NCBI GenBank assembly: GCA_013314755.1
Contig: JABUFA010000017.1
Coordinates: 1-64,000 of the forward strand
Source of the DNA: Chthonomonadia bacterium
Lineage (GTDB): Bacteria; Armatimonadota; HRBIN16
Length of the DNA: 64,000 bases
Direction of reading: 5' to 3'
Positions 1 to 64,000 of the stretch are shown here, piece by piece (position 1 is the first letter of the stretch; the number at the start of each line of letters is the position of its first letter). The notes under the pieces were generated by a model, which saw only the letters and a program-made list of their open reading frames with translations, had not been told where the DNA came from and ran no database searches. A program made the position numbers and the translations under genes.

Positions 1-505
1 CGATGGCGCCGTTGAAGGTGTTGCCGATGAAGATGCCGGCGAGGCGAGCGGTGTCGGTGACCTGTGCGGAGATGCCGGCGGTTCCGTCCAGCAGTTTCTT
101 GGTTCCGAACTGGGTCTGTTCGGCGATACGGTTAAGGCTTTCCAGCGCGGAGCGGATTTGTGTCTGGTCAGCCTGGAGGGCGGTGAGGTCGTTGACACCA
201 GTGTTGCTGGCGTGCACCGCCAGTTGGCGCATGGTGCGAAGCAGGTTGTGGATTTCGTCCAGTGCTCCTTCGGCAGTCTTCACCAGGTTTGCGGCGTCTT
301 GCGCGTTGGAGGTTGCCTGAGCCAACCCCACCATCTGTGCGCGCAGGTTTTCGGAGATAATCAGCCCCGCGGGGTCATCGGCGCCGCGGTTAATGCGTAA
401 ACCAGAGGACAACCGCTCAATCGAACGCGCGAACATGTCGGATGTCTGCGTGAGGTTCCTCAGCGCGTTCATCGCGGTGGTGTTGGTGTTAATGCGTAAA
501 CTCAT
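1..505 (-). CDS. fliC: Flagellin, N-terminal part (runs off left edge)
   Basis: Filament subunit of the flagellum, exported by the flagellar type III system. The 168 visible residues begin MSLRINTNTTAMNALRNL and contain the classic flagellin D0/D1 coiled-coil signatures: SIERLSSGLRINRGADDPAG at about residues 28-47 and ISENLRAQM shortly after. The start at 503-505 has a strong AAGGAGGAG ribosome site 9 bases upstream. The C-terminal D0 helix lies outside the window, so length and hypervariable region cannot be judged. FlgL shares the fold, but the SGLRIN/GADDPAGL signature favours flagellin. It is transcribed leftward from a sigma-28-type promoter at 598-624. Confidence 0.95.
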   Translation of the reverse strand, partial: MSLRINTNTTAMNALRNLTQTSDMFARSIERLSSGLRINRGADDPAGLIISENLRAQMVGLAQATSNAQDAANLVKTAEGALDEIHNLLRTMRQLAVHASNTGVNDLTALQADQTQIRSALESLNRIAEQTQFGTKKLLDGTAGISAQVTDTARLAGIFIGNTFNGAI

Positions 506-597
506 GGTCCAATCGCTCCTCCTTGAACGGTACTGTAGGCTTCCTGCCGTTTCCCGAAAGTTGTTCAGCCCGCAAGATTACTGGCTTGTCACCCAGA

Positions 598-624
598 TTA
601 TCGGTAAATCTACGTGGTTCTTTA
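598..624 (-). promoter_or_regulatory. Sigma-28 (FliA) promoter of flagellin
   Basis: On the minus strand the sequence reads TAAAGAAC, 11 bases, ACCGATAA. This matches the enterobacterial sigma-28 consensus (TAAAGTTT-N11-GCCGATAA) in both boxes and in spacing. Transcription would start near 590, giving a leader of about 85 bases before the flagellin start. It implies a FliA-type flagellar sigma factor elsewhere in the genome. Confidence 0.8.
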
Positions 625-746
625 GGGGGTACGGGAAACTCGGTCGCAAAAATCTAACCGAGTGCCTGACTCCTGTTTGACCTTACGCGGGGTGGGGGGA
701 GAGGCTGTGAGGTTCTTTGCATTGCTCAGAATGGCCTCCGATTAAG

Positions 747-816
747 TGTCACACTGAACGTTATTCCTGTCATGCTGAGCGATAGCGAAGTATCTCGTAG
801 TTGAGACCCTTCGCTT
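747..816. repeat. Dispersed repeat, 54-bp unit plus tail
   Basis: Positions 747-800 align end to end with the reverse complement of 41448-41501 (both 54 bp; shared blocks TGTCA-ACTGAAC, GTCATGC-GAGC and AGCGAAG-ATCTCGTAG). The tail TTGAGACCCTTCGCTT (801-816) recurs exactly at 50712-50727. It lies in the 443-base gap between the divergent flagellin and tyrS genes, which holds no credible gene. Confidence 0.75.
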
Positions 817-893
817 CTCTCACGGTAACAAAGAGTGTCTCTCACCGCAAGCGGTAATCCAACCGCGTGACTCCCGAATCCTCGTTGAGAAGA

Positions 894-902
894 TGTTATA
901 AT
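894..902 (+). promoter_or_regulatory. Extended -10 promoter of tyrS
   Basis: TGTTATAAT is an extended -10 element (TGn-TATAAT). No convincing -35 lies at the normal distance, as expected for extended -10 promoters. The predicted transcript starts at about 909, some 40 bases before the tyrS ATG. The same string ATGTTATAAT occurs in the promoter at 34066-34094. No T-box leader is visible. Confidence 0.5.
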
Positions 903-948
903 ACTAAAGGTGCAGAAAGGAGAAAAGGGGTTAATCAGAGCGGGAAAC

Positions 949-2172
949 ATGGAGAGTATAGAACGACAACTGGAGGTTCTACAGCGCGGGGTTGCGGCAA
1001 TCATCCCCGAAGACGGACTGCGTGAAAAGCTGGAGAAGTCGGCGCGAACAGGCAAGCCGCTGCGGGTGAAACTCGGACTCGACCCCACCGCCCCGGACAT
1101 CCACCTGGGCTTTGCGGTGGTGCTTCGCAAACTGCGGCAGTTTCAGGAGTTTGGACATATCGCCTGCCTCATTATCGGCGATTTTACCGCCATGATTGGC
1201 GACCCGACCGGTCGCAGTAAAACGCGCCCCCAGCTGTCACGGGAAGAGGTAGAGACGAACGCCCGCACCTACCAGCAACAGCTCTACCGTATCCTGATGC
1301 CCGAGCGCACCGAGATATACTTCAACAGCGACTGGCTGGGCAAGATGACCTTTGCGGACGTCATCCAGCTAGCTTCCCGATACACGGTGGCGCGCATCCT
1401 GGAGCGCGACGACTTCCAGAAGCGACTCGCCGAGAACAGACCCCTTGGTATGCACGAGATACTGTATCCGCTGTGTCAGGGCTACGATTCGGTGGCGATA
1501 GAAGCGGATATTGAGATGGGCGGCACCGACCAGATTTTCAACAACCTGGTGGGGCGCGACCTTCAGCGTGAGTACGGGCAGGACCCGCAGATTGTGCTGG
1601 CGATGCCTCTGCTGATTGGGCTGGACGGCGAGGAGAAGATGAGCAAGTCGCTGGGCAACTATATTGGCATCACCGAGCCGCCAGAGCAGATGTTCGGCAA
1701 GGTGATGTCCCTGCCTGATAACCTGATGGTCTCGTATTTTGAACTGTGCACCGATGTGCCGATGGAGGAGGTGCGCGAAATCGCCGTGGGGTTGAACAAC
1801 GGCACTCTGCATCCGATGGAGGTGAAGCGACGCCTCGCCCGCGAGATTGTCACCATCTATCACAGCGCGGAGGCAGCGCAGGAGGCGGACCGCGAATTCA
1901 TGCGCGTGTTCTCTGCCCGCGAACTGCCCGAAGACATCGCGGAGTTTGACGTGCCCGCGGAGATTGTGAAGGACGGGAAGGTGTGGCTTCCGCGTCTGCT
2001 GGCGGCACTGGGGCTGGTCAGCAGTAACAGCGAGGGACGGCGCATGATTCAGCAGGGCGCAGTGGAAATCAACGGCATCCGCCACTCCGACCCCAACGAG
2101 GAGATAGAGGTGGCTTCCCTGAAGGGAGCGGTGGTCCGAGTGGGCAAACTGCGCTTCGCGAGGATAAAGTAG
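949..2172 (+). CDS. tyrS: Tyrosyl-tRNA synthetase
   Basis: Charges tRNA-Tyr with tyrosine; cytoplasmic class I synthetase of 407 residues, normal for the TyrS2/TyrZ type. The Rossmann catalytic domain carries the GLDPTAPDIHLG block (HIGH region) and the EEKMSKSLGN block (KMSKS loop). The C-terminal 70 residues are an S4 RNA-binding domain. In the HIGH motif the fourth position is Phe (HLGF) instead of the usual His. The ATG at 949 begins MESIERQLEVLQ; an in-frame GTG at 910 is possible but would add 13 low-complexity residues. It stands alone, converging on the toxin-antitoxin pair. Confidence 0.96.
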   Translation: MESIERQLEVLQRGVAAIIPEDGLREKLEKSARTGKPLRVKLGLDPTAPDIHLGFAVVLRKLRQFQEFGHIACLIIGDFTAMIGDPTGRSKTRPQLSREEVETNARTYQQQLYRILMPERTEIYFNSDWLGKMTFADVIQLASRYTVARILERDDFQKRLAENRPLGMHEILYPLCQGYDSVAIEADIEMGGTDQIFNNLVGRDLQREYGQDPQIVLAMPLLIGLDGEEKMSKSLGNYIGITEPPEQMFGKVMSLPDNLMVSYFELCTDVPMEEVREIAVGLNNGTLHPMEVKRRLAREIVTIYHSAEAAQEADREFMRVFSARELPEDIAEFDVPAEIVKDGKVWLPRLLAALGLVSSNSEGRRMIQQGAVEINGIRHSDPNEEIEVASLKGAVVRVGKLRFARIK

Positions 2173-2514
2173 CTAAGCCTCCGCTTGCTGCTCTTCGTGA
2201 GGCGGTTGTCCTCGTCGGTAGAAGGGCTTGCCCACCCGCCGGATGTGGTCCAGCAGTTCGGGGTCGTCAATCTGGTGGTAGATGCACACGTCAAAGGTAT
2301 AGGGCAGAGGCAGCTCTTCCAGTTCCCACATGATTCGCAGGAGCACATCCATATTCAGCGACTGGTCGCCACACAGCACGAGGTCGATGTCCGAGCCGGG
2401 CTTGTAGTTGCCCTTCGCGCGGGAGCCGTAAATCAATGCCTCATGCACCTGCGGGTGTCGCGCCAGCACACCGTGAATCTGCTCGATAACCTCCCGGCTC
2501 AGACCGAACCTCAT
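2173..2514 (-). CDS. MNT-type nucleotidyltransferase antitoxin
   Basis: Minimal nucleotidyltransferase of 113 residues. It shows the polymerase-beta motif GSRAKGNYKPGSDID (GS-X10-DXD) at about residues 30-44 and a third acidic residue in FDVCI. In characterised MntA/HepT modules such proteins AMPylate the HEPN partner and neutralise it. Its ATG overlaps the stop of the HEPN gene upstream by 4 bases, so the two are translationally coupled. The family also includes HI0073-like proteins of uncertain role, so antitoxin function is inferred from motif and pairing. Confidence 0.85.
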   Translation of the reverse strand: MRFGLSREVIEQIHGVLARHPQVHEALIYGSRAKGNYKPGSDIDLVLCGDQSLNMDVLLRIMWELEELPLPYTFDVCIYHQIDDPELLDHIRRVGKPFYRRGQPPHEEQQAEA

Positions 2515-2939
2515 TCCGAACCCTCCGCCAGCTCCAGCCTGTGCATGGTCTCGCGCAGAGCTTCAAACTCAGGATAGTAGGTCTGGCACACGTCCTGTGC
2601 AATCTGCGTCGCAACGGACTCGTTATAGGTATGAGAAGTCAGGTTGCGGCTCTCTATCATTTTCATCCACACGTCGCCGTTGGCAATCAAGCCGCGCTTA
2701 TATGCCTCGCGCGTAGCGTCACGGGAGCCATACAGGTTGCGAATCCCTCGGCTCTCCAGAAAATCCTTCAGCAGGTTCCACGCCAGCTCATGGGTATATT
2801 CAAACGCCTGTATCAATCCCTGCTGTTCCAGCTCGGACAGGGGGCGTTCCTGTGCCAGCTTTACCGCACGCTCCAGCTGAGCCAGCGCCTTCTGGTAATG
2901 ATGAAACCGTTGTATCCAGCGAACGTCCTGTGTGCCCAT
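2511..2939 (-). CDS. HEPN-family partner (HepT-like toxin / NTase substrate-binding protein)
   Basis: 142-residue all-helical HEPN protein of the HI0074 family (nucleotidyltransferase substrate-binding, PF08780). It carries RNLTSHTY near its C-terminal third, an exact R-X4-H-X-Y motif. In HepT toxins the Arg/His form the ribonuclease site and the Tyr is the AMPylation target. Start chosen at 2937-2939 (MGTQDVRWIQRF), preceded by GGGAGAG; the longer open frame upstream overlaps the glycosyltransferase and is discarded. It is the last pair of a leftward group after the Clp_N-ArgF and GT2 genes. Confidence 0.85.
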   Translation of the reverse strand: MGTQDVRWIQRFHHYQKALAQLERAVKLAQERPLSELEQQGLIQAFEYTHELAWNLLKDFLESRGIRNLYGSRDATREAYKRGLIANGDVWMKMIESRNLTSHTYNESVATQIAQDVCQTYYPEFEALRETMHRLELAEGSE

Positions 2940-2968
2940 GTGTCTCTCCCGACCACTATTATACCGTC

Positions 2969-3856
2969 CTACCTCAACGCAGACAGCAGGCGCAGGTACG
3001 TCTTGAGGCGGAACGGATGATACCGCAGGCTTTCGCGAAATGCCTGACGTGCTTCCTGTTTCTGCCCGCGCATGGCGTAAAGCACTCCCAGCGCCGCCAT
3101 CGCCACGCCGATACTGCGCCGCATCCGCCCTCCGTCCCGCTTCAGCAGGTCGGGTATCCGTTTGCGGATGCGCTCTTCGTGGATCCACAGGTCATCCTCC
3201 AGCATTCGCTCGCGCTGGTACATGGTGTTCTGCCCATGCACTCGGTACAGCGTCAGCGGTTCAGGAACGTAGCCAATCGCATAGTGCTCGGCGATGCGAA
3301 GCCACAGGTCCCAGTCGCCCATGCCGAACAGGTGCTCCTCGAAGCGACCGCACCGCTCGATGCATTCCCGCCGAAACAGCACCGAAGAGGTGATAAACAG
3401 GTTGCGCGTCAACAGATCGGGCAGGAGGTCGCCCCGCGGGTTGGGGTGAAAGCGCACGCCCAGCGGGTTGCCCGCGATGGGGTTCCCTTCGGCGTCCACG
3501 AAGCGCACAGCGGTATGCACCAGCCCGACATGTGGGTCGCGTTCCAGTATCGCCGCCTGTCGTTCCAGTTTGGTGGGAAGCCACGCATCATCCGAGTTCA
3601 GGATGGCGATATACGGTGCGCCCGTCACTTCAATGCCCTCGTTGAGGCTGGCGTAAGTACCCCGGTTCTGCGAGTGAAGCACCACCTTCACGCGAGGCGC
3701 ATATTCCTGCAGGATAGCGGGCGAATCGTCCGCGCTGGCGTCGTCAATGGCGACTATCTCCATATCCTGCAGGCTCTGCGCCAGCACGCTCTCTACCGCC
3801 TGCCGAAGATAACGAGCATGGTTGTAGCTGGTGAGCACCACGCTCACAAGGGGCAT
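2969..3856 (-). CDS. Family 2 glycosyltransferase
   Basis: 295-residue GT-A fold enzyme transferring a sugar from a nucleotide donor to an unknown acceptor. It begins MPLVSVVLTSYNHARYLRQA, has the donor-binding IDDASADDS near residue 38 and the DXD-like NSDDAW near residue 90, and a C-terminal basic helical region. No transmembrane helix is evident. It starts two bases after the stop of the Clp_N-ornithine carbamoyltransferase gene, so the two are probably cotranscribed although no metabolic link is obvious. Confidence 0.9.
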   Translation of the reverse strand: MPLVSVVLTSYNHARYLRQAVESVLAQSLQDMEIVAIDDASADDSPAILQEYAPRVKVVLHSQNRGTYASLNEGIEVTGAPYIAILNSDDAWLPTKLERQAAILERDPHVGLVHTAVRFVDAEGNPIAGNPLGVRFHPNPRGDLLPDLLTRNLFITSSVLFRRECIERCGRFEEHLFGMGDWDLWLRIAEHYAIGYVPEPLTLYRVHGQNTMYQRERMLEDDLWIHEERIRKRIPDLLKRDGGRMRRSIGVAMAALGVLYAMRGQKQEARQAFRESLRYHPFRLKTYLRLLSALR

Positions 3857-3858
3857 CG

Positions 3859-5277
3859 TTACCAGTCCCCAATCAACGCGGCGAGCACCGCCTTCTGAGC
3901 GTGCAGACGGTTTTCCGCCTGGTCAAACACCACCGACTGCGTGCCATCTATCACCTCATCTGTGATTTCCTCGCCCCGGTGTGCGGGCAGGCAGTGCATG
4001 ACGATGGCGCCGGGTTTCGCCAGCTTCAGCAGGTCGGCGTTCACCTGATAGGGAGCGAACACCTGTTTGCGCTGTTCTGCCTCATGCTCCTGCCCCATGC
4101 TCGCCCACACATCGGTGTAGATGGCGTCGGCGGTGCGCACGGCTTCTCGCGGGTCGTGCGTGACGGTAATCAGCGAGCCGGTCTCGGTGGCAATCTCTCG
4201 GGCGCGGCTCAGTATCCCCTCGTGCGGCTCGTAGCCGGGCGGGCAGGCGATGGTGAAGTGCGTGCCCAGCTTCGCCGACAACAGTGCGAGGCTGTTCGCC
4301 ACGTTATTGCCGTCTCCCACGAACACCAGATGAAGCCCTTTCGGGTCGCCTTTGTGTTCCATCAGCGTCTGGAAGTCGGCTAACGCCTGGCAGGGGTGCT
4401 CGAGGTCGCTCAGGGCGTTAATCACGGGCACGCCGGCATGTTGCGCCAGCTCCACCAGCGTCTGGTGGGCGAACACGCGAGCCATGATTGCCTGGCACCA
4501 GCGTTCTAGGTTGCGCGCCACGTCCGCCACGCTCTCGCGCTTGCCCAGCCCGATTTCGTTTGGAGAGAGATAGATGGCGTGCCCGCCCATGTGCACCATC
4601 GCCGCCTCGAAGGTGAAGCGGGTGCGCAGAGAGGGCTTCTCGAAAATCATCGCCAGCAGGTGTGGACGCTTCCAGCGAATTAACTCCTGTCCGCTCTTTG
4701 TTGCCTCTTTCATCGCCGCCGCCGTCTGCAGAAGGGCGGAACACTGCTCCCGCGACAGGTCATCAATGCTCAGCAGGTCGCGCCCTTTCAAACCGCGCAG
4801 AACCTCCGCAGGAACGCTCTTCACCTGCGCTGAAGGGGTCTCGCCTTCCGACTGAACAGCTTTGACCACCGCGCGGGCTTGCTCCAGCTGGATGCCCTTT
4901 TTCACCAGTATCCTGCCCGCCAGCCCTTCCCCTTCCCGAATTAAGCCCAGCAAGAGGTGCTCTGTACCGACATGCTGGTTGCCCAGATGACGCGCCTCCT
5001 CGTACGCAAGGTCAATGGCGCGCTTGGTGCGGGGCGTCAGCTGGACCTCCTGCCCGACCGGACCTTCCCCTTTGGGTAACTGCCTCTCTATCTCCATCCG
5101 CAGCGAACCGGGATTAATTCCGAGGTTTTCCAACACCCGTATGGCGATACTGTCCGATTCGTGCAGAAGACCAAGCAGAAGATGCTCCGTGCCGACGACG
5201 TTTTCGCCCAGACGTCGCGCCTCTTCCTGTGCATAGTAAATGGCACGCCGCGCCTTTTCACTGAATCGTGTCCACAT
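3859..5277 (-). CDS. argF: Clp N-domain / ornithine carbamoyltransferase fusion
   Basis: 472-residue two-part protein in one unbroken frame. Residues 1-145 are a complete double Clp_N repeat as in ClpC/ClpA: GTEHLLLGLL at 29-38 and GTEHLLLGLI at 104-113, each preceded by an ARR-x5-AQEEARRLG-type helix. A short linker (146-163) leads to a full ornithine carbamoyltransferase, which condenses ornithine with carbamoyl phosphate to citrulline: SLRTR (216-220), HPCQ (294-297) and HCLPAHRGEE near 430. No ClpC ATPase module is present. The start MWTRFSEKARR matches the normal ClpC N-terminus and has GGAAGAGG upstream, so the fusion is not a start-site artefact. The role of the Clp_N part, which in ClpC binds adaptors and phospho-arginine substrates, is unknown here. 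Confidence 0.92.
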   Translation of the reverse strand: MWTRFSEKARRAIYYAQEEARRLGENVVGTEHLLLGLLHESDSIAIRVLENLGINPGSLRMEIERQLPKGEGPVGQEVQLTPRTKRAIDLAYEEARHLGNQHVGTEHLLLGLIREGEGLAGRILVKKGIQLEQARAVVKAVQSEGETPSAQVKSVPAEVLRGLKGRDLLSIDDLSREQCSALLQTAAAMKEATKSGQELIRWKRPHLLAMIFEKPSLRTRFTFEAAMVHMGGHAIYLSPNEIGLGKRESVADVARNLERWCQAIMARVFAHQTLVELAQHAGVPVINALSDLEHPCQALADFQTLMEHKGDPKGLHLVFVGDGNNVANSLALLSAKLGTHFTIACPPGYEPHEGILSRAREIATETGSLITVTHDPREAVRTADAIYTDVWASMGQEHEAEQRKQVFAPYQVNADLLKLAKPGAIVMHCLPAHRGEEITDEVIDGTQSVVFDQAENRLHAQKAVLAALIGDW

Positions 5278-5360
5278 ATCAACCTCTTCCCCCTCGCCCG
5301 AAGGATAGCTTATTGTAACGCATTTGCACACGTGGGCGCAAAGTGTGCCGGGCAGTGCCC

Positions 5361-6578
5361 CTATTTACCGCCCGATGGCTGAGAGGGCGGGGCGGCGGCA
5401 TGGATGTAGAGAGTGATGGTGGGTTCGGGATGGGGCACTTCCACCAGACGCTCCTCCCCGCCCGGTAAGCGAACCTGCAGCTTCCATCGCCATCCTTTGC
5501 CGAGGTGTACCGTCGCTCCATCCTTGCCGACGCGCAGGTCCGGTGAAGGTCCGAGAGGGGGTGGAGGAGCAGGGTCAGTGAGAGGAGTATCCCGTAATGC
5601 GTCAATAGTGCCCTCTGCTGGCGCAGTGCTTCCGTCTGGATATTTGACCCGGATGTATATCCGCCACTCCTGCGTCAGGTTACGCAGCCGAACGAAGTCC
5701 GCATAATAACTCTCGGTCTGTACGGAACATATATCGCCATACGCTTTTATGTCGAGCGGCTCCAGATCGGACTCCTGTTGCTCGTTGTGAGCCTTTATCC
5801 ATTCCCTTGCGCTCTCTGCTATCAGCACGGAAAGGAAATCTTTCCGCGGGCTGAGGAAACTGGCGAACGCCTCCAGAAAAGCCTCTAACGTCCGATGAGA
5901 CTGCTTGCGCTTAAACGGTATCACCTTCACCGTGGTCGCATAGCCTGTGAAGAAGACACTCCACTTGACACAGCCCTCAGAGTAGGGAGGCGCCTTGACG
6001 GGTAACACTCCGGGAGAATCATCCTCCTGTGCCAACTTCTGCACCGACTGCAACAGCTGATTCCATGCGCGCGAGTCTTCCACTCTTAACCGTCGCAGAT
6101 TCACCGTGTTCACTATCGTCTTCTTGCGCCAGAGTTCTCGGAACGGTGTAGGCGGATAGACCTCTGCAGGGTTGGGGCTATCGTTGATGAAGTCCGCATA
6201 TACCGTCGTGTAACTTTTACCTGTATTCACTCCCTGGCTTTTCACGCTGGGGAACTCGTATGGGTTGCCAGTTAAACCGCGAGAGTCCTCTGGTTCTGGG
6301 GTGAAGTGTGCACAGCCCAGAGGCTCGAAGCAGAAGGGCTCGAAGGACTCTGGAAACAGCACCGGAACCACGGTGGCGAACTCGTCCACCTCGTCCCGCA
6401 CCGGCAGGGTAGGGCGGCGTGTCTTGTCCGGGATGAGAGTATTAAACAGGGTGGACGCGGCAATCGCTGTGTGCGGTTTTGTGTCCACGTGCATGGTTTT
6501 GAGGGAGAGTGGTTGTGCCGATCCGATAGCGAGCACGCCCACCGTCATCGCCACAAGGCAGAGACCGCTACGCCACAT
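5361..6578 (-). CDS. Secreted protein of unknown function
   Basis: 405 residues starting MWRSGLCLVAMTVGVLAIGS, a clear signal peptide, with AGGAGG eight bases upstream. The longer open frame adds 38 residues without signal character and was rejected. The mature part is soluble, rich in charged and aromatic residues, with one Cys pair near the N-terminus (FCFEPLGCAHF) and a C-terminal beta-rich segment after a proline stretch (PAPPPPLGPSP). I recognise no family. It is the first gene leftward from a 216-base gap shared with divergent pcrA. Confidence 0.75.
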   Translation of the reverse strand: MWRSGLCLVAMTVGVLAIGSAQPLSLKTMHVDTKPHTAIAASTLFNTLIPDKTRRPTLPVRDEVDEFATVVPVLFPESFEPFCFEPLGCAHFTPEPEDSRGLTGNPYEFPSVKSQGVNTGKSYTTVYADFINDSPNPAEVYPPTPFRELWRKKTIVNTVNLRRLRVEDSRAWNQLLQSVQKLAQEDDSPGVLPVKAPPYSEGCVKWSVFFTGYATTVKVIPFKRKQSHRTLEAFLEAFASFLSPRKDFLSVLIAESAREWIKAHNEQQESDLEPLDIKAYGDICSVQTESYYADFVRLRNLTQEWRIYIRVKYPDGSTAPAEGTIDALRDTPLTDPAPPPPLGPSPDLRVGKDGATVHLGKGWRWKLQVRLPGGEERLVEVPHPEPTITLYIHAAAPPSQPSGGK

Positions 6579-6756
6579 GGGAAGAGCCTCCTTCCTGTTG
6601 CCTGCTCCGTTGGAATCGAGTTTAGACAGAATGAGGGGGCAGTCCTGCTCTTGCAGGGAACCGCCCTTTTCACAGATACCTGAGATATGCAAAACAACAA
6701 CTCTTTCTCATGCGTCCCCACTGCCAGCAGGAGGAGCGGAAAAACTTCCCGGCTAG

Positions 6757-6785
6757 TTGATTCCCTGCACCGTTTGCCGTAAAAT
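6757..6785 (+). promoter_or_regulatory. pcrA promoter, nearly leaderless
   Basis: TTGATT (6757-6762), 17 bases, TAAAAT (6780-6785). The expected start site at about 6792 falls three bases before the ATG at 6795. No ribosome-binding sequence is visible, which fits a leaderless or near-leaderless mRNA. Confidence 0.5.
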
Positions 6786-6794
6786 GATGGTGCA

Positions 6795-8951
6795 ATGGAC
6801 GAATGGCAGAATCTGAATGAGGCACAGCGAGAAGCGGTGATGCATGGCGAGGGACCGCTTCTCATTTTTGCAGGTGCAGGCAGTGGCAAAACGCGCGTGC
6901 TCACCATGCGCATCGCCCATCTCATCTCGGCACGCAACATCTCGCCGCGGCGCATTCTTGCCGTCACCTTCACCAACAAAGCCGCCAACGAAATGCGCGA
7001 GCGCATTGAGAAACTGGTCGGCTCGGCGCAGGTGAAACAGATGTGGGTAGGCACATTTCACGCCATCTGCGCCCGCATCCTGCGCGAAAGCGGAAGAGCC
7101 ATCGGCGTAGACCCCGAATTCGTGGTCTTCGATGAAGACGACCAGATCAGCGTGGTCAGAGAGGTGCTGAAACTGCTGGACATCGACGAGAAACGCTTTG
7201 CCCCGCGCTCTATTCTGAACTTCATCAGCCGCGCCAAAGAGAAGATGATTTCACCAGCGCTGTACACGCCTGTGGACTACTTCACCCAGATTGTGGGCAG
7301 AGTCTACCCGCGTTACCAGGAGAGACTGGAAGCCTGCCACGCGCTGGACTTCGACGACCTGCTGATGAAGACGGTGGAGCTCTTCGAACGGCATCCCGAT
7401 GTGCTGGAGCGCTATCAAAAACGGTTTCTGCACGTGCTGGTGGACGAGTTTCAGGACGTGAACCAGGCGCAGTACCGCATCGTGAAGCATATCAGCGCAC
7501 TGCATCGCAACCTGTGCGTGGTAGGCGACGATGACCAGTCCATCTACTCGTGGCGGGGGGCGGATGTGGGAATTATCCTCTCGTTTGAGCGCGATTTCCC
7601 CGACGCACACGTGGTCAAACTGGAACAGAACTACCGCTCCACCCAGCCGATACTGGACGCTGCGTTCCACGTGGTACAAAAGAATCGCCGGCGTGCGCCC
7701 AAACGCCTCTGGTCCGAACGGCGCGACGGGCTTCCCATCACCATCACTGAAGTGGGGCACGAGCGGGAGGAGGCGCAGGTCATTGCCCAGCACATTGCGC
7801 TCAGCGTTCAGCAGCAGGGGCGCCGATACAGCGACTTCGTGGTGCTTTATCGTACCAATGCCCAGTCGCGCACCTTTGAAGAGGTCTTCCTGAACTATCG
7901 CATCCCCTATCAGATTGTGGGCGGCGTGCGATTCTATCAGCGTAAAGAGATTAAGGACGTGCTCGCCTATCTGCGCGTCATCCTCTCTCCCAGCGACGAC
8001 GTGAGCCTGATGCGCATCATCAACGTACCCACGCGCGGAATCGGTCTGCAAACGGTTGAGGTCATCCGCCAGCTGGCTGACGAGGAGGGCATCAGTCTGT
8101 GGGAAGCCATCCAGCATCCCTCGTTGTCCAACCGTCTGACCGCCCGGGCTTACGGTGCGGTGGCACAGTTTCGCCAGCTGATAGAAGACCTGCGCGCCCT
8201 GCGCCAGACAAGCTCCGTTACCCAGCTACTGCAACAGGTGCTGACGCGCACCGACTACCTGCAGAGGCTTGGAGATACCCGTGACCCCGAGGTACAATCT
8301 CGGGTGGAGAACGTGAAGGAACTGCTCACCGCCACCCAGCAGTTTGACGCCAGCCCCGAAGCGGAGCGCGGACTGGCTGGATTTCTCGAGTCGGTTGCTC
8401 TGGTAGCGGATGTGGACTCGCTGGAAACAGGGAGTGACCGCGTGACCCTGATGACGGTACACGCCGCCAAAGGGCTGGAGTTTCCCATCGTGTTTCTGGC
8501 GGGCATGGAAGAAGGCTTGTTCCCGCACATCCGCGCCATCAACGACGACCCGGAGGTGGAAGAGGAGCGCAGGCTGTGTTACGTGGCTATCACCCGGGCG
8601 AAAGAGCGCGTGCATATCACCCACGCCCGCCTGCGAAGCGTCTTCGGCACGACCAGCAATATGTTCGAATCGCGCTTCCTGCACGACATCCCTGAAGGGC
8701 TGAAGCTGTACTGGAGCCCTACCGAGCTGGCGCATCCTCTGCCTTCCGCTCAGCCGGTTGCCCCGCCCCGTCCACAGCCACAGCGGGACGCCTATCGCGT
8801 GGGACAGCGTGTGCGCCATCACAAGTTCGGGGAAGGGGTCATTATGAAGTGCGAAGCGCAAGCGGGAGACTACCTGCTGACGGTGGTGTTCCCCAATGCG
8901 GGCATCAAGCAACTGCTGGCGTCCATCGCTAAATTAGAGAAACTATCGTAG
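6795..8951 (+). CDS. pcrA: UvrD/PcrA superfamily 1A DNA helicase
   Basis: 718-residue 3'-5' helicase used in nucleotide excision repair and in clearing RecA or stalled complexes. Motifs in order: Q-motif LNEAQREAV, Walker A GAGSGKT (about residues 26-32), motif II VDEFQDVNQ, motif III GDDDQSIYSWRGAD, motif IV QNYRST, motif V MTVHAAKGLEFP, motif VI LCYVAITRAKER. The C-terminal 45 residues (VGQRVRHHKFGEG) match the PcrA Tudor-like RNA-polymerase-interaction domain, so PcrA rather than Rep. ftsY follows after 15 bases. Confidence 0.97.
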   Translation: MDEWQNLNEAQREAVMHGEGPLLIFAGAGSGKTRVLTMRIAHLISARNISPRRILAVTFTNKAANEMRERIEKLVGSAQVKQMWVGTFHAICARILRESGRAIGVDPEFVVFDEDDQISVVREVLKLLDIDEKRFAPRSILNFISRAKEKMISPALYTPVDYFTQIVGRVYPRYQERLEACHALDFDDLLMKTVELFERHPDVLERYQKRFLHVLVDEFQDVNQAQYRIVKHISALHRNLCVVGDDDQSIYSWRGADVGIILSFERDFPDAHVVKLEQNYRSTQPILDAAFHVVQKNRRRAPKRLWSERRDGLPITITEVGHEREEAQVIAQHIALSVQQQGRRYSDFVVLYRTNAQSRTFEEVFLNYRIPYQIVGGVRFYQRKEIKDVLAYLRVILSPSDDVSLMRIINVPTRGIGLQTVEVIRQLADEEGISLWEAIQHPSLSNRLTARAYGAVAQFRQLIEDLRALRQTSSVTQLLQQVLTRTDYLQRLGDTRDPEVQSRVENVKELLTATQQFDASPEAERGLAGFLESVALVADVDSLETGSDRVTLMTVHAAKGLEFPIVFLAGMEEGLFPHIRAINDDPEVEEERRLCYVAITRAKERVHITHARLRSVFGTTSNMFESRFLHDIPEGLKLYWSPTELAHPLPSAQPVAPPRPQPQRDAYRVGQRVRHHKFGEGVIMKCEAQAGDYLLTVVFPNAGIKQLLASIAKLEKLS

Positions 8952-8966
8952 GGAGTTCAACGGTCT

Positions 8967-9860
8967 ATGCGTTTAGGGATATTCAAAGGCATCCTGCAAA
9001 AGGTGGATACCCTGCTCACCGGGCGCGGGCGGGTGGATGAGGAGCTTTTCGAGGAGCTGGAAGAGGTTTTGCTGACCGCCGACATCAATGTGCACACCAC
9101 CATGCAGGTGCTGGACGACCTGCGCCGCGCGGTGCGCGAACAGAGGCTCAAAGAACCGTCGGAAGTCAAAAGCGTGCTGAAGGAGAGCCTGCTGGCATCC
9201 CTGCAGTCAGGGGGCGACTCCGCGCTGAAGGTATCCCCTGTTCCGCCGACGGTGTACCTGTTCGTTGGGGTGAACGGGGTAGGCAAAACCACATCCATTG
9301 CCAAACTGGCTTACCGCCTGCGCCAGCAGGGGAAAAGCGTCATCCTGGCAGCCGGTGACACCTTCCGCGCCGCCGCGATTGACCAGCTGGAGGTATGGGC
9401 ACAGCGCGTGGGCGCAACGTTGATCAAGCACCGCGAAGGTGCCGACCCGTCGGCGGTGATTTACGACGCCATCGCTGCCGCGCGCAACCGTGGTGTGGAC
9501 TACGTGCTGGCAGATACCGCAGGAAGGCTCCATACGCGCTCGAACCTGATGGAAGAGCTGAAAAAGGTATATCGCGTCGCCGAGAAAGCGCTGGGACGAC
9601 CGCCAGACGAGGTGCTGCTGGTGCTGGATGCCACCACCGGACAAAACGCCATCCGCCAGGCGCAGGAGTTCGTGCAGGCGGTTAACGTTACAGGCATCGT
9701 GCTGGCGAAGCTGGACGGCACGGCACGCGGCGGAGCGGTCATTACCATCCACGACGAACTCAAAGTGCCTATCAAACTGGTAGGGGTGGGAGAAAAGCCC
9801 GCAGATATCGAAGATTTTGACGCAGAGGAGTTTATTACCGCTCTGCTTGGTGACGAGTGA
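8967..9860 (+). CDS. ftsY: Signal recognition particle receptor FtsY
   Basis: 297-residue SRP GTPase that docks ribosome-SRP complexes at the membrane. It has the four-helix N domain (residues 1-85) and the G domain: GVNGVGKTT (G1), DTFRAAA, DTAGRLHTR (G3), and LAKLDGTARGG, where the usual TKLD G4 box reads AKLD. The acidic A domain of enterobacterial FtsY is absent, as in many bacteria. It ends 112 bases before the diguanylate cyclase start. Confidence 0.96.
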   Translation: MRLGIFKGILQKVDTLLTGRGRVDEELFEELEEVLLTADINVHTTMQVLDDLRRAVREQRLKEPSEVKSVLKESLLASLQSGGDSALKVSPVPPTVYLFVGVNGVGKTTSIAKLAYRLRQQGKSVILAAGDTFRAAAIDQLEVWAQRVGATLIKHREGADPSAVIYDAIAAARNRGVDYVLADTAGRLHTRSNLMEELKKVYRVAEKALGRPPDEVLLVLDATTGQNAIRQAQEFVQAVNVTGIVLAKLDGTARGGAVITIHDELKVPIKLVGVGEKPADIEDFDAEEFITALLGDE

Positions 9861-9932
9861 CGGATCAACAGTATATCTGGACGAAAAACAAAAACTGGTA
9901 GATTTGACGTTTTTCTCTCCTGCGGCGAGTTT

Positions 9933-9938
9933 TATAAT
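9933..9938 (+). promoter_or_regulatory. -10 element upstream of the CBS-GGDEF gene
   Basis: A perfect TATAAT, 35 bases before the chosen ATG at 9973. The nearest -35-like hexamer, TTGACG at 9904-9909, has a 23-base spacer, which is too long for a standard sigma-70 promoter. Real promoter status is therefore uncertain. Confidence 0.35.
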
Positions 9939-9972
9939 AGGGGCGGATAAACCCGAAAAAGCGCTCACACGA

Positions 9973-11271
9973 ATGAAGAGATTGAAAGACCTAATCAGTT
10001 CGCCGCCGGTATGGGTAAACCCACAGCACTCGGTGAAAGTAGCTGTGGCGTTGATGCACAGTTTCGAAGTGAACGTGCTGCCTGTGATGGACTCTGACCA
10101 GGTGGTGGGAATGGTCGCAGCTCGGCATCTGCTGGGTGTGCCCGATACGACGCCCGTGTCGGAGGTCATGAGCACGGATGTCCTGCTGTTGAACGCGGAG
10201 ATGCCCATACGCGAAGCGGCATCAAAGATGTCCGAAAAAGGGGCGGATGTGGCGTTCGTTATTAACGACACGCTATCCGGTATGGTGCGGGCGACCGACC
10301 TGATTGCGGAGGTCTCCCGCTCGTACGACCCCCTGACTCGACTCCCCTGGCAGGACGCCCTGCGCGAATGGAGCATCGAGAAGCTGCGCACCGGGCACGA
10401 AATCTCTATCCTGTTCTTCGATATCGACAATTTCGGACAGTTCAACAAGCAGTACGACCACGTTACCGGCGACCGCGTGCTGGAACTGGTGGCTCGCACC
10501 ATAGAACGCGAGCTCGACCCCGATTTGACCATTCTCTGCCGCTATGGCGGCGACGAATTCGCGGTGTCAACGCTGTATATGAGCGACGAAGCACACCAGC
10601 TTGCCGCCCGCATCGCCCGCCGCGTGGAAGAACTGCAAATCCCCAAAGTGCGCGAGACCATCTCGGTCTCGTACGGCGTATTCGGCGGGCGGCGCACCCG
10701 CGAGCGTGAAATGGTGCACTACGCCGCGACGGTGGATGACCTCATCGTCCGCGCCAGCCGAATGTGCCTGCAGATGAAACAGCGCAAAGGCGCACTGGCG
10801 ATGCTTCAATTGCCTCTGCCCGGCGTGGAACCCGAAGAGCCTGTGGAGCCGCGTGTGCGAGTGACCGGAATCAGCTTCGTCGTTCAGGGCAAGGAAGCGG
10901 AAGCGTCTGTGGAGCTCACGCTGGGAAGCGCACACGTTTCGCGGCAGGTGCGCGGCGATGCCAAACGACCTCCCGAAATGCTGATGGTGCAGGCGGCGCG
11001 TGACGCACTGACAGCCCTCCTGCCACATGTTGGAACAATTCAGATACTCCACGCCTCCGCTACCAGCATAGACCTGCTCGAAAAGGGTGAGAAGATGGAG
11101 GCTGTGATGGTGGTGGTGGAAGTGCAGACCGCTTCAGGTTCTCAGCTCCTGTCGGGGTTTGCGCCAGTGCGCGACAACCTGCATCGTGCAGCGGTCAACG
11201 CCTTCCTGCACGCACTCAATCGTCCCCTGTCGAAGTGGCTTTCTCAAACAGGGCAACGAGCCTCCACGTAA
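9973..11271 (+). CDS. CBS-pair diguanylate cyclase with unknown C-terminal domain
   Basis: 432 residues. The N-terminal 115 are two CBS motifs, which in known proteins bind adenine nucleotides. Next comes a GGDEF domain that makes c-di-GMP, with FFDIDNFGQFNKQYDH and an intact YGGDEF active site. The RxxD product-inhibition site expected five residues before GGDEF is absent. The last 120 residues form an unnamed alpha/beta domain that clearly matches the C-terminal half of the protein at 16018-16701 (both end N-x2-RAAVNA/RAVVNA-x2-HALNR/LDALNR). The frame is open upstream to 9817, but the ATG at 9973 (MKRLKDLI) follows the -10 element and avoids overlap with ftsY. It overlaps the convergent exporter gene by 56 bases. 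Confidence 0.88.
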   Translation: MKRLKDLISSPPVWVNPQHSVKVAVALMHSFEVNVLPVMDSDQVVGMVAARHLLGVPDTTPVSEVMSTDVLLLNAEMPIREAASKMSEKGADVAFVINDTLSGMVRATDLIAEVSRSYDPLTRLPWQDALREWSIEKLRTGHEISILFFDIDNFGQFNKQYDHVTGDRVLELVARTIERELDPDLTILCRYGGDEFAVSTLYMSDEAHQLAARIARRVEELQIPKVRETISVSYGVFGGRRTREREMVHYAATVDDLIVRASRMCLQMKQRKGALAMLQLPLPGVEPEEPVEPRVRVTGISFVVQGKEAEASVELTLGSAHVSRQVRGDAKRPPEMLMVQAARDALTALLPHVGTIQILHASATSIDLLEKGEKMEAVMVVVEVQTASGSQLLSGFAPVRDNLHRAAVNAFLHALNRPLSKWLSQTGQRAST

Positions 11272-12055
11272 CGAACGATGCCGCCACCAGCGCAATGCCG
11301 AAACAGAGCACCAGCATCCCTGCGCTGAAACTCAGCGCCCAGGTTGCGCCCGCCACCCCGCCAAGAAACGCTCCTGCTCCCAGCCACCCTTCCTGTGACC
11401 ACGAAACGGTACTACGCCGAATACTGATGACTGTGGTAATCAACCCCGGCAGAAGCATCAGCCACAGGGAGGACCAGAGCGCCACATGCGGAGACACCCC
11501 CATCAGCACCAGAGCGGGAATCAGCACATAGCCGCCCCCCAGATGGGTGAACCCTCCCAGCAATCCAGCCAGCAACCCGGTCAATGCAATCTTGAGCCAG
11601 GTGCTGCCCGCAGGAGAGCTGATGGCAGTGTCCGACCGGCGAAAAACGCCTTCTGCCAGCGCAGGATAAGCCTGCCATACCATACCCGCACCGACCGCTA
11701 TCAACAGCAACAGCAGATACATCCGCAGAGAGGACTTGCGCTCGCGAGGCACCAACAGGTTGCCTGTTATTCCACTGACGACGTACACTGCCCACAGCAC
11801 CAGTATCATCGGGTGAAAGGAGAGATAGGGCATCATCACCAGCACTGCCGCCACGCAGGCGCAGGAGATAACTATCCATCCCCCGGCGCTGGCTCGCAAC
11901 ACAGGCAGACCAAGAAGCAGTGTGCCAACGGGCAGGAAGATGCTGTGCAGACCCAATCCGCTCAGCCCATAGAACGCGCCGAATGCCCACCCCAGCATCA
12001 GCAGAGACAGACCGCGCAGAGTCTGAAACAGCCAGTCGGAATGCGGTCGCGACAC
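11216..12055 (-). CDS. TauE/SafE (TSUP) family membrane transporter
   Basis: 279-residue polytopic protein with about eight hydrophobic segments in two halves, each with the family's glycine-rich signature (AFGAFYGLSGLGLHSIFLP near the start; LLAGLLGGFTHLGGGYVLIP in the second half). TSUP proteins export sulfite, sulfoacetate or related anions; the substrate here cannot be told. A GTG start at 12055 is chosen because AGGAGGGGCAAAGTG precedes it and it lies just after the glycosyltransferase stop. Last gene of the leftward operon that starts near 16701. Confidence 0.85.
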   Translation of the reverse strand: MSRPHSDWLFQTLRGLSLLMLGWAFGAFYGLSGLGLHSIFLPVGTLLLGLPVLRASAGGWIVISCACVAAVLVMMPYLSFHPMILVLWAVYVVSGITGNLLVPRERKSSLRMYLLLLLIAVGAGMVWQAYPALAEGVFRRSDTAISSPAGSTWLKIALTGLLAGLLGGFTHLGGGYVLIPALVLMGVSPHVALWSSLWLMLLPGLITTVISIRRSTVSWSQEGWLGAGAFLGGVAGATWALSFSAGMLVLCFGIALVAASFVTWRLVALFEKATSTGDD

Positions 12056-12065
12056 TTTGCCCCTC

Positions 12066-13682
12066 CTACCGCCTTTTCCATACTTCGAGGCGTGGGAACG
12101 GATACAGCATATCGTGCGGAACATCACGCTTGCCGAAAACGATACCGCCCAAACGAAATGTGGTGTCAAAGCGGGCGACAGGACGGAACGAACGCTCTAG
12201 CTCCTCCAGAAAAGTTAGTGCAGGCGCATGACGCACGCGTACCGCATCGTCCTTCTCGAACTGGCTGAGCACAACCACCTGCGCCTCCTTTAGCACCGAG
12301 GGGTCCCATTCGGTATCAGGCACCAGAAGGCGATACTCCTGCACCTCGCGGGCACGCTCCGCCCGACGCGCCGGCTGGAGCTCGCCCCAGTAAGGGCTGA
12401 GCGGCGGCGTGTAAAACCACGGAATGGTGGCAAATGCGATGGTCGTTCCCTGCGGCACCTCTCGCCGGATCCACTGCAGAGCACGCACCCGCGGGTCAGG
12501 CGATAGCAGGGCAAGCACCACCGCCATCCCCCAGAGAAGTGTATACAGCGTCACCGCCCCCACCACAACCGCCAGCACCACCCTGCCCATCTGCTGGGTG
12601 TTTCGCCAGCCCTCAGCCACCAGCCATCCCGTCAGCACCATCAGCGGAGGCAGAAGCGGCAACAGATACCGCGCAAACCGCACCGCAAAGGAACCCAGAA
12701 ACAGATAGTACACCAGCACGAACACCCACAGAATCAGAACCTGCGGGCGCCGCGACAGGGGCGCAATCACCATGCCAAGCGTACTCAACAGCAACAGCGG
12801 TAGCCCCAGCCCAAAGCGCAGATTCGTCCAGTAATGATACACCCAGCCCAGCCCGGTGTTTACGAACACCAGCCCATGCCCCTCGCGTACATGGCGTGCC
12901 TCGTAGCCAAAGTCGCGCCAAAACTCTTCAGGATTCAACCACACCCCCGGACAGAACACCAGAAACGCCCCTGCGCTCAGCACCACCAGCAACAACGCCC
13001 TGCCCAGCCACGCCTCGCGATGTTCCCGACCGCGCCACCACAGCACCAGCAGGGGAGCAATCAACACCAGACCGGCGTTATAGCGGGTCGCGGAAGCCAG
13101 CCCGGTCAATACTGCCGACGCCACCAGCGCCCGGCGACTGCCCGACTCGTAAAGCGCCAGCGACGCCAGCAGCACCCCGGTGGTGAACATCGTAGCAGTG
13201 GCATCGGTGGTGAGAAAATGAGAGTGCAGGGTATGCAGGGGCGCTACTGCCAGCAACAGAGCCGACACCGCCGCGCATCGATACCCGCACACGCGCCTGC
13301 CAATCTCCCACGCCAGCCAGCACGTCACCGCACCCGCCAGCACCGACAGCCACCGCCCTGTCAGGTAGAGCCCGGCAAACGCCTCGTACTGAGCGAAGTC
13401 GGCGGGCATGGTAATCCATCCGTACGTGGAGCCTGCAAGGATGGCAAGATGGAGCAGGTAGAGGTAGACCGTACCGTAGTTATAAAAGTGCGGGTCAATC
13501 TGCCCGTGCGGAATGTCCAACCCCAGCGTGTAGCCCAGTATCACCCATTCGTCCGGGTGGAAGGAGAAGTAGTGCAGAGCATCCGGTATCCCCCAGCGAA
13601 TACCTGTGCACCGAAACACAAAGGCGATTGCCAGAATCGCAATCAGCCCCGATTTGAAGGCACGCTCACGGCTATCATTCAT
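12066..13682 (-). CDS. GT39/PMT-like integral membrane glycosyltransferase
   Basis: 538 residues with about eleven transmembrane segments. The first periplasmic loop carries the acidic pair in HPDEW (near residue 42), as in ArnT/PMT-type enzymes of the dolichyl-phosphate-mannose mannosyltransferase superfamily, which use polyprenyl-phosphate sugars. A conserved ATRYNAGL segment occurs mid-protein and a soluble domain at the C-terminus. Acceptor unknown. Its ATG overlaps the stop of the degenerate HD-GYP gene by 8 bases, so expression is coupled to c-di-GMP genes. Confidence 0.85.
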   Translation of the reverse strand: MNDSRERAFKSGLIAILAIAFVFRCTGIRWGIPDALHYFSFHPDEWVILGYTLGLDIPHGQIDPHFYNYGTVYLYLLHLAILAGSTYGWITMPADFAQYEAFAGLYLTGRWLSVLAGAVTCWLAWEIGRRVCGYRCAAVSALLLAVAPLHTLHSHFLTTDATATMFTTGVLLASLALYESGSRRALVASAVLTGLASATRYNAGLVLIAPLLVLWWRGREHREAWLGRALLLVVLSAGAFLVFCPGVWLNPEEFWRDFGYEARHVREGHGLVFVNTGLGWVYHYWTNLRFGLGLPLLLLSTLGMVIAPLSRRPQVLILWVFVLVYYLFLGSFAVRFARYLLPLLPPLMVLTGWLVAEGWRNTQQMGRVVLAVVVGAVTLYTLLWGMAVVLALLSPDPRVRALQWIRREVPQGTTIAFATIPWFYTPPLSPYWGELQPARRAERAREVQEYRLLVPDTEWDPSVLKEAQVVVLSQFEKDDAVRVRHAPALTFLEELERSFRPVARFDTTFRLGGIVFGKRDVPHDMLYPFPRLEVWKRR

Positions 13683-14358
13683 GATGAGCGAGGCTTACCT
13701 GCCTGGAAATCTCCGCGTGGACGACTTCCCGGAACACCTCAAACAGGCGCGGGTCGTACAGAGTGCCTTTCCCCGCCTCCATCTGCTGGAGCACCTGCCG
13801 GCGAACGGCATCATCATCCATCGCCTTTCCGCGCAGGGCGTCCGCGTAATCGCCCACGATATGCAGGATTCGCGACGCGAGGGGGATTTCCTCTGCCTGC
13901 AGTCCATCGGGATAGCCGGTACCATCCCAGTTCTCGTGGTGATGGCGGACAATGGTTGCCAGCCTTGCTAAGGAGGGAACCTGTTCGATCATCCTCTGGC
14001 TCAGCACCGCGTGCAGTTTCAGCATCTCCTCTTCCTCGTACGTCAGGCTACCCTCCTTGTTCAGGATGCCATAAGGGATGCTGACCTTGCCGATTTCCTG
14101 CAACAGCGCGGCAAACTCGATATCCTGCACTATCCGCGCGGGCAAACCAAGCCGCCTGGCGACCGCACTGGCATAGCGGGCACGCAGATGGGCACTGCCT
14201 GTTGTACCGTGCTCCCGAATCTCTACCGCTCGCGCCAGAGCCTGGAGTCCCTGCCGGTAGTCGCGCCGAATCTGTCTGGGCAGCAGCACCAGGGCATAGT
14301 AACACAGGAAGGTCACACTGCCCATCACCACGATATACACAAAGGTCGTGAAGCTCAT
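13675..14358 (-). CDS. Membrane-anchored HD-GYP domain protein, degenerate
   Basis: 227 residues: one N-terminal transmembrane helix, then an HD-GYP-like domain. The catalytic HD pair is replaced by Gln-Glu in LLQEIGK (residues 87-88), while HHHENWDGTGYP is well kept. Intact members hydrolyse c-di-GMP through a metal centre that needs the HD pair, so this copy is probably a regulator or c-di-GMP binder. Its start overlaps the stop of the intact HD-GYP gene by 4 bases (14355-14358), implying matched synthesis and perhaps a heteromer. Confidence 0.85.
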   Translation of the reverse strand: MSFTTFVYIVVMGSVTFLCYYALVLLPRQIRRDYRQGLQALARAVEIREHGTTGSAHLRARYASAVARRLGLPARIVQDIEFAALLQEIGKVSIPYGILNKEGSLTYEEEEMLKLHAVLSQRMIEQVPSLARLATIVRHHHENWDGTGYPDGLQAEEIPLASRILHIVGDYADALRGKAMDDDAVRRQVLQQMEAGKGTLYDPRLFEVFREVVHAEISRQVSLAHHE

Positions 14359-15704
14359 GCTACTGCCTGTTCCACCCCTGCAGACGCCACACGCTGAGCG
14401 CGTTCCACCCCGAACTCGCCCGCCTCCATCGCCTCAATGAAGGCTCGTACCACCTCAGGATGGAACTGGGTACCCGCCCCTTTCTGCAGCTCCTCCACCG
14501 CCTTTTCCACACTCATCGGCTTGCGGTAAGGACGTTGTTCACCGGTTTCATCATCACCCACCATCGCGTCGAAGGCGTCCACCACTGCGATAATATGCGC
14601 CTCAATGGGAATCTCACCCAGCTTCAGCCCAAACGGATAGCCTTTTCCGTCGGGGCGCTCGTGGTGCAGGGTAATCCACAGGGCAACCGGCTCGATGTGC
14701 TTGATTCCGCTTACTACCTCCGCTCCCTTCAACGGATGGGTGCGAATCATCTGCCAGTCCGCGTCGGTCAGCCGGGTCAGTTTGTTCAGCACCGCTTCAT
14801 CCACCCCAACCTTTCCCAGGTCATGCAGGGCAGCGGCTTCAGGCAGAAGCTCAATATGCCGGGCAGGCACGCCAAGCCGGGTCGCCACGCTGATCGCCAT
14901 TCGGCTGGCACGCTGAAGATGCCCCGAGGTATAGGGATGGGCATGTTGTACCACCAGACCCAGTGCGCGGATGGTCTCGCGATAGTTGCGTATCTGCTGC
15001 ATCCGCTGACGGAAACACTCCCGCGCGGCGAGGAACGGCACAGCCACCAGCAGGAAACCAGCCACGTGATAGGCACGTAGAAGCAGTATCAGCAGGATAG
15101 AGAGCGGCATCAACAGGATGTAGGTCGGCACCACGAAACGCAGCACATACTGCCAGACACTGGAGAGAGACTCGCGGTTATACAGCGCTCCCGCCACCGA
15201 CACCAGCAGGGCGTTAACCAGCAGATATACCACCGCTGCCAGCGTCAGTGCCACCAGCATCCGCGCGGTAAGCAGGTCACGACCCGCACCGTTAAGCCAA
15301 TAGTAGGTTAGTCCCGCGGCGCCCGTGCTGATGATGGACTGTCCCGCGTTAAACAGCCCCCAGCGCAGGCGGTGACGCAGAGGATAGGAACGGTTCAACA
15401 ACACTCCAGCCATCAGCGTCGGTAGACTATCCACCGCCATCGCTGGCACGGTGCCGTACATGGCAATCACGGTACAGACGATAGGGAAGCCTAACGTGAC
15501 CTGCGTGCCGCCGTACAGCAGGGAAACCGGTAGCATCTCGGTTGCCACGGCGAACAACAGAATGGTCATTGCTCCCAGCGGCATCCACTGCTCGGGTGGT
15601 GTGGCCAGCATTCCTGCCAGCGCCACCGCCCCTGCGACCAGAATGACGCCACGATGATAGTATCTGACGAGGAATTCGCTCCACTTAAGCGGGACACCCC
15701 ACAT
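14355..15704 (-). CDS. Membrane-bound HD-GYP phosphodiesterase
   Basis: 449 residues. The N-terminal half (about 20-235) holds seven or eight transmembrane helices resembling MASE-type sensor modules. The C-terminal half is a complete HD-GYP domain: HPYTSGHLQRA, AALHDLGKVGV, THPLKGAEV, LHHERPDGKGYP and VDAFDAM. Such enzymes degrade c-di-GMP to GMP or pGpG. It is followed at once by a degenerate paralogue. The input signal is not evident. Confidence 0.92.
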   Translation of the reverse strand: MWGVPLKWSEFLVRYYHRGVILVAGAVALAGMLATPPEQWMPLGAMTILLFAVATEMLPVSLLYGGTQVTLGFPIVCTVIAMYGTVPAMAVDSLPTLMAGVLLNRSYPLRHRLRWGLFNAGQSIISTGAAGLTYYWLNGAGRDLLTARMLVALTLAAVVYLLVNALLVSVAGALYNRESLSSVWQYVLRFVVPTYILLMPLSILLILLLRAYHVAGFLLVAVPFLAARECFRQRMQQIRNYRETIRALGLVVQHAHPYTSGHLQRASRMAISVATRLGVPARHIELLPEAAALHDLGKVGVDEAVLNKLTRLTDADWQMIRTHPLKGAEVVSGIKHIEPVALWITLHHERPDGKGYPFGLKLGEIPIEAHIIAVVDAFDAMVGDDETGEQRPYRKPMSVEKAVEELQKGAGTQFHPEVVRAFIEAMEAGEFGVERAQRVASAGVEQAVA

Positions 15705-15773
15705 GACCCTTCTCCTTAATGACCGTCATCACGAGCCCGCTGAGGTCAGCAGCGTCGGCGGGCGGGGCACCAA

Positions 15774-15893
15774 TCAGTAGCTCGCCGCCGGCGGTTGAGG
15801 TGGTGGTTTGGGCGGTGGATAAATCTCCAGCTTCGCGCCGTAGGTGGTTGCCCACACTACCAGGAGCAACAACATGGTAAGCCAGTATTTCAC
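15774..15893 (-). CDS. Small proline-rich membrane peptide
   Basis: 39 residues from a GTG start, with GGAGGT eight bases upstream. One hydrophobic helix (WLTMLLLLVVWATTY) is followed by a short charged stretch and a proline-rich tail (PPPKPPPQPP). It lies between the unknown-domain gene and the HD-GYP gene, in the same direction. A 94-codon frame overlapping here in another phase lacks protein-like composition. No family recognised; being real is an inference from ribosome site, operon position and composition. Confidence 0.5.
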   Translation of the reverse strand: MKYWLTMLLLLVVWATTYGAKLEIYPPPKPPPQPPAASY

Positions 15894-16017
15894 TGCGAGT
15901 GACCTCCACAAGTGTTCCGTTCACGTCGCTAAGTGAACGGACACCCACTCCGCTTCTGTGCCACTCCACCCGCGCGACGCTGCTGGCACCAACGGGCTCT
16001 ATGCAATTGTCTGGAGG

Positions 16018-16701
16018 CTACTCGTCCTGGAGCGCTGCGGTCCGGCGATTCAGTGCATCTAGAACGGCGTTCACCACGGCACGGTTCACATCGTTGCGCA
16101 CCAGTGCCGAACCGGTGAGGACATCCTCACCATACTGAGAAAGCATGTTTACCACGGCAACAACAAGCTGCCTGCCGGCAACTACCACGTTGGGGTTAAT
16201 CTCTTCCACGGCAATCTGGTCGGTCATGCGGCAGGCTTGCTCAACGGCACGCACTGTCGCAGTTGCTATCAGGCGCAACTGATTCGGCTGACTTCCCTGA
16301 CCGGCAGCCTGTCCCGTGAAGGTTTCGGAGCCACGCTGCAGATGTACTGTGGCTTCTGCCTTCGTCCCATTAACGGCAAGCTCGACATCAACAACGCGGA
16401 GACGGTTTCGCACCGAGCGCAACAGGGTACCCTGCAATTGGGCAACACTGATTTTGCGATGGTCCACCACGATTCCATGTGAGGCAAGCAATGCCGATTC
16501 AATGTCGCGTACCACCTGCTTGGGTGAACGATTCGAAGAGACCAGTACGTGGATCTCCTGTATCGCCCCACTCCTGTCCACAATCACACGGGCAGACAGA
16601 ACCTCGCGCAACTGGCGAATAACACCCTCAACCTGCTCAGCAGGCACCTGTGCGCGGGCACTCTTGCTCACCGCCACTTCTCCTGTTGGCTGGTGGGACA
16701 C
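16018..16701 (-). CDS. Two-domain protein of unknown function in c-di-GMP operon
   Basis: About 227 residues. The first half (VEGVIRQLREVLSARVIVD through VDHRKISVAQLQ) has the alternating pattern of a small alpha/beta domain, with the phrase SSNRSPKQVVRDIESALL. The second half matches the C-terminal 120 residues of the CBS-GGDEF protein at 9973-11271. No signal peptide or membrane segment. GTG at 16701 is preferred, with GGGGAGG seven bases upstream; TTG at 16707 and GTG at 16671 are alternatives. First gene of the leftward operon that includes both HD-GYP proteins. I do not know its function. Confidence 0.8.
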   Translation of the reverse strand: MSHQPTGEVAVSKSARAQVPAEQVEGVIRQLREVLSARVIVDRSGAIQEIHVLVSSNRSPKQVVRDIESALLASHGIVVDHRKISVAQLQGTLLRSVRNRLRVVDVELAVNGTKAEATVHLQRGSETFTGQAAGQGSQPNQLRLIATATVRAVEQACRMTDQIAVEEINPNVVVAGRQLVVAVVNMLSQYGEDVLTGSALVRNDVNRAVVNAVLDALNRRTAALQDE

Positions 16702-16967
16702 TCCCAACCTCCCCTTTCGGCAGGTGTCGCTTCGTCCTCCAGCTCTCTTTCCGCAGTACTACCGCAACATTGCTGGGGTTGTGTGTTATTGTAACAAATC
16801 GATGTATATCTTCGCAAGAGGATACTGCTGATTCCTGCACGATTTTGCTCCGCCCGGGCAAAAAATCTTTAAAAACCGCGACACAGGCGAGTTTATCCGC
16901 AGGAAGGCAGCAGGCTTCGGGCAAAATGTACAGAGCGAATCTCTGCAAGCGAAGGGAGGCATCATCT

Positions 16968-18014
16968 ATGCGCTGGAGCCTGTGTCTGCTGTTAGCATGT
17001 ATGGTGCTGGCAGGCTGTGCTCGAAAGACCACTGCTCCCACCTCACCCACTCAAACAAGCACGCCCCAGCGAACGTTTCGGTTCGCAATCATCCCCAAGC
17101 AGCTGGATAACCCCGTGTTCAACTACGCCAAGATGGGCGCACTGGGCGCCGCCGCCAAACTGAGCAATGTGGAAATCTACTGGAACGCTCCTGAAACCAA
17201 CGACGAAGCCAAACAGGCGCAGATTTTTGAAACCTACGTGCGCCAGAAAGTGGACGGCATCGCCGTATCCTGCGTGAACGCCGAAATCATGCGCAGAGTG
17301 ATCGATAAAGCGGTGGAACAGGGCATCCCGGTCGTTACCTGGGACAGCGACTCGCCCAACAGCAAACGTCAGGCGTTCTTCGGAATGGACGACTATGAAG
17401 CGGGCAAGATTATCGGCGAGGAGCTGGCTAAACTCATTAACGGCAAAGGCAAGGTGGCTATCCTGTCGGGGGTGCAGGGCGCGCAGAACCTGACCACGCG
17501 CATCCGCGGCGTGCAGGACGCGTTGAAAGACTACCCCGATATCCGCATCGTCACCACCGTCTACTGCAACGACGACGCCACCCGCGCCGAGTCGCTCATC
17601 AACAGCGTGATGCAGCAGCATCCCGACCTCGCCGGATGGGCGATGGTGGGCGGCTGGCCCCTGTTTACCAAGACGGGGCTGAACGGCATCAAGCCCGGCG
17701 TGACCAAAGTGGTCTCCGTCGACCCGCTGGAGGGCAACCCCTGGACATGGATAGAAAAAGGCTACGTGCAGGTGTGCATCGGGCAGAAGGTGTTCGACTG
17801 GGGCGCCAAAAGCGTGGAGATTCTGTACAGCCTGGCGCAGGGCAGGGGCGTGCCGCAGGCGGACGAAAAAGGGTTCGTAAATTCAGGGCTGGACATCGTG
17901 GTGCTGGATAAAAGCAAGTTTGCCGACCCCTCGCGCTACATCTCGCTGGAAGACTATAAGAAGATGTTCGAACAGCGCAAACAGGAGGCGCAGGGCATCG
18001 AAGCGAAGCAGTAG
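16968..18014 (+). CDS. Sugar ABC transporter substrate-binding lipoprotein
   Basis: 348 residues; a lipoprotein signal peptide with lipobox LAGC (Cys near residue 17) and a type I periplasmic binding fold (RbsB/Peripla_BP_4 family). Recognisable strands include FAIIPKQLDNPVF, VDGIAVSCVNAE, IPVVTWDSDSPNSKR and GKVAILSGVQGAQN. It likely binds a monosaccharide or derivative. Start has GGGAGG seven bases upstream. The partner downstream is a sugar isomerase-like gene; no permease or ATPase is adjacent. Confidence 0.9.
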   Translation: MRWSLCLLLACMVLAGCARKTTAPTSPTQTSTPQRTFRFAIIPKQLDNPVFNYAKMGALGAAAKLSNVEIYWNAPETNDEAKQAQIFETYVRQKVDGIAVSCVNAEIMRRVIDKAVEQGIPVVTWDSDSPNSKRQAFFGMDDYEAGKIIGEELAKLINGKGKVAILSGVQGAQNLTTRIRGVQDALKDYPDIRIVTTVYCNDDATRAESLINSVMQQHPDLAGWAMVGGWPLFTKTGLNGIKPGVTKVVSVDPLEGNPWTWIEKGYVQVCIGQKVFDWGAKSVEILYSLAQGRGVPQADEKGFVNSGLDIVVLDKSKFADPSRYISLEDYKKMFEQRKQEAQGIEAKQ

Positions 18015-18043
18015 AACCGTTACTTCATCTCAGGAGAGGACAG

Positions 18044-18850
18044 ATGGCGAAAATCGGTGTGATTCACTATAACTGGCCCGGCTTTTCGTTCGAACAGTTT
18101 CTGAAGTTCGCAGCGGAAACGGGCTACCAGTACGTGGAACTGCAAATCAACGATGTGTGGACGCCAGACAACGACAACCCCGAACGCAACGCCGAACAGG
18201 TGCGCAAACTGGTGGAGTCGTACGGACTGCAGGTATCCGCGCTGGCAGCGGGCAACGACTTCCTGCAGGTGGACGAAGATGCTATCCGCCATCAGGTGGA
18301 ACGGATGAAGCGCGTCTGTCGCCTCACACGCATTCTGAACGAGCAGGCGGTGGTGCGCAGTGAGGGCGGCGCGCCCAAAGAGAGCGTTCCTCGCGCCAGA
18401 TGGCTGGATGCGCTGACCGAATGCTTCCGCCGGTGTCTGGACTTCGTGGACGAGATGCAGGTTGCGCTTGCCATCGACAACCATGGCTACATCACCAACG
18501 ATTACACCATCCTGCTGATGCTCCTGCAGCGGCTGAACCACCCGCTCATCGGCACCAATCTGGACACCATGAACTATCGCTGGTACGGGCACGACCTGCA
18601 GGTGTGCAAGCGCATCTACGAGTTGATGGCTCCGTATGCGAAGCATACCCATTTCAAGGATGGCTTCGGCAGCCTGGCGGAGTACCGCGGCGCCGCGCTG
18701 GGCGATGGCGAGATTGACCTTCTGCACGCGCTGGATTGTCTGAAACAGGCGGGGTACGATGGCGTCTACTGTGCGGAATACGAGGGGCCTGAGGCAGCAG
18801 GCGGCGTGGGCTATGCCAAATGCTACCGCTGGCTGAAGGAGCACGTGTAA
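18044..18850 (+). CDS. Sugar phosphate isomerase/epimerase family TIM barrel
   Basis: 268-residue AP-endonuclease-2-like (xylose-isomerase-like) barrel. Visible metal-site segments include ALAIDNHGYI, GTNLDTMNY, YAKHTHFKDGF and CAEYEGPEA, with His, Asp and Glu in the expected positions on successive strands. Members isomerise or epimerise sugars or inositol derivatives; substrate unknown. It follows the sugar-binding lipoprotein by 29 bases, probably one operon for uptake and processing of the same sugar. Confidence 0.85.
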   Translation: MAKIGVIHYNWPGFSFEQFLKFAAETGYQYVELQINDVWTPDNDNPERNAEQVRKLVESYGLQVSALAAGNDFLQVDEDAIRHQVERMKRVCRLTRILNEQAVVRSEGGAPKESVPRARWLDALTECFRRCLDFVDEMQVALAIDNHGYITNDYTILLMLLQRLNHPLIGTNLDTMNYRWYGHDLQVCKRIYELMAPYAKHTHFKDGFGSLAEYRGAALGDGEIDLLHALDCLKQAGYDGVYCAEYEGPEAAGGVGYAKCYRWLKEHV

Positions 18851-18863
18851 TCATATGTCACAC

Positions 18864-19110
18864 TGGAGGGCGAACCTCCTGGTGAGCCGACCTCTCTCCA
18901 GACCTATCCCCGACGCGGGGAGAGGCGAGGCTCCTCTTCCCTCGCAGGGAAGGGGCTGGGGGTTAGGTTGACAACGGCTCGGCAGGAGCCTCGCCCTCCA
19001 ACGATAAGATAACCCGCCAGTTTGGATGGCGAACCTTCCGGTGAGCCGAAACACAGCCCCACCTGACCTCCCCGCAGGCGCGGGAAACCCTCGCCCCTAA
19101 CCCCTCTCCC
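18864..19110. repeat. Cluster of palindromic dispersed repeats
   Basis: Three copies of a 26-bp core (18864-18889; inverted at 18975-19000; 19023-19048) of the form TGGAGGGCGA-SCTCCTG-GAGCCG. They are joined to the palindrome CCCCTTCCCT-GCG-AGGGAAGGGG-like sequence around 18935-18956 and to GACCTCCCCGC-type stretches. The rest of the 398-base gap before plsY holds nothing coding that I can support. The same composite recurs at 49609-49790 and 52151-52470. Confidence 0.8.
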
Positions 19111-19248
19111 GACCTCTTGCTCACGATGGTGGTAAAGGGACTTTTCAGAGCCACAAAAAGGCCGCGCTCTGAGCAGGCAGCAGGAGTACGAGCATCTGAA
19201 CCACGAAATATCTTGCCGGGCGTACTGCGCAGGAGGTAAGGACGGGAA

Positions 19249-19848
19249 ATGTTCGCCGACATCCTGCAGGCACTGATAGTGGGTTACCTTATCGGGGGGA
19301 TACCCTTTGGGTGGCTGATTGCCAAACTGTGGAAAGGGGTAGACCTGCGCGAGGTGGGCAGTGGCAACATTGGCGCCACGAACGCCTATCGCGTGCTGGG
19401 GCCCGTGGCGGGCATCCTCGTCTTCCTGCTGGATACCGCAAAGGGGCTGGTGCCTGTGGTGTTGAGCCAGCAGATGGGCTGGAGCGGCATCGCAGGCGGC
19501 ATCGGCGCAATCGTGGGGCACAGCTTCTCGCCCTACCTGCGCGGGCGCGGGGGCAGGGCGGTAGCAACCAGTCTGGGCGTGTTTCTGGGGCTGTCGCCGT
19601 GGGCGTCGCTGTGCGCGTTTGGCACGTGGGGGGTGCTGGTGGTGCTGACGCGCTATGTGTCGGTGGCATCGGTGATTGGCTCGCTGTCCCTGCCGCTGGT
19701 GTGGATGTGGGTGTTTCGCACCGATACCGCCGTACACGCTATCGCCCTGCTTGCTGCGCTTTGGATTGCCTGGAAGCATCGCCCGAACTTCCAGCGACTG
19801 CGAGCAGGCACGGAACCACGAGTGCACCTCTGGGGGAGAAACCGATGA
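19249..19848 (+). CDS. plsY: Acyl-phosphate glycerol-3-phosphate acyltransferase PlsY
   Basis: 199-residue membrane enzyme that makes lysophosphatidic acid from acyl phosphate and glycerol 3-phosphate, the first step of phospholipid synthesis. Five to six hydrophobic segments; motif 1 GSGNIGATNAYR is intact. Motif 2, usually GGKGVAT, reads GRGGRAVATSLGVF, and motif 3 region RYVSVASV is present. The stop overlaps the start of the AMMECR1 gene (TGA in ATGA). Confidence 0.93.
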   Translation: MFADILQALIVGYLIGGIPFGWLIAKLWKGVDLREVGSGNIGATNAYRVLGPVAGILVFLLDTAKGLVPVVLSQQMGWSGIAGGIGAIVGHSFSPYLRGRGGRAVATSLGVFLGLSPWASLCAFGTWGVLVVLTRYVSVASVIGSLSLPLVWMWVFRTDTAVHAIALLAALWIAWKHRPNFQRLRAGTEPRVHLWGRNR

Positions 19849-20372
19849 CAGAACCGCATCATCCATACGTTCGACTGGCGCGTGACGCCGTAGAAGCGTT
19901 CCTGCGCAATCGTGAAATCATCGAACCGCCGCCTGACCTGCCACCGCCACCGACGGACAAATGGCAGGGAGTGTTTGTGTCCATTCACACCTCCGATGGG
20001 CAGCTGCGCGGGTGCATCGGCACACTGCGCCCCCTGCACGCGGACATCGGCAGGGAGATTATTCTGGTGGCGCTGGACGCCGCGCTGAAGGACCCGCGTT
20101 TTCCGCCCGTGGATGTGTCGGAGCTGCATGACCTGCATTACACGGTGTATGTGCTGTATCCGCCCGAGCCGGTCTCATCGCCGGAGGAGCTGGACCCACA
20201 GCGCTACGGCGTTATCGTGAGCACGGAGGACGGCAGGCGTGGACTGCTTTTACCCGACCTGCCCGAGGTGAACACGGTGGAACAGCAGTTGCGCATCGCC
20301 TGCATGAAGGCGGGCATCGCACCGGGAGAGGAGTTTTCCATCGAGCGGTTCCGAGCGGACAGGTTTGAATAA
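19845..20372 (+). CDS. AMMECR1 / AmmeMemoRadiSam protein A
   Basis: 175 residues of the AMMECR1 domain: GVFVSIHTSDGQLRGCIGT near residue 43, ALKDPRFPPV, and the closing EVNTVEQQLRIACMKAGI. In many prokaryotes this domain sits with a Memo-like and a radical-SAM gene; neither partner is visible here. Molecular activity of the family is not settled. Translationally coupled to plsY by a 4-base overlap. Confidence 0.9.
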   Translation: MTEPHHPYVRLARDAVEAFLRNREIIEPPPDLPPPPTDKWQGVFVSIHTSDGQLRGCIGTLRPLHADIGREIILVALDAALKDPRFPPVDVSELHDLHYTVYVLYPPEPVSSPEELDPQRYGVIVSTEDGRRGLLLPDLPEVNTVEQQLRIACMKAGIAPGEEFSIERFRADRFE

Positions 20373-20397
20373 AGACGCCGGGCATTTTCTGTCACGG

Positions 20398-20467
20398 CTG
20401 AGGAATTGAATGTAGGGGCGCACTGAGGGATTGAATGTAGTAGGGGCGCACGGCCGTGCGCCCCTAC
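20398..20467. repeat. GGGGCGCAC palindromic repeat
   Basis: A perfect 28-bp palindrome at 20440-20467 (GTAGGGGCGCACGG and its complement), preceded by a partial direct repeat GATTGAATGTAG / GAATTGAATGTAGGGGCGCAC. No U-run follows on either strand, so it is not a convincing terminator. It lies between AMMECR1 and the leftward tRNA cluster. Confidence 0.75.
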
Positions 20468-20561
20468 AGAACGATATGTCCTACAGCTATGCTTTCGCGG
20501 GAAAAAAGGCGTTCTACAAAGGGACGTCGGTAGCGGGAAGGCTGGTAGTAGAGGTCATCTC

Positions 20562-20637
20562 TGGTGGAGCAGGGGGGATTCGAACCCCCGACCTCTACAT
20601 TGCGATTGTAGCGCTCTCCCAGCTGAGCTACTGCCCC
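20562..20637 (-). tRNA. tRNA-Ala (CGC)
   Basis: 76 bases including an encoded CCA. Acceptor GGGGCAG pairs with CTGCTCC and contains the G3:U70 wobble that identifies alanine tRNAs. Anticodon loop ATCGCAA gives anticodon CGC (reads GCG). D-loop AGCTGGGA and T-loop TTCGAAT are standard. Confidence 0.96.
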
Positions 20638-20688
20638 ACGCCACCATGCAGTATACCCGATTTTGCCCGCCACTGCAAGCGGTGAAAA

Positions 20689-20764
<76 letters not shown>

Positions 20765-20780
20765 ACCTGCATAAAAAAGC

Positions 20781-20856
<76 letters not shown>

Positions 20857-20954
20857 ATCCAACGCACTCATAATTATACAACATCTGCGTGTATCATGCA
20901 AGAAGCATGTTGTGCTCATGCGCCCTTGCGCAACCTCTCACACCGCTGCACCCT

Positions 20955-21098
20955 CTACTTGCTGCTGCCAATCTTGTAAATCTTCGTCCCGCAGGTCACA
21001 CAAGTGCCAACGGTTGCCGGGCGCCCGTTCTTGAGCGTGATGGCCGTCGGATTTTTCATCTCCTTTTTCGCCTTGCACTTGACGCAGTAACCCTCCAT
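20955..21098 (-). CDS. DUF5679-type short zinc-ribbon protein
   Basis: 47 residues: MEGYCVKCKAKKEMKN, then a GRPATVGTCVTCGTKIYKI ending. Two CxxC pairs (C5/C8 and C33/C36) form a rubredoxin-like knuckle as in DUF5679 proteins. The start has AGGGAGGGG upstream. It is transcribed toward the tRNA cluster. Function of the family is unknown; size and charge suggest nucleic-acid or ribosome association, which is inference. Confidence 0.85.
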   Translation of the reverse strand: MEGYCVKCKAKKEMKNPTAITLKNGRPATVGTCVTCGTKIYKIGSSK

Positions 21099-21264
21099 CA
21101 GATAACCCCTCCCTTGGAAAGATAGTTAAGCAGGAGTTCGCCTGCTATTATGCAGATTCCTACCCCAAACGTCGATTCCTTCCCCATCCTGTGACTTTTG
21201 CAGGTATCGTACTCCTCTGTCGGGAAAATGCAGATACGTGGACGGCTCGCAGGAACGGCAACAG

Positions 21265-23979
21265 ATGCGCACGTGGAAACAGGAAGGTGTGCTGATGATT
21301 CTGGCAGGACTGCTCAGCCTGCTGGCGGGACTGCTCGCCTGGCTGGGCTTACTTGCCACGCGGTCCCTATCCGCGCAGAGCTATCTGGTGGTGCTTCTGT
21401 GCGTCCTCATCGCCAGTGGGTTGCCCCTGTTCGTGCACCGGGTGATGCGCCAGCGAACCCAGCCCGGCGACCCCATCATCTTGCCGGTGGTGTTTGTGCT
21501 GAGCGGCGTCGGACTGGCGAACCTGCTGGGGGCATCGGGCAGGGGCGACATTGCCTTCGCCACCCGCCATGTGATGGGCATGTTCGCGGGCGCGGTGCTG
21601 GTCTCCCTGCTGGCGAGCATGAACCACACCCGGCGAAGGGAACTGCTGGAATATCGTTATCTCTGGGCACTGCTGGCGCTCCTGCTGGGGGTGCTTTTAC
21701 TGCTGTTCGGCAGGGGACCGGGCGGTACGCGCCTGCAGTTGTTTGGCTTCCTGCCGGTGGAGGTAATGAAGCCGCTTCTGCTCCTCTTCGTGGGGGGATA
21801 CACCGCATGGCGGTTTGGTGCAGGTGGTCCCGTGCGCACCGGCACGCACTGGTGGCAGATGCGCTGGCAGGAGATACTGCCCCTGCTGGTGCTGTTTGCG
21901 GTCATGCTGGGCATCTTTGCGCTCGCTCGCGACTTCGGTCCGGCTCTCACGCTGTATCTGACCCTGCTGGTGATGCTGTATCTGGTCACGGGCAGGGCGA
22001 TGCTGTTGGCGGTGGGGGGCGTGCTGATGGTAGTGGGTGTGGCGCTGGTGGAACTGCTCGGTATCGGCGTTTTGCCAACGCGCGTTGCCATGTGGCTGTC
22101 CCCCTGGCGCATCACCGAAGAGAACGCCCGACACCTGGCGCATTGCCTGTGGTCGCTGGCAACGGGAGGGCTGTTCGGCAGTGGGCTGGCGCTGGGCAAG
22201 CCGGAGATATTGCCATTTGCCCGCTCCGACTCGGTGTTCGGCACCTGGGGCGAGCAGATGGGGCTGGTGGGCACGCTCTGCCTGCTGTGCCTGTATGCGC
22301 TGTGGATTGGTCGGGCGTTTCGCATCGCCCAGAGGGCTACTGCGACAGAAGACCGCTTGCTGGCGGCAGGTATCGCCGTGCTGGAGGGCACGCAGGTCAC
22401 GCTCATCTGCGCGGGCATCGTCGGCCTCCTGCCGATGACGGGCATGTCCCTGCCGTTTATCGCTCAGGGCAACTCCGCCCTGCTGGCGAACTTCGCCATG
22501 ATTGGCTTGCTGTACAGCATCACCGCCTCGCCCTCTCCCCATCCCGCCTCCCGCGCGTCTAACAGGTATCTTTTCCGCCTGCGCGTGCTGGCGCTGGCGT
22601 TTGTCGGGCTGATTCTGGGCGTCATCGGCGGGCGTTGTGTATGGATTCAGGGCTGGAAAGCGGACGATCTCGCGGTGCAGTCGCTCATGGTGCACCTGCC
22701 GAAGGATGACCCCCATCGTGTGCTTAATCCGCGCCTGTCCGCCCTCGCCCAGCGCATCCCCCGGGGAAGGATCCTTGACTCAATGGGCGCGGTGCTGGCT
22801 GAAACGCGCAACGGACAGCGCGTCTATCCCTGCGGCTCTGCCTGCGCCCAGCTGGTGGGATGGCTGGACTCGCGTTTTGGCGGACCCACCGGCATGGAGG
22901 CACGCTATAACCGACGTCTGCGGGGCTATGATAGCCAGCGCGACCTGCTGAGGCTGTACCGACGCAAAGACCTGCCGTTCTTCCGCCTGCCGGCGGGGCG
23001 GGATGTGGTTCTGACCATTTCCAGCAAGGCTCAGCAACGCGCTCTCCGCGCCCTCCAGCAGGCGTATCCAGACGGCAACGGGGTGTTCGTGCTGATAGAC
23101 GCGCAGAGCCGGCAGGTGCTGACCGCTGTGGGCACGCCCGTCTTTGACCCCAACCAGTTGACGCCCAGCCTGTGGCAGAAGCTGCGCACTCGCCCGGATG
23201 CGCCGCTGGTGTTTCGTCCGGTAGACGGGCTGTATCCACCCGGCTCCGTGTTCAAAGTGGTGACCGCCGCGGCGGCGCTGGAGGGAGGCGTGCCTCTGCG
23301 CCATAACTGCCGCCACCGCGAGCGCAACGTGCGCTGGAAAGTGGAGGGCAAAACCTACGTGAAACCTCGCCTGAGCGACCATCCCTCCATGCGCGCACAT
23401 GGTACTCTGGGGCTTCGAGATGCCCTGCGCCTGTCCTGCAACCTCTACTTTGCGCACCTTGCCATCGCCCTTCAGCCCGCCGCGCTGTACGAAACCGCCC
23501 GGGCGCTTGGGTTCCAGCACGTGCCCAGCCCGGAAGAGATGGCGCCCGACCTGCCCGACTACGGCTTCGGACAGGGCAAACTGCTGGCGTCGCCCATAGA
23601 GGTGGCGAACCTGATGGCAACAATCGCACAGAACGGCACCTGGCAGAAGCCTGTCTTTGCAGAGGGCAATACCTCCCCCAAACAGGTGCTCAGCGAAGCC
23701 ACCGCCGAAGCACTGCAGGGAATGCTTACCGAGGTGGTTCAGTCGGGCACCGCCTACGCCATCTTCACCGGCACCGGCTGGGAGGTGTACGGCAAAACGG
23801 GTACCGCCGAAACCACTGAAGGCAATCGCAAAGCGCATGGCTGGTTCGCCGGGGTGGTAAAATGGGATGGTCGTCCGCTGGCGTTTGCGCTCATTCTGGA
23901 ACATGGAGGCAGTGGACGCGACGCCGCCCGCGCCAGCCGGAGGATGCTTCAGCAGGTTCTGCCCGCCCTGAAGCCGTAG
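21265..23979 (+). CDS. SEDS glycosyltransferase fused to class B penicillin-binding protein
   Basis: About 904 residues in one frame, joining the two halves of the elongation/division peptidoglycan synthase. Residues 1-430 are a RodA/FtsW-type SEDS polymerase with about ten transmembrane segments and the family segments ARDFGPALTLYL and QGNSALLANFAMIGLLYS. A linking helix near 445 leads to a transpeptidase with SVFK (Ser661, Lys664), SCN (724-726) and KTG (844-846). In most bacteria these are separate partner proteins. ATG at 21265 follows AGGAACGG; GTG at 21238 would add nine residues. No MreC/MreD neighbours are present, so whether it serves elongation, division or sporulation-like growth is unknown. 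Confidence 0.93.
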   Translation: MRTWKQEGVLMILAGLLSLLAGLLAWLGLLATRSLSAQSYLVVLLCVLIASGLPLFVHRVMRQRTQPGDPIILPVVFVLSGVGLANLLGASGRGDIAFATRHVMGMFAGAVLVSLLASMNHTRRRELLEYRYLWALLALLLGVLLLLFGRGPGGTRLQLFGFLPVEVMKPLLLLFVGGYTAWRFGAGGPVRTGTHWWQMRWQEILPLLVLFAVMLGIFALARDFGPALTLYLTLLVMLYLVTGRAMLLAVGGVLMVVGVALVELLGIGVLPTRVAMWLSPWRITEENARHLAHCLWSLATGGLFGSGLALGKPEILPFARSDSVFGTWGEQMGLVGTLCLLCLYALWIGRAFRIAQRATATEDRLLAAGIAVLEGTQVTLICAGIVGLLPMTGMSLPFIAQGNSALLANFAMIGLLYSITASPSPHPASRASNRYLFRLRVLALAFVGLILGVIGGRCVWIQGWKADDLAVQSLMVHLPKDDPHRVLNPRLSALAQRIPRGRILDSMGAVLAETRNGQRVYPCGSACAQLVGWLDSRFGGPTGMEARYNRRLRGYDSQRDLLRLYRRKDLPFFRLPAGRDVVLTISSKAQQRALRALQQAYPDGNGVFVLIDAQSRQVLTAVGTPVFDPNQLTPSLWQKLRTRPDAPLVFRPVDGLYPPGSVFKVVTAAAALEGGVPLRHNCRHRERNVRWKVEGKTYVKPRLSDHPSMRAHGTLGLRDALRLSCNLYFAHLAIALQPAALYETARALGFQHVPSPEEMAPDLPDYGFGQGKLLASPIEVANLMATIAQNGTWQKPVFAEGNTSPKQVLSEATAEALQGMLTEVVQSGTAYAIFTGTGWEVYGKTGTAETTEGNRKAHGWFAGVVKWDGRPLAFALILEHGGSGRDAARASRRMLQQVLPALKP

Positions 23980-23992
23980 CGTCTGCCCGCCC

Positions 23993-25090
23993 TCAGTCTA
24001 CAACGATGGGATACCGACCGTACTCGTGGCACGCCTCGTAGAACGCCAGCACGTTCTGCAGTGGGGTGGCGGGGTTCACCTCGCTGGAGGAGCCGATGAA
24101 CAGCCCGCCTCCCGGCGCCGCGACCTGCATGGCGCGTTTGACTGCCTGCCGTATCTCGTCGGGTGTGCCCAGAGGCAGTAACTGCGAGCAATCAATACCA
24201 CCTACCAGCACCAGCCGGTCGCCGTAACGCTTTTTCAGCGGCTCCAGCTCCATGCCCGCAATCGGTTCCAGCGGGTTCAAGCCGTCAATGCCCGCATCCA
24301 GCAGGTCATCCATAATCTGCCACAGGTTGCCGTCGCTGTGGAAGATGACCCGAATGCCCGCCTCGTGCAGAGGTTCGATGCATCGCCTGAGCATCGGGAT
24401 GAAGGTGCGCCGCAGGAACGCCGGCGAGAAGAGCAGACCGTTTTTGTAGGCGATGTCGTCGCCGATGAAGTAGAGGGGGCACAACTGCTCCTCTGCTACC
24501 ACCTTTGCGAAGCGGTATGCCGTCTCTCCCTCCAGTTCCAGCAACGCCTCCACCTCCGCCGGGGCGTCGTAGATAGCATAGGCAAACCTCTGCTGTCCCA
24601 TCAAGCCGTAGGCGGCGTGAAACCCGCATCCACCGGGCGGCACGAACATGGTGTACGGAGCGAATCTCTCCTGTTCCCGTCGGATATGAGGGACCCACTC
24701 GGTGCGTATCCACTCCCAGGGCACGGGTTCTGCCTCGCGCAGATGCTCCCGCAGGTCTTCTATGCTTTCAATTTCGTAGTGCACCTTCCACGCCGTCTGC
24801 CCCGACACCAGATGCTGACCTCTGCCCTCGCCCAGAACAGTGCCGTCTTCCGTCTGCTCAAAACTGCGCCCGTAACCGCGACAGAGGTCAATCCCCAGCC
24901 CGTGGTACACACGCACCATCGCAGTCGCGTAGTCGTCGCCGGGCTGGCGGAAGTGTCTGACCGTGGCGGGGTTGTCGATGTAGTCCCATATCGGCACGCG
25001 GTCACCCTCGCGGAAGTTCATCGAGGCTTCGATCCGCGCCCACACCGCTTCGTCCAGCTCGCCTCCATATCCCACCGATAGACGCACCAT
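23993..25090 (-). CDS. Uroporphyrinogen decarboxylase-fold protein
   Basis: 365-residue URO-D family TIM barrel starting MVRLSVGYGG with GGGAGGGG upstream. Segments such as PLYFIGDDIAYKNGLLFSP, IFHSDGNL, DGLNPLEPIAGME and VGGIDCSQLLP are typical of the family branch that includes corrinoid methyltransferases and many uncharacterised proteins near sugar genes. No haem-synthesis genes are near, so true HemE activity is unlikely. A relative is encoded at 48487-49527. Confidence 0.85.
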   Translation of the reverse strand: MVRLSVGYGGELDEAVWARIEASMNFREGDRVPIWDYIDNPATVRHFRQPGDDYATAMVRVYHGLGIDLCRGYGRSFEQTEDGTVLGEGRGQHLVSGQTAWKVHYEIESIEDLREHLREAEPVPWEWIRTEWVPHIRREQERFAPYTMFVPPGGCGFHAAYGLMGQQRFAYAIYDAPAEVEALLELEGETAYRFAKVVAEEQLCPLYFIGDDIAYKNGLLFSPAFLRRTFIPMLRRCIEPLHEAGIRVIFHSDGNLWQIMDDLLDAGIDGLNPLEPIAGMELEPLKKRYGDRLVLVGGIDCSQLLPLGTPDEIRQAVKRAMQVAAPGGGLFIGSSSEVNPATPLQNVLAFYEACHEYGRYPIVVD

Positions 25091-25165
25091 ATTTGCTCCC
25101 CTCCCGTTGTGTGTTGTAACATTCTACGCTGTCGTGCCGTCTGTACCCTTTGAAAGGAGGCACAC

Positions 25166-26170
25166 ATGTTTCGCTTGCGCGTTCCCGCCTGGTTGACGCT
25201 GTGGCTTCTGGCTCCGGTGCTCGGCGAGCTGTTCAGCGGCTCCTCCCCACCGAAGGAGTTCTTCAAGCCCGGCGCCTTTCTGATGCTTGGGGTGCTCTAC
25301 GGTGGTGGCGCCCTGCTGGCACGCGAGTATACCCTGCTGTGGCGAAAAGACTGGCGCAGTCTGCTGTTGCTGGGGATGGCTTATGCGATAGCCGAAGAGG
25401 GGCTGATGTGCAAGAGCTTCTTCAACCCGCACTGGCAGGACGTGGGGAAGCTGGGCGAGTACGGGCGATGGGCAGGGGTGAACTGGATATGGACGTATTA
25501 CCTGACGCTGTACCACACGTTTTACAGCATCGGCGCTTCGGTTGTGCTGGCGGAGATACTCCATCATCGGCAACGCGAGCAGTTGTGGTTGAAGCCGTGG
25601 GCGCGTCGTCTGTTTCTGGTGCTGTTTCTGCTGGATATATGGGTAGGGTTTCGTTTCTTCCCCTACCATCCCTCTCTGCTCTCCATTGGGATTGCCGGAG
25701 GGCTGATTGCTCTGCTGACGTGGCTGGCAAAGAGTCTTCCCGCTCGTTCTGAGGGGGTCGCGGTGGGCGGGAGGGCTTCCGACGGGTGGAAGTTCGGTGT
25801 ATGGGGCTTTCTGGTGGTGGTTCTGTTCTTCGTCTGGATGTTCATCGGTCCTCACACGCCTATTCCCGCCGGATGGTATCTGCTGTTGTCTGTCGGGGCA
25901 ACCGTTCTGATTGGATGGCTGTTGTGGCGCATGAGCGGAGGGGGCAGGTTATGGACAGACAGGCATCGTGCCGCGTTATTGTTCGGTATCCTGCTGGGCT
26001 TTGCTTTGCTGGACGTGCATCTGGCGCTGAATCCGAAAGCGAGCAACGAGGATATGTCGGGGATGGGCGTTGTAGCGGTGGTGGCGGTTGCGCTGGGCGT
26101 GATAACGATGGTCGTTGCCCGACGGGCGAGCGAAGAGGCTCAAGCAAAATGCTCAACCCCTTGCCCATAA
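25166..26170 (+). CDS. Polytopic membrane protein of unknown function
   Basis: 334 residues with about ten hydrophobic segments, starting MFRLRVPAWLTLWLL after AAGGAGG. An acidic conserved-looking stretch, IAEEGLMCKSFFNPHWQD, lies between early helices. No transporter or enzyme signature that I can name. It is divergent from the URO-D gene and ends just before the rplS promoter. Confidence 0.75.
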   Translation: MFRLRVPAWLTLWLLAPVLGELFSGSSPPKEFFKPGAFLMLGVLYGGGALLAREYTLLWRKDWRSLLLLGMAYAIAEEGLMCKSFFNPHWQDVGKLGEYGRWAGVNWIWTYYLTLYHTFYSIGASVVLAEILHHRQREQLWLKPWARRLFLVLFLLDIWVGFRFFPYHPSLLSIGIAGGLIALLTWLAKSLPARSEGVAVGGRASDGWKFGVWGFLVVVLFFVWMFIGPHTPIPAGWYLLLSVGATVLIGWLLWRMSGGGRLWTDRHRAALLFGILLGFALLDVHLALNPKASNEDMSGMGVVAVVAVALGVITMVVARRASEEAQAKCSTPCP

Positions 26171-26190
26171 CGCCAAAGGTTTGGTATACT
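26161..26190 (+). promoter_or_regulatory. rplS operon promoter
   Basis: TTGCCC (26161-26166), 18 bases, TATACT (26185-26190) with an extended TGG before the -10. It overlaps the last codons of the upstream membrane-protein gene. Start site expected near 26197. Confidence 0.6.
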
Positions 26191-26197
26191 GTAGTGG

Positions 26198-26228
26198 CGC
26201 GAACGCGCAGAGCGTTCGCGAACTTTTT
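26198..26228 (+). terminator. Hairpin plus T-run in rplS leader
   Basis: CGCGAACGC, loop GCAGA, GCGTTCGCG (9 perfect pairs), then AACTTTTT. It could stop transcripts from the gene ending at 26170. For transcripts from the promoter at 26161-26190 it would sit at the extreme 5' end, 30 bases before the ribosome site, as a stabilising or attenuating structure. Confidence 0.55.
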
Positions 26229-26257
26229 GTGCTATCCATACCGGAAGGGGTTCAAAT

Positions 26258-26620
26258 ATGGCATCGGCACAGGAGATTATCGCCGAAATCACGAAAGACC
26301 AACTGCGTCACGACCTGCCCGAATTCGGACCGGGCGATACGGTGCGCGTGCACGCAAAGGTAATCGAGGGCAACAAAGAGCGCATTCAGGTGTTTGAGGG
26401 CGTGGTGATTGCCCGCAAGCATGGAGGCATCAGCGAGACCTTCACCGTGCGCAAAATCTCGCATGGCGTGGGCGTGGAGCGAACCTTCATGCTGCACTCC
26501 CCGCGTATCGATAAGATAGAAGTGGTACGCAGGGGCAAAGTACGCCGCGCCAAACTGTACTACCTGCGCAAGAAGATTGGAAAAGCCGCACGCATTAAGG
26601 AACTGCGCACGCCACGATGA
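26258..26620 (+). CDS. rplS: Ribosomal protein L19
   Basis: 120-residue large-subunit protein at the subunit interface. Characteristic segments: [26 protein letters not shown] and the C-terminal [25 protein letters not shown]. Start preceded by GGAAGGGG. First gene of rplS-lepB-rnhB-yraN, a common bacterial arrangement; lepB starts in its stop codon region (ATGA). Confidence 0.98.
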
Positions 26621-27351
26621 CCGGCGAATGGGTAGAGTGGATAGCGAACCTCAATGTTCGCTATGTGCTGCTGATTTCTCTGGCACTGACCCTGGTGCGA
26701 GTGGGGCTGGCTCCGTTACCCAGCCCCCGCGTGCGCTCGTTTAACGAGCTGCTTGAGTCCGCGGTACTCGCCTTCATTCTGGTCTTTCTGGTCATTCGCC
26801 CGTTCGTTGTTCAGGCATTCTACATCCCTTCGGGCTCCATGCGCCCGACCCTGCTGGAACAGGACCGCATTCTGGTAGACAAGTTCACCCTGCGTTTCCG
26901 TGAGCCAATCCCTGGTGATATTCTGGTGTTTAAGGCTCCCCCCGAAGCCGACCCACGCGAGATCGAGTTCATCAAACGGTGCGTGGGAGTGCCCGGCGAC
27001 ACCATCGAGATACAGGACGGCGTGCTCTACCGAAACGGCACGCCGGTGAACGAACCGTATATCGCGGAGCGACCGGAATATAACCTCAAAATCATCGACG
27101 GACACGTCTACGAGATCGACCGCTACGGCAACGTGAGGGAAAACAACCAGCTGATCCTCGACCCCCATCGTGAGGCGTATATTCGCGAAGCACCTTCCGA
27201 TAAGATACCGCCCGGCAAGCTGCTGATGCTGGGCGATAATCGCAACGATAGCAACGATGGGCACAAGTGGGGTCTGCTGGACCGCAGCAGGGTGGTGGGC
27301 AAAGCATGGATCCTGTTCTGGCCGCCTCAGCGCATTCGCATCGTCAGATAA
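26617..27351 (+). CDS. lepB: Signal peptidase I
   Basis: 244-residue membrane serine protease that removes Sec/Tat signal peptides. Hydrophobic N-terminal anchors, then the catalytic Ser in [10 protein letters not shown] (near residue 72), the catalytic Lys in [13 protein letters not shown], and the closing [15 protein letters not shown] and AWILFWP boxes. Overlaps rplS by 4 and rnhB by 46 bases. Confidence 0.97.
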
Positions 27352-27944
27352 CACCCCTTGTCGCCGGGGTGGACGAGGTGGGACGCGGCTGTCTGGCGGG
27401 TCCGGTGGTGGCAGCCTGCGTGGCGCTTCCAGATGTTTCTATCTCCAGCCTGCCCCCCTTTATCCGCGACTCGAAAAAGCTTTCTCCACTTCTGCGCGAG
27501 CAAGCCTGTCGGTGGATTTATCGTCACGCGCCGGTTGTTTCGGTGGGGCTGGCAACGGTGGAGGAGATCGAGCGGATGAATATCCTGCACGCTTCCCTGC
27601 TGGCGATGCGCCGGGCGGTTGAAAACGCTGGGATAGTGCCGCAGATGCTGCTGGTTGATGGAACATATCTTCCCGACGCACTGCCCTGTCCTGCCGAGGC
27701 GGTGGTGGACGGCGACGCGCGGGTTCCTGTCATCAGTGCTGCCTCTATCGTGGCAAAGGTGGTACGCGACCATCTGATGACACAACTGCACTGCCTGTAT
27801 CCGCAGTACGGCTTTGCCCAGCACAAAGGCTATGCCACCCCTGCGCACCGGCAGGCGATTCTTCGGCTTGGTCTGTGCCCCCAACACCGTGTCAGCTTCT
27901 GCGCGAACCTGCTCGCTCTCCCATTGGGAGGTGAGGATGGATAG
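27306..27944 (+). CDS. rnhB: Ribonuclease HII
   Basis: 212-residue enzyme that nicks RNA/DNA hybrids and misincorporated ribonucleotides. It shows GVDEVGRGCLAGPVVA (first catalytic Asp-Glu), IRDSKKL, LLVDGTYLP, GDARVPVISAASIVAKV and YGFAQHKGYATPAH. The ATG at 27306 lies inside lepB; no later start keeps the GVDEVGRG strand. It overlaps yraN by 8 bases. Confidence 0.96.
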   Translation: MDPVLAASAHSHRQITPLVAGVDEVGRGCLAGPVVAACVALPDVSISSLPPFIRDSKKLSPLLREQACRWIYRHAPVVSVGLATVEEIERMNILHASLLAMRRAVENAGIVPQMLLVDGTYLPDALPCPAEAVVDGDARVPVISAASIVAKVVRDHLMTQLHCLYPQYGFAQHKGYATPAHRQAILRLGLCPQHRVSFCANLLALPLGGEDG

Positions 27945-28284
27945 TCACGAAACCGCCCGCGCCGGCGAACGTATCGCGGCGCAGTACCTGAGCCAGAAAG
28001 GCTGTACCATACTCCGCCGCAACTGGCGATGCCCTCATGGCGAGGTGGACATTATCGCTCAGGAGGGCGACACGATACTGTTCGTAGAGGTGAAGGCGCG
28101 GCATCACATCGGATACGCCCTGCCTCGCGAGGCGGTGGACGAGCGCAAGCAAGCCCGTTTGCGCCAGTGTGCAGACCTGTACCTGAACCTATTCTGCCCC
28201 GAGGCTCCCTGCCGATTCGACGTGATTGAAGTATGGTGGCAGTCGGGCAGGGCACACGTGCGCTGGCTACGTGAAGCTTTTTAG
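27937..28284 (+). CDS. yraN: YraN/UPF0102 family nuclease-like protein
   Basis: 115 residues with an endonuclease-like core: RRNWRCPHGEVDIIAQEG and FVEVKARHH supply the PD-(D/E)XK-type acidic and lysine residues. The family is widespread next to rnhB; its exact role is not established. The ATG at 27937 overlaps the rnhB stop; a longer frame upstream lies in rnhB and is discarded. Confidence 0.93.
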   Translation: MDSHETARAGERIAAQYLSQKGCTILRRNWRCPHGEVDIIAQEGDTILFVEVKARHHIGYALPREAVDERKQARLRQCADLYLNLFCPEAPCRFDVIEVWWQSGRAHVRWLREAF

Positions 28285-28379
28285 GGCACGGATAGAAGGA
28301 ATAACTGCAAATGACCGAATATACGTATAGCATAATAGAAACACTTTACTCTGCGTCGCCGTGAAGCAGAGGGATAGCG

Positions 28380-30389
28380 ATGTCACCATCCGCTGTTAAC
28401 TGGCGCATCATCTTGTGGAATCTCTTGCTCGCCGCGGTCTATCTGGTCACGGCAAAGATAGGGTTGCTTTTCGCCTACGCCCACGAAATGGCGACCCTTA
28501 TCTGGATGCCTACAGGTATCTCGCTGGCGGCGGTGCTTCTTGGCGGCTTCAGGTTACTGCCCGGGGTGGCGCTGGGAGCGTTTCTCACCGTTGCGACAGC
28601 GGATGTGCCGCTGTGGGTGGCATTTGCCGTGTCTGTCGGTAACACGCTGGAGGCTTTCACCGGTGCCTTTTTCCTGACCCGGCTCGCCCGTTTCGATATC
28701 ACCCTGTCGCGCATTCGAGACGTCTGGAACCTCATCCTGTGGGCGGGGCTTCTCAGCACCCTCTTCAGCGCAACTATCGGGGTGACGAGCCTTTGCGTTG
28801 CCGGTTCGACAAGCTGGACGGAGTTTCGGAGGGTGTGGCTTATCTGGTGGCTGGGCAACGTGATCAGCGACCTGCTGGTAGCCCCGCTGGCGCTGGTGTG
28901 GAGCCGTCCGCTCCGCTGGCGGGTAGACCGGGCAGTGGAGTTCGTTCTGATGATTGCGTTAACAGCAATCGTCACCTCCATCGCTTTTGGCGGCTGGCTT
29001 CCCTTCACCGAGGTAGAGTACTACCCGCTGACCTTTGCTGTGTTCCCCGTGTTCATCTGGTCATCCTTGCGCTTTGAGCGGTATGGCAGTACTGCGGCGG
29101 CTTTTGTCGCCGCGGTGTTCGCCACCTGGTGGACGGTGCAGGGCAGGGGACCTTTCGCCAGCGTCGGCTTACATGAGAGTATCGCGCTGTTGTGGGCGTT
29201 TATGATAGTCACCACGTTTCCTTCCCTGCTTCTTGCCGTCTCTGTGCACGAACGCCGCCGCGCCGAAGAGCGAATCCAGCACGCCTATGCGCAGTTACAC
29301 CAGATAATCAACAACGCCCCGACGATAGCCATCCAGGGATATGACGCAGAAGGTCGGGTCGTCTTCTGGAACAAAGCCTCAGAGGAGCTGTACGGCTTCA
29401 AAGAAGAGGAGGTGCTGGGCAAACGGCTGGGAGAGTTCCTCCTCTCGGAGGAAGACGCCCGACGGTTCGAACAGATGGTGCAGCGCATCGCCACGACACT
29501 GCAGCCGGAACCTCTGCGCGAATGGGAGACCCAAACCGCCGAGGGCACACCACGCTACATCCTTTCCTCGCTGTTCCCCATCCGTCTGGAGCAAGGACAG
29601 GTGCAAGTAGTGTGCATGGACGTGGATGTGACCGAGAACAAGCGCCTGCAGGCTGAAATCCTGCGTGCCCAGCGGCTGGACAGCATCGGCAGGCTGGCGG
29701 GGGGAATTGCACATGACTTCAATAACCTGCTGACCGCCATCATGAGCTACGCCGAGATTGCGCTTGCCCGCCTGCCGGACGAGCATCCCGCCCGCCAGGA
29801 TATTCAGCGACTGATGGACACCGTAAACCGCGCGGCGGAACTGGTGAAGCACCTGCTGGCGTTTGCCCGCCGACAAACACTGGCACCGCAAATCGTGAAC
29901 CTGAACCGCCTGCTGGATGACCTGAACCCTATCCTGACCCGCCTGCTGGGAAAGCAGGTGCAACTGCAGGTGCTGACAGATCCTCATCTGAAAACGGTGC
30001 GCACAGACCCCGCGCAGTTAGAACAGGCTATCCTGAACCTGGCTATCAACGCCCGCGACGCCATGCCCAGCGGCGGAACGGTGACGATTCAAACCGCCAA
30101 CGTGATGCTGGACGAGACCTACACCCAATCTCACCCCGACGTGTCGCCCGGAGAGTATGTAATGCTGGCGGTGAGCGACACAGGCACGGGCATCGAACAG
30201 GAACACATGGAACACATCTTCGAGCCGTTCTACACCACCAAAGGCGAGAGAGGCACCGGACTGGGGCTGGCGGTGGTGTACGGCGTGGTGAAGCAGAGCG
30301 GCGGACATATTGAGGTGGAGAGCCAGCCCGGCAAAGGAACCACTTTCCGCATCTATCTCCCCAGCGCCTCCGAAACCTCGCCCCAGTAG
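28380..30389 (+). CDS. MASE1-PAS sensor histidine kinase
   Basis: 669 residues. Residues 1-300 form a MASE1 membrane sensor of about eight helices (LIWMPTGISLAAVLLGG near the start). A PAS domain follows (IINNAPTIAIQGYDAEGRVVFWNK). The HisKA box is GGIAHDFNNLLTAI, of the hybrid-kinase type, and the ATPase has NLAINARDAM, DTGTGI and GTGLGLAVVYG. No receiver domain or adjacent response regulator. Start has GAGGG upstream. The ligand is unknown. Confidence 0.93.
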   Translation: MSPSAVNWRIILWNLLLAAVYLVTAKIGLLFAYAHEMATLIWMPTGISLAAVLLGGFRLLPGVALGAFLTVATADVPLWVAFAVSVGNTLEAFTGAFFLTRLARFDITLSRIRDVWNLILWAGLLSTLFSATIGVTSLCVAGSTSWTEFRRVWLIWWLGNVISDLLVAPLALVWSRPLRWRVDRAVEFVLMIALTAIVTSIAFGGWLPFTEVEYYPLTFAVFPVFIWSSLRFERYGSTAAAFVAAVFATWWTVQGRGPFASVGLHESIALLWAFMIVTTFPSLLLAVSVHERRRAEERIQHAYAQLHQIINNAPTIAIQGYDAEGRVVFWNKASEELYGFKEEEVLGKRLGEFLLSEEDARRFEQMVQRIATTLQPEPLREWETQTAEGTPRYILSSLFPIRLEQGQVQVVCMDVDVTENKRLQAEILRAQRLDSIGRLAGGIAHDFNNLLTAIMSYAEIALARLPDEHPARQDIQRLMDTVNRAAELVKHLLAFARRQTLAPQIVNLNRLLDDLNPILTRLLGKQVQLQVLTDPHLKTVRTDPAQLEQAILNLAINARDAMPSGGTVTIQTANVMLDETYTQSHPDVSPGEYVMLAVSDTGTGIEQEHMEHIFEPFYTTKGERGTGLGLAVVYGVVKQSGGHIEVESQPGKGTTFRIYLPSASETSPQ

Positions 30390-30463
30390 CCCTACAAAAG
30401 CTACCCCAAGTAGCCGAAGATTTTTAAGGATTACCACCCTGAATAATACGGAGGAGAGTTTGT

Positions 30464-30919
30464 ATGAGCGCTGCGACCATAGCAGGCACTACCGAAAGGC
30501 AGGTTGTTGCCTTTCGTCTGGGCGAAGAAACATACGCCATCGACATCTCGTACATCCACGAAATCATCCGCATGCGCACCATCACTTTCGTGCCCCGTGC
30601 CCCCCACTACATGCGTGGCGTGATTAATCTGCGCGGGCGCATCGTGCCAGTGATGGACCTCAGCGCACGCCTGGGGCTGCCCTCTCATGAGGAGACCCCA
30701 CAGTCGCGCATTATCGTGGTGGAAATCGGTGACGAGAGCATCGGGTTGATTGTGGACGCCGTTTCGGAAGTGTTGCGGCTGCCGGAAGACCAGATTGAGC
30801 CTCCGACCCAGATGACGGGTTCTGAAAGCGCAAACTATATCAGCGGGCTGGGCAAGGTCAACGACCGCCTGGTGCTGTTGCTGGACGTGGAAAAGGTCGT
30901 CGGGAATGCCAGCCAGTAG
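30464..30919 (+). CDS. cheW: Chemotaxis coupling protein CheW
   Basis: 151 residues that link receptors to CheA at the membrane array. Typical segments: VVAFRLGEETYAIDI, HYMRGVINLRGRIVPVMDL and IGLIVDAVSEVLRL. Start has GGAGGAG upstream. First gene of cheW-cheA-HDOD; no receptor, cheY, cheR or cheB gene lies in the window. Confidence 0.97.
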   Translation: MSAATIAGTTERQVVAFRLGEETYAIDISYIHEIIRMRTITFVPRAPHYMRGVINLRGRIVPVMDLSARLGLPSHEETPQSRIIVVEIGDESIGLIVDAVSEVLRLPEDQIEPPTQMTGSESANYISGLGKVNDRLVLLLDVEKVVGNASQ

Positions 30920-30974
30920 CAATCCCTGAGACCTCCTGTGTACATGCAATATCTTTACCGCGAGGTTGCGTGCC

Positions 30975-33056
30975 ATGGACACCAGCGAGTATATCGCGCT
31001 CTTTCTGGAGGAGGCGGGAGAGCAGATTGACATTCTGGAGCAGGACATCCTGCAGCTAGAGCAGTCGCCTTCTCAGGAGATATTGAACGAGATTTTTCGG
31101 GCTGCACACACACTGAAAGGTTCGTCCCGTGCGATGGGCTTTACGGCGATGGGCGAGCTGACGCACGCCATGGAGGACGTGTTTGATGCCCTGCGCAAGG
31201 GCGAGATAAGCGTCAGCACCGAAATGGTCAACCGTCTGTTCGACGCGCTGGACACCCTCAAAGCCATGCGCGACCAGATTGCCGAAGGCGGCTCCTCCGA
31301 CATCACCTGCGAGGAGCTGGTCAAAAGTCTGCGCGACGTTTTGAACGGATCAACCGCGGACGCACCATCATCCAGCGCCTCACCTGCAGAGCAGAAGCAC
31401 GCCGACGCAGGCATCTCCCTGCAGGAACACGAGCGCGAGGCTGCGTACGCCGCCATCGACAACGGTCTGAATGTTTACCAGTTCACGGTGCGCCTGGCGG
31501 CAGATACGTTGATGAAATCGGTTCGTGCACTGATGGTTCTGCAGGCGATAGATGCCAACGGCGGGACTGTGCTGGCGTCCAACCCCGACGAGGAGGCTCT
31601 GGATAACGAACAGTTTGGGGACTCGTTCGTTCTGCTGGTCGCTACCGATAAACCGGTGGATAGTCTGCGCAATGTACTATTGCAAATCAGCGAGATTCGG
31701 GGCGTGGAAGTTCAGCCCTGGCAGGAGGAGAAGGTATCTTCCGCTCCACAACCATCCCCAGCAGCCGAGGCGACTAATCCCTCGCCCGAAGCGAAAATGG
31801 AAGAATCCTCCTCCGCGGAGGCGGACAGGGGTGGTAGCCGCACGCCCACAGTATCCCAGACGGTGCGCGTGGACGTACAGAGGCTGGACACCCTTTTGAA
31901 CCTCGTGGGCGAGCTGGTGATAGACCGCACGCGCGTGGCTCAGCTGGGGCGCGAGTTCGAAACACGCTTCCAGCACGATGAGATGGTGGATAGCCTGCTG
32001 GAGACGGCGGCGCATATCGGGCGGATCACCGACGAGCTGCAGGAACACATCATGAAGGCGCGGATGTTGCCGATTGAACAGGTGTTCAACCGCTTCCCGC
32101 GCATGATTCGCGACCTCGCCCAGAAGTTCGGCAAAGAGGTCCGGCTGGTGATGGAGGGGCAGGATACGGAGCTGGACCGCTCGGTGATTGAGATTATCAG
32201 CGACCCGCTGATACACATGCTTCGCAACAGCGTGGACCACGGTATCGAACCGCCAGAGGAACGCGAGGCACTGGGCAAGCCCCGCCAGGGCACCATCCGC
32301 CTGAGCGCACGTCATGAAGAGAACTATATCCTCATCGAGATAGAGGACGATGGACGGGGGATGGACCCTGCACACCTGCGCGAGGTGGCGGTACGCAAAG
32401 GAGTGTTAACCCGCGACGCCGCCGACCGGTTAACCGACCGCGAGGCACTGGCGCTTATCTTCGCGCCCGGATTCAGCACCGCCAAACAGGTGACGGAAGT
32501 ATCGGGGCGCGGCGTGGGCATGGACATTGTGCGCAGTAACATCCAGCGCGTGGGGGGCATTGTGGACGTGGACAGCACCCCCGGCAAAGGCACGCGGTTC
32601 TCTATCCGACTGCCTCTCACGCTGGCGATCATCCGGGCACTGCTGGTGCGAGTCTCGGCGGAGGTGTATGCCATTCCGCTGGGTTCGGTGCTGGAAACGC
32701 TGAAGATACATCCTGACAGCCTGCAGTCCGTGGGCAGACAACCAGCCATCGTACTGAGAGGACGTACCCTGCCGCTGATCAGCCTGAGGAAACACTTTTA
32801 CGGCGAGTCTTCTGGTGTGTCTCCCTGCCAGGGCGACCAGCCTATGTTTGTGGTGGTAATTGGGCTGGGCGAACGGCAAATCGGTCTGGTGGTGGACCAC
32901 CTGATTGGTGAACAGGAGATAGTTATCAAGTCGCTCAGCCGGCATCTGGGAGACATCAACGGCTTCTCGGGAGCCACCATTCTGGGCGATGGGCGAATCG
33001 CCCTGATCCTGGAGGTTGCCGACATCTTCAACAATATCTCGGCGCGTGCCGCTTAA
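30975..33056 (+). CDS. cheA: Chemotaxis histidine kinase CheA
   Basis: 693 residues. P1/Hpt domain with phospho-accepting His in AAHTLKGSSRAMGF (near residue 45); P2-like CheY-binding domain around 160-245; P3 dimerisation (LDTLLNLVGELVIDRTRV); P4 ATPase with RNSVDHGIE, DDGRGMD and GRGVGMDIV; and the CheW-like P5 at the C-terminus (RTLPLISLRKHF). Complete and of normal length. ATG at 30975 (MDTSEYIALFLEE) is preferred over TTG at 30966. Confidence 0.97.
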   Translation: MDTSEYIALFLEEAGEQIDILEQDILQLEQSPSQEILNEIFRAAHTLKGSSRAMGFTAMGELTHAMEDVFDALRKGEISVSTEMVNRLFDALDTLKAMRDQIAEGGSSDITCEELVKSLRDVLNGSTADAPSSSASPAEQKHADAGISLQEHEREAAYAAIDNGLNVYQFTVRLAADTLMKSVRALMVLQAIDANGGTVLASNPDEEALDNEQFGDSFVLLVATDKPVDSLRNVLLQISEIRGVEVQPWQEEKVSSAPQPSPAAEATNPSPEAKMEESSSAEADRGGSRTPTVSQTVRVDVQRLDTLLNLVGELVIDRTRVAQLGREFETRFQHDEMVDSLLETAAHIGRITDELQEHIMKARMLPIEQVFNRFPRMIRDLAQKFGKEVRLVMEGQDTELDRSVIEIISDPLIHMLRNSVDHGIEPPEEREALGKPRQGTIRLSARHEENYILIEIEDDGRGMDPAHLREVAVRKGVLTRDAADRLTDREALALIFAPGFSTAKQVTEVSGRGVGMDIVRSNIQRVGGIVDVDSTPGKGTRFSIRLPLTLAIIRALLVRVSAEVYAIPLGSVLETLKIHPDSLQSVGRQPAIVLRGRTLPLISLRKHFYGESSGVSPCQGDQPMFVVVIGLGERQIGLVVDHLIGEQEIVIKSLSRHLGDINGFSGATILGDGRIALILEVADIFNNISARAA

Positions 33057-33071
33057 CGGGGAAAGGAGACC

Positions 33072-33977
33072 ATGGCAGAGTTGTCCTACATATCTGCATC
33101 CAGAAAGCCTGTGAATACGGAGGGACTGGAGCAGGCTATCAGAGAGAGTCTGGACCGTCTGCCTCCGATGCCCGCGGTGATTACCCGTGTTATGGAGATG
33201 ACCAACGACCCGAACTGCACCGCTCAGGAGCTGCAGAGGGTCATCGGTATGGACGAGGTGCTATCGTCCAAAGTGCTCCGCCTTGTGAACTCGGCGCGAT
33301 ATGGGTTCCCGAGGCGGATCACCACCCTATCCCATGCGATCATTCTTCTGGGTTTCGAGACCGTTCGCAATCTGGCGATAGGCGTCGCGGCGGTGCGACT
33401 GGTGCTTCGTCACGGGGTAGCCTGCCCGGTGAACCGACAGCGTTTCTGGGAGCATTCTCTGGAAACGGCGCTGGCTGCTTCAACCCTTGCCAGACATCTG
33501 CGCAAAGACCTCATCCTGCGCGAGGAGATGTTTTTGACCGGCTTACTGCACGACCTGGGGATTCTCTTCCTCAGCCAGAACTTCCCTGAAGAATATCGCG
33601 CGGTGGTGGAGCACTGCGGTTCGCTGGAGGAGGCTCCAGCCGTTGAGCAGGAGGTTTTCGGCATCACCCACTGTGAGGTGGGCGCCAGAATGGTGGAGTA
33701 CTGGAACCTGCCTCCGGTTTTCGCGGAAGTAATGCTCCATCACCACGCGCCGGTCGCCGATTCGCCCTTCTTCCAGCAGGTGGGCGCGGTTTACCTGGGG
33801 GATAAGATTTCGCACAGCGTGGGCACTGATGACCCGCATGACCAGATGCCCGAGATTCCCGCCGAGCTTCAGCAGGTGTTCCGGCTGAACGCGGAAGCAT
33901 GGAACTGGTGTCGTCGCGAAGTGGAGATGCAGATGGACTCCGCGTGCGACTTCCTGCACATCCTTCAGTCCCCGTAA
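33072..33977 (+). CDS. HDOD-domain signalling protein
   Basis: 301 residues with an HDOD domain from about 30 to 230: LPPMPAVITRVMEMTNDPN, SSKVLRLVNSARYG, HAIILLGFETVRNL and LLHDLGILFLSQ. HDOD proteins are HD-superfamily relatives tied to taxis, motility and c-di-GMP signalling, usually without proven enzyme activity. The gene follows cheA by 15 bases with GGAAAGGAGA upstream, so it is probably part of the chemotaxis operon. Confidence 0.9.
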   Translation: MAELSYISASRKPVNTEGLEQAIRESLDRLPPMPAVITRVMEMTNDPNCTAQELQRVIGMDEVLSSKVLRLVNSARYGFPRRITTLSHAIILLGFETVRNLAIGVAAVRLVLRHGVACPVNRQRFWEHSLETALAASTLARHLRKDLILREEMFLTGLLHDLGILFLSQNFPEEYRAVVEHCGSLEEAPAVEQEVFGITHCEVGARMVEYWNLPPVFAEVMLHHHAPVADSPFFQQVGAVYLGDKISHSVGTDDPHDQMPEIPAELQQVFRLNAEAWNWCRREVEMQMDSACDFLHILQSP

Positions 33978-34065
33978 GGGCAGAAGAGGCATTTGTGGAA
34001 CTATTCTACCGGGGGCAACGCCTAACAAATGGTGGACAGCCCCTGCGCCACGGGTGCTGGCCGGG

Positions 34066-34094
34066 TTGCAGTCACGAGGGCTGTATGTTATAAT
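34066..34094 (+). promoter_or_regulatory. Promoter of the GAF-PAS kinase gene
   Basis: TTGCAG (34066-34071), 17 bases, TATAAT (34089-34094) with extended TGT before the -10. One of the best sigma-70-type promoters in the window. Start near 34101, leader of about 48 bases. Confidence 0.65.
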
Positions 34095-34148
34095 CCTTTC
34101 GGTGCAGAGGAACCATCCGCAGAGAAGCAGGAGAGGTAAAGGTCGCAT

Positions 34149-35894
34149 ATGGACAACGTGTTTCAACTGCGCTCACAGATAGAAGCACTCCAGAAAAGCC
34201 TGGAAGAGAAGGACAGATATATTGCAAAGCTGGAGCGCGATTTACAGGAGCTGCAGCGCAATTATCGGGAGCTGGAGCAGAAATATCGCAGTACCGCCGA
34301 AACGGTAGAGACCCCCACCGCTATCACCGAGTTCGAGGAGACACTGAAGCGTCTGGTGCATCGCATTGCGATGATCCTGCAGGCGGAGAAATGTGTCTTC
34401 ATGCTGTTCGACAGGGAAAGTGGGGAGCTCTACGCGGTGCGCCCAGCCTTTGGTTTGACCGACGAGGAGATCAGGAGCTTTCGCGTCCGCGCCACACAGG
34501 GCATTAGCGGTGAGGTCTTCCGCACCTCACAGCCCATCATCTTCCACGATGCCATCAATGACCCACGCACTCTTCAGGAGCATGTGGCGCTCTTGCGTAT
34601 CCGTAACGGCGTCAGTGCACCCCTTATCGTGGAGAAACGCGATGAGGAGAACCGCGTGATCGACCGCATCACCATCGGCGTGGTGCATGTGTTCAACAAG
34701 CGTTACGGTGGCAATTTCATTGACGAGGACGTGCGCCTGCTGGAACGACTTGCCCGTAACGCGGCGGCGGTCATCATCAGCGCCCAGATGTACCGTGAGG
34801 TGGTGGAGGAGAAAGAGGAGCTGGTGCACACCATTGAGAGCCTGTACGCGGGGCTGGTGATGGTGAACAAGCACGAGCGAATCACCCAGATGAACGCCTC
34901 CGCCCGACGCATCTTCGGCGTCAAGAACGGTGACAACGTCATTGGCAGGCCTTATAAGGAGGTCATCCATATTGATAAGGTGCGCGAGCTGTTCGAGAGC
35001 GCGCTGACGGAAAAGAACGAAGGCGCCGCCGAGATCTCGGTGAAAGACCACGAGAGCGAAGCCGAACGCATTTTCCAGGTGCAGGCAGCCATCGTGCGCG
35101 GCGATGAGGAGAACGACCTGATCGGCGCGGTGGCTATCTTCAACGACATCACCGAAATCCGCAACGTGGAGCGCATGAAGACCGCGTTCGTCTCGACGGT
35201 GTCGCACGAACTGCGCACGCCCCTCACCTCCATCAAGGGGTTCGTGTCCACGCTGTTGCAGGATACCGAGGGGTTCTATGACCGCGAGACTCAGCGCGAG
35301 TTCCTGCAGATTATTGATACCGAGACCGACCGCCTGAAGCGGCTGATTGACGACCTGCTGAACGTCTCGCGCATTGAGTCGGGACGGGCACTGCAGTTGA
35401 ACCCCAAGCCGATAGACCTGCCCGCCCTGGCAGAGCGAGTAGCCACCATTCAGCGGTCGTACACGCAGAAGCATCAGATTATCCTGGACTTCCCCGAGAA
35501 CTTCCCCGTCATTGTGGCGGACGAGGATAAGGTTGACCAGATACTCACCAACCTGATCAACAACGCGATTAAGTACTCGCCGCGCGGTGGGGAAGTGCGC
35601 GTGAAGGGCGTGCCAGAAGGCGAATCGGTGCTTATCAGCGTCAGCGACCAGGGCATCGGTATCCCGAAAGAGCACCTGCCCAAGATTTTCGAGCGGTTCC
35701 ACCGGGTGGATAACCGCGACACGCGAGAGGCAGGAGGCACAGGTATCGGTCTGTTCCTGGTGAAGCACCTGGTGGAACGGCATGGCGGAACTATCTGGGT
35801 GGAAAGCGAAGAGGGCAAAGGCTCCACCTTCTACTTCCGCCTACCGCTACAGCCTCCACCCGAAGTGCCCGAAGACGAGAAACCGAGCAAGTAA
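34149..35894 (+). CDS. Coiled-coil GAF-PAS histidine kinase
   Basis: 581 residues, no membrane segment. A heptad-rich coiled coil (about 5-55, LEEKDRYIAKLERDLQELQ) precedes a GAF domain (60-215), a PAS domain (about 225-340), and a WalK/PhoR-like kinase core: HisKA box FVSTVSHELRTPLTSIKGF, N box NLINNAIKYS, G boxes VSDQGIGIP and GTGIGLFLVKHL. It is monocistronic, followed by a strong terminator. The response regulator partner is not in the window. Confidence 0.93.
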   Translation: MDNVFQLRSQIEALQKSLEEKDRYIAKLERDLQELQRNYRELEQKYRSTAETVETPTAITEFEETLKRLVHRIAMILQAEKCVFMLFDRESGELYAVRPAFGLTDEEIRSFRVRATQGISGEVFRTSQPIIFHDAINDPRTLQEHVALLRIRNGVSAPLIVEKRDEENRVIDRITIGVVHVFNKRYGGNFIDEDVRLLERLARNAAAVIISAQMYREVVEEKEELVHTIESLYAGLVMVNKHERITQMNASARRIFGVKNGDNVIGRPYKEVIHIDKVRELFESALTEKNEGAAEISVKDHESEAERIFQVQAAIVRGDEENDLIGAVAIFNDITEIRNVERMKTAFVSTVSHELRTPLTSIKGFVSTLLQDTEGFYDRETQREFLQIIDTETDRLKRLIDDLLNVSRIESGRALQLNPKPIDLPALAERVATIQRSYTQKHQIILDFPENFPVIVADEDKVDQILTNLINNAIKYSPRGGEVRVKGVPEGESVLISVSDQGIGIPKEHLPKIFERFHRVDNRDTREAGGTGIGLFLVKHLVERHGGTIWVESEEGKGSTFYFRLPLQPPPEVPEDEKPSK

Positions 35895-35900
35895 CGTCCA

Positions 35901-35929
35901 GCCCCCTTCCTCCAAGGAAGGGGGCTTTT
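35901..35929 (+). terminator. Intrinsic terminator after the kinase gene
   Basis: GCCCCCTTCCT, loop CCA, AGGAAGGGGGC (11 perfect pairs), then TTTTG. Starts 7 bases after the kinase stop codon. Confidence 0.9.
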
Positions 35930-35988
35930 GATTTGTGTCATTATGAATAATGCCTTTATCATTCTGGTCGAAGTGAGAGGTAACAGCA

Positions 35989-38900
35989 ATGATGTGGCGA
36001 TGGCTTGCTCTGTTGTGGCTTGCTGGTTGTGCAGTGTCCGCCGTTCAGGCACAGACCCGGGTGGTGCAGAACGACGCACAGTGGCAGATAGAGAACACTT
36101 TCATCCGCGTCACCGTGATGCCCGATAAGGGGCAGTTTTCAGTGCTCGATAAGCGATGCGGCTACCTCTGGAAAAACCCGGAGGGAGTGCGTTTTGCGAT
36201 GCGCGATGTGCAGGCGGTTGCGGAGGGGATACGCTTCCACACCGACCTGCCTCTGGAGGGCGGCAAAACGGGCGTTCTGGAGGTAACCCTGCGCGTGCCC
36301 CCAAAGGCTCCCGAACTGCACATCACCGCCCAGGCGCAGGGGAACGACTCGCCCTTCTCCGGGATGCTGTTCCTGGCACCGCTGGTGCTGGACACTCCAC
36401 AGGGTGCGCTGGCTATTGCCGACTACTGCGACGGTCATCTGTATCCACTTGACCTTCAGCCTTTCCCGGCTCGCTGGCGGACGCTGGACAGGCTGGATAT
36501 GCCCTGGGTGGGCGTTTGCGACCTGCAGAAGGGCTTCGGTTACGCGCTGATAGTAGATACCGCCGACGATGGCGTGCTGGAGTGCAGGCACTACCGGGTT
36601 GGAGAACGCGAGGTAGCAGCGCCGCAGGTTGGCTGGTGGCCCCAGAAGGGCAGGTTTGCCTATCCGCGCCGGATGGTGTATCACTTTGTGGCGCAGGGTG
36701 GATATGTGGCTCTCGCCAAAGCGTACCGAAACCACGCCCGGGCGCAGGGCTTGCTGGTGACCCTCCGCGAGAAGGCAAAGCGCGACCCCAAACTGCACCG
36801 CCTGTTCGGTGCGGCGGACGTGTGGGGCGTTTGGGGCGTGGATTACGCACAGTTTGTGCAGGAGGCGAAGTCGCTGGGTATCGACAAGCTCATTCTGCAT
36901 GGAACCGCCTCGCCTGAAGCGATGAAACAGGCGGTGGAGGCAGGCTACATCACCAGCGAGTACGACAACTATACCGATGTCCTGCAGGTGGATAGCGAGG
37001 GAAAAGTTGACTCGACTCACGATTTGGTGCCAGCCAGTGTGGTGTTGATGGCGAACGGCGAGCGGATGACCGCCTGGCGCACCATGGAAGGCTTGCAGTA
37101 TATGAAACGCTGTCCTGCGCTGTGGGTGCGCACCGCGAAAAGGGTCATCCCCGCCGCGCTGGCAGAGTATCCCTTCCTGGGGCGTTTCATCGACGTGACC
37201 ACCGCCGAAGGTCTTTACGAGTGCTACGACCCCAACCACCCGCTCACCCGTACCGAAAAGCGGAAACAGGGTGAACAATTGCTCGCGTATGTGCGCTCGT
37301 TAGGGCTGATAGTCGGTGGGGAACATGGCATCTGGTGGGGCGTGCCCCATCAGGATTACATCGAAGGCATGATGAGCAGTTACCAGTTCTCCTGGCCCGC
37401 CGGGCATCTCATCCGACCCGAAAGCAAAGAGCAATCCTTCACCGACCCCTGGGGCAACAAACTGCCCCCGTGGAGCGAATACGAGAAGTGGGGAATCGGT
37501 CATGAACACCGCGTGCCGTTGTGGGAGCTGGTGTTCCATGACTGCGTGGTCTCCACCTGGTACTGGGGCGACGCCTCCGATTTTCTGTTAAAAGCCGACC
37601 CCGAAAACATGAACAGAAAAGTCCTGTTCAACATCCTCTACGGCACGATTCCTCTCATGTGGCTGGAACCACAGGGGGCGTGGCATCGCGACAGGCAGGC
37701 GTTCGTGCGCACCTATCGCCTGACCTCCAAACTGCATGAAGCCGTTGCCCAGCAGGAGATGCTGAGCCACGAGTTTCTGACCTCCGACCGCGCGGTACAG
37801 CGCACCCGCTTCGCCGACGGCACAATGGTGGTGGTCAACTTCGGGGAGAAGCCCTATTCCATGACGGTGGGCAAGAGCCAGGTCACCCTGCCGAAGTACG
37901 GCTTCTGGGTCAAGGGTCCACGCATCCAGCAGAGCCGTCTGCTGGTGAACGGCACACAGGTAACCACTGTCATTGCCGATGGCTTCTGGTTCCGCGAGAC
38001 GCCCTCGGAATGGGTGTTCCTGCGCCGCATCAACAGCGAGACCATACGGGTGGAGGCATACGCGAAGAGCGGCACTGTTCGGATAGACCCACGCTGGGTC
38101 AGTGCAAAATGGGACAGGCGTAGCACCGTAAACTATGTGCTTCTTGTGCCAGAGCAACAACGCTTCGGTCAGGCTGGTTTGAAGTGGACAGAAGAACAGC
38201 TGCTGGAACTGAAGGTGGGGTATGAATGGAAGATGTGTTCCCACTATGAACTCCTATGCGGCAGGCAAGCCCGACGCCCTGATGTGCACGTGGCAATCGC
38301 GTTGGAAAACAAGCCGGTGAAGCAGGGACAGCCCCTAACGGTAACGTTGAAGTTAACCAATGTAGGCTATGCTCCCGCTCGTGACATCCGGATCAGCCTG
38401 TATGCGGATAGAACCCTTCCCCAGTACCGCCTCTGGCAGGGCAGGGTAGACGTTGTGGATGTCCGGAGTGAGAAAAAGGTCACGGTGAAAGTGGACACTT
38501 CCCGACTGGACGGCGAACGCGTTCTAATTGCCAACGCCAGCCTGCCCCGAAGCGCACAGGAGATTTCTACGCTCGACAACGCATGGTCAGTACATATCAT
38601 GGTAGACCGCGACATCAAGCGTTGGGACTACCGGCGAGAACTGCAGGTAGAGATTGGTTCGGTGGAGCGCGAGGATGAGGTGGTGGTGGTCACGGTAGAA
38701 AATCCTCCGTTTGCGCCGGAGTCGGTAAGGATGTTCCATCTATCTGGTGAAGCCTCCGGCGCGCTGAAGGAACTGCCTGCCCAGTGTGACCGACTGGAAG
38801 ACGGGCGGGTAGAGATTGCCTTTATCCTTCTGGGAAAACTGCCGGCAGGCTCCACCCAGCGGGTGGTACTCTATGCGATGCGTCGGGCAGGACGGGTTCT

Positions 38901-39624
38901 GCCGGCGAATACTTTATCGGGCGTGAACGCTCAGTCGCCATATATCTCGCGACAGACCTACTCCCTGAGCCTGCGTGACGGCGTGCCTCGTAACATCATC
39001 GCCCGAGACCCTGGTCCGCTAAAAAGCAGTGCTCTTAACCTCTCTCGATACGAGCCGTTCATCGCTAAACTGGTGTTCTCTTCGCAGCGAACGGGCTGGG
39101 TAGAAGAGCAGGGCGCTGCGGAGCCTCAGATACAGGTGCTGGCGCACGGACAGGTGCGTACGATTGTGGAGGTGAAACGGGAACTGGCGGGAGGGGTGAC
39201 ATATACCAAACGTTACACCTTCACCCCGCGCTACTTTGACGTGGAGATAGATACCAGCACAAACGAGGGCACTTACAGCCGCGCCTTCTACAGCCAGCCG
39301 GGCAATTACGAGGACAGTGGCGGGGTGAAAGCGCAGGTGGACGGCAAGGGCGATGCCGAGGGCGTGATGCGCACCACCGACGGACTGCGCTGGTATGCCG
39401 TGTATGCTGAGCACTGGGCGCACGCCTGCCTGGCACTTACCCCGGTGGATTCCATCGTCTACTGGGACAGCCAGGCGATGGGCGGCATCGGTTTCAATAC
39501 CGCTCGCACCAGCGGGGTTCGCTTGCGCTATGTGATACTGCCCGGCGCGAAAGATGCCTCTTTTGCGGAGCAGTGGTATCGCCGCGCGATGGAGCCGGTA
39601 CGGGTGCGCTGGAAAGGGGATTAG
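35989..39624 (+). CDS. Large secreted glycosidase-like protein with CARDB domain
   Basis: 1,211 residues with an N-terminal signal (MMWRWLALLWLAGC); LAGC could be a lipobox, and AQA-Q ten residues later could be a signal-peptidase-I site. Residues 25-250 look like the beta-sandwich found before catalytic barrels in GH101/DUF5696-type glycosidases. Residues 265-560 look like a TIM barrel (KLILHGTAS, GGEHGIWWGVPHQDY, WELVFHDCVVSTWYWGD). A CARDB-like beta domain (VKQGQPLTVTLKLTNVG) lies near 770, followed by about 350 unassigned residues. Probably degrades or binds an extracellular glycan; family placement is tentative. Stop overlaps the convergent hybrid kinase gene by 4 bases. Confidence 0.8.
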   Translation: MMWRWLALLWLAGCAVSAVQAQTRVVQNDAQWQIENTFIRVTVMPDKGQFSVLDKRCGYLWKNPEGVRFAMRDVQAVAEGIRFHTDLPLEGGKTGVLEVTLRVPPKAPELHITAQAQGNDSPFSGMLFLAPLVLDTPQGALAIADYCDGHLYPLDLQPFPARWRTLDRLDMPWVGVCDLQKGFGYALIVDTADDGVLECRHYRVGEREVAAPQVGWWPQKGRFAYPRRMVYHFVAQGGYVALAKAYRNHARAQGLLVTLREKAKRDPKLHRLFGAADVWGVWGVDYAQFVQEAKSLGIDKLILHGTASPEAMKQAVEAGYITSEYDNYTDVLQVDSEGKVDSTHDLVPASVVLMANGERMTAWRTMEGLQYMKRCPALWVRTAKRVIPAALAEYPFLGRFIDVTTAEGLYECYDPNHPLTRTEKRKQGEQLLAYVRSLGLIVGGEHGIWWGVPHQDYIEGMMSSYQFSWPAGHLIRPESKEQSFTDPWGNKLPPWSEYEKWGIGHEHRVPLWELVFHDCVVSTWYWGDASDFLLKADPENMNRKVLFNILYGTIPLMWLEPQGAWHRDRQAFVRTYRLTSKLHEAVAQQEMLSHEFLTSDRAVQRTRFADGTMVVVNFGEKPYSMTVGKSQVTLPKYGFWVKGPRIQQSRLLVNGTQVTTVIADGFWFRETPSEWVFLRRINSETIRVEAYAKSGTVRIDPRWVSAKWDRRSTVNYVLLVPEQQRFGQAGLKWTEEQLLELKVGYEWKMCSHYELLCGRQARRPDVHVAIALENKPVKQGQPLTVTLKLTNVGYAPARDIRISLYADRTLPQYRLWQGRVDVVDVRSEKKVTVKVDTSRLDGERVLIANASLPRSAQEISTLDNAWSVHIMVDRDIKRWDYRRELQVEIGSVEREDEVVVVTVENPPFAPESVRMFHLSGEASGALKELPAQCDRLEDGRVEIAFILLGKLPAGSTQRVVLYAMRRAGRVLPANTLSGVNAQSPYISRQTYSLSLRDGVPRNIIARDPGPLKSSALNLSRYEPFIAKLVFSSQRTGWVEEQGAAEPQIQVLAHGQVRTIVEVKRELAGGVTYTKRYTFTPRYFDVEIDTSTNEGTYSRAFYSQPGNYEDSGGVKAQVDGKGDAEGVMRTTDGLRWYAVYAEHWAHACLALTPVDSIVYWDSQAMGGIGFNTARTSGVRLRYVILPGAKDASFAEQWYRRAMEPVRVRWKGD

Positions 39625-41165
39625 CGATTCAGAGCCTGTTCGATAACGGCGAAAAGTTGCTGGCGCCGGTAGGGTTTCTGAACGTGCCCCGCAAGGTTGG
39701 GAAGACCTGATGCCTGTTCTATCACCTCCGCACCGTAGCCGCTGCACAGCACGACGGGCAGGTCAGGATTCAGCGCGTGTACCTGCTGTGCCAGGCGGAT
39801 GCCGTCCATCTCAGGCATGGTCAGGTCGGTAATCAGCAGATGGTAGTGCTCTCTGCGCTCGCGCAGTATCTGCAGGGCTTCCTCGCCGTTGGCAGCGACA
39901 TCCACTTCGTATCCCTGAAGCCGAAGCATCTGCGCGACCGTCTCACGGATGTTTTGCTCATCGTCCACGAACAGAATTCGTCTGCTGCTGGCGTGGGGGA
40001 TGCCCTGGGGTTGCTCGATTTCGGTGGAGGCAGGCTCTTCGCCTCGCGCCGCCGGTAAAAGGATACGAAAACAGGTTCCCTTACCCGGTGTGGACTGCAC
40101 CTCGATACCTCCACCGTGCGCCTGCACGATACCGTATACGGTCGCCAGCCCCAGCCCGGTGCCCATCCCCACAGGCTTCGTAGTGAAGAATGGTTCAAAA
40201 ATACGGGGCAGATGTTCAGGGGGGATGCCCGCGCCGGTATCTTCGACCTCCAGGCACACATATTCTCCCGCCGGCAGATGGATACCCGACATTACGCGCG
40301 GCGTTCTCAGCATAAGACTGCAGGTGCGCAGGATGATACTGCCGCCGGAGGGCATGGCGTCTCTGGCATTGGAACACAGATTCATGATCATCTGCTCTAT
40401 CTGGGTAACGTCCATCTTTACCGCAGGCAGGTTGGGTTGCAGGTGTATTTCCAGACGGATGGTGGCAGGCAGGATATGGCTCAGTATCTGCTGGGATGCT
40501 GAAATCAGGCTGTTCAGGTTATGAAAGCGCATTTCACTGACACTGCGCCGCCCCAGAGTCAGCAAGGCGTCTACCACCTTCTTGCCCCGCTCGCACGCCT
40601 GCAGAATCTGGCGGACATGCTCTGTCACACGGCGGTCGCTGGCGTGGGTAACCAGCAGAAGCTCCGCATTGCCCATAATGACCGACAGCACGTTGTTGAA
40701 GTCGTGTGCTACTCCTGCCGCCAGAGTGCCGATGGTCTCCATCTTGCGAGCCTGCTCCAGCTGTTCCTGCATCCGCTGGCGCTCCTGTTCATTGCGTTTG
40801 CGCTCGGTGATGTCGCGGGCAACTGCCATGATGTATCGGCGGTCGCTCAGGTTCAGCAGAGCCGCATACACCTCCACCTCTATCAGGGAACCGTCGGCGC
40901 GGCGATAGGTGCGCTCGCCCAGCTGCCAGTAGCCATGCTGAAGCACCCTCTGGATGTTCTTGCGAATGTTCTCTTCGGTATCTCGCGGCAGGTCAAAGAT
41001 AGTCATCTGAGTAATCTGCTCCGGGGAGTAGCCGAACATGCGTAAAAAGGCGCCGTTCACCTCGACAAACTTGCCAGCATCCGCATCAAAGAGAAAGATG
41101 CCGTCCTGGGCGCATTCGAACAGCGCACGGTAGCGCAGGTTGCTTTCTTCCTCTGCAGGCTTCAT
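39621..41165 (-). CDS. PAS hybrid histidine kinase with receiver domain
   Basis: 514 residues, soluble. PAS domain (10-125: LFECAQDGIFLFDADAGKFVE), HisKA box AAGVAHDFNNVLSVI, ATPase with NLCSNARDAM, DTGAGIP and GTGLGLATVYG, then a C-terminal receiver (about 395-512) with VDDEQNIRETV and phospho-acceptor Asp in LLITDLTMPEMDG. The kinase core closely resembles that of the MASE1 kinase at 28380. Start has AAAGGAAG upstream. Confidence 0.93.
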   Translation of the reverse strand: MKPAEEESNLRYRALFECAQDGIFLFDADAGKFVEVNGAFLRMFGYSPEQITQMTIFDLPRDTEENIRKNIQRVLQHGYWQLGERTYRRADGSLIEVEVYAALLNLSDRRYIMAVARDITERKRNEQERQRMQEQLEQARKMETIGTLAAGVAHDFNNVLSVIMGNAELLLVTHASDRRVTEHVRQILQACERGKKVVDALLTLGRRSVSEMRFHNLNSLISASQQILSHILPATIRLEIHLQPNLPAVKMDVTQIEQMIMNLCSNARDAMPSGGSIILRTCSLMLRTPRVMSGIHLPAGEYVCLEVEDTGAGIPPEHLPRIFEPFFTTKPVGMGTGLGLATVYGIVQAHGGGIEVQSTPGKGTCFRILLPAARGEEPASTEIEQPQGIPHASSRRILFVDDEQNIRETVAQMLRLQGYEVDVAANGEEALQILRERREHYHLLITDLTMPEMDGIRLAQQVHALNPDLPVVLCSGYGAEVIEQASGLPNLAGHVQKPYRRQQLFAVIEQALNR

Positions 41166-41374
41166 CGTGGAACACTTCCTTTCTCGTTCCGCACCTCTTC
41201 AAAATGGTGTGCTTTGTATTATAACCTTTTTTACTACATTCACCCAGCTTGTTCCTGCCCGCTCGTTGAGGAAGGGAACCTCTCCTGTTGAGGCGAACAC
41301 GCCGTCAGGACTGCAGTTAGCAGGTTAAGCAACCGGAAAACTGCTCGCAAGAACGGGAGGTAGAGTAACACCAC

Positions 41375-41501
41375 TGTCATTCCGAGCGGGGCGAAGGGTC
41401 TCGTGTGTCTGTCAGCCTGAGCGGAGCGAAGAATCTCAGTCTTTGAACTACGAGATGCTTCGCTGGTGCTCGGCATGACGGTAAAAGTGTTCAGTATGAC
41501 A
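41375..41501. repeat. Dispersed repeat cluster with direct and inverted copies
   Basis: Two direct copies of a TGTCATTCCGAGCG-x-GCGAAG-x-TCTC unit (41375-41405 and 41409-41437) are followed by an inverted 54-bp copy (41448-41501) that pairs with 747-800. The 367-base gap between the hybrid kinase and gnd contains no other feature I can support. Confidence 0.75.
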
Positions 41502-41532
41502 AGAACTGTGTTCAGCTAACGGCAGAGTGGCA

Positions 41533-42945
41533 TTACTCCCACTCGGTGTGGAACGTGCCCGGTTTATCAATCCGCTCGTAGGTGTGTGCACCGAAGAAGT
41601 CGCGCTGTGCCTGAATCAGGTTGGCAGGCAGGTTCGCCCGGCTCATGCTCAGCAGATAATCTACCGCGCTGGAGTGCACCGGCACAGGAACGCCGCAGGT
41701 GTGCGCTGTCTCTATCACGCGCAGGGCAAACGGTATCTGCTCCAGCACAAACGCCTGCGCCTTCGGGCTGAGCAGAAGGTGCGGGTTCTCCCGGTCTTCC
41801 TGCACAATCTCGCGCAGGAAGTTCAGCATCCGTGCGCGGATGATGCATCCGCCTTTCCAGATGCGCAGAACCTCCGACAGGTTCAAGCCGAAGTCGTAGG
41901 TGCGCGATGCCTCCGATAACAGCCACAGCCCCTGCGAGAAGCTCAGGAACATGCTCAGCAACAGCGAATGCTCCACCGCCTCAATAAGGTCGCGAGGTTC
42001 CAGCGGGCACGAGTGACACAGCGAGTCCGCCATAGCGCCGGCAATCTGCACGCGGTCGTCCTTAAAGTGCGATAAGGTGCGGGCGAAAACCGCCGTTGCC
42101 AGCGACGGCGCGGGCACACCCAGGTCTAATGCAGACTGTGCCGTCCACTTGCCCGTACCCTTTTGCTCCGCTCTGTCCAGAATCATCTCCACCAGCGGAT
42201 TGCCGGTCTCCTCGTCCACTTTGCGCAGGGCTTTGAAGGAAATCTCCATCAGGAACGAGTTCAGTGCGCCCCCGTTCCACCTCTCGAACAGGTCGGCGAT
42301 TTGCATGGTGGACAGCCTTGCCGCCGAGCGCAGGACATCGTATGCTTCCGCAATCGCCTGCATGATGGCGTATTCGATGCCGTTATGCACCATCTTGACG
42401 AAGTGCCCTGCACCTCCGCGCCCCAGGTAGGTGCAACATGCGCCGTCTTCGGTCTGCGCGGCGATGCGAGTCAGCACCTCTTCCACCAGGGCATACGCTT
42501 CGGGGGTGCCGCCGGGCATAATAGAGGGTCCCTCCAGTGCGCCTCTCTCGCCGCCGCTGACGCCCGTGCCGAGAAACAGCAACCCTCGGGTGGCTAAGGT
42601 CTCGAGGCGTCGCTCGGTGTCGGCGTAGTGCGAGTTGCCCATGTCGATAATCAGGTCGCCGCGTTCCAGCAGGGGCGTCAGGCTCTCTATCATGGCGTCC
42701 ACCGCCGAGCCAGCCTGCACCATCAGGATGATTTTGCGCGGTCGCTGAAGGCTTTGCACAAAGGTCTGCAGGTCATAAGCGGGGGTGACGGGTTCGTTCG
42801 TCACTCGCTCCCTGATGAACGCCTCGGTGCGGGAGGCGGTGCGGTTGTACACGCTGACGGAGTAGCCCTTTCGCGCGATGTTCAGCGCGAGGTTCTGCCC
42901 CATCACGCCCAGACCAATCAGCCCGATGAAGTTTCCGTTTGCCAT
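41533..42945 (-). CDS. gnd: 6-phosphogluconate dehydrogenase (decarboxylating)
   Basis: 470 residues, normal for the long form. It oxidises 6-phosphogluconate to ribulose 5-phosphate with NADP+ in the pentose phosphate pathway. Rossmann motif GLGVMGQNLALNI at the start, VSGGERGALEGPSIMPGG, the catalytic Lys/His segment GHFVKMVHNGIEY, and the C-terminal RANLPANLIQAQRDFFGAH. ATG at 42945 has GGAGGTT ten bases upstream; six extra upstream residues are unlikely. Confidence 0.97.
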   Translation of the reverse strand: MANGNFIGLIGLGVMGQNLALNIARKGYSVSVYNRTASRTEAFIRERVTNEPVTPAYDLQTFVQSLQRPRKIILMVQAGSAVDAMIESLTPLLERGDLIIDMGNSHYADTERRLETLATRGLLFLGTGVSGGERGALEGPSIMPGGTPEAYALVEEVLTRIAAQTEDGACCTYLGRGGAGHFVKMVHNGIEYAIMQAIAEAYDVLRSAARLSTMQIADLFERWNGGALNSFLMEISFKALRKVDEETGNPLVEMILDRAEQKGTGKWTAQSALDLGVPAPSLATAVFARTLSHFKDDRVQIAGAMADSLCHSCPLEPRDLIEAVEHSLLLSMFLSFSQGLWLLSEASRTYDFGLNLSEVLRIWKGGCIIRARMLNFLREIVQEDRENPHLLLSPKAQAFVLEQIPFALRVIETAHTCGVPVPVHSSAVDYLLSMSRANLPANLIQAQRDFFGAHTYERIDKPGTFHTEWE

Positions 42946-42999
42946 TATGCATTGAACCTCCACCTGTGGATTAGCCAGCAGGCGCGAGAATCCCTTGTA

Positions 43000-44508
43000 T
43001 CAACGCAGTTTGCGCACCGTCACCTGCCGGATGCGCAGCTCCTGTGATGAACCCAGCCGAAAATCTGCGCCGTTGGCTCGCCCCACGAAGCGTGCATCGT
43101 TGATGGTCACACTGAAGGTGCGCCACCGTCCGGTGTTGCCCAGCGTGAACGCCTTCGCCTGCTTGAACGCGCCCTCATGCACACTGCCGGCAGGGTCGGT
43201 AGAGTCGTACTCAATGGTGAATTCGCCCTCGCCGTCCCAGACTTCCACTTCAATCTGCACGGGCACGCCGTCGTCAAAGTAGAATCTGTCATCCACGTCG
43301 AAATAGGCGAAGCGCATGTTATGGTGGCGATTGGGCAGGGTTCGCCATGCGCTCACGCCGTTGACCTCGGTGGGTTCCATCAGCCCATCTCCGTTGGGGT
43401 CTATGTGAGGGCGGATGCCGCGCGAAACGAGCTGTCTCTCCATCTGCACCGAGGCCTCGCGGGCAGTGGCGTATGCCCCCTGGGGGCGCAGCTGCGCTTT
43501 GCGTTTGAACATCTGTGCGTATCGGGCGTTCAGCTTCACGTACTGGTCGCCGTACTCGCGGGACGGGCAGATGTCTGTGCCCTCGTGCAGTTCGTTCCAG
43601 GTTTCAATCATCACAATGAACGGGCGACGGGCGGGGTTCATACGCAGGATTTGCTCCCAGCTGCGTTCGAAGAACCTGCCGCCTTCGCGGTCGCGCACTA
43701 ATGGCGTCCTTCCGGGCACCGCCGAGTGGTCATAACCTGGTCCGATGGCGGCTACCTCCAGAATTCTGGGAGCCAGTGCACCGCCCCAGGCGTAAACGCT
43801 ATCGGTCTTGACCTTGCTCCACGAGGCTTCCCGCACGATGTACGGGCGGCAGCCGAAGTCTTTCTGGAACTGCTGATACACGAAGTCAATCGCCTGCTGG
43901 TTGTAGTCCTTTGCGAACGCCGCGGCGTACAGGAAAATCAGCGGTCGGTGGTCTATCATCGCCCACAGCCTGGGCGGCACCATCGAAAAGAAGTCGCGAA
44001 TGGAGACGTAGAACCACTCCTGCCCCTCGCGCGTGGTGAGGTCGGCATGATAGCTGTTAGCGTTCCACTGCAGGGTGGAGGTGTCGTAGAACATGCCGAT
44101 TTTGGGCGGTCGACGTCTGGCGGCAAGCATCGCTTCCTGTGCCTTAACCAGTGCCTCCAGCCCCTCGAAGCTCCAGTATAGCCCCTTGCCCGGCTGTCGG
44201 TCGGCAGGGTTGCCCCAGTACACAGGCAGGATGAAGTCGATGCCGGCACGCAGGATGTCGTCCATCTCACGCCGATGCCAATCGGGTGAGCGGTAGCTGT
44301 AGCCCTTGGGGTTGGCGGGATGGTCGGTCAGGGCGTCCGTGCCGTCGTGGTCGATGAAGTGCTCCCCGGTGTTCACATCGTACCAGTAGAAGTAATAGGT
44401 TCCCACGATAGGCTGACCGGTTCGGTAAGTGGGCAGGGCGCGTATCTGTTCGGGTTTATGTCCAATGTGCCTGCCCATCGGGGGGAGATTCAGGAACGAT
44501 TCGGGCAT
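43000..44508 (-). CDS. DUF5010/GH99-like TIM-barrel protein
   Basis: 502 residues, no signal peptide. The N-terminal 360 resemble DUF5010 or GH71/GH99-like barrels: VGTYYFYWYDVNTGEH, FILPVYWGNP, IGMFYDTSTLQ, PFIVMIETWNELHEGTDI. A C-terminal beta-sandwich (about 365-502) looks like a carbohydrate-binding module, with an EF-hand-like DPNGDGLMEPTE stretch just before. Likely acts on or binds glycans; activity unproven. Located downstream of gnd on the same strand orientation, start preceded by GGAGGAGG. Confidence 0.75.
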   Translation of the reverse strand: MPESFLNLPPMGRHIGHKPEQIRALPTYRTGQPIVGTYYFYWYDVNTGEHFIDHDGTDALTDHPANPKGYSYRSPDWHRREMDDILRAGIDFILPVYWGNPADRQPGKGLYWSFEGLEALVKAQEAMLAARRRPPKIGMFYDTSTLQWNANSYHADLTTREGQEWFYVSIRDFFSMVPPRLWAMIDHRPLIFLYAAAFAKDYNQQAIDFVYQQFQKDFGCRPYIVREASWSKVKTDSVYAWGGALAPRILEVAAIGPGYDHSAVPGRTPLVRDREGGRFFERSWEQILRMNPARRPFIVMIETWNELHEGTDICPSREYGDQYVKLNARYAQMFKRKAQLRPQGAYATAREASVQMERQLVSRGIRPHIDPNGDGLMEPTEVNGVSAWRTLPNRHHNMRFAYFDVDDRFYFDDGVPVQIEVEVWDGEGEFTIEYDSTDPAGSVHEGAFKQAKAFTLGNTGRWRTFSVTINDARFVGRANGADFRLGSSQELRIRQVTVRKLR

Positions 44509-44580
44509 GGTGCATACCTCCTCCTGCGTTTATCTTTTCGCAATCCCGTTCGCCGTGTGTGGGCAAATACCTGCTGTTCC

Positions 44581-45132
44581 TCAGTCCATACTGCAGGAGC
44601 TCAGGTAGCCGCACGCCGGACACACCTGTTTACAACCGTGAAGCGGTTTGAGGGTGGCGCCGCACACGGGGCAGGCGAGAGGTGACCCCGGCGCAGGAAC
44701 CGACGAAGGGGAGGGGAGAGGTTCCGATGGGCGGGGCTGTAGTTCAGGAGTAGGCTGTGCTAACGGCTGGGCAAACAGCGGATAGATGCGCACGCGGTAC
44801 CCTTCTACAACGGCGAGGCTGGTCATCAGTTTTGTTTCGGGAACGCGCTCCAGCAGGGCTTGCAGGATTTGTATTTGTGAACGGGGACGGGGGTCACCTG
44901 CCAGCAGGAGAATAGCCCCCGGTCGCCATCTGCTATGACGGGAAATGAAGCGGAGGAAGGCAGGCACTGCGCTGACCAGCACTCTTCCTTCGCGCCAGGC
45001 GGTCTGTACCAGCGTTTCGTCGGGTGCGCCCTGCAGGGTGGGGTCGCCGCGCACCTCCCGCACATCGTGTCCCATCCTGCACAGCCACGCGGCGACCTGT
45101 GCGCTAATCTGGCTGTCCAGCAGGATTTTCAT
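44581..45132 (-). CDS. DUF5615 PIN-like protein with C-terminal zinc ribbon
   Basis: 183 residues. Residues 1-110 are a DUF5615 PIN-like domain (MKILLDSQISAQVAAWL, APDETLVQTAWREGRVLVS), a fold whose relatives are putative toxin nucleases. After a proline-rich linker, the last 30 residues form a zinc ribbon with CPVC and CPAC knuckles. It overlaps the upstream DUF433 gene by 29 bases. Typical DUF5615 proteins are about 115 residues, so the extension is unusual. Confidence 0.8.
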   Translation of the reverse strand: MKILLDSQISAQVAAWLCRMGHDVREVRGDPTLQGAPDETLVQTAWREGRVLVSAVPAFLRFISRHSRWRPGAILLLAGDPRPRSQIQILQALLERVPETKLMTSLAVVEGYRVRIYPLFAQPLAQPTPELQPRPSEPLPSPSSVPAPGSPLACPVCGATLKPLHGCKQVCPACGYLSSCSMD

Positions 45133-45346
45133 CTTCGTGCTCCAGTCTTTGCGCCGCGGCGAGCAATGCCAGCCTCAGGTCCTCTTCGCTCAGCTGGGGA
45201 TAGGCGCGCAGAATCTCGCGGTGGCTCATGCCTTCGGCGAAACAGCGCAGGATGAACGACACGGGCATGCGCTCTTCAGGGATGCTGAGAACACCCCCAC
45301 AGATGCCGGGTTCCTGACGCACGCGCTTTTCGGCGTAAAGGCTCAT
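45104..45346 (-). CDS. DUF433 antitoxin-like protein
   Basis: 80 residues with the DUF433 helix-turn-helix-like pattern: GICGGVLSIPEERMPVSFIL and EGMSHREILRAYPQLSEEDLRLAL. DUF433/DUF5615 gene pairs are widespread and predicted to be toxin-antitoxin modules. Start at 45346 has AGGAGAGG upstream. Confidence 0.82.
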   Translation of the reverse strand: MSLYAEKRVRQEPGICGGVLSIPEERMPVSFILRCFAEGMSHREILRAYPQLSEEDLRLALLAAAQRLEHEDENPAGQPD

Positions 45347-45465
45347 CCTGCCTCTCCTGATTCGTGTGTCATTCCACCTTTATTTTACCCAACAATGAAA
45401 AAGATGACCCTCTTCCCTGCCGTACAATGTAACAGAGGGTTGCGACGTATCGTAATGAGAGGTAT

Positions 45466-45786
45466 CTATTCCACAATCACAGCGGTGCCGCTTACGCTGA
45501 CCATCAGCATGGAGCCGCCCTGCCCTACCACCTCATAGTCCAGGTCCACGCCGACTACGGCGTTCGCACCCAGCGCAGATGCCTTCTGAATCATCTCGCT
45601 GATGGCGATATCGCGTGCTTTCTGTAGTTCCTCCTCATAGGCGGCTGAGCGACCTCCTACGATGTCGCGGATGCCGGCAAAGATGTCCTTAAAGATGTTC
45701 GCGCCCACCACCGCCTCGCCAACTACCACTCCCAGATACTGCCGAATGGTTTTGCCCTCGATGGAGGGTGTTGTGGTGACAATCAT
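45466..45786 (-). CDS. YbjQ/UPF0145 family protein
   Basis: 106 residues of the YbjQ (DUF74) family, small pentameric proteins called heavy-metal-binding in databases without firm function. Signatures: [58 protein letters not shown]. Ideal AAGGAGGA upstream. It follows the membrane-protein gene and may be the last gene of the sugar-isomerase operon. Confidence 0.9.
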
Positions 45787-45804
45787 TGCACTGTCCTCCT
45801 TGCG

Positions 45805-46677
45805 TTAGCGTTTGGTCGCGATAAAAGCAAAAGCGATAATACCCACCACAATCAACGCGGTCACTGCTATCGCCCGCTTCTCCTCGCGCGAAAAACGGAA
45901 GTATTTGCGGTTGACAATCAACAGCACCACCGCCATCGGCACCAGACCGGGCAGCATGTCCACGGCGTCCATAAAGCGCGGCGTCAACGAGCCCACCAGG
46001 TTCTGGAAGAACATGTATCCCGCCAGGGCGATCACCATCCAGATATAGGTAGCTCGCGCCGCCATGCCGAATCGCCACACGCAGGCGAAGTAGAACGCCA
46101 GAAACACAAAGTCCGCCGGACCGATGATGCCGATGGGGCGCAGTCCTGTCGGGGTCGGTTTGGCGCCGACCTGCGGTACGTGTACCGCTACGGTGCTTAA
46201 CGCCTGCGGCGCTGCCTGCATCACATGCGGTATCCACAGGCTCACCACCGCGAAGTCCACCAGCGCAGCAAACAGGGCGGCGGGCGCAAGGATGTTCGGC
46301 TCGCGGATGATATGCGATACCGCCAGCCCCAGCATACTGGCGGCAAGCACCATCAGCGTATCGCTAACGCCCAGCACAATCTCCAGTGCAACCGGGCTCT
46401 GACGCAGTACAGGCAGGAACGCCGGCGACACGCGCACCGCCACAAACCCTATCAGCAAGAAAAGCATCCACCCCAGCGCCGCCGCCGGACGCAGAGGAAG
46501 CCCCGCCGCACGCATCACCACCCACGTCGCCAGCGCCATGAACACCAGCGTGGAGAGCGCCACCTGCACGAAACCATCGCCCAGAAAGGTGACCAGCGGC
46601 GCCCCCACGCGATACAGCAGATAAACCCCAACCGCCAGCCCGAACGGGCGCAGACGGTCGCTCAGTCTCTCTTCCAT
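45805..46677 (-). CDS. Polytopic membrane protein of unknown function
   Basis: 290 residues with eight or nine hydrophobic segments and a basic C-terminus (NRKYFRFSREEKR near 250). No family recognised. It starts four bases after the stop of the D-lyxose-isomerase-like gene with no strong ribosome site, suggesting translational coupling. Confidence 0.75.
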   Translation of the reverse strand: MEERLSDRLRPFGLAVGVYLLYRVGAPLVTFLGDGFVQVALSTLVFMALATWVVMRAAGLPLRPAAALGWMLFLLIGFVAVRVSPAFLPVLRQSPVALEIVLGVSDTLMVLAASMLGLAVSHIIREPNILAPAALFAALVDFAVVSLWIPHVMQAAPQALSTVAVHVPQVGAKPTPTGLRPIGIIGPADFVFLAFYFACVWRFGMAARATYIWMVIALAGYMFFQNLVGSLTPRFMDAVDMLPGLVPMAVVLLIVNRKYFRFSREEKRAIAVTALIVVGIIAFAFIATKR

Positions 46678-46680
46678 GCG

Positions 46681-47271
<591 letters not shown>

Positions 47272-47319
47272 CTAGATGCTTCGCCTCTGTATCACCGAAC
47301 TCCTTCGCACCCGGTGCGG

Positions 47320-47348
47320 TTGCACAATCAGCGCAAAGTCGGTAAAAT
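47320..47348 (+). promoter_or_regulatory. Promoter of the acyl-ACP reductase-like gene
   Basis: TTGCAC (47320-47325), 17 bases, TAAAAT (47343-47348). Start near 47355, leader of about 30 bases to the GTG at 47384. Confidence 0.6.
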
Positions 47349-47383
47349 GTTAGCGAAACCTGCGGAACAGGCGGTATGGAGGC

Positions 47384-48490
47384 GTGGAGCGATTCGCATT
47401 TATCTTACATCCGTTGCGCCAGAGCGATTTTACCCGAAAATACCCCATTTTGAAAGCACTTCCCTTCCGGTGGGTGGAAGAAGCGTTCAAGCATGTGCCA
47501 CCGCGAGTGCTCTCCCATATCACCGGTATTGTGTCGCGCACAGGGGCGCAGGCGGAAGGCTGGTTCATCGCCGTGCCGATGACGCCGCGCGTTCTGATGG
47601 AGACGCCCTTCGAGAAGGTTCTGCCCAAAATCGTGCAGGCAGGACGCAAGGCAGAGGAGCTGGGCGCACAAATCATCGGGCTGGGAGCGTTCCTGAAGGT
47701 AGTGGGCGACCGCGGCGTCAGTGTGGCTCGCGCCCTGAATACGCCCGTCACCACCGGCAACTCGTACACGGCAGGCAGTGCCCTGCAGGGAGCGTTGCTG
47801 GCGGCGGCGCGAATGGGCATTCGTGCTGAGGAGGCGAAAGCAACGGTCATCGGGGCAACAGGGGCAATCGGCAGTGTATGCGCGCGCATCCTGGCGAAGT
47901 ACGTCGCGCAGATAACGCTGGTGGCGAGGAACCGTGAGCGATTGGAAGCCCTGCAGGCGGAGATTGCCCGCACCGCCCCTGCCGAAGTGTATGTCTCTAC
48001 CGACTCGCACAGCGCGGTGCGCGACGCCGACATCGTGATTGCAGTCAGCTCGGCGACGGATGTGCTGGTGGAGCCGGAAGACCTGCGCCCGGGCGCAGTG
48101 GTGTGTGACGTGGCGCGTCCGCGTAACGTCTCCGCCGCCGTTTACGAGAAACGCAACGACGTGCTGGTCATTGACGGCGGGGTCATTCGCGTGCCGGGCG
48201 AGGCGGTGGATTTCGGCTTCAACTTCGGCTTCCCGCCCAAACACGCCGAGGCGTGCATCGCCGAGACCATCATCCTTGCGCTGGAGCGACGCTACGAATG
48301 CTTCACTCTAGGGGCGGACATCAGCGTGGAACAGGTGGAAGAGATTACCCGCCTGGCGCACAAGCACGGCTTTGAGGTAGCGGGCTTTCGCCGCTTCGAA
48401 CGCGCCATCCCCGACGAAGAGGTAGAGCAGATTCGGCGCAATGCGGGACGCGCCGCCGCCGTCGAACCGCCGAAGGTGTTCGCGCTTTAG
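47384..48490 (+). CDS. Long-chain acyl-ACP reductase-like protein
   Basis: 368 residues resembling cyanobacterial acyl-ACP reductase (AAR), which makes fatty aldehydes from acyl-ACP with NADPH. Shared features: TGNSYTAGSA substrate-side block (124-133), Rossmann motif VIGATGAIGS (155-164), and EACIAE with Cys291 at the position of the AAR acyl-thioester cysteine. The first 50 residues (VERFAFILHPL) differ more. No aldehyde-deformylating oxygenase gene is adjacent, so alkane synthesis is not implied. GTG start; GGAGG lies too close for ideal spacing. Convergent with the URO-D gene, 4-base overlap. Confidence 0.8.
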   Translation: MERFAFILHPLRQSDFTRKYPILKALPFRWVEEAFKHVPPRVLSHITGIVSRTGAQAEGWFIAVPMTPRVLMETPFEKVLPKIVQAGRKAEELGAQIIGLGAFLKVVGDRGVSVARALNTPVTTGNSYTAGSALQGALLAAARMGIRAEEAKATVIGATGAIGSVCARILAKYVAQITLVARNRERLEALQAEIARTAPAEVYVSTDSHSAVRDADIVIAVSSATDVLVEPEDLRPGAVVCDVARPRNVSAAVYEKRNDVLVIDGGVIRVPGEAVDFGFNFGFPPKHAEACIAETIILALERRYECFTLGADISVEQVEEITRLAHKHGFEVAGFRRFERAIPDEEVEQIRRNAGRAAAVEPPKVFAL

Positions 48491-49527
48491 CGCCACCAGT
48501 GCCGGCTGAGGTAATCGTAATAGAACAGGGCGTTGTCGACGGGCACGTTGCTGGGAATATGATTGCCCACTGCAAACATGAAGCCCGGACAATCTTTCGC
48601 AAGGCGCAGGGTCTCGTCAATCTCCCACTGTATCTGTTCGCGCGTGCCGAAGGTGAGGGTGCGGGCGTCCACCTTGCTTCCCACAATCACGTGTGTTTTG
48701 CCGTATCGCTCCACCACGTAGTCCAGTGAGGTGGTGGGTTCAAAGATAAATCCATCTGCACCCGCCTGCGCAATGTCGTCCACGAACTCCGTCCACGTGC
48801 CGTCCGAGCAGTAGAGCACCACCTTGCCCGCTTCATGCAGAACCTGCCACAATCGGGCGTAGCGCGGGAAGATGGCACTGCGATAGAAATCGGGATGCAT
48901 GAACGGTCCCTGCGACCACACCATATCGTCGTGGCAGATGAACACCTCAATGGAGGTCTTCGCCCACGCCTGATAGTGATGCAGAGACAGCCGATAGAAG
49001 CTCTCCAGCACGCGGTCGAACCGCTGGCGGTCGGCAGCGGCTTCCAACAGCATATCCCATCCGAACGCCTCTATCGCCCCTGATACGATGGTCTTGTAAT
49101 AACCGCCGGTGTATATCTGGTTGGGGTTTTCTGCCTGCCCGCGGCGGTAACACTCTTCATAGTATTGCACCAGCTCGTCCATATCGGGCAGACCGTACTC
49201 TTCCACGGCGTCAAAGTTCAGCACCTCTTCCACGTCGCGGAAGGGACAGTACACGCTGTCACGTCGGTCAACCCCGCCCTCCAGAAACTCGGCGTGTCCC
49301 ATATCAGTCACCCTGCCCCTCTGCGCCCAGCTAACGGGTCCATCGTTGGTTACCCAGAGGAGGTCAATCTGCCAGGCATCATGAAACGCCCGCCAGGCGT
49401 CGGGGTCCTTCGCGGGGTCTTTGCCGGTGACTGCCCGAACCAGCGCATAGTTACTGCAGTATTCGGTATGTGCCAGTCGCTCAGGCGATTGCCTGCGGAT
49501 TGCCTGCATGCCGATGGTGTAGCTCAT
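48487..49527 (-). CDS. Uroporphyrinogen decarboxylase-fold protein (second copy type)
   Basis: 346 residues of the URO-D superfamily, related to but clearly different from the protein at 23993-25090. Segments: IEVFICHDDMVWSQGPFMHPDFY, VVLYCSDGTWTEFVDDI, GADGFIFEPTTSLDY and VIVGSKVDARTL. Likely a methyltransferase-like or sugar-pathway enzyme rather than haem synthesis. Start preceded by GGGGAGAGG. Confidence 0.83.
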   Translation of the reverse strand: MSYTIGMQAIRRQSPERLAHTEYCSNYALVRAVTGKDPAKDPDAWRAFHDAWQIDLLWVTNDGPVSWAQRGRVTDMGHAEFLEGGVDRRDSVYCPFRDVEEVLNFDAVEEYGLPDMDELVQYYEECYRRGQAENPNQIYTGGYYKTIVSGAIEAFGWDMLLEAAADRQRFDRVLESFYRLSLHHYQAWAKTSIEVFICHDDMVWSQGPFMHPDFYRSAIFPRYARLWQVLHEAGKVVLYCSDGTWTEFVDDIAQAGADGFIFEPTTSLDYVVERYGKTHVIVGSKVDARTLTFGTREQIQWEIDETLRLAKDCPGFMFAVGNHIPSNVPVDNALFYYDYLSRHWWR

Positions 49528-49608
49528 GTGCCTCTCCCCTTCAGGTCTGACACTACTTTAGCACGACGCCTGCCTGCAGTGCAAGCGGGAATACAGCCGT
49601 GTACCTCC

Positions 49609-49790
49609 TGGATGGCGAGGTTCCTGCCGAGCCGTGTTTGAAAGCAACCTAACCCCCGTCCCCTTCCCTGCGAGGGAAGGGGAGACTCTCCTCTCCCCGC
49701 GTCGGGGAGAAGTCGGGAGAGGGGTTCCCGTCGGCACGGAGGTCAGGTGGGGCTGTACCGCGTCGGGGAGAGGTCGGGAGAGGGGTTTTG
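49609..49790. repeat. Palindromic dispersed repeat composite
   Basis: A 26-bp core copy at 49609-49634 is followed by CAACCTAACCCCC, the perfect hairpin CCCCTTCCCT-GCG-AGGGAAGGGG (49660-49682) and two CTCCCCGCGTCGGGGAG-like hairpins up to about 49790. It fills most of the 344-base gap between the URO-D gene and the PEP-CTERM gene. Confidence 0.8.
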
Positions 49791-49871
49791 GGGGCTATCC
49801 AGATAAGAGAACCTGCCGGGCAAACGCCCGGCAGAGGACATGCAGGCTTGCTGAAAGAGGAACACCAGGTA

Positions 49872-50540
49872 CTATCGCCGTCGTCGCAGAGGCAGGAAGC
49901 CCAGCAAACCAGCCCCAAACAGCGCCATGGTAGTCGGTTCGGGGATGACCGGTCCGCCCTGCGGCAGAGCATACCGGAACGCACCAGCCGCCCAGTCCAC
50001 CTGACCCGAGAAGACCACGTACGAAATGGGCGTTGACGAGCTCGCCGCGAACAGGCGCGCGCCGGCATTCCCGTCCACGTTTTGGGTGATGCTCCCCAGT
50101 AGATTGTCCGAGGCATCATAGAATAACGCAGTCAACGTGTATACAGCAAAGGGATTCGGCTCAGCCTCGAACCCGAAGGTGGAAACAGGCATAGACAGGT
50201 TGAAGCGCACCGCCGTCGCGCCGTTGGAGAAAAGCACTGGCAGGGTATCGCCTGGTCCCCTCTGCGAGTCGGGCGCCGCGCTCCAAGTAGCCCAGGTGAC
50301 GTTCGGCGCCGTGTATTTTTTCATAGGTAGCGCGCCACCACTGCCGGGGTCCACAAAGGAGACCGTCAACGTGCCATCGGTGATGGAGGGAACGTTGGTG
50401 CCATCCCATATGGATGCGATATTGATGTAGGTTGTGGATGCCAGGTAGCTGGCGTCCGGGCTGGAGATGGGAGTGAACGCATAGGCGGGTATCACCCACA
50501 TTACCAGCATCAGAGCACACAGACTGAGAACTTTCTTCAC
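49872..50540 (-). CDS. PEP-CTERM anchored exported protein
   Basis: 222 residues: signal peptide MKKVLSLCALMLVMWVIPAYA, a beta-rich mature region typical of these low-complexity surface proteins, and a C-terminal sorting signal of VIPEPTTMAL, a hydrophobic helix and an RRRR tail. Such proteins are processed by exosortase EpsH-type enzymes and associate with exopolysaccharide. No exosortase gene lies in the window. Confidence 0.92.
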   Translation of the reverse strand: MKKVLSLCALMLVMWVIPAYAFTPISSPDASYLASTTYINIASIWDGTNVPSITDGTLTVSFVDPGSGGALPMKKYTAPNVTWATWSAAPDSQRGPGDTLPVLFSNGATAVRFNLSMPVSTFGFEAEPNPFAVYTLTALFYDASDNLLGSITQNVDGNAGARLFAASSSTPISYVVFSGQVDWAAGAFRYALPQGGPVIPEPTTMALFGAGLLGFLPLRRRR

Positions 50541-50680
50541 GGTCTACACCTCCCTGGATGTGTCTTGTCGCTCCAAGCATATCATGTGTAAGAAAGGAAA
50601 TGTAACGTTAATATTACCAGTTTGTGATAAATCCTAAAATAAGTACTGGAATGGAAACATAAGTGGGATTTACGTTAGCA

Positions 50681-50728
50681 CTGCTTGCTAAGCGAAACGA
50701 AGTGGGGGATTTTGAGACCCTTCGCTTG
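50681..50728. repeat. Partial dispersed repeat
   Basis: Contains TTGAGACCCTTCGCTT (50712-50727), identical to 801-816, after a diverged AGCGAAACGAAG segment. The rest of the 301-base gap between the PEP-CTERM gene and the membrane protein (50541-50841) shows nothing coding. Confidence 0.55.
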
Positions 50729-50841
50729 TGTTCAACGCAACAAATGCTCTCAAACCCTCTGCTATTGCTCTGGGTGATGCTGGCAGGAACGCCTCAGCCT
50801 GCGTCGAACAGGAAAGGAAAAACAGCAAGGAGGGCAGGGCG

Positions 50842-52188
50842 ATGTGGCGATGGGCCTTGTTTCCTGCTCTGGCGATGTGCCTCGGGTGGGGCATTCGAGG
50901 ACAGTTTGGCGGTGAGACGGGCGCGATGGTGCCGGGCGCGCTGGTGGGGCTGGCGCTGGCGTTTCTGTCGGGCTGGAGGGGCAGGGACGCTGCGCGGCTG
51001 GGAGCGGTCGGCGCGTTTGCCTGCTCGCTGGGCGGGATGATGACCTATGGGCAGACCATCGGGCTGGTGCAGGACCAGTATCCTTCGCCTACCTACTGGT
51101 GGGGTCTGCTGGGTCTGGCGATTAAAGGGGGCGTATGGATAGGCATCACGGGCATTTTTCTCGCTATCGCCTGCAGTGAGCGATATCGCCCGGCAGAGCT
51201 GGTCGCAGTTCTTGTGGGGGCAATTGTGCTTTTCGTGGTCGGCGTGCAGGTGCTCAACCGCCCGCATCATCCGCCCGATGAACTGCCGCTCATCTACTTC
51301 TCCAAGCGATTTGACCCCAAACCGCGCGTGGAGTGGTGGGGTGGATTGTGGTTCGCGCTGATTGGGCTGATAGTGTATACCGGCGCGTTCAAAAAGCACC
51401 GTCAGGCGGTGATGATGGCGCTGTGGGGCATCGTGGCAGGCGCGATTGGCTTCAGCTTCGGCGAGGTGTTGCAGGCATGGGGGCACCACCAGAAGCCGTT
51501 TGGTGAGGCAATACAGCCCTGGATGGACTGGTGGAAGGTAATGGAGATGAGTTTCGGCTTCATCGCCGGGGCGGGACTGGGCATCGGCTGGAAGGTAACG
51601 GGCTTGCACGCTGTCCAGCCTCCGCAGGTTGTCCCCTGGAAGCGCATCTGGGACGATGTGACCGTCCTGCTGTGGCTGATACCGACGCTGGCGGTGGAGC
51701 TGGACGTCAGCTGGGCAGAAGGGTGGGGGAATCTCCCCTTCTGGTGGATGCTCATCGGTCTGCTGGGCGGTCTGGCCGGTGGCGGCTGGGCGCCGTTTGG
51801 CACGGGCGTGGCGGTCACGCTGGTGTCGGCAATGGATACCCTGCGCTACCTGTATGACGAGCGTCAGTTACTCGCCTTTGGTTGGGGCTTCGCGGGGCTT
51901 GTGGTTCTGCTTTTGGTCACGGCTTATCTGACCGCGCTGTGGTATCGGCTGGGCGCGCCTGCCCACACGTGGTTGCTGTGGACGGTGTGGATGCAGACCG
52001 CGCTGACATGGGCGAAATATCTGCCGCCCGTGCTGTTTACCGCTGACGGGCGCAATTGGCTGGTGCGGTGGGGCGCCGGCGGTGTGGTAGAGATAAGCTT
52101 CGTGGTGCTGGCAGTGGTGTTATCGCTCCTTATATGGAGGTATTTGTCGCTGGAGGGCCAGGCTTCCGCCGAGTCGTTGCCAACCTAA
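50842..52188 (+). CDS. Polytopic membrane protein with repeat-derived C-terminus
   Basis: 448 residues with about twelve hydrophobic segments, beginning MWRWALFPALAMCLGWGIRGQFGG after AAGGAGGG. An internal conserved-looking phrase is FGGETGAMVPGALVG. No family that I can name. The last 12 codons and the stop (52150-52188) come from a copy of the 26-bp dispersed repeat and its flank, giving the tail LEGQASAESLPT. The open frame extends upstream to 50728, but the ribosome site fixes the start. Confidence 0.78.
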   Translation: MWRWALFPALAMCLGWGIRGQFGGETGAMVPGALVGLALAFLSGWRGRDAARLGAVGAFACSLGGMMTYGQTIGLVQDQYPSPTYWWGLLGLAIKGGVWIGITGIFLAIACSERYRPAELVAVLVGAIVLFVVGVQVLNRPHHPPDELPLIYFSKRFDPKPRVEWWGGLWFALIGLIVYTGAFKKHRQAVMMALWGIVAGAIGFSFGEVLQAWGHHQKPFGEAIQPWMDWWKVMEMSFGFIAGAGLGIGWKVTGLHAVQPPQVVPWKRIWDDVTVLLWLIPTLAVELDVSWAEGWGNLPFWWMLIGLLGGLAGGGWAPFGTGVAVTLVSAMDTLRYLYDERQLLAFGWGFAGLVVLLLVTAYLTALWYRLGAPAHTWLLWTVWMQTALTWAKYLPPVLFTADGRNWLVRWGAGGVVEISFVVLAVVLSLLIWRYLSLEGQASAESLPT

Positions 52189-52470
52189 CTCCCAGCCCCT
52201 TCCCTGCGAGGGAAGGGGGAGGCAAATTCCTCCCCGCCTGCGGGGAGGTTAGGTGGGGCTGTTCCACGTCAGGGGGCAACCACAGAGGGTTGCCCCTACA
52301 GGACGCTCGCCCTCCAATTCCGGGCGAATGCGTTGTCCTATGGAGGGCGAGGCTCCCGCCGAGCCGTTCCGCCCTCTCCTTGTGGGAGAGGGTCAGGGTG
52401 AGGGCTTTATCCAGAAAGGGGCAACCACAGGGGGTTGCCCCTACAGGAGGTTCGCTCTCCAGCTCCTTCC
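52151..52470. repeat. Palindromic dispersed repeat composite
   Basis: 26-bp cores at 52151-52176 and 52341-52366, the CCCCTTCCCT hairpin at 52196-52218, and two GGGGCAACC-ACAG-GGTTGCCCC hairpins near 52266-52296 and 52416-52445. The first core lies inside the 3' end of the preceding gene. The remaining sequence to 52481 has no credible gene. Confidence 0.8.
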
Positions 52471-52481
52471 ATCAAATCTGG

Positions 52482-52718
52482 CTACGTGGTGACAGACTTC
52501 TCATCGGGTGAGCTGCCTTCCTGTTTCAGGGTGGAAATGCCCAGCGCCTTATACAGCCCGCAGTAGCCCACCGCGCTCGTGCCCAGCAGGATGAGCGCGA
52601 GGATACCCATCACCCACGCCAGCACACCCTGTACCGTGCCCAGCCCAATCAACGCGAACAATAACACGGCGATGATGAGACGAATGACCCGATCGGCGAT
52701 GCCCATATTCTTTGTCAT
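52482..52718 (-). CDS. DUF2892 small membrane protein
   Basis: 78 residues: MTKNMGIADRVIRLIIAVLL, two hydrophobic helices and the family tail VGYCGLYKALGIST. DUF2892 domains also occur at the C-terminus of YgaP-type rhodanese proteins. Function unknown. Start at 52718 has AAAGGAGGG upstream; a 19-residue upstream extension was rejected. Confidence 0.88.
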   Translation of the reverse strand: MTKNMGIADRVIRLIIAVLLFALIGLGTVQGVLAWVMGILALILLGTSAVGYCGLYKALGISTLKQEGSSPDEKSVTT

Positions 52719-52896
52719 GGCGCATCCCTCCTTTACAGGATTGTGAGTTGTTCTACTATACATATACGTGTACACAGTAGTTTAGCGTGCCCGCCCATTC
52801 GTTTGTCACTCCCTGCCCTCTGACGCCCCTTCAGCAAGCAGGACGTTCCAGCACGTGTGGAGAATAAAAAAGCAGTCTCTGCAGGCAGGAGGAGTA

Positions 52897-53928
52897 ATGA
52901 TGAGAAACTCAGGGATATATATTGTCGCGCTCGCAGCGCTTGTGCTCATGACAGCAGGCTGTGGCAAGAAGGAGCAGGCATCGGCTCCTTCCACCACTGG
53001 CGAGAAGAAGGTTCGTATCGTGCTTATTACCAACGGCAACTCGCCGTTCTGGGACCCGATGGAAGTGGGCATGAGGAAGGCGGCAGAGGAGCTGGGCTGT
53101 GAAGCCATCTCGCGCCGACCAACCACCGACTCGCCCGCGCTTCAGCGTCAGATTATTGAAGAGTATCAGGCGCAGAAGGTGGACGGCATCGGCATCTCGG
53201 TGATCGAGTCCGATACCATCGGTCCGGTCATCGACGAGCTGATGAACAGCGGCATCAAAGTTATCACCTTCGATTCGGACGCGGCGAACTCCAAGCGCAT
53301 CGCCTATATCGGCACCAACAACTTCGAGGCGGGCAAAGCGGCAGGTGAAGCGGCGAAAAAGCTTCTGCCCGAGGGAGGCAAGGTGTTCGGATTCGTGGGC
53401 AACCAGAACGCGCCCAACGCCCGCGAGCGCATCGCCGGCTTCAAAGAGGCGATAAAGGGCACCAATATCGTGCTGGTAGACGTCTTCGACGACAACAAGG
53501 ACCCCGCCAAGGCGCGTGCCAACGTGGAGAACGTTCTGCAAGCGCACAAGGACGTCAAGATGCTTCTGGGGCTGTTCTCGTACGACGGTCCGCAGATTGC
53601 CGCGGCGGTCAAAGAGGCGGGCGTGCGCGATAAGGTGAAAATCCTTTGCTTTGACGCCGAGCCTGAGACCATCAACCACCTGAAGCGCGGCGAGATAGAC
53701 GCCACCGTGGTGCAGAAGCCTTACGAGTTCGGCTACCGCTCGGTGCAGTTGCTTTACAAAATCATCACGCTGGGCGACGTGGACAAAGCGCTGAAGGAGT
53801 TCGAGGCGGAGTCTGGCTATAAGGTGGCTCCGGGCAACGTCATCGACACCGGCGTGGAGATTATCACTCCGCAGAACATCAACGACTATCTGAAACGACT
53901 GGAAGACCTGGGCATTAAGTCCTCGTAG
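52897..53928 (+). CDS. Sugar ABC transporter substrate-binding lipoprotein
   Basis: 343 residues. Lipoprotein signal with MTAGC, then a type I periplasmic binding fold of the RbsB/Peripla_BP_4 family: VLITNGNSPFWDPMEVGM, VDGIGISVIESD, KVITFDSDAANSKR, VFGFVGNQNAPNARERIAG. Distant paralogue of the protein at 16968-18014. AGGAGGAG precedes the start. The permease follows after 11 bases. Confidence 0.93.
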   Translation: MMRNSGIYIVALAALVLMTAGCGKKEQASAPSTTGEKKVRIVLITNGNSPFWDPMEVGMRKAAEELGCEAISRRPTTDSPALQRQIIEEYQAQKVDGIGISVIESDTIGPVIDELMNSGIKVITFDSDAANSKRIAYIGTNNFEAGKAAGEAAKKLLPEGGKVFGFVGNQNAPNARERIAGFKEAIKGTNIVLVDVFDDNKDPAKARANVENVLQAHKDVKMLLGLFSYDGPQIAAAVKEAGVRDKVKILCFDAEPETINHLKRGEIDATVVQKPYEFGYRSVQLLYKIITLGDVDKALKEFEAESGYKVAPGNVIDTGVEIITPQNINDYLKRLEDLGIKSS

Positions 53929-53939
53929 CGGAGTTGCCG

Positions 53940-54932
53940 ATGGTTCAGCAGTGGATAGCGAGGACTCTTCGCACTCGCGAGTTTGGCGTGGTGGTGGTGC
54001 TGATACTGCTGGTGCTGTTCATCAGCTCCACCGAAAAAGGCGAGGCGTTTCTGGGACCCATCAGTCTGCAGAATCTGTCTCGCCAGATTGCCCTGCTGGG
54101 TGTGTTTGCCATCGGCGAGGCGGTGGTGATTATCGCCGGCGGGATTGACCTGTCGGTGGGCACTCTCATCGGCTTTACGGGGGTGCTGTGCACCTATTTG
54201 CTGGCGAGAGCGGGCTGGTCGCTGGGCGCGAGCGTTCTTGCGGTGCTGGCGTTCTCGGCGGGAGTAGGGGTGATTCACGCCCTGCTCATCAACCGCTTTC
54301 GCCTTTTGCCCTTCATCGTTACGCTGGGGTCGCTGTTTATCTTCCTCAGCGTCGGTCAGCTAATGACCAACAACGTGCCCATCCCCGTCTCGCCGCAGGA
54401 TTCGCCATACTCAGAGGCGTTCCAGTTTCTGGGTAACGGCAAGATATGGAACATTCCTGTGCCTGTGTACATCATGCTGGGCGTGCTGATAGCGGTGTCG
54501 GTGTTGATGCATTTCACCGTGGTGGGCAGGCACATCTACGCGCTGGGCAACAACGAGGAAGCCACACGCCTGTCAGGTATCAGCGTGCTGCGTACACAGA
54601 TGATTGCCTACGGGCTGTGCAGTCTGCTGGCGGGACTGGCGGGCATCCTGTACGCCTCGTATCAGCGGCAGGGGATACCCGGCAGCGGGCTGTCGTATGA
54701 GCTGAAGGCGATTGCGGCGGCGGTGGTCAGCGGCTGTAGCCTCAGCGGGGGACAGGGCACGGTGATTGGAGCCGTCATTGGTGCCGGACTGCTCAACGTC
54801 ATTCTCAGCGGCATCAGCTTTGTCATCCAGCAGGGCGCCTCCAACTGGGAGGGGACAGTGGTGGGAACGATTCTGCTGGTGACCGCGGTGTTGAACCGCC
54901 TGCAACAGCAGTGGTTGTCCCGGAAACGCTGA
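53940..54932 (+). CDS. RbsC-type sugar ABC permease
   Basis: 330 residues with about ten transmembrane helices of the BPD_transp_2 family. Signatures: GEAVVIIAGGIDLSVGTLIGF near residue 60 and YALGNNEEATRLSGI in the loop that contacts the ATPase. It pairs with the binding protein upstream. The expected RbsA-type double ATPase gene is absent from the window, so the ATPase must be encoded elsewhere. Confidence 0.92.
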   Translation: MVQQWIARTLRTREFGVVVVLILLVLFISSTEKGEAFLGPISLQNLSRQIALLGVFAIGEAVVIIAGGIDLSVGTLIGFTGVLCTYLLARAGWSLGASVLAVLAFSAGVGVIHALLINRFRLLPFIVTLGSLFIFLSVGQLMTNNVPIPVSPQDSPYSEAFQFLGNGKIWNIPVPVYIMLGVLIAVSVLMHFTVVGRHIYALGNNEEATRLSGISVLRTQMIAYGLCSLLAGLAGILYASYQRQGIPGSGLSYELKAIAAAVVSGCSLSGGQGTVIGAVIGAGLLNVILSGISFVIQQGASNWEGTVVGTILLVTAVLNRLQQQWLSRKR

Positions 54933-54973
54933 GCGAGGCTCTGGGATTTGCGGCATCGTTAGCCCGCAACCTA

Positions 54974-55003
54974 TTGACAACTGACGGCATTGTCGGATAG
55001 AAT
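54974..55003 (+). promoter_or_regulatory. infC operon promoter
   Basis: TTGACA (54974-54979, perfect -35), 18 bases, TAGAAT (54998-55003). The transcript should start near 55010, about 38 bases before the AUC start of infC. Strongest promoter match in the window. Confidence 0.75.
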
Positions 55004-55047
55004 AAATCGCGTTGGTTTGCGCAAAACTTGGTCTGAGGTGAGGAAAC

Positions 55048-55566
55048 ATCAGAACGGATCTGCGGATCAACGAGCGCATCCGGGCACGCGAGGTGCGCGT
55101 CGTGGACGAGAACGGCGTGCAACTGGGTATTCTGCCCACCCGCGAAGCACTGCAATTAGCGCAGGAACGCGGATTAGACCTAATAGAAGTCGCCCCTCAG
55201 GCTAACCCTCCCGTGTGTCGCATCATGGACTACGGGAAGTTCAAGTACCAGCAGGCGAAACGGGAGAAGGAAGCACAGAAAAAGCAGCATGTCACGGAAG
55301 TGAAAGCCATCCGGGTGCGTCCCGGAACGGACGATCACGACCTGGAGTTCAAGCTGAATAATTGCATCCGGTTCTTAAAAGAGGGCGACAAAGTCAAAAT
55401 CACGGTGCTGTTCCGCAGCCGGGAGATCACCCGTCCCGAGATGGGGCAGAAGGTGATGGAGTTCTTTGCGAACGGTTGCGCCGAGGTGGGTGTGGTAGAA
55501 AGGCCCCCCGCCTTAGAAGGACGCACCATGACGATGGTACTGGCTCCGAAACCGAAAGGCAAGTAG
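55048..55566 (+). CDS. infC: Translation initiation factor IF-3, AUC start
   Basis: 172 residues if begun at ATC (55048). IF-3 binds the 30S subunit, prevents 70S formation and rejects wrong start codons. The conserved N-terminal strand RINERIRAREVRVVDENG lies upstream of the first conventional start (GTG at 55093). An in-frame TGA at 55039-55041 leaves only non-standard codons; ATC has GAGGTGAGG four bases upstream. Rare AUU/AUC starts are a known autoregulatory device in infC. The C-domain (TEVKAIRVRPGTDDHDLEFK) is complete. Confidence 0.93.
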   Translation: MRTDLRINERIRAREVRVVDENGVQLGILPTREALQLAQERGLDLIEVAPQANPPVCRIMDYGKFKYQQAKREKEAQKKQHVTEVKAIRVRPGTDDHDLEFKLNNCIRFLKEGDKVKITVLFRSREITRPEMGQKVMEFFANGCAEVGVVERPPALEGRTMTMVLAPKPKGK

Positions 55567-55596
55567 CGAGCAGACCGGTGGTCGTGTAAATGCAAG

Positions 55597-55621
55597 ATGG
55601 GGGAATATTCCCCCATTTTTC
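55597..55621 (+). terminator. Terminator/attenuator between infC and rpmI
   Basis: A perfect 20-base palindrome ATGGGGGAATATTCCCCCAT (55597-55616) followed by TTTT. It lies 31 bases after the infC stop and 35 before rpmI. It may lower expression of rpmI-rplT-pheST relative to infC, or act as an L20-responsive attenuator. Confidence 0.6.
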
Positions 55622-55650
55622 ACGCAGTACTCTGGTAAGGAGATGGTCAC

Positions 55651-55851
55651 ATGCCTAAACAGAAGATGAAAACGCATAAAACGGCGGCGAAGCGGTTCGC
55701 CCTGAGTGGGAAAGGGCGGTTAATCTGCCTCAACTCCGGCAACAGCCACATGTTCCTGCATAAAAGTGGCTCTCGGAAACGCCGGCTGGAGATTGAGAAA
55801 GAGGTCGACAAAGGCAGCCGCTGGCGCATGAAGCGCCTTCTGGGACTCTAA
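55651..55851 (+). CDS. rpmI: Ribosomal protein L35
   Basis: 66-residue basic large-subunit protein: MPKQKMKTHKTAAKRF and the C-terminal RMKRLLGL. Position between infC and rplT is the canonical order. GTAAGGAG upstream. Confidence 0.97.
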   Translation: MPKQKMKTHKTAAKRFALSGKGRLICLNSGNSHMFLHKSGSRKRRLEIEKEVDKGSRWRMKRLLGL

Positions 55852-55872
55852 TAAAAAGGGGGATGAGAAACT

Positions 55873-56244
55873 ATGCCACGTGTCAAACGGGGCACGATAA
55901 CCCATAAACGGCATAAGAAGATTATCGAGCGGGCTGAAGGCTACTGGGGACGGAAGAAAAACGTCTTCCGCCGCGCCAACGAGCAGGTGATGAAAAGCCT
56001 GCAGTACGCCTATCGCGACCGGCGCGTGCGCAAACGGCAGTTCCGTCGGCTGTGGATTACTCGAATCTCTGCTGCCTGCCGGGCAGAGGGTCTGCCGTAC
56101 AACCGCTTCATCGAAGGGCTGGCAAAGGCAGGCGTCGCGCTGGACCGCAAGGTGATGGCGGATATGGCGGTGAACCAGCCGGATGCCTTCCGCGAACTGG
56201 TGGCAATCGCCCGGCAACATGCCACTTTAGCCACGGTGGGGTAG
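55873..56244 (+). CDS. rplT: Ribosomal protein L20
   Basis: 123 residues: [44 protein letters not shown] and [21 protein letters not shown]. It binds 23S rRNA early in assembly and in other bacteria represses its own operon. Ends two bases before the pheS start codon. Confidence 0.98.
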
Positions 56245-56246
56245 CG

Positions 56247-57236
56247 TTGGAAGAGCGTGTTCATGCGCTGTTAGAGGAAGCCATTCAAGCCATCCAGTCT
56301 GCCGATAGCACGGCGCAGCTGGAGGAGGTGGAAACACGCTATCTGGGGCGTAAAGGGCGCGTGACGGAACTGCTGCGCTCTCTGCCGACCCTGCCTCCCG
56401 AACAGCGACCGCGCTTCGGGCAGCTGCTGAACACAGTCAAAGCGCAACTGCAGGAGCAGGTTGAACAGCGGCGCGCCGAACTGCAACGGCGGGAAAGGGA
56501 AGAACGCCTGCGTGCCGAGCGGGTGGATATTACCCTGCCTGCCCGCCCCCTGCGTGTGGGGCTGAAACACCCGTTAACGCAGACCATGGAGCGCGTGCGC
56601 GCCGCGTTAATCGGTCTCGGCTTCGAGTTCGTGGACAGTCCCGAACTGGACGACTACCGCTACAACTTCGGTGCCTTGAACTACCCCGACGACCACCCCG
56701 CCATGGACGAACAGATGTCCTTCTACATCTCCGACACCCGCCTTCTGCGTACCCAAACCACCAGCGTGCAGGGGCGTGTGATGGAGAAGCGGAAACCACC
56801 GTTCCGTATCGCCGTTATCGGGCGGTGCTTCCGCAATGAAACCGTGGATGCCACCCATCACCATACCTTCCACCAGGTGGATGCCTTTATGGTGGACCGG
56901 GGCATCAGCATGGCGGACCTGAAAGGGGTGCTCGCGGCGTTCGCGCGGCAGATGTTCGGTGAGGATGTGCAGGTGCGTTTCCGCCCCGACTTCTTCCCCT
57001 TCGTGGAGCCGGGCGTGGATTACGCCATCTACTGGCAGGGCGGATGGCTGGAGCTGGGAGGCGCGGGGCTGATACACCCCAATATCCTGCGTGCGCACGG
57101 CATTGACCCCCAGAAGTGGACCGGTTTCGCTTTTGGGCTGGGGATTGAGCGCATCCCCATGATTCAGTACCAGATTGACGACCTGAGACTGTTCCTTGAG
57201 AACGACCTTCGCTTCCTGCAAAGGTATGGGGCGTAA
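56247..57236 (+). CDS. pheS: Phenylalanyl-tRNA synthetase alpha subunit
   Basis: 329 residues, normal length, from a TTG start (56247) with GGTGGGG upstream; no ATG gives the conserved N-terminal coiled coil. Class II motifs: HPLTQTMERVRAALIGLGFEF, motif 2 GRCFRNETVDATHHHTFHQV, motif 3 FGLGIERIPMI. Forms the alpha2beta2 enzyme with PheT, whose gene starts three bases later. Confidence 0.96.
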   Translation: MEERVHALLEEAIQAIQSADSTAQLEEVETRYLGRKGRVTELLRSLPTLPPEQRPRFGQLLNTVKAQLQEQVEQRRAELQRREREERLRAERVDITLPARPLRVGLKHPLTQTMERVRAALIGLGFEFVDSPELDDYRYNFGALNYPDDHPAMDEQMSFYISDTRLLRTQTTSVQGRVMEKRKPPFRIAVIGRCFRNETVDATHHHTFHQVDAFMVDRGISMADLKGVLAAFARQMFGEDVQVRFRPDFFPFVEPGVDYAIYWQGGWLELGGAGLIHPNILRAHGIDPQKWTGFAFGLGIERIPMIQYQIDDLRLFLENDLRFLQRYGA

Positions 57237-57238
57237 GT

Positions 57239-59281
57239 ATGCGTGTGCCGATAGAGTGGTTGAAAGAGTATGTGGACGTTCAGGCATCGCCTGAGGAGCT
57301 GGCGCATCGCCTGACGATGGCGGGGCTGGAAGTAGAAGCCATCGAGCACGACGAGGGCGAGCCGGTGCTGAACGTCAAGGTCACGCCTAACCGCGGCGAC
57401 TGTCTGTCCATGGTGGGTGTGGCTCGCGAGGTGGCGGCGCTGTACGGATTGCCCCTGCGCCACCCGATGCCTTCGGCACGTTCGGACGAGCCCGGCGACG
57501 CCGCGCAGTATGCACACATCCAGATTATCGACGAAGACCTCTGTCCGCGTTATGCTGCGCGGGTAGTGCGTAACGTGCGCATCGCCCCCTCGCCGGAGTG
57601 GATGCAGAAACGGCTCACCCTGGCGGGAATGCGCCCCATTAACAACGTGGTGGACGTGACCAACTATGTGATGCTGGAGCTGGGACAGCCCCTGCACGCC
57701 TTTGACCTGGACCTTCTGCCGGGCGGACAGATTGTGGTGCGCCGGGCGAAATCGGGCGAGAGGATTGTCACGCTGGACGGCATTGAGCGCGAGCTCCAGC
57801 CCGAAATGCTGATGATTTGCGATGCCACGCATCCGGTGGCGGTGGCGGGCGTAATGGGCGGCGGCGAAACGGAAGTGACCCCGAACACGCGCCGCGTGCT
57901 GCTTGAGTCGGCGCACTTTAATCCCACCTCTATCCGGCGCACCTCGCAGAGACTGCAGCTATCTACCGAAGCCTCCTACCGCTTCGAGCGGGTGGTGGAC
58001 CCGGGGGGAGTGGTTTCTGCGCTGGACAGGGCATGTGAACTGCTTCAGCAGATTGGCGCCGGCGAGCCGGTGTCCGGAGTGGTGGATGTGTATCCGCGCC
58101 CGGCACAGGAGCGCACGGTTACCCTGCGCCCCGAACGCTGTAACCTTCTGCTGGGGCTGAATCTGGACGCCCAGACGATGGTGGATTGCCTGCGCAGGCT
58201 CCAGCTGAAAGCCGAACTGCGCGATGGGGTTATTCACGTTACCGTGCCGACCTTCCGCCCTGACCTGAATATTGAAGAAGACCTGGCGGAAGAGGTCGGG
58301 CGAGTGTACGGTTACGAGAATATTCCCGAACGCCTGCCTTTCGGACATACGCACCGCGGCGGCGACAGCCCGGATACGCGCCTCATTCGCCCCCTGCAGG
58401 AGGCGTTCGTACGAGCAGGTCTGATTGAAGTGCATACACACACCCTGCGTGCGCCCGGTCCGCTGGATGACCCTGCCCGCACTCCGGTGCGCGTGCGCAA
58501 CGCTGCCAGCGAGGAGCTCAGCACCCTGCGAAACTCGCTTATCCCCTCGCTGATGGATGTGGTGGTGCACAACCTGGCAAGGCGGCAGACCGAAATCTTT
58601 CTGTTTGAAGTGGGCAGGGTATTCCGCGTCCTGCCCGACGGGGATTATGAGGAGACGCTGAAAGCGGGTTTCGCCATCACCGGCTCGGTGTTCCCACCCG
58701 GCTGGGATGCCCGCTATCCCGCCGCCGATTTCTTCACCGCGAAGGGTATCGTGCAGACCCTGCTGGAGACGGTAGGTGTGGACGAGGCTCTGTACGTGCC
58801 CGCTTCCGACCCGCGCTTCCATCCGGGGCGCAGTGCCAGGGTTCTGGTCGGCGAGCGCGAGGTGGGCATCTTCGGCGAACTGCACCCCGACATTCTGGAA
58901 AAGCTGGATATTGCCCGGCGCACGGTGCTGGCTGGCGAGTTTGACGTGTATACGCTCTGGTCGCTGGCGACGCGGCGCGTGCGCTATGTGCCTCTGCCCA
59001 GATACCCTGCGGTCCTGCGCGACCTGGCGGTGGTCGCCCCCGAAGACCTGCCCTACCAGCAGGTGGAACAGACGGTGCGACAGGCAGGCGGCGACCTTCT
59101 GGAGAGCGTGCGGCTGTTCGACGTTTATCGCGGCGAGCGAATCCCCGAAGGCACGCGCAGTCTTGCCCTGTCGTTGACCTTCCGCAGCCGTGAACGCACC
59201 CTGACCGATGATGAGGTAGACCAAATCGTTGGGCGCATCGTGCAGGCTCTGGAAGGTATCGGCGCGAAACTGAGAGCGTGA
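57239..59281 (+). CDS. pheT: Phenylalanyl-tRNA synthetase beta subunit, short form
   Basis: 680 residues against about 790-800 for the usual bacterial PheT. The N-terminal helix-strand (VPIEWLKEYVDVQASPEELAHRL) runs straight from MAGLEVEAIEHDEGE into NVKVTPNRGDCLSMVG, so the roughly 110-residue B2 OB-fold tRNA-binding domain is missing. B3/B4, B5 and the catalytic-like domain are present, and the C-terminal anticodon-binding FDX-ACB domain is complete (PLPRYPAVLRDLAVV). No frameshift is seen. Confidence 0.96.
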   Translation: MRVPIEWLKEYVDVQASPEELAHRLTMAGLEVEAIEHDEGEPVLNVKVTPNRGDCLSMVGVAREVAALYGLPLRHPMPSARSDEPGDAAQYAHIQIIDEDLCPRYAARVVRNVRIAPSPEWMQKRLTLAGMRPINNVVDVTNYVMLELGQPLHAFDLDLLPGGQIVVRRAKSGERIVTLDGIERELQPEMLMICDATHPVAVAGVMGGGETEVTPNTRRVLLESAHFNPTSIRRTSQRLQLSTEASYRFERVVDPGGVVSALDRACELLQQIGAGEPVSGVVDVYPRPAQERTVTLRPERCNLLLGLNLDAQTMVDCLRRLQLKAELRDGVIHVTVPTFRPDLNIEEDLAEEVGRVYGYENIPERLPFGHTHRGGDSPDTRLIRPLQEAFVRAGLIEVHTHTLRAPGPLDDPARTPVRVRNAASEELSTLRNSLIPSLMDVVVHNLARRQTEIFLFEVGRVFRVLPDGDYEETLKAGFAITGSVFPPGWDARYPAADFFTAKGIVQTLLETVGVDEALYVPASDPRFHPGRSARVLVGEREVGIFGELHPDILEKLDIARRTVLAGEFDVYTLWSLATRRVRYVPLPRYPAVLRDLAVVAPEDLPYQQVEQTVRQAGGDLLESVRLFDVYRGERIPEGTRSLALSLTFRSRERTLTDDEVDQIVGRIVQALEGIGAKLRA

Positions 59282-59287
59282 GCGGTG

Positions 59288-59296
59288 TGGTACAAT
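59288..59296 (+). promoter_or_regulatory. Extended -10 upstream of antitoxin-like gene
   Basis: TGGTACAAT, an extended -10 without a clear -35. The following bases GTAGTGGCGC (59302-59311) also occur just after the rplS -10 (26191-26200), at a similar distance. Confidence 0.35.
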
Positions 59297-59328
59297 CTTT
59301 GTAGTGGCGCTTTTTGGGGGCCGGGGCG

Positions 59329-59574
59329 ATGCGTGACTTAATCGTTGAAGCGGAGTTTGACGGGCACAGTTTTATCACTCGCGAGCCGATAGACCTGCCA
59401 GCAGGTCAGCGCGTGCGCCTGATTGTTCAGCCTGTCATACAGGTTCAAAGTGGAGCGGATCTGGTGGAATACTGGCGCCGTGCTCAGGTGATAGGGATAT
59501 GGGCAGACCGCAAGGCGGATCGTCCTCATTTAGCCCGCCATCTGCGCCGTAGAGCCGAAAAGCGTGCTCCCTGA
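59329..59574 (+). CDS. AF2212/DUF104-like antitoxin, orphan
   Basis: 81 residues. The N-terminal beta region (MRDLIVEAEFDGHSFITREP, then IDLPAGQRVRLIV) matches the swapped-hairpin AbrB-like AF2212/DUF104 antitoxin pattern, and the tail GIWADRKAD...LRRRAEKR matches the partner-binding tail of such antitoxins. No PIN toxin gene follows; the next gene is a thioredoxin/NHL protein. Probably an orphan or a trans-acting antitoxin. Confidence 0.7.
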   Translation: MRDLIVEAEFDGHSFITREPIDLPAGQRVRLIVQPVIQVQSGADLVEYWRRAQVIGIWADRKADRPHLARHLRRRAEKRAP

Positions 59575-59625
59575 AAGACCTCAGCGCTTGGGAACCTTTC
59601 TCCGTCATTTAACGATACTAAAAGT

Positions 59626-61620
59626 ATGAACTACACGCATACCATCAGCTACAAACCCTTGTTCTGGCTGGCGGTCATAGCGGGCATGGGACTGCTCGCC
59701 CTGCCTTACCTGCACCAGCAAACACCACAGGAGAATGCCCAGATGCCGATATATCAACCGTCTGTGAACGCGCCTGAGTTCCCCGAAGGGCTGGAGTGGC
59801 TGAACACCGACCGCCCTCTGCGCCTGAAAGACCTTCGGGGCAAAATCGTGATGCTGGACTTCTGGACATATTGCTGTATCAACTGCATGCATATCATCCC
59901 CGACCTGAAACGGTTGGAGAAAAAATATCCCAATGAGCTGGTGGTTATCGGCGTCCACTCCGCCAAGTTCACCACCGAGAAGGAGAGCGAAAACATCCGG
60001 CAAGCCATCCTGCGCTATCGCATTGAACACCCGGTGGTGAACGACCGCGATATGTTGATTTGGAGCACCTACGGCGCCCGCGCCTGGCCCACAGTTGTGC
60101 TGATAGACCCCACGGGCAAGGTGGTCGGGGCGATGTCCGGCGAGGGCATCTATGAACCGTTTGACCGCGCCATTCAGGAGCTGATTGCCCGACACGACCC
60201 GCGCGGGGAGATAGACCGTACGCCCCTGAAACTGAAACTGGAGCGGGAGAAGACCCCGCGCAGTATTCTGGAGTTCCCCGGCAAAGTGCTGGCGGACGAG
60301 CGCAGCGGGCAGCTCTTCATCGCCGACTCCGGGCACAACCGCATCGTGGTGCTGTCGCTGGCAGATGGCACGTTGAAGGAGGTCATCGGCAGCGGCGAGG
60401 AGGGCTTCAAGGACGGCAGCTTCCAAACCGCGCAGTTCCGCCATCCGCAGGGGATGGCTTATGATGGCAAACGCCTGTACGTCGCCGATACCGAGAACCA
60501 CGTCATCCGTCTAATCGATTTCATTAAGCGCACGGTCAGCACAGTCGCGGGCACAGGTCAGCAGGCGCGTTATTGGCCCGAAGGCGGCAGTGCACGTGAA
60601 ACCGACCTGAGCTCGCCGTGGGATGTGGTGCTCGTAGGCGATACGCTGTATATCGCGATGGCGGGCGTCCATCAGCTGTGGAAGCTGGACCTCTCCAAAG
60701 GCGTGGTGGAGCCTTATGCCGGCAGTGGGCGCGAGGCACGCTTCGACAGCACGCTTCTACAATCCGCGCTGGCACAGCCATCGGGCATCACCACCGACGG
60801 CAAGAGGCTGTACTTTGCCGACAGTGAATCCAGCTCCATTCGCGCCGCCGACCTCAACCCAAATGGTCGAGTGGAAACCCTGGTAGGGGGCGACCTGTTT
60901 GACTTTGGCGACATCGACGGCGAGGGCAGGCGTGCTCGGCTACAGCATCCGCTGGGCGTGGTGTACCACGACGGCTCCCTGTATATCGCCGACACCTACA
61001 ATAATAAAATCAAGCGTTACGACCTCGCCACCGGGCGTATTGAGACATTTCTGGGCGATGGGTCGGCGGGAATGCGCGATGGCGACCAGCCTACCTTTGA
61101 CGAGCCAGGCGGGCTGAGTATCGCAGGGGGCAAGCTGTACATCGCCGACACCAACAATCATGCCATTCGCATCGCCGACCTGAAGAGCCGACGGGTGGAA
61201 ACGCTGGTCATTCGGGGGCTGGAGAAGCTGCGTCCGCCCAGGGCCGCCATGCGCCCGGAGGAGATAGCTGTAGAGCCTCAAGCCGTGCAGGCTGGAACGG
61301 TGGAACTGGTGGTGAATCTCGTCCTTCCGGAGGGATACAAACTGAACCCGCAAGCTCCCTCCCGTCTATCGGTGAAGGCGAACCCTGCCTCGGCGATGGG
61401 TGGTTTGCCTGCAGATGGGGTCTCCGTGCAGAGCCTGCCTGTTCGCGTGCCCCTTCAGGTGGCAAAGGATGGGGAGGTTATCCTCTCTGCCGACGTTTAC
61501 TACTGCCAGACGGGCAAGGAGGCGCTCTGCTACTTCAAACCACTGCAGTGGCGCATTCCCCTGAAGGTCCAGGCAGGCGGCAGGGCGAGGGTAGAAGTTA
61601 CTCACTCCCTGCGCCTGTAG
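59626..61620 (+). CDS. NHLRC2-like thioredoxin-NHL protein
   Basis: 664 residues. An N-terminal transmembrane anchor (about 8-27) is followed by a thioredoxin-like domain (50-190) with the CCINC motif (WTYCCINCMHIIPDL), then a six-bladed NHL propeller (about 200-530; repeated LYIADTxNNxI blades), and a C-terminal beta domain. The layout equals that of the NHLRC2 family (thioredoxin plus NHL). Probably faces the cell exterior. No clear ribosome site; GATACT at 59614-59619 lies just before the ATG. It overlaps oxyR by 23 bases, tail to tail. Confidence 0.88.
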   Translation: MNYTHTISYKPLFWLAVIAGMGLLALPYLHQQTPQENAQMPIYQPSVNAPEFPEGLEWLNTDRPLRLKDLRGKIVMLDFWTYCCINCMHIIPDLKRLEKKYPNELVVIGVHSAKFTTEKESENIRQAILRYRIEHPVVNDRDMLIWSTYGARAWPTVVLIDPTGKVVGAMSGEGIYEPFDRAIQELIARHDPRGEIDRTPLKLKLEREKTPRSILEFPGKVLADERSGQLFIADSGHNRIVVLSLADGTLKEVIGSGEEGFKDGSFQTAQFRHPQGMAYDGKRLYVADTENHVIRLIDFIKRTVSTVAGTGQQARYWPEGGSARETDLSSPWDVVLVGDTLYIAMAGVHQLWKLDLSKGVVEPYAGSGREARFDSTLLQSALAQPSGITTDGKRLYFADSESSSIRAADLNPNGRVETLVGGDLFDFGDIDGEGRRARLQHPLGVVYHDGSLYIADTYNNKIKRYDLATGRIETFLGDGSAGMRDGDQPTFDEPGGLSIAGGKLYIADTNNHAIRIADLKSRRVETLVIRGLEKLRPPRAAMRPEEIAVEPQAVQAGTVELVVNLVLPEGYKLNPQAPSRLSVKANPASAMGGLPADGVSVQSLPVRVPLQVAKDGEVILSADVYYCQTGKEALCYFKPLQWRIPLKVQAGGRARVEVTHSLRL

Positions 61621-62557
61621 CAGAGGCGAGGGGTTCTCTGTCCAACACAGGACGAGGATAGGCGCGGCGCATGGTGTCCGCGATTTCGCGTAGAGCTGCG
61701 TCAAACGGGTAGCTCTTCCTCCAGACCAGCGCGATGGTGCGAGCGGGAGCCGGCTCCGCAAATGCGCGAACACATAACTGCGGGTCGGTGACTTCGTGCG
61801 CCACGGCAATCGCGGGGATGAGCGTAACGCCCTCACCGTTCGCCACGATTTGTACCAGCGTCGTCAGGCTTGTCGCGCGGAAGGCGTCAATATGCGCGTT
61901 TGTCTTGGCGCACAGGGTGCGTGCCTGCTCGCCGAAACAGTGCTCCTCCTGAAGCACAAAGACGGTGACGCCGGCGAGTTTCTCCGTTTGCAATGCATCT
62001 GTGGTGGCAGCGAGCGGATGGGTGCGTGGAAGAACCAGCATAAAGGGGTCACGGGCAATCACTTCCGCGTCCACATCACCGACTTCCGTTTCAAGAGATA
62101 GTAATCCCGCGTCCAGATGCCCCGCGTGCAGGTCGCGCAAGATTGCCGTCGTTTTCTCTTCAATCCAGCGGATGCTGAGGCGTGGATATGCCTCGCGCAG
62201 CACCGGAGTTAACTTCGGGAGCAGGTAGGGTGAAATCGTTGGGATGACGCCGATGTGCAGTGTTGCAGAGAACGGGTCGCCGAACCGGTGGGCAATCTCC
62301 ACAAGGGCGTCTGCCTCGCGCAAGATGAGACGAGCCTGCCTGACAAACGCACGTCCGGCGGGCGTGAGGATGACGCGCCGCTTGTCGCGCTCGAAGAGAC
62401 GCACGCCCAGCGCCCTCTCTATCTGAGCCAGCTGCGCGCTGAGGGACGGCTGAGAGACGTAACAGCGTTCTGCCGCCTCCCGAAAGTTGAGCACGTCGGC
62501 AAGCGCGACGACGTATTGCAGTTGCCGCAGGGTGAACGGATGTGGCTTCGGGTTCAT
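61598..62557 (-). CDS. oxyR: OxyR-type LysR peroxide sensor
   Basis: 319 residues. N-terminal winged helix (FTLRQLQYVVALADVLNFREAAERCYVSQPSLSAQL) and a LysR substrate domain. Cys207 and Cys216 in EEHCFGEQARTLCAK have the same spacing as E. coli OxyR C199/C208, the disulfide switch that senses hydrogen peroxide; the following FRATSLTTL matches too. Divergent from katG, 112 bases apart, as for an OxyR-controlled catalase. Confidence 0.93.
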   Translation of the reverse strand: MNPKPHPFTLRQLQYVVALADVLNFREAAERCYVSQPSLSAQLAQIERALGVRLFERDKRRVILTPAGRAFVRQARLILREADALVEIAHRFGDPFSATLHIGVIPTISPYLLPKLTPVLREAYPRLSIRWIEEKTTAILRDLHAGHLDAGLLSLETEVGDVDAEVIARDPFMLVLPRTHPLAATTDALQTEKLAGVTVFVLQEEHCFGEQARTLCAKTNAHIDAFRATSLTTLVQIVANGEGVTLIPAIAVAHEVTDPQLCVRAFAEPAPARTIALVWRKSYPFDAALREIADTMRRAYPRPVLDREPLASATGAGSE

Positions 62558-62570
62558 AGCTATATTCTAT
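62556..62570. promoter_or_regulatory. Candidate OxyR operator
   Basis: ATAG-N7-CTAT, the half-element of the E. coli OxyR site (ATAGnTnnnAnCTAT), overlapping the oxyR start codon. A second element seven bases on toward katG is weak. Position suits autorepression of oxyR plus activation of katG. Confidence 0.45.
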
Positions 62571-62578
62571 CACAATAA

Positions 62579-64000
<1,422 letters not shown>

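Follow-up and report, generated by a model that had tools for sequence, protein, structure and literature searches.

The fused argF gene and its product

The window, a 64,000-nucleotide stretch of contig JABUFA010000017.1 from a Chthonomonadia bacterium (GCA_013314755.1), belongs to a hot-spring lineage of Armatimonadota. Its reverse strand carries an open frame at 3859-5331, in which 5277-3859 forms a single frame of 472 codons and a stop. The ATG at 5277 was chosen as the best start, and a Shine-Dalgarno-like AGAGG (5283-5287, reverse strand) lies five bases upstream of it. The encoded protein (3859-5277) consists of two Clp_N repeats followed by ornithine carbamoyltransferase (OTC). Pfam placed the repeats at residues 16-67 (5077-5232) and 91-140 (4858-5007), the carbamoyl-phosphate domain (OTCace_N) at residues 166-307 (4357-4782) and the ornithine-binding domain (OTCace) at residues 313-467 (3877-4341), all on the reverse strand and all far above the cut-off, including both repeats of the Clp_N (PF02861) duplex. 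The NCBIfam OTC equivalog TIGR00658 scored 405.6 bits (cut-off 280.85), and the translation and the OTC alignment showed the active-site motifs SLRTR, HPCQ, DVWASMG and HCLPAHRG. The AAA+ modules and M-domain of ClpC are lacking after the Clp_N repeats, with OTC in their place, and the protein is therefore not a ClpC unfoldase.

The AlphaFold model had a mean pLDDT of 89.5 and a pTM of 0.66, with two confident domains. They are separated by a linker (residues 145-160, 4798-4845, reverse strand), of which residues 145-154 are disordered (pLDDT below 50). The pTM value and the disordered linker are as expected for two independent domains in the predicted structure. The PDB matches were ClpC N-domains for residues 1-160 and OTCs for the remainder, the best of them the Pyrococcus furiosus enzyme (1a1s), to which the predicted OTC part aligned with a TM-score of 0.96. 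The fused protein thus resembles the anabolic OTC in its full catalytic domain and catalytic motifs, but differs from it in about 160 additional N-terminal residues that include the Clp_N module.

The possibility was considered that free OTC is translated from an internal start. Internal starts with ribosome-binding sites did not fall at one conserved place across the fusions, and the idea was rejected as a general feature. In the window gene, one internal TTG (residue 163) has a good match to a ribosome-binding site, so internal initiation of free OTC is possible there.

Genome setting and reality of the fusion

The genome of the window is 3.95 Mb in size and 98.7% complete. The fused gene encodes its sole OTC; no second argF was found in the genome. 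The other matches to the fused protein were ClpC, which is 64% identical over the N-domain (G000:C33), ClpB, and a carbamoyltransferase of 31% identity that was interpreted as PyrB. Intact ClpC and ClpB are encoded elsewhere, and Clp_N occurs in just three proteins of the genome. Because argG is present and the match to arginine deiminase is only weak and partial, the fused OTC is most likely anabolic. An arginine-gene operon was considered and rejected, since a glycosyltransferase-like gene (2969-3856, reverse strand, named by eye) and no arg genes follow the fused argF; this gene order is kept across the genus. Further along the same strand (2173-2945), a small nucleotidyltransferase-like frame (2173-2514) lies beside a HEPN-like frame and, by eye, resembles an MNT-HEPN pair.

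The original prediction that one frame joins Clp_N to a complete OTC holds: the frame is open, both sets of domains exceed their cut-offs and the active-site motifs are present. Instead of a second stand-alone argF and a locus without homologues in related genomes, the genome has one argF, and homologues of the fusion are abundant. Eight species of the genus showed the same layout in open frames, and their assemblies came from several independent projects. Every species of this genus whose locus is intact carries it; in the others the OTC gene is truncated at a contig edge or absent from the draft. The nearest named relative of the protein is that of Bacterium HR16 (HRbin16), 79% identical; full-length relatives further off are labelled Armatimonadetes or Armatimonadota, and several named relatives, judged by their names, are hot-spring metagenome bins.

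That the fused gene is an artefact of assembly or annotation, or a dead relic, might be argued from single frame lesions in a few draft genomes such as G033. However, the frames are open in many independent assemblies, ribosome-binding-like sites precede the fused start in most fusions and the gene is under purifying selection. Given its conservation across genus and phylum, an artefact was rejected, and the chance of such an explanation is considered negligible. In G033 (L133) the Clp_N part is spread over two frames, either a frameshift or an error of the draft assembly.

Distribution in Armatimonadota

A total of 291 Armatimonadota genomes were searched and 88 OTC loci were inspected, picked towards fusions rather than at random. 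OTC was fused in 35 of the 88 loci, and these came from ten families, designated here by anonymous labels (f1, f6, f7, f8, f12, f27, f32, f33, f34 and f35). Most fusions have two Clp_N repeats; there are four in f12, and in f27 five were scored and about six are visible by eye. The linker also varies among families and is lineage-specific. Two f7 genomes have an insert between Clp_N and OTC that looks like the N-terminal region of T2SSE, the ATPases of type II/IV secretion (PF00437 positions 3-113). The inserts are in L093:2697-4574 (reverse strand) and in L094, the fusion of G032, and one of these matches falls below the curated cut-off.

Unfused arrangements were also found. In f24, OTC is encoded directly downstream of a gene that has its own start and consists of Clp_N repeats only. 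An additional Clp_N gene lies directly upstream of the fused gene in f32, in G030 (f7) and in G209 (f27). In f35 and f8, close relatives without the fusion exist. Of 20 genomes scanned, most had Clp_N nowhere but in ClpC, ClpB and the OTC gene or the gene next to it. Clp_N-only genes were also seen just upstream of clpC in f9 (G054:C1:3140422-3140796 and G056:C573:5823-6200).

The fusion was not found in 400 genomes from the phylum of a Chloroflexi locus and 398 from that of a Clostridia locus (798 in all), at thresholds under which fusions with long linkers would be reported as OTC only. Whether the layout is confined to one clade had been posed as a check, and within the genomes searched it is confined to Armatimonadota. 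As had been supposed, the layout appears to be undescribed: a literature search, with most subscription journals outside its coverage, returned no paper on such a protein.

A different N-terminal fusion to OTC occurs in the same phylum. In four f16 genomes (G091, G100, G144 and G156; L096-L099) and in one of f6 (G023, L095), OTC follows a class-III aminotransferase resembling ArgD instead of Clp_N, a fusion of two steps of the arginine pathway. The f16 ArgD-ArgF protein is thus similar to the Clp_N fusion in the placement of its extra domain but not in the partner.

Origin and selection

By a quick method, the OTC tree agreed with the grouping of the genomes into families, and at least 12 changes in fusion state were needed on the best tree, five of them on well-supported branches. 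In the Clp_N tree, in which many forks were not separated, the fused modules did not form one group, and those of G032 and G034 were nested among the ClpC sequences of the family to which each belongs. The fused Clp_N of G032 is 96% identical to its own ClpC N-domain in amino acids and 93% in nucleotides. The 96% identity shows the fused module to be a copy of clpC sequence. Copying probably occurred more than once, as far as these trees and identities indicate, and their simplest reading is that clpC sequence was captured repeatedly or replaced the module by gene conversion.

Within the genus, the median dN/dS was 0.19 for Clp_N, 0.29 for the linker and 0.077 for OTC, with synonymous sites near saturation. 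The Clp_N module is under purifying selection. It evolves faster than OTC and much faster than the ClpC N-domain.

Phospho-arginine pocket residues

ClpC has two phospho-arginine pockets, whose key residues are E32 and E106; T7 is part of one of them, and the resting state is anchored by R9, K85 and R122 (PMC12583610). The numbering followed a reference Bacillus ClpC sequence and agreed with the match to 5hbn. The window gene has the equivalents of E32 at Glu31 (5185-5187, reverse strand; pArg2 pocket) and of E106 at Glu106 (4960-4962, reverse strand; pArg1 pocket), the pocket assignments being those of PMC12583610. Among 34 fused modules, E32 was present in 33, E106 in 32 and T7, as Thr or Ser, in all 34. 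K85, as Lys or Arg, was kept in 32, R9 in 15 and R122 in 16; in ClpC of the same phylum the counts were 31 of 31 for R9 and 29 of 31 for R122. When the 67 polar positions of the fusions were ranked by conservation, E32 was third, E106 fifth and T7 ninth, with R9 41st and R122 48th.

This pattern fits a module that has been freed from the ClpC ring yet, to judge from its residues, would retain the ligand pocket. The local ClpB N-domain also has E32, E106, T7 and K85, and the pocket residues are therefore not diagnostic of phospho-arginine binding. Compared with the N-domain of Bacillus ClpC (PDB 5hbn and 2y1q), the fused module shares the double Clp_N fold and the kept E32, E106 and T7, whereas the AAA+ and M-domains are missing and the self-inhibition contacts R9 and R122 are not conserved across fusions. 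Mycobacterial ClpC2 (PDB 9p2p and 8ad9) likewise has a ClpC-type N-domain outside the ClpC ATPase, although the fused module is less similar in sequence to ClpC2 than to ClpC. ClpC2 is not known to be fused to a metabolic enzyme.

Candidate partners

MecA had been named as a possible partner of the fused module. It was absent from all 291 Armatimonadota genomes, while the B. subtilis and L. lactis controls were matched, and docking to MecA was rejected. Of the earlier interpretation, the real fusion and the ClpC-type N-domain with conserved phospho-arginine pocket residues stand; MecA as partner is not supported, and docking to ClpC/ClpP, an arginine-related signal and control of turnover are candidate roles. 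Control searches with Clp_N and ATP-gua_Ptrans gave no match in Bacillus subtilis, which has ClpC and McsB, whereas the MecA control did; the positive matches reported here are independent of them.

McsB was found in 169 of the 291 genomes. By OTC state, it was present in 31 of 35 genomes with the fusion, 28 of 50 with unfused OTC and none of the three f24 genomes with the gene pair. The fusion genomes with no McsB match were G003, G019, G209 and G226, all drafts. The raw counts favour an association, but it was not significant after allowing for relatedness, with five independent pairs on well-supported branches, and co-occurrence was discarded as proof. In the genome of the window, McsA-like zinc motifs and an McsB-like kinase part are joined in one 489-residue frame (L172:3816-5285, reverse strand) directly upstream of clpC. 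The other members of the genus have frames of similar length.

In most of the phylum, fused or not, McsB has Ser or His, and in one case Asp, at the position of its active-site Cys, the residue in the genome of the window being Ser; LTASLxN appears in place of the Bacillus LTSCPTN (L112-L131, L172-L191 and L201-L220). The Cys is kept in f2, f3, f5 and f38, and the other McsB motifs checked are largely kept across the phylum. Because of the replacement, the kinase activity of McsB is uncertain. Loss of the Cys was also considered as a correlate of the fusion, but it is nearly phylum-wide and thus uninformative.

Proposed function

We propose, with a probability of roughly 0.4, that the fused Clp_N is a ClpC-type recognition module by which OTC is recruited to, or tuned by, the McsA/McsB-ClpC pathway; descent from clpC and the pocket residues are seen in the sequences, and binding is what we infer. 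The module would continue to bind ligands of the ClpC N-domain, either proteins that carry phospho-arginine or the McsA/McsB complex. OTC, probably a trimer, would display three double Clp_N modules and so be recruited to, or regulated by, McsA/McsB-ClpC quality control, with the outcome that arginine supply or OTC turnover would be linked to protein stress. The occurrence of the fusion in ten families with differing linkers and repeat numbers, its position as sole OTC in a genome with separate complete ClpC and ClpB, the Clp_N gene beside unfused argF in f24 and the additional Clp_N genes next to the fused argF of f32, f7 and f27 argue for the recognition module. So do purifying selection, the near-identity of the G032 module to its own ClpC, the kept pocket residues, the drift of R9 and R122, the McsB gene just ahead of clpC in the genome of the window, McsB in 31 of 35 fusion genomes and the absence of MecA. 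Against it are the presence of the pocket residues in ClpB, the non-significant McsB association, the lost McsB Cys, the fast evolution of the module and the failure to match McsB in four draft fusion genomes and in the f24 pair genomes. In a more far-reaching version, which we regard as doubtful, the module would be a reader of phospho-arginine or McsA/McsB copied from ClpC, such that protein arginine phosphorylation would directly control arginine production or OTC turnover, and this wiring would have arisen or been renewed several times in one phylum.

It is also conceivable, but in our estimate unlikely, that Clp_N serves as a structural or solubility domain, helping OTC to fold, assemble or withstand heat without any signalling. 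The faster evolution relative to OTC, the lineage-specific linkers, the close relatives in f35 and f8 that do without the module and the hot-spring names of several relatives are compatible with such a role. A mere spacer would not need E32, E106 and T7, which are nevertheless among the nine most conserved of the 67 polar positions, nor does this role agree with the separate gene beside argF in f24. Alternatively, OTC could be a decoy scaffold whose displayed Clp_N soaks up ClpC ligands and damps ClpC proteolysis. A decoy role has been proposed for mycobacterial ClpC2, and modules copied from ClpC, multiplied to at least four in f12, f24 and f27, with Clp_N-only genes adjoining argF in several families, would suit one here. 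However, a decoy could be attached to any enzyme, whereas the module goes with argF, and most of the 20 scanned genomes have Clp_N only in ClpC, ClpB and the OTC gene or neighbour; this explanation is rather improbable. It appears less probable still that the module is an allosteric sensor through which a small pathway compound, for example free arginine or a phosphorylated guanidine, feeds back on OTC. Attachment to an arginine-pathway enzyme and a pocket suited to a derivative of arginine are in its favour, but ClpC is not activated by unphosphorylated arginine (PMC12583610), and no direct sign of changed specificity was seen.

Work on the ClpC N-domain has treated it as a component of an unfoldase, and the literature searched contains no description of this domain on a metabolic enzyme. 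Natural fused and unfused pairs exist among close relatives. The recurrent, selected link of Clp_N with OTC suggests that arginine synthesis and ClpC-type quality control are connected at the level of regulation.
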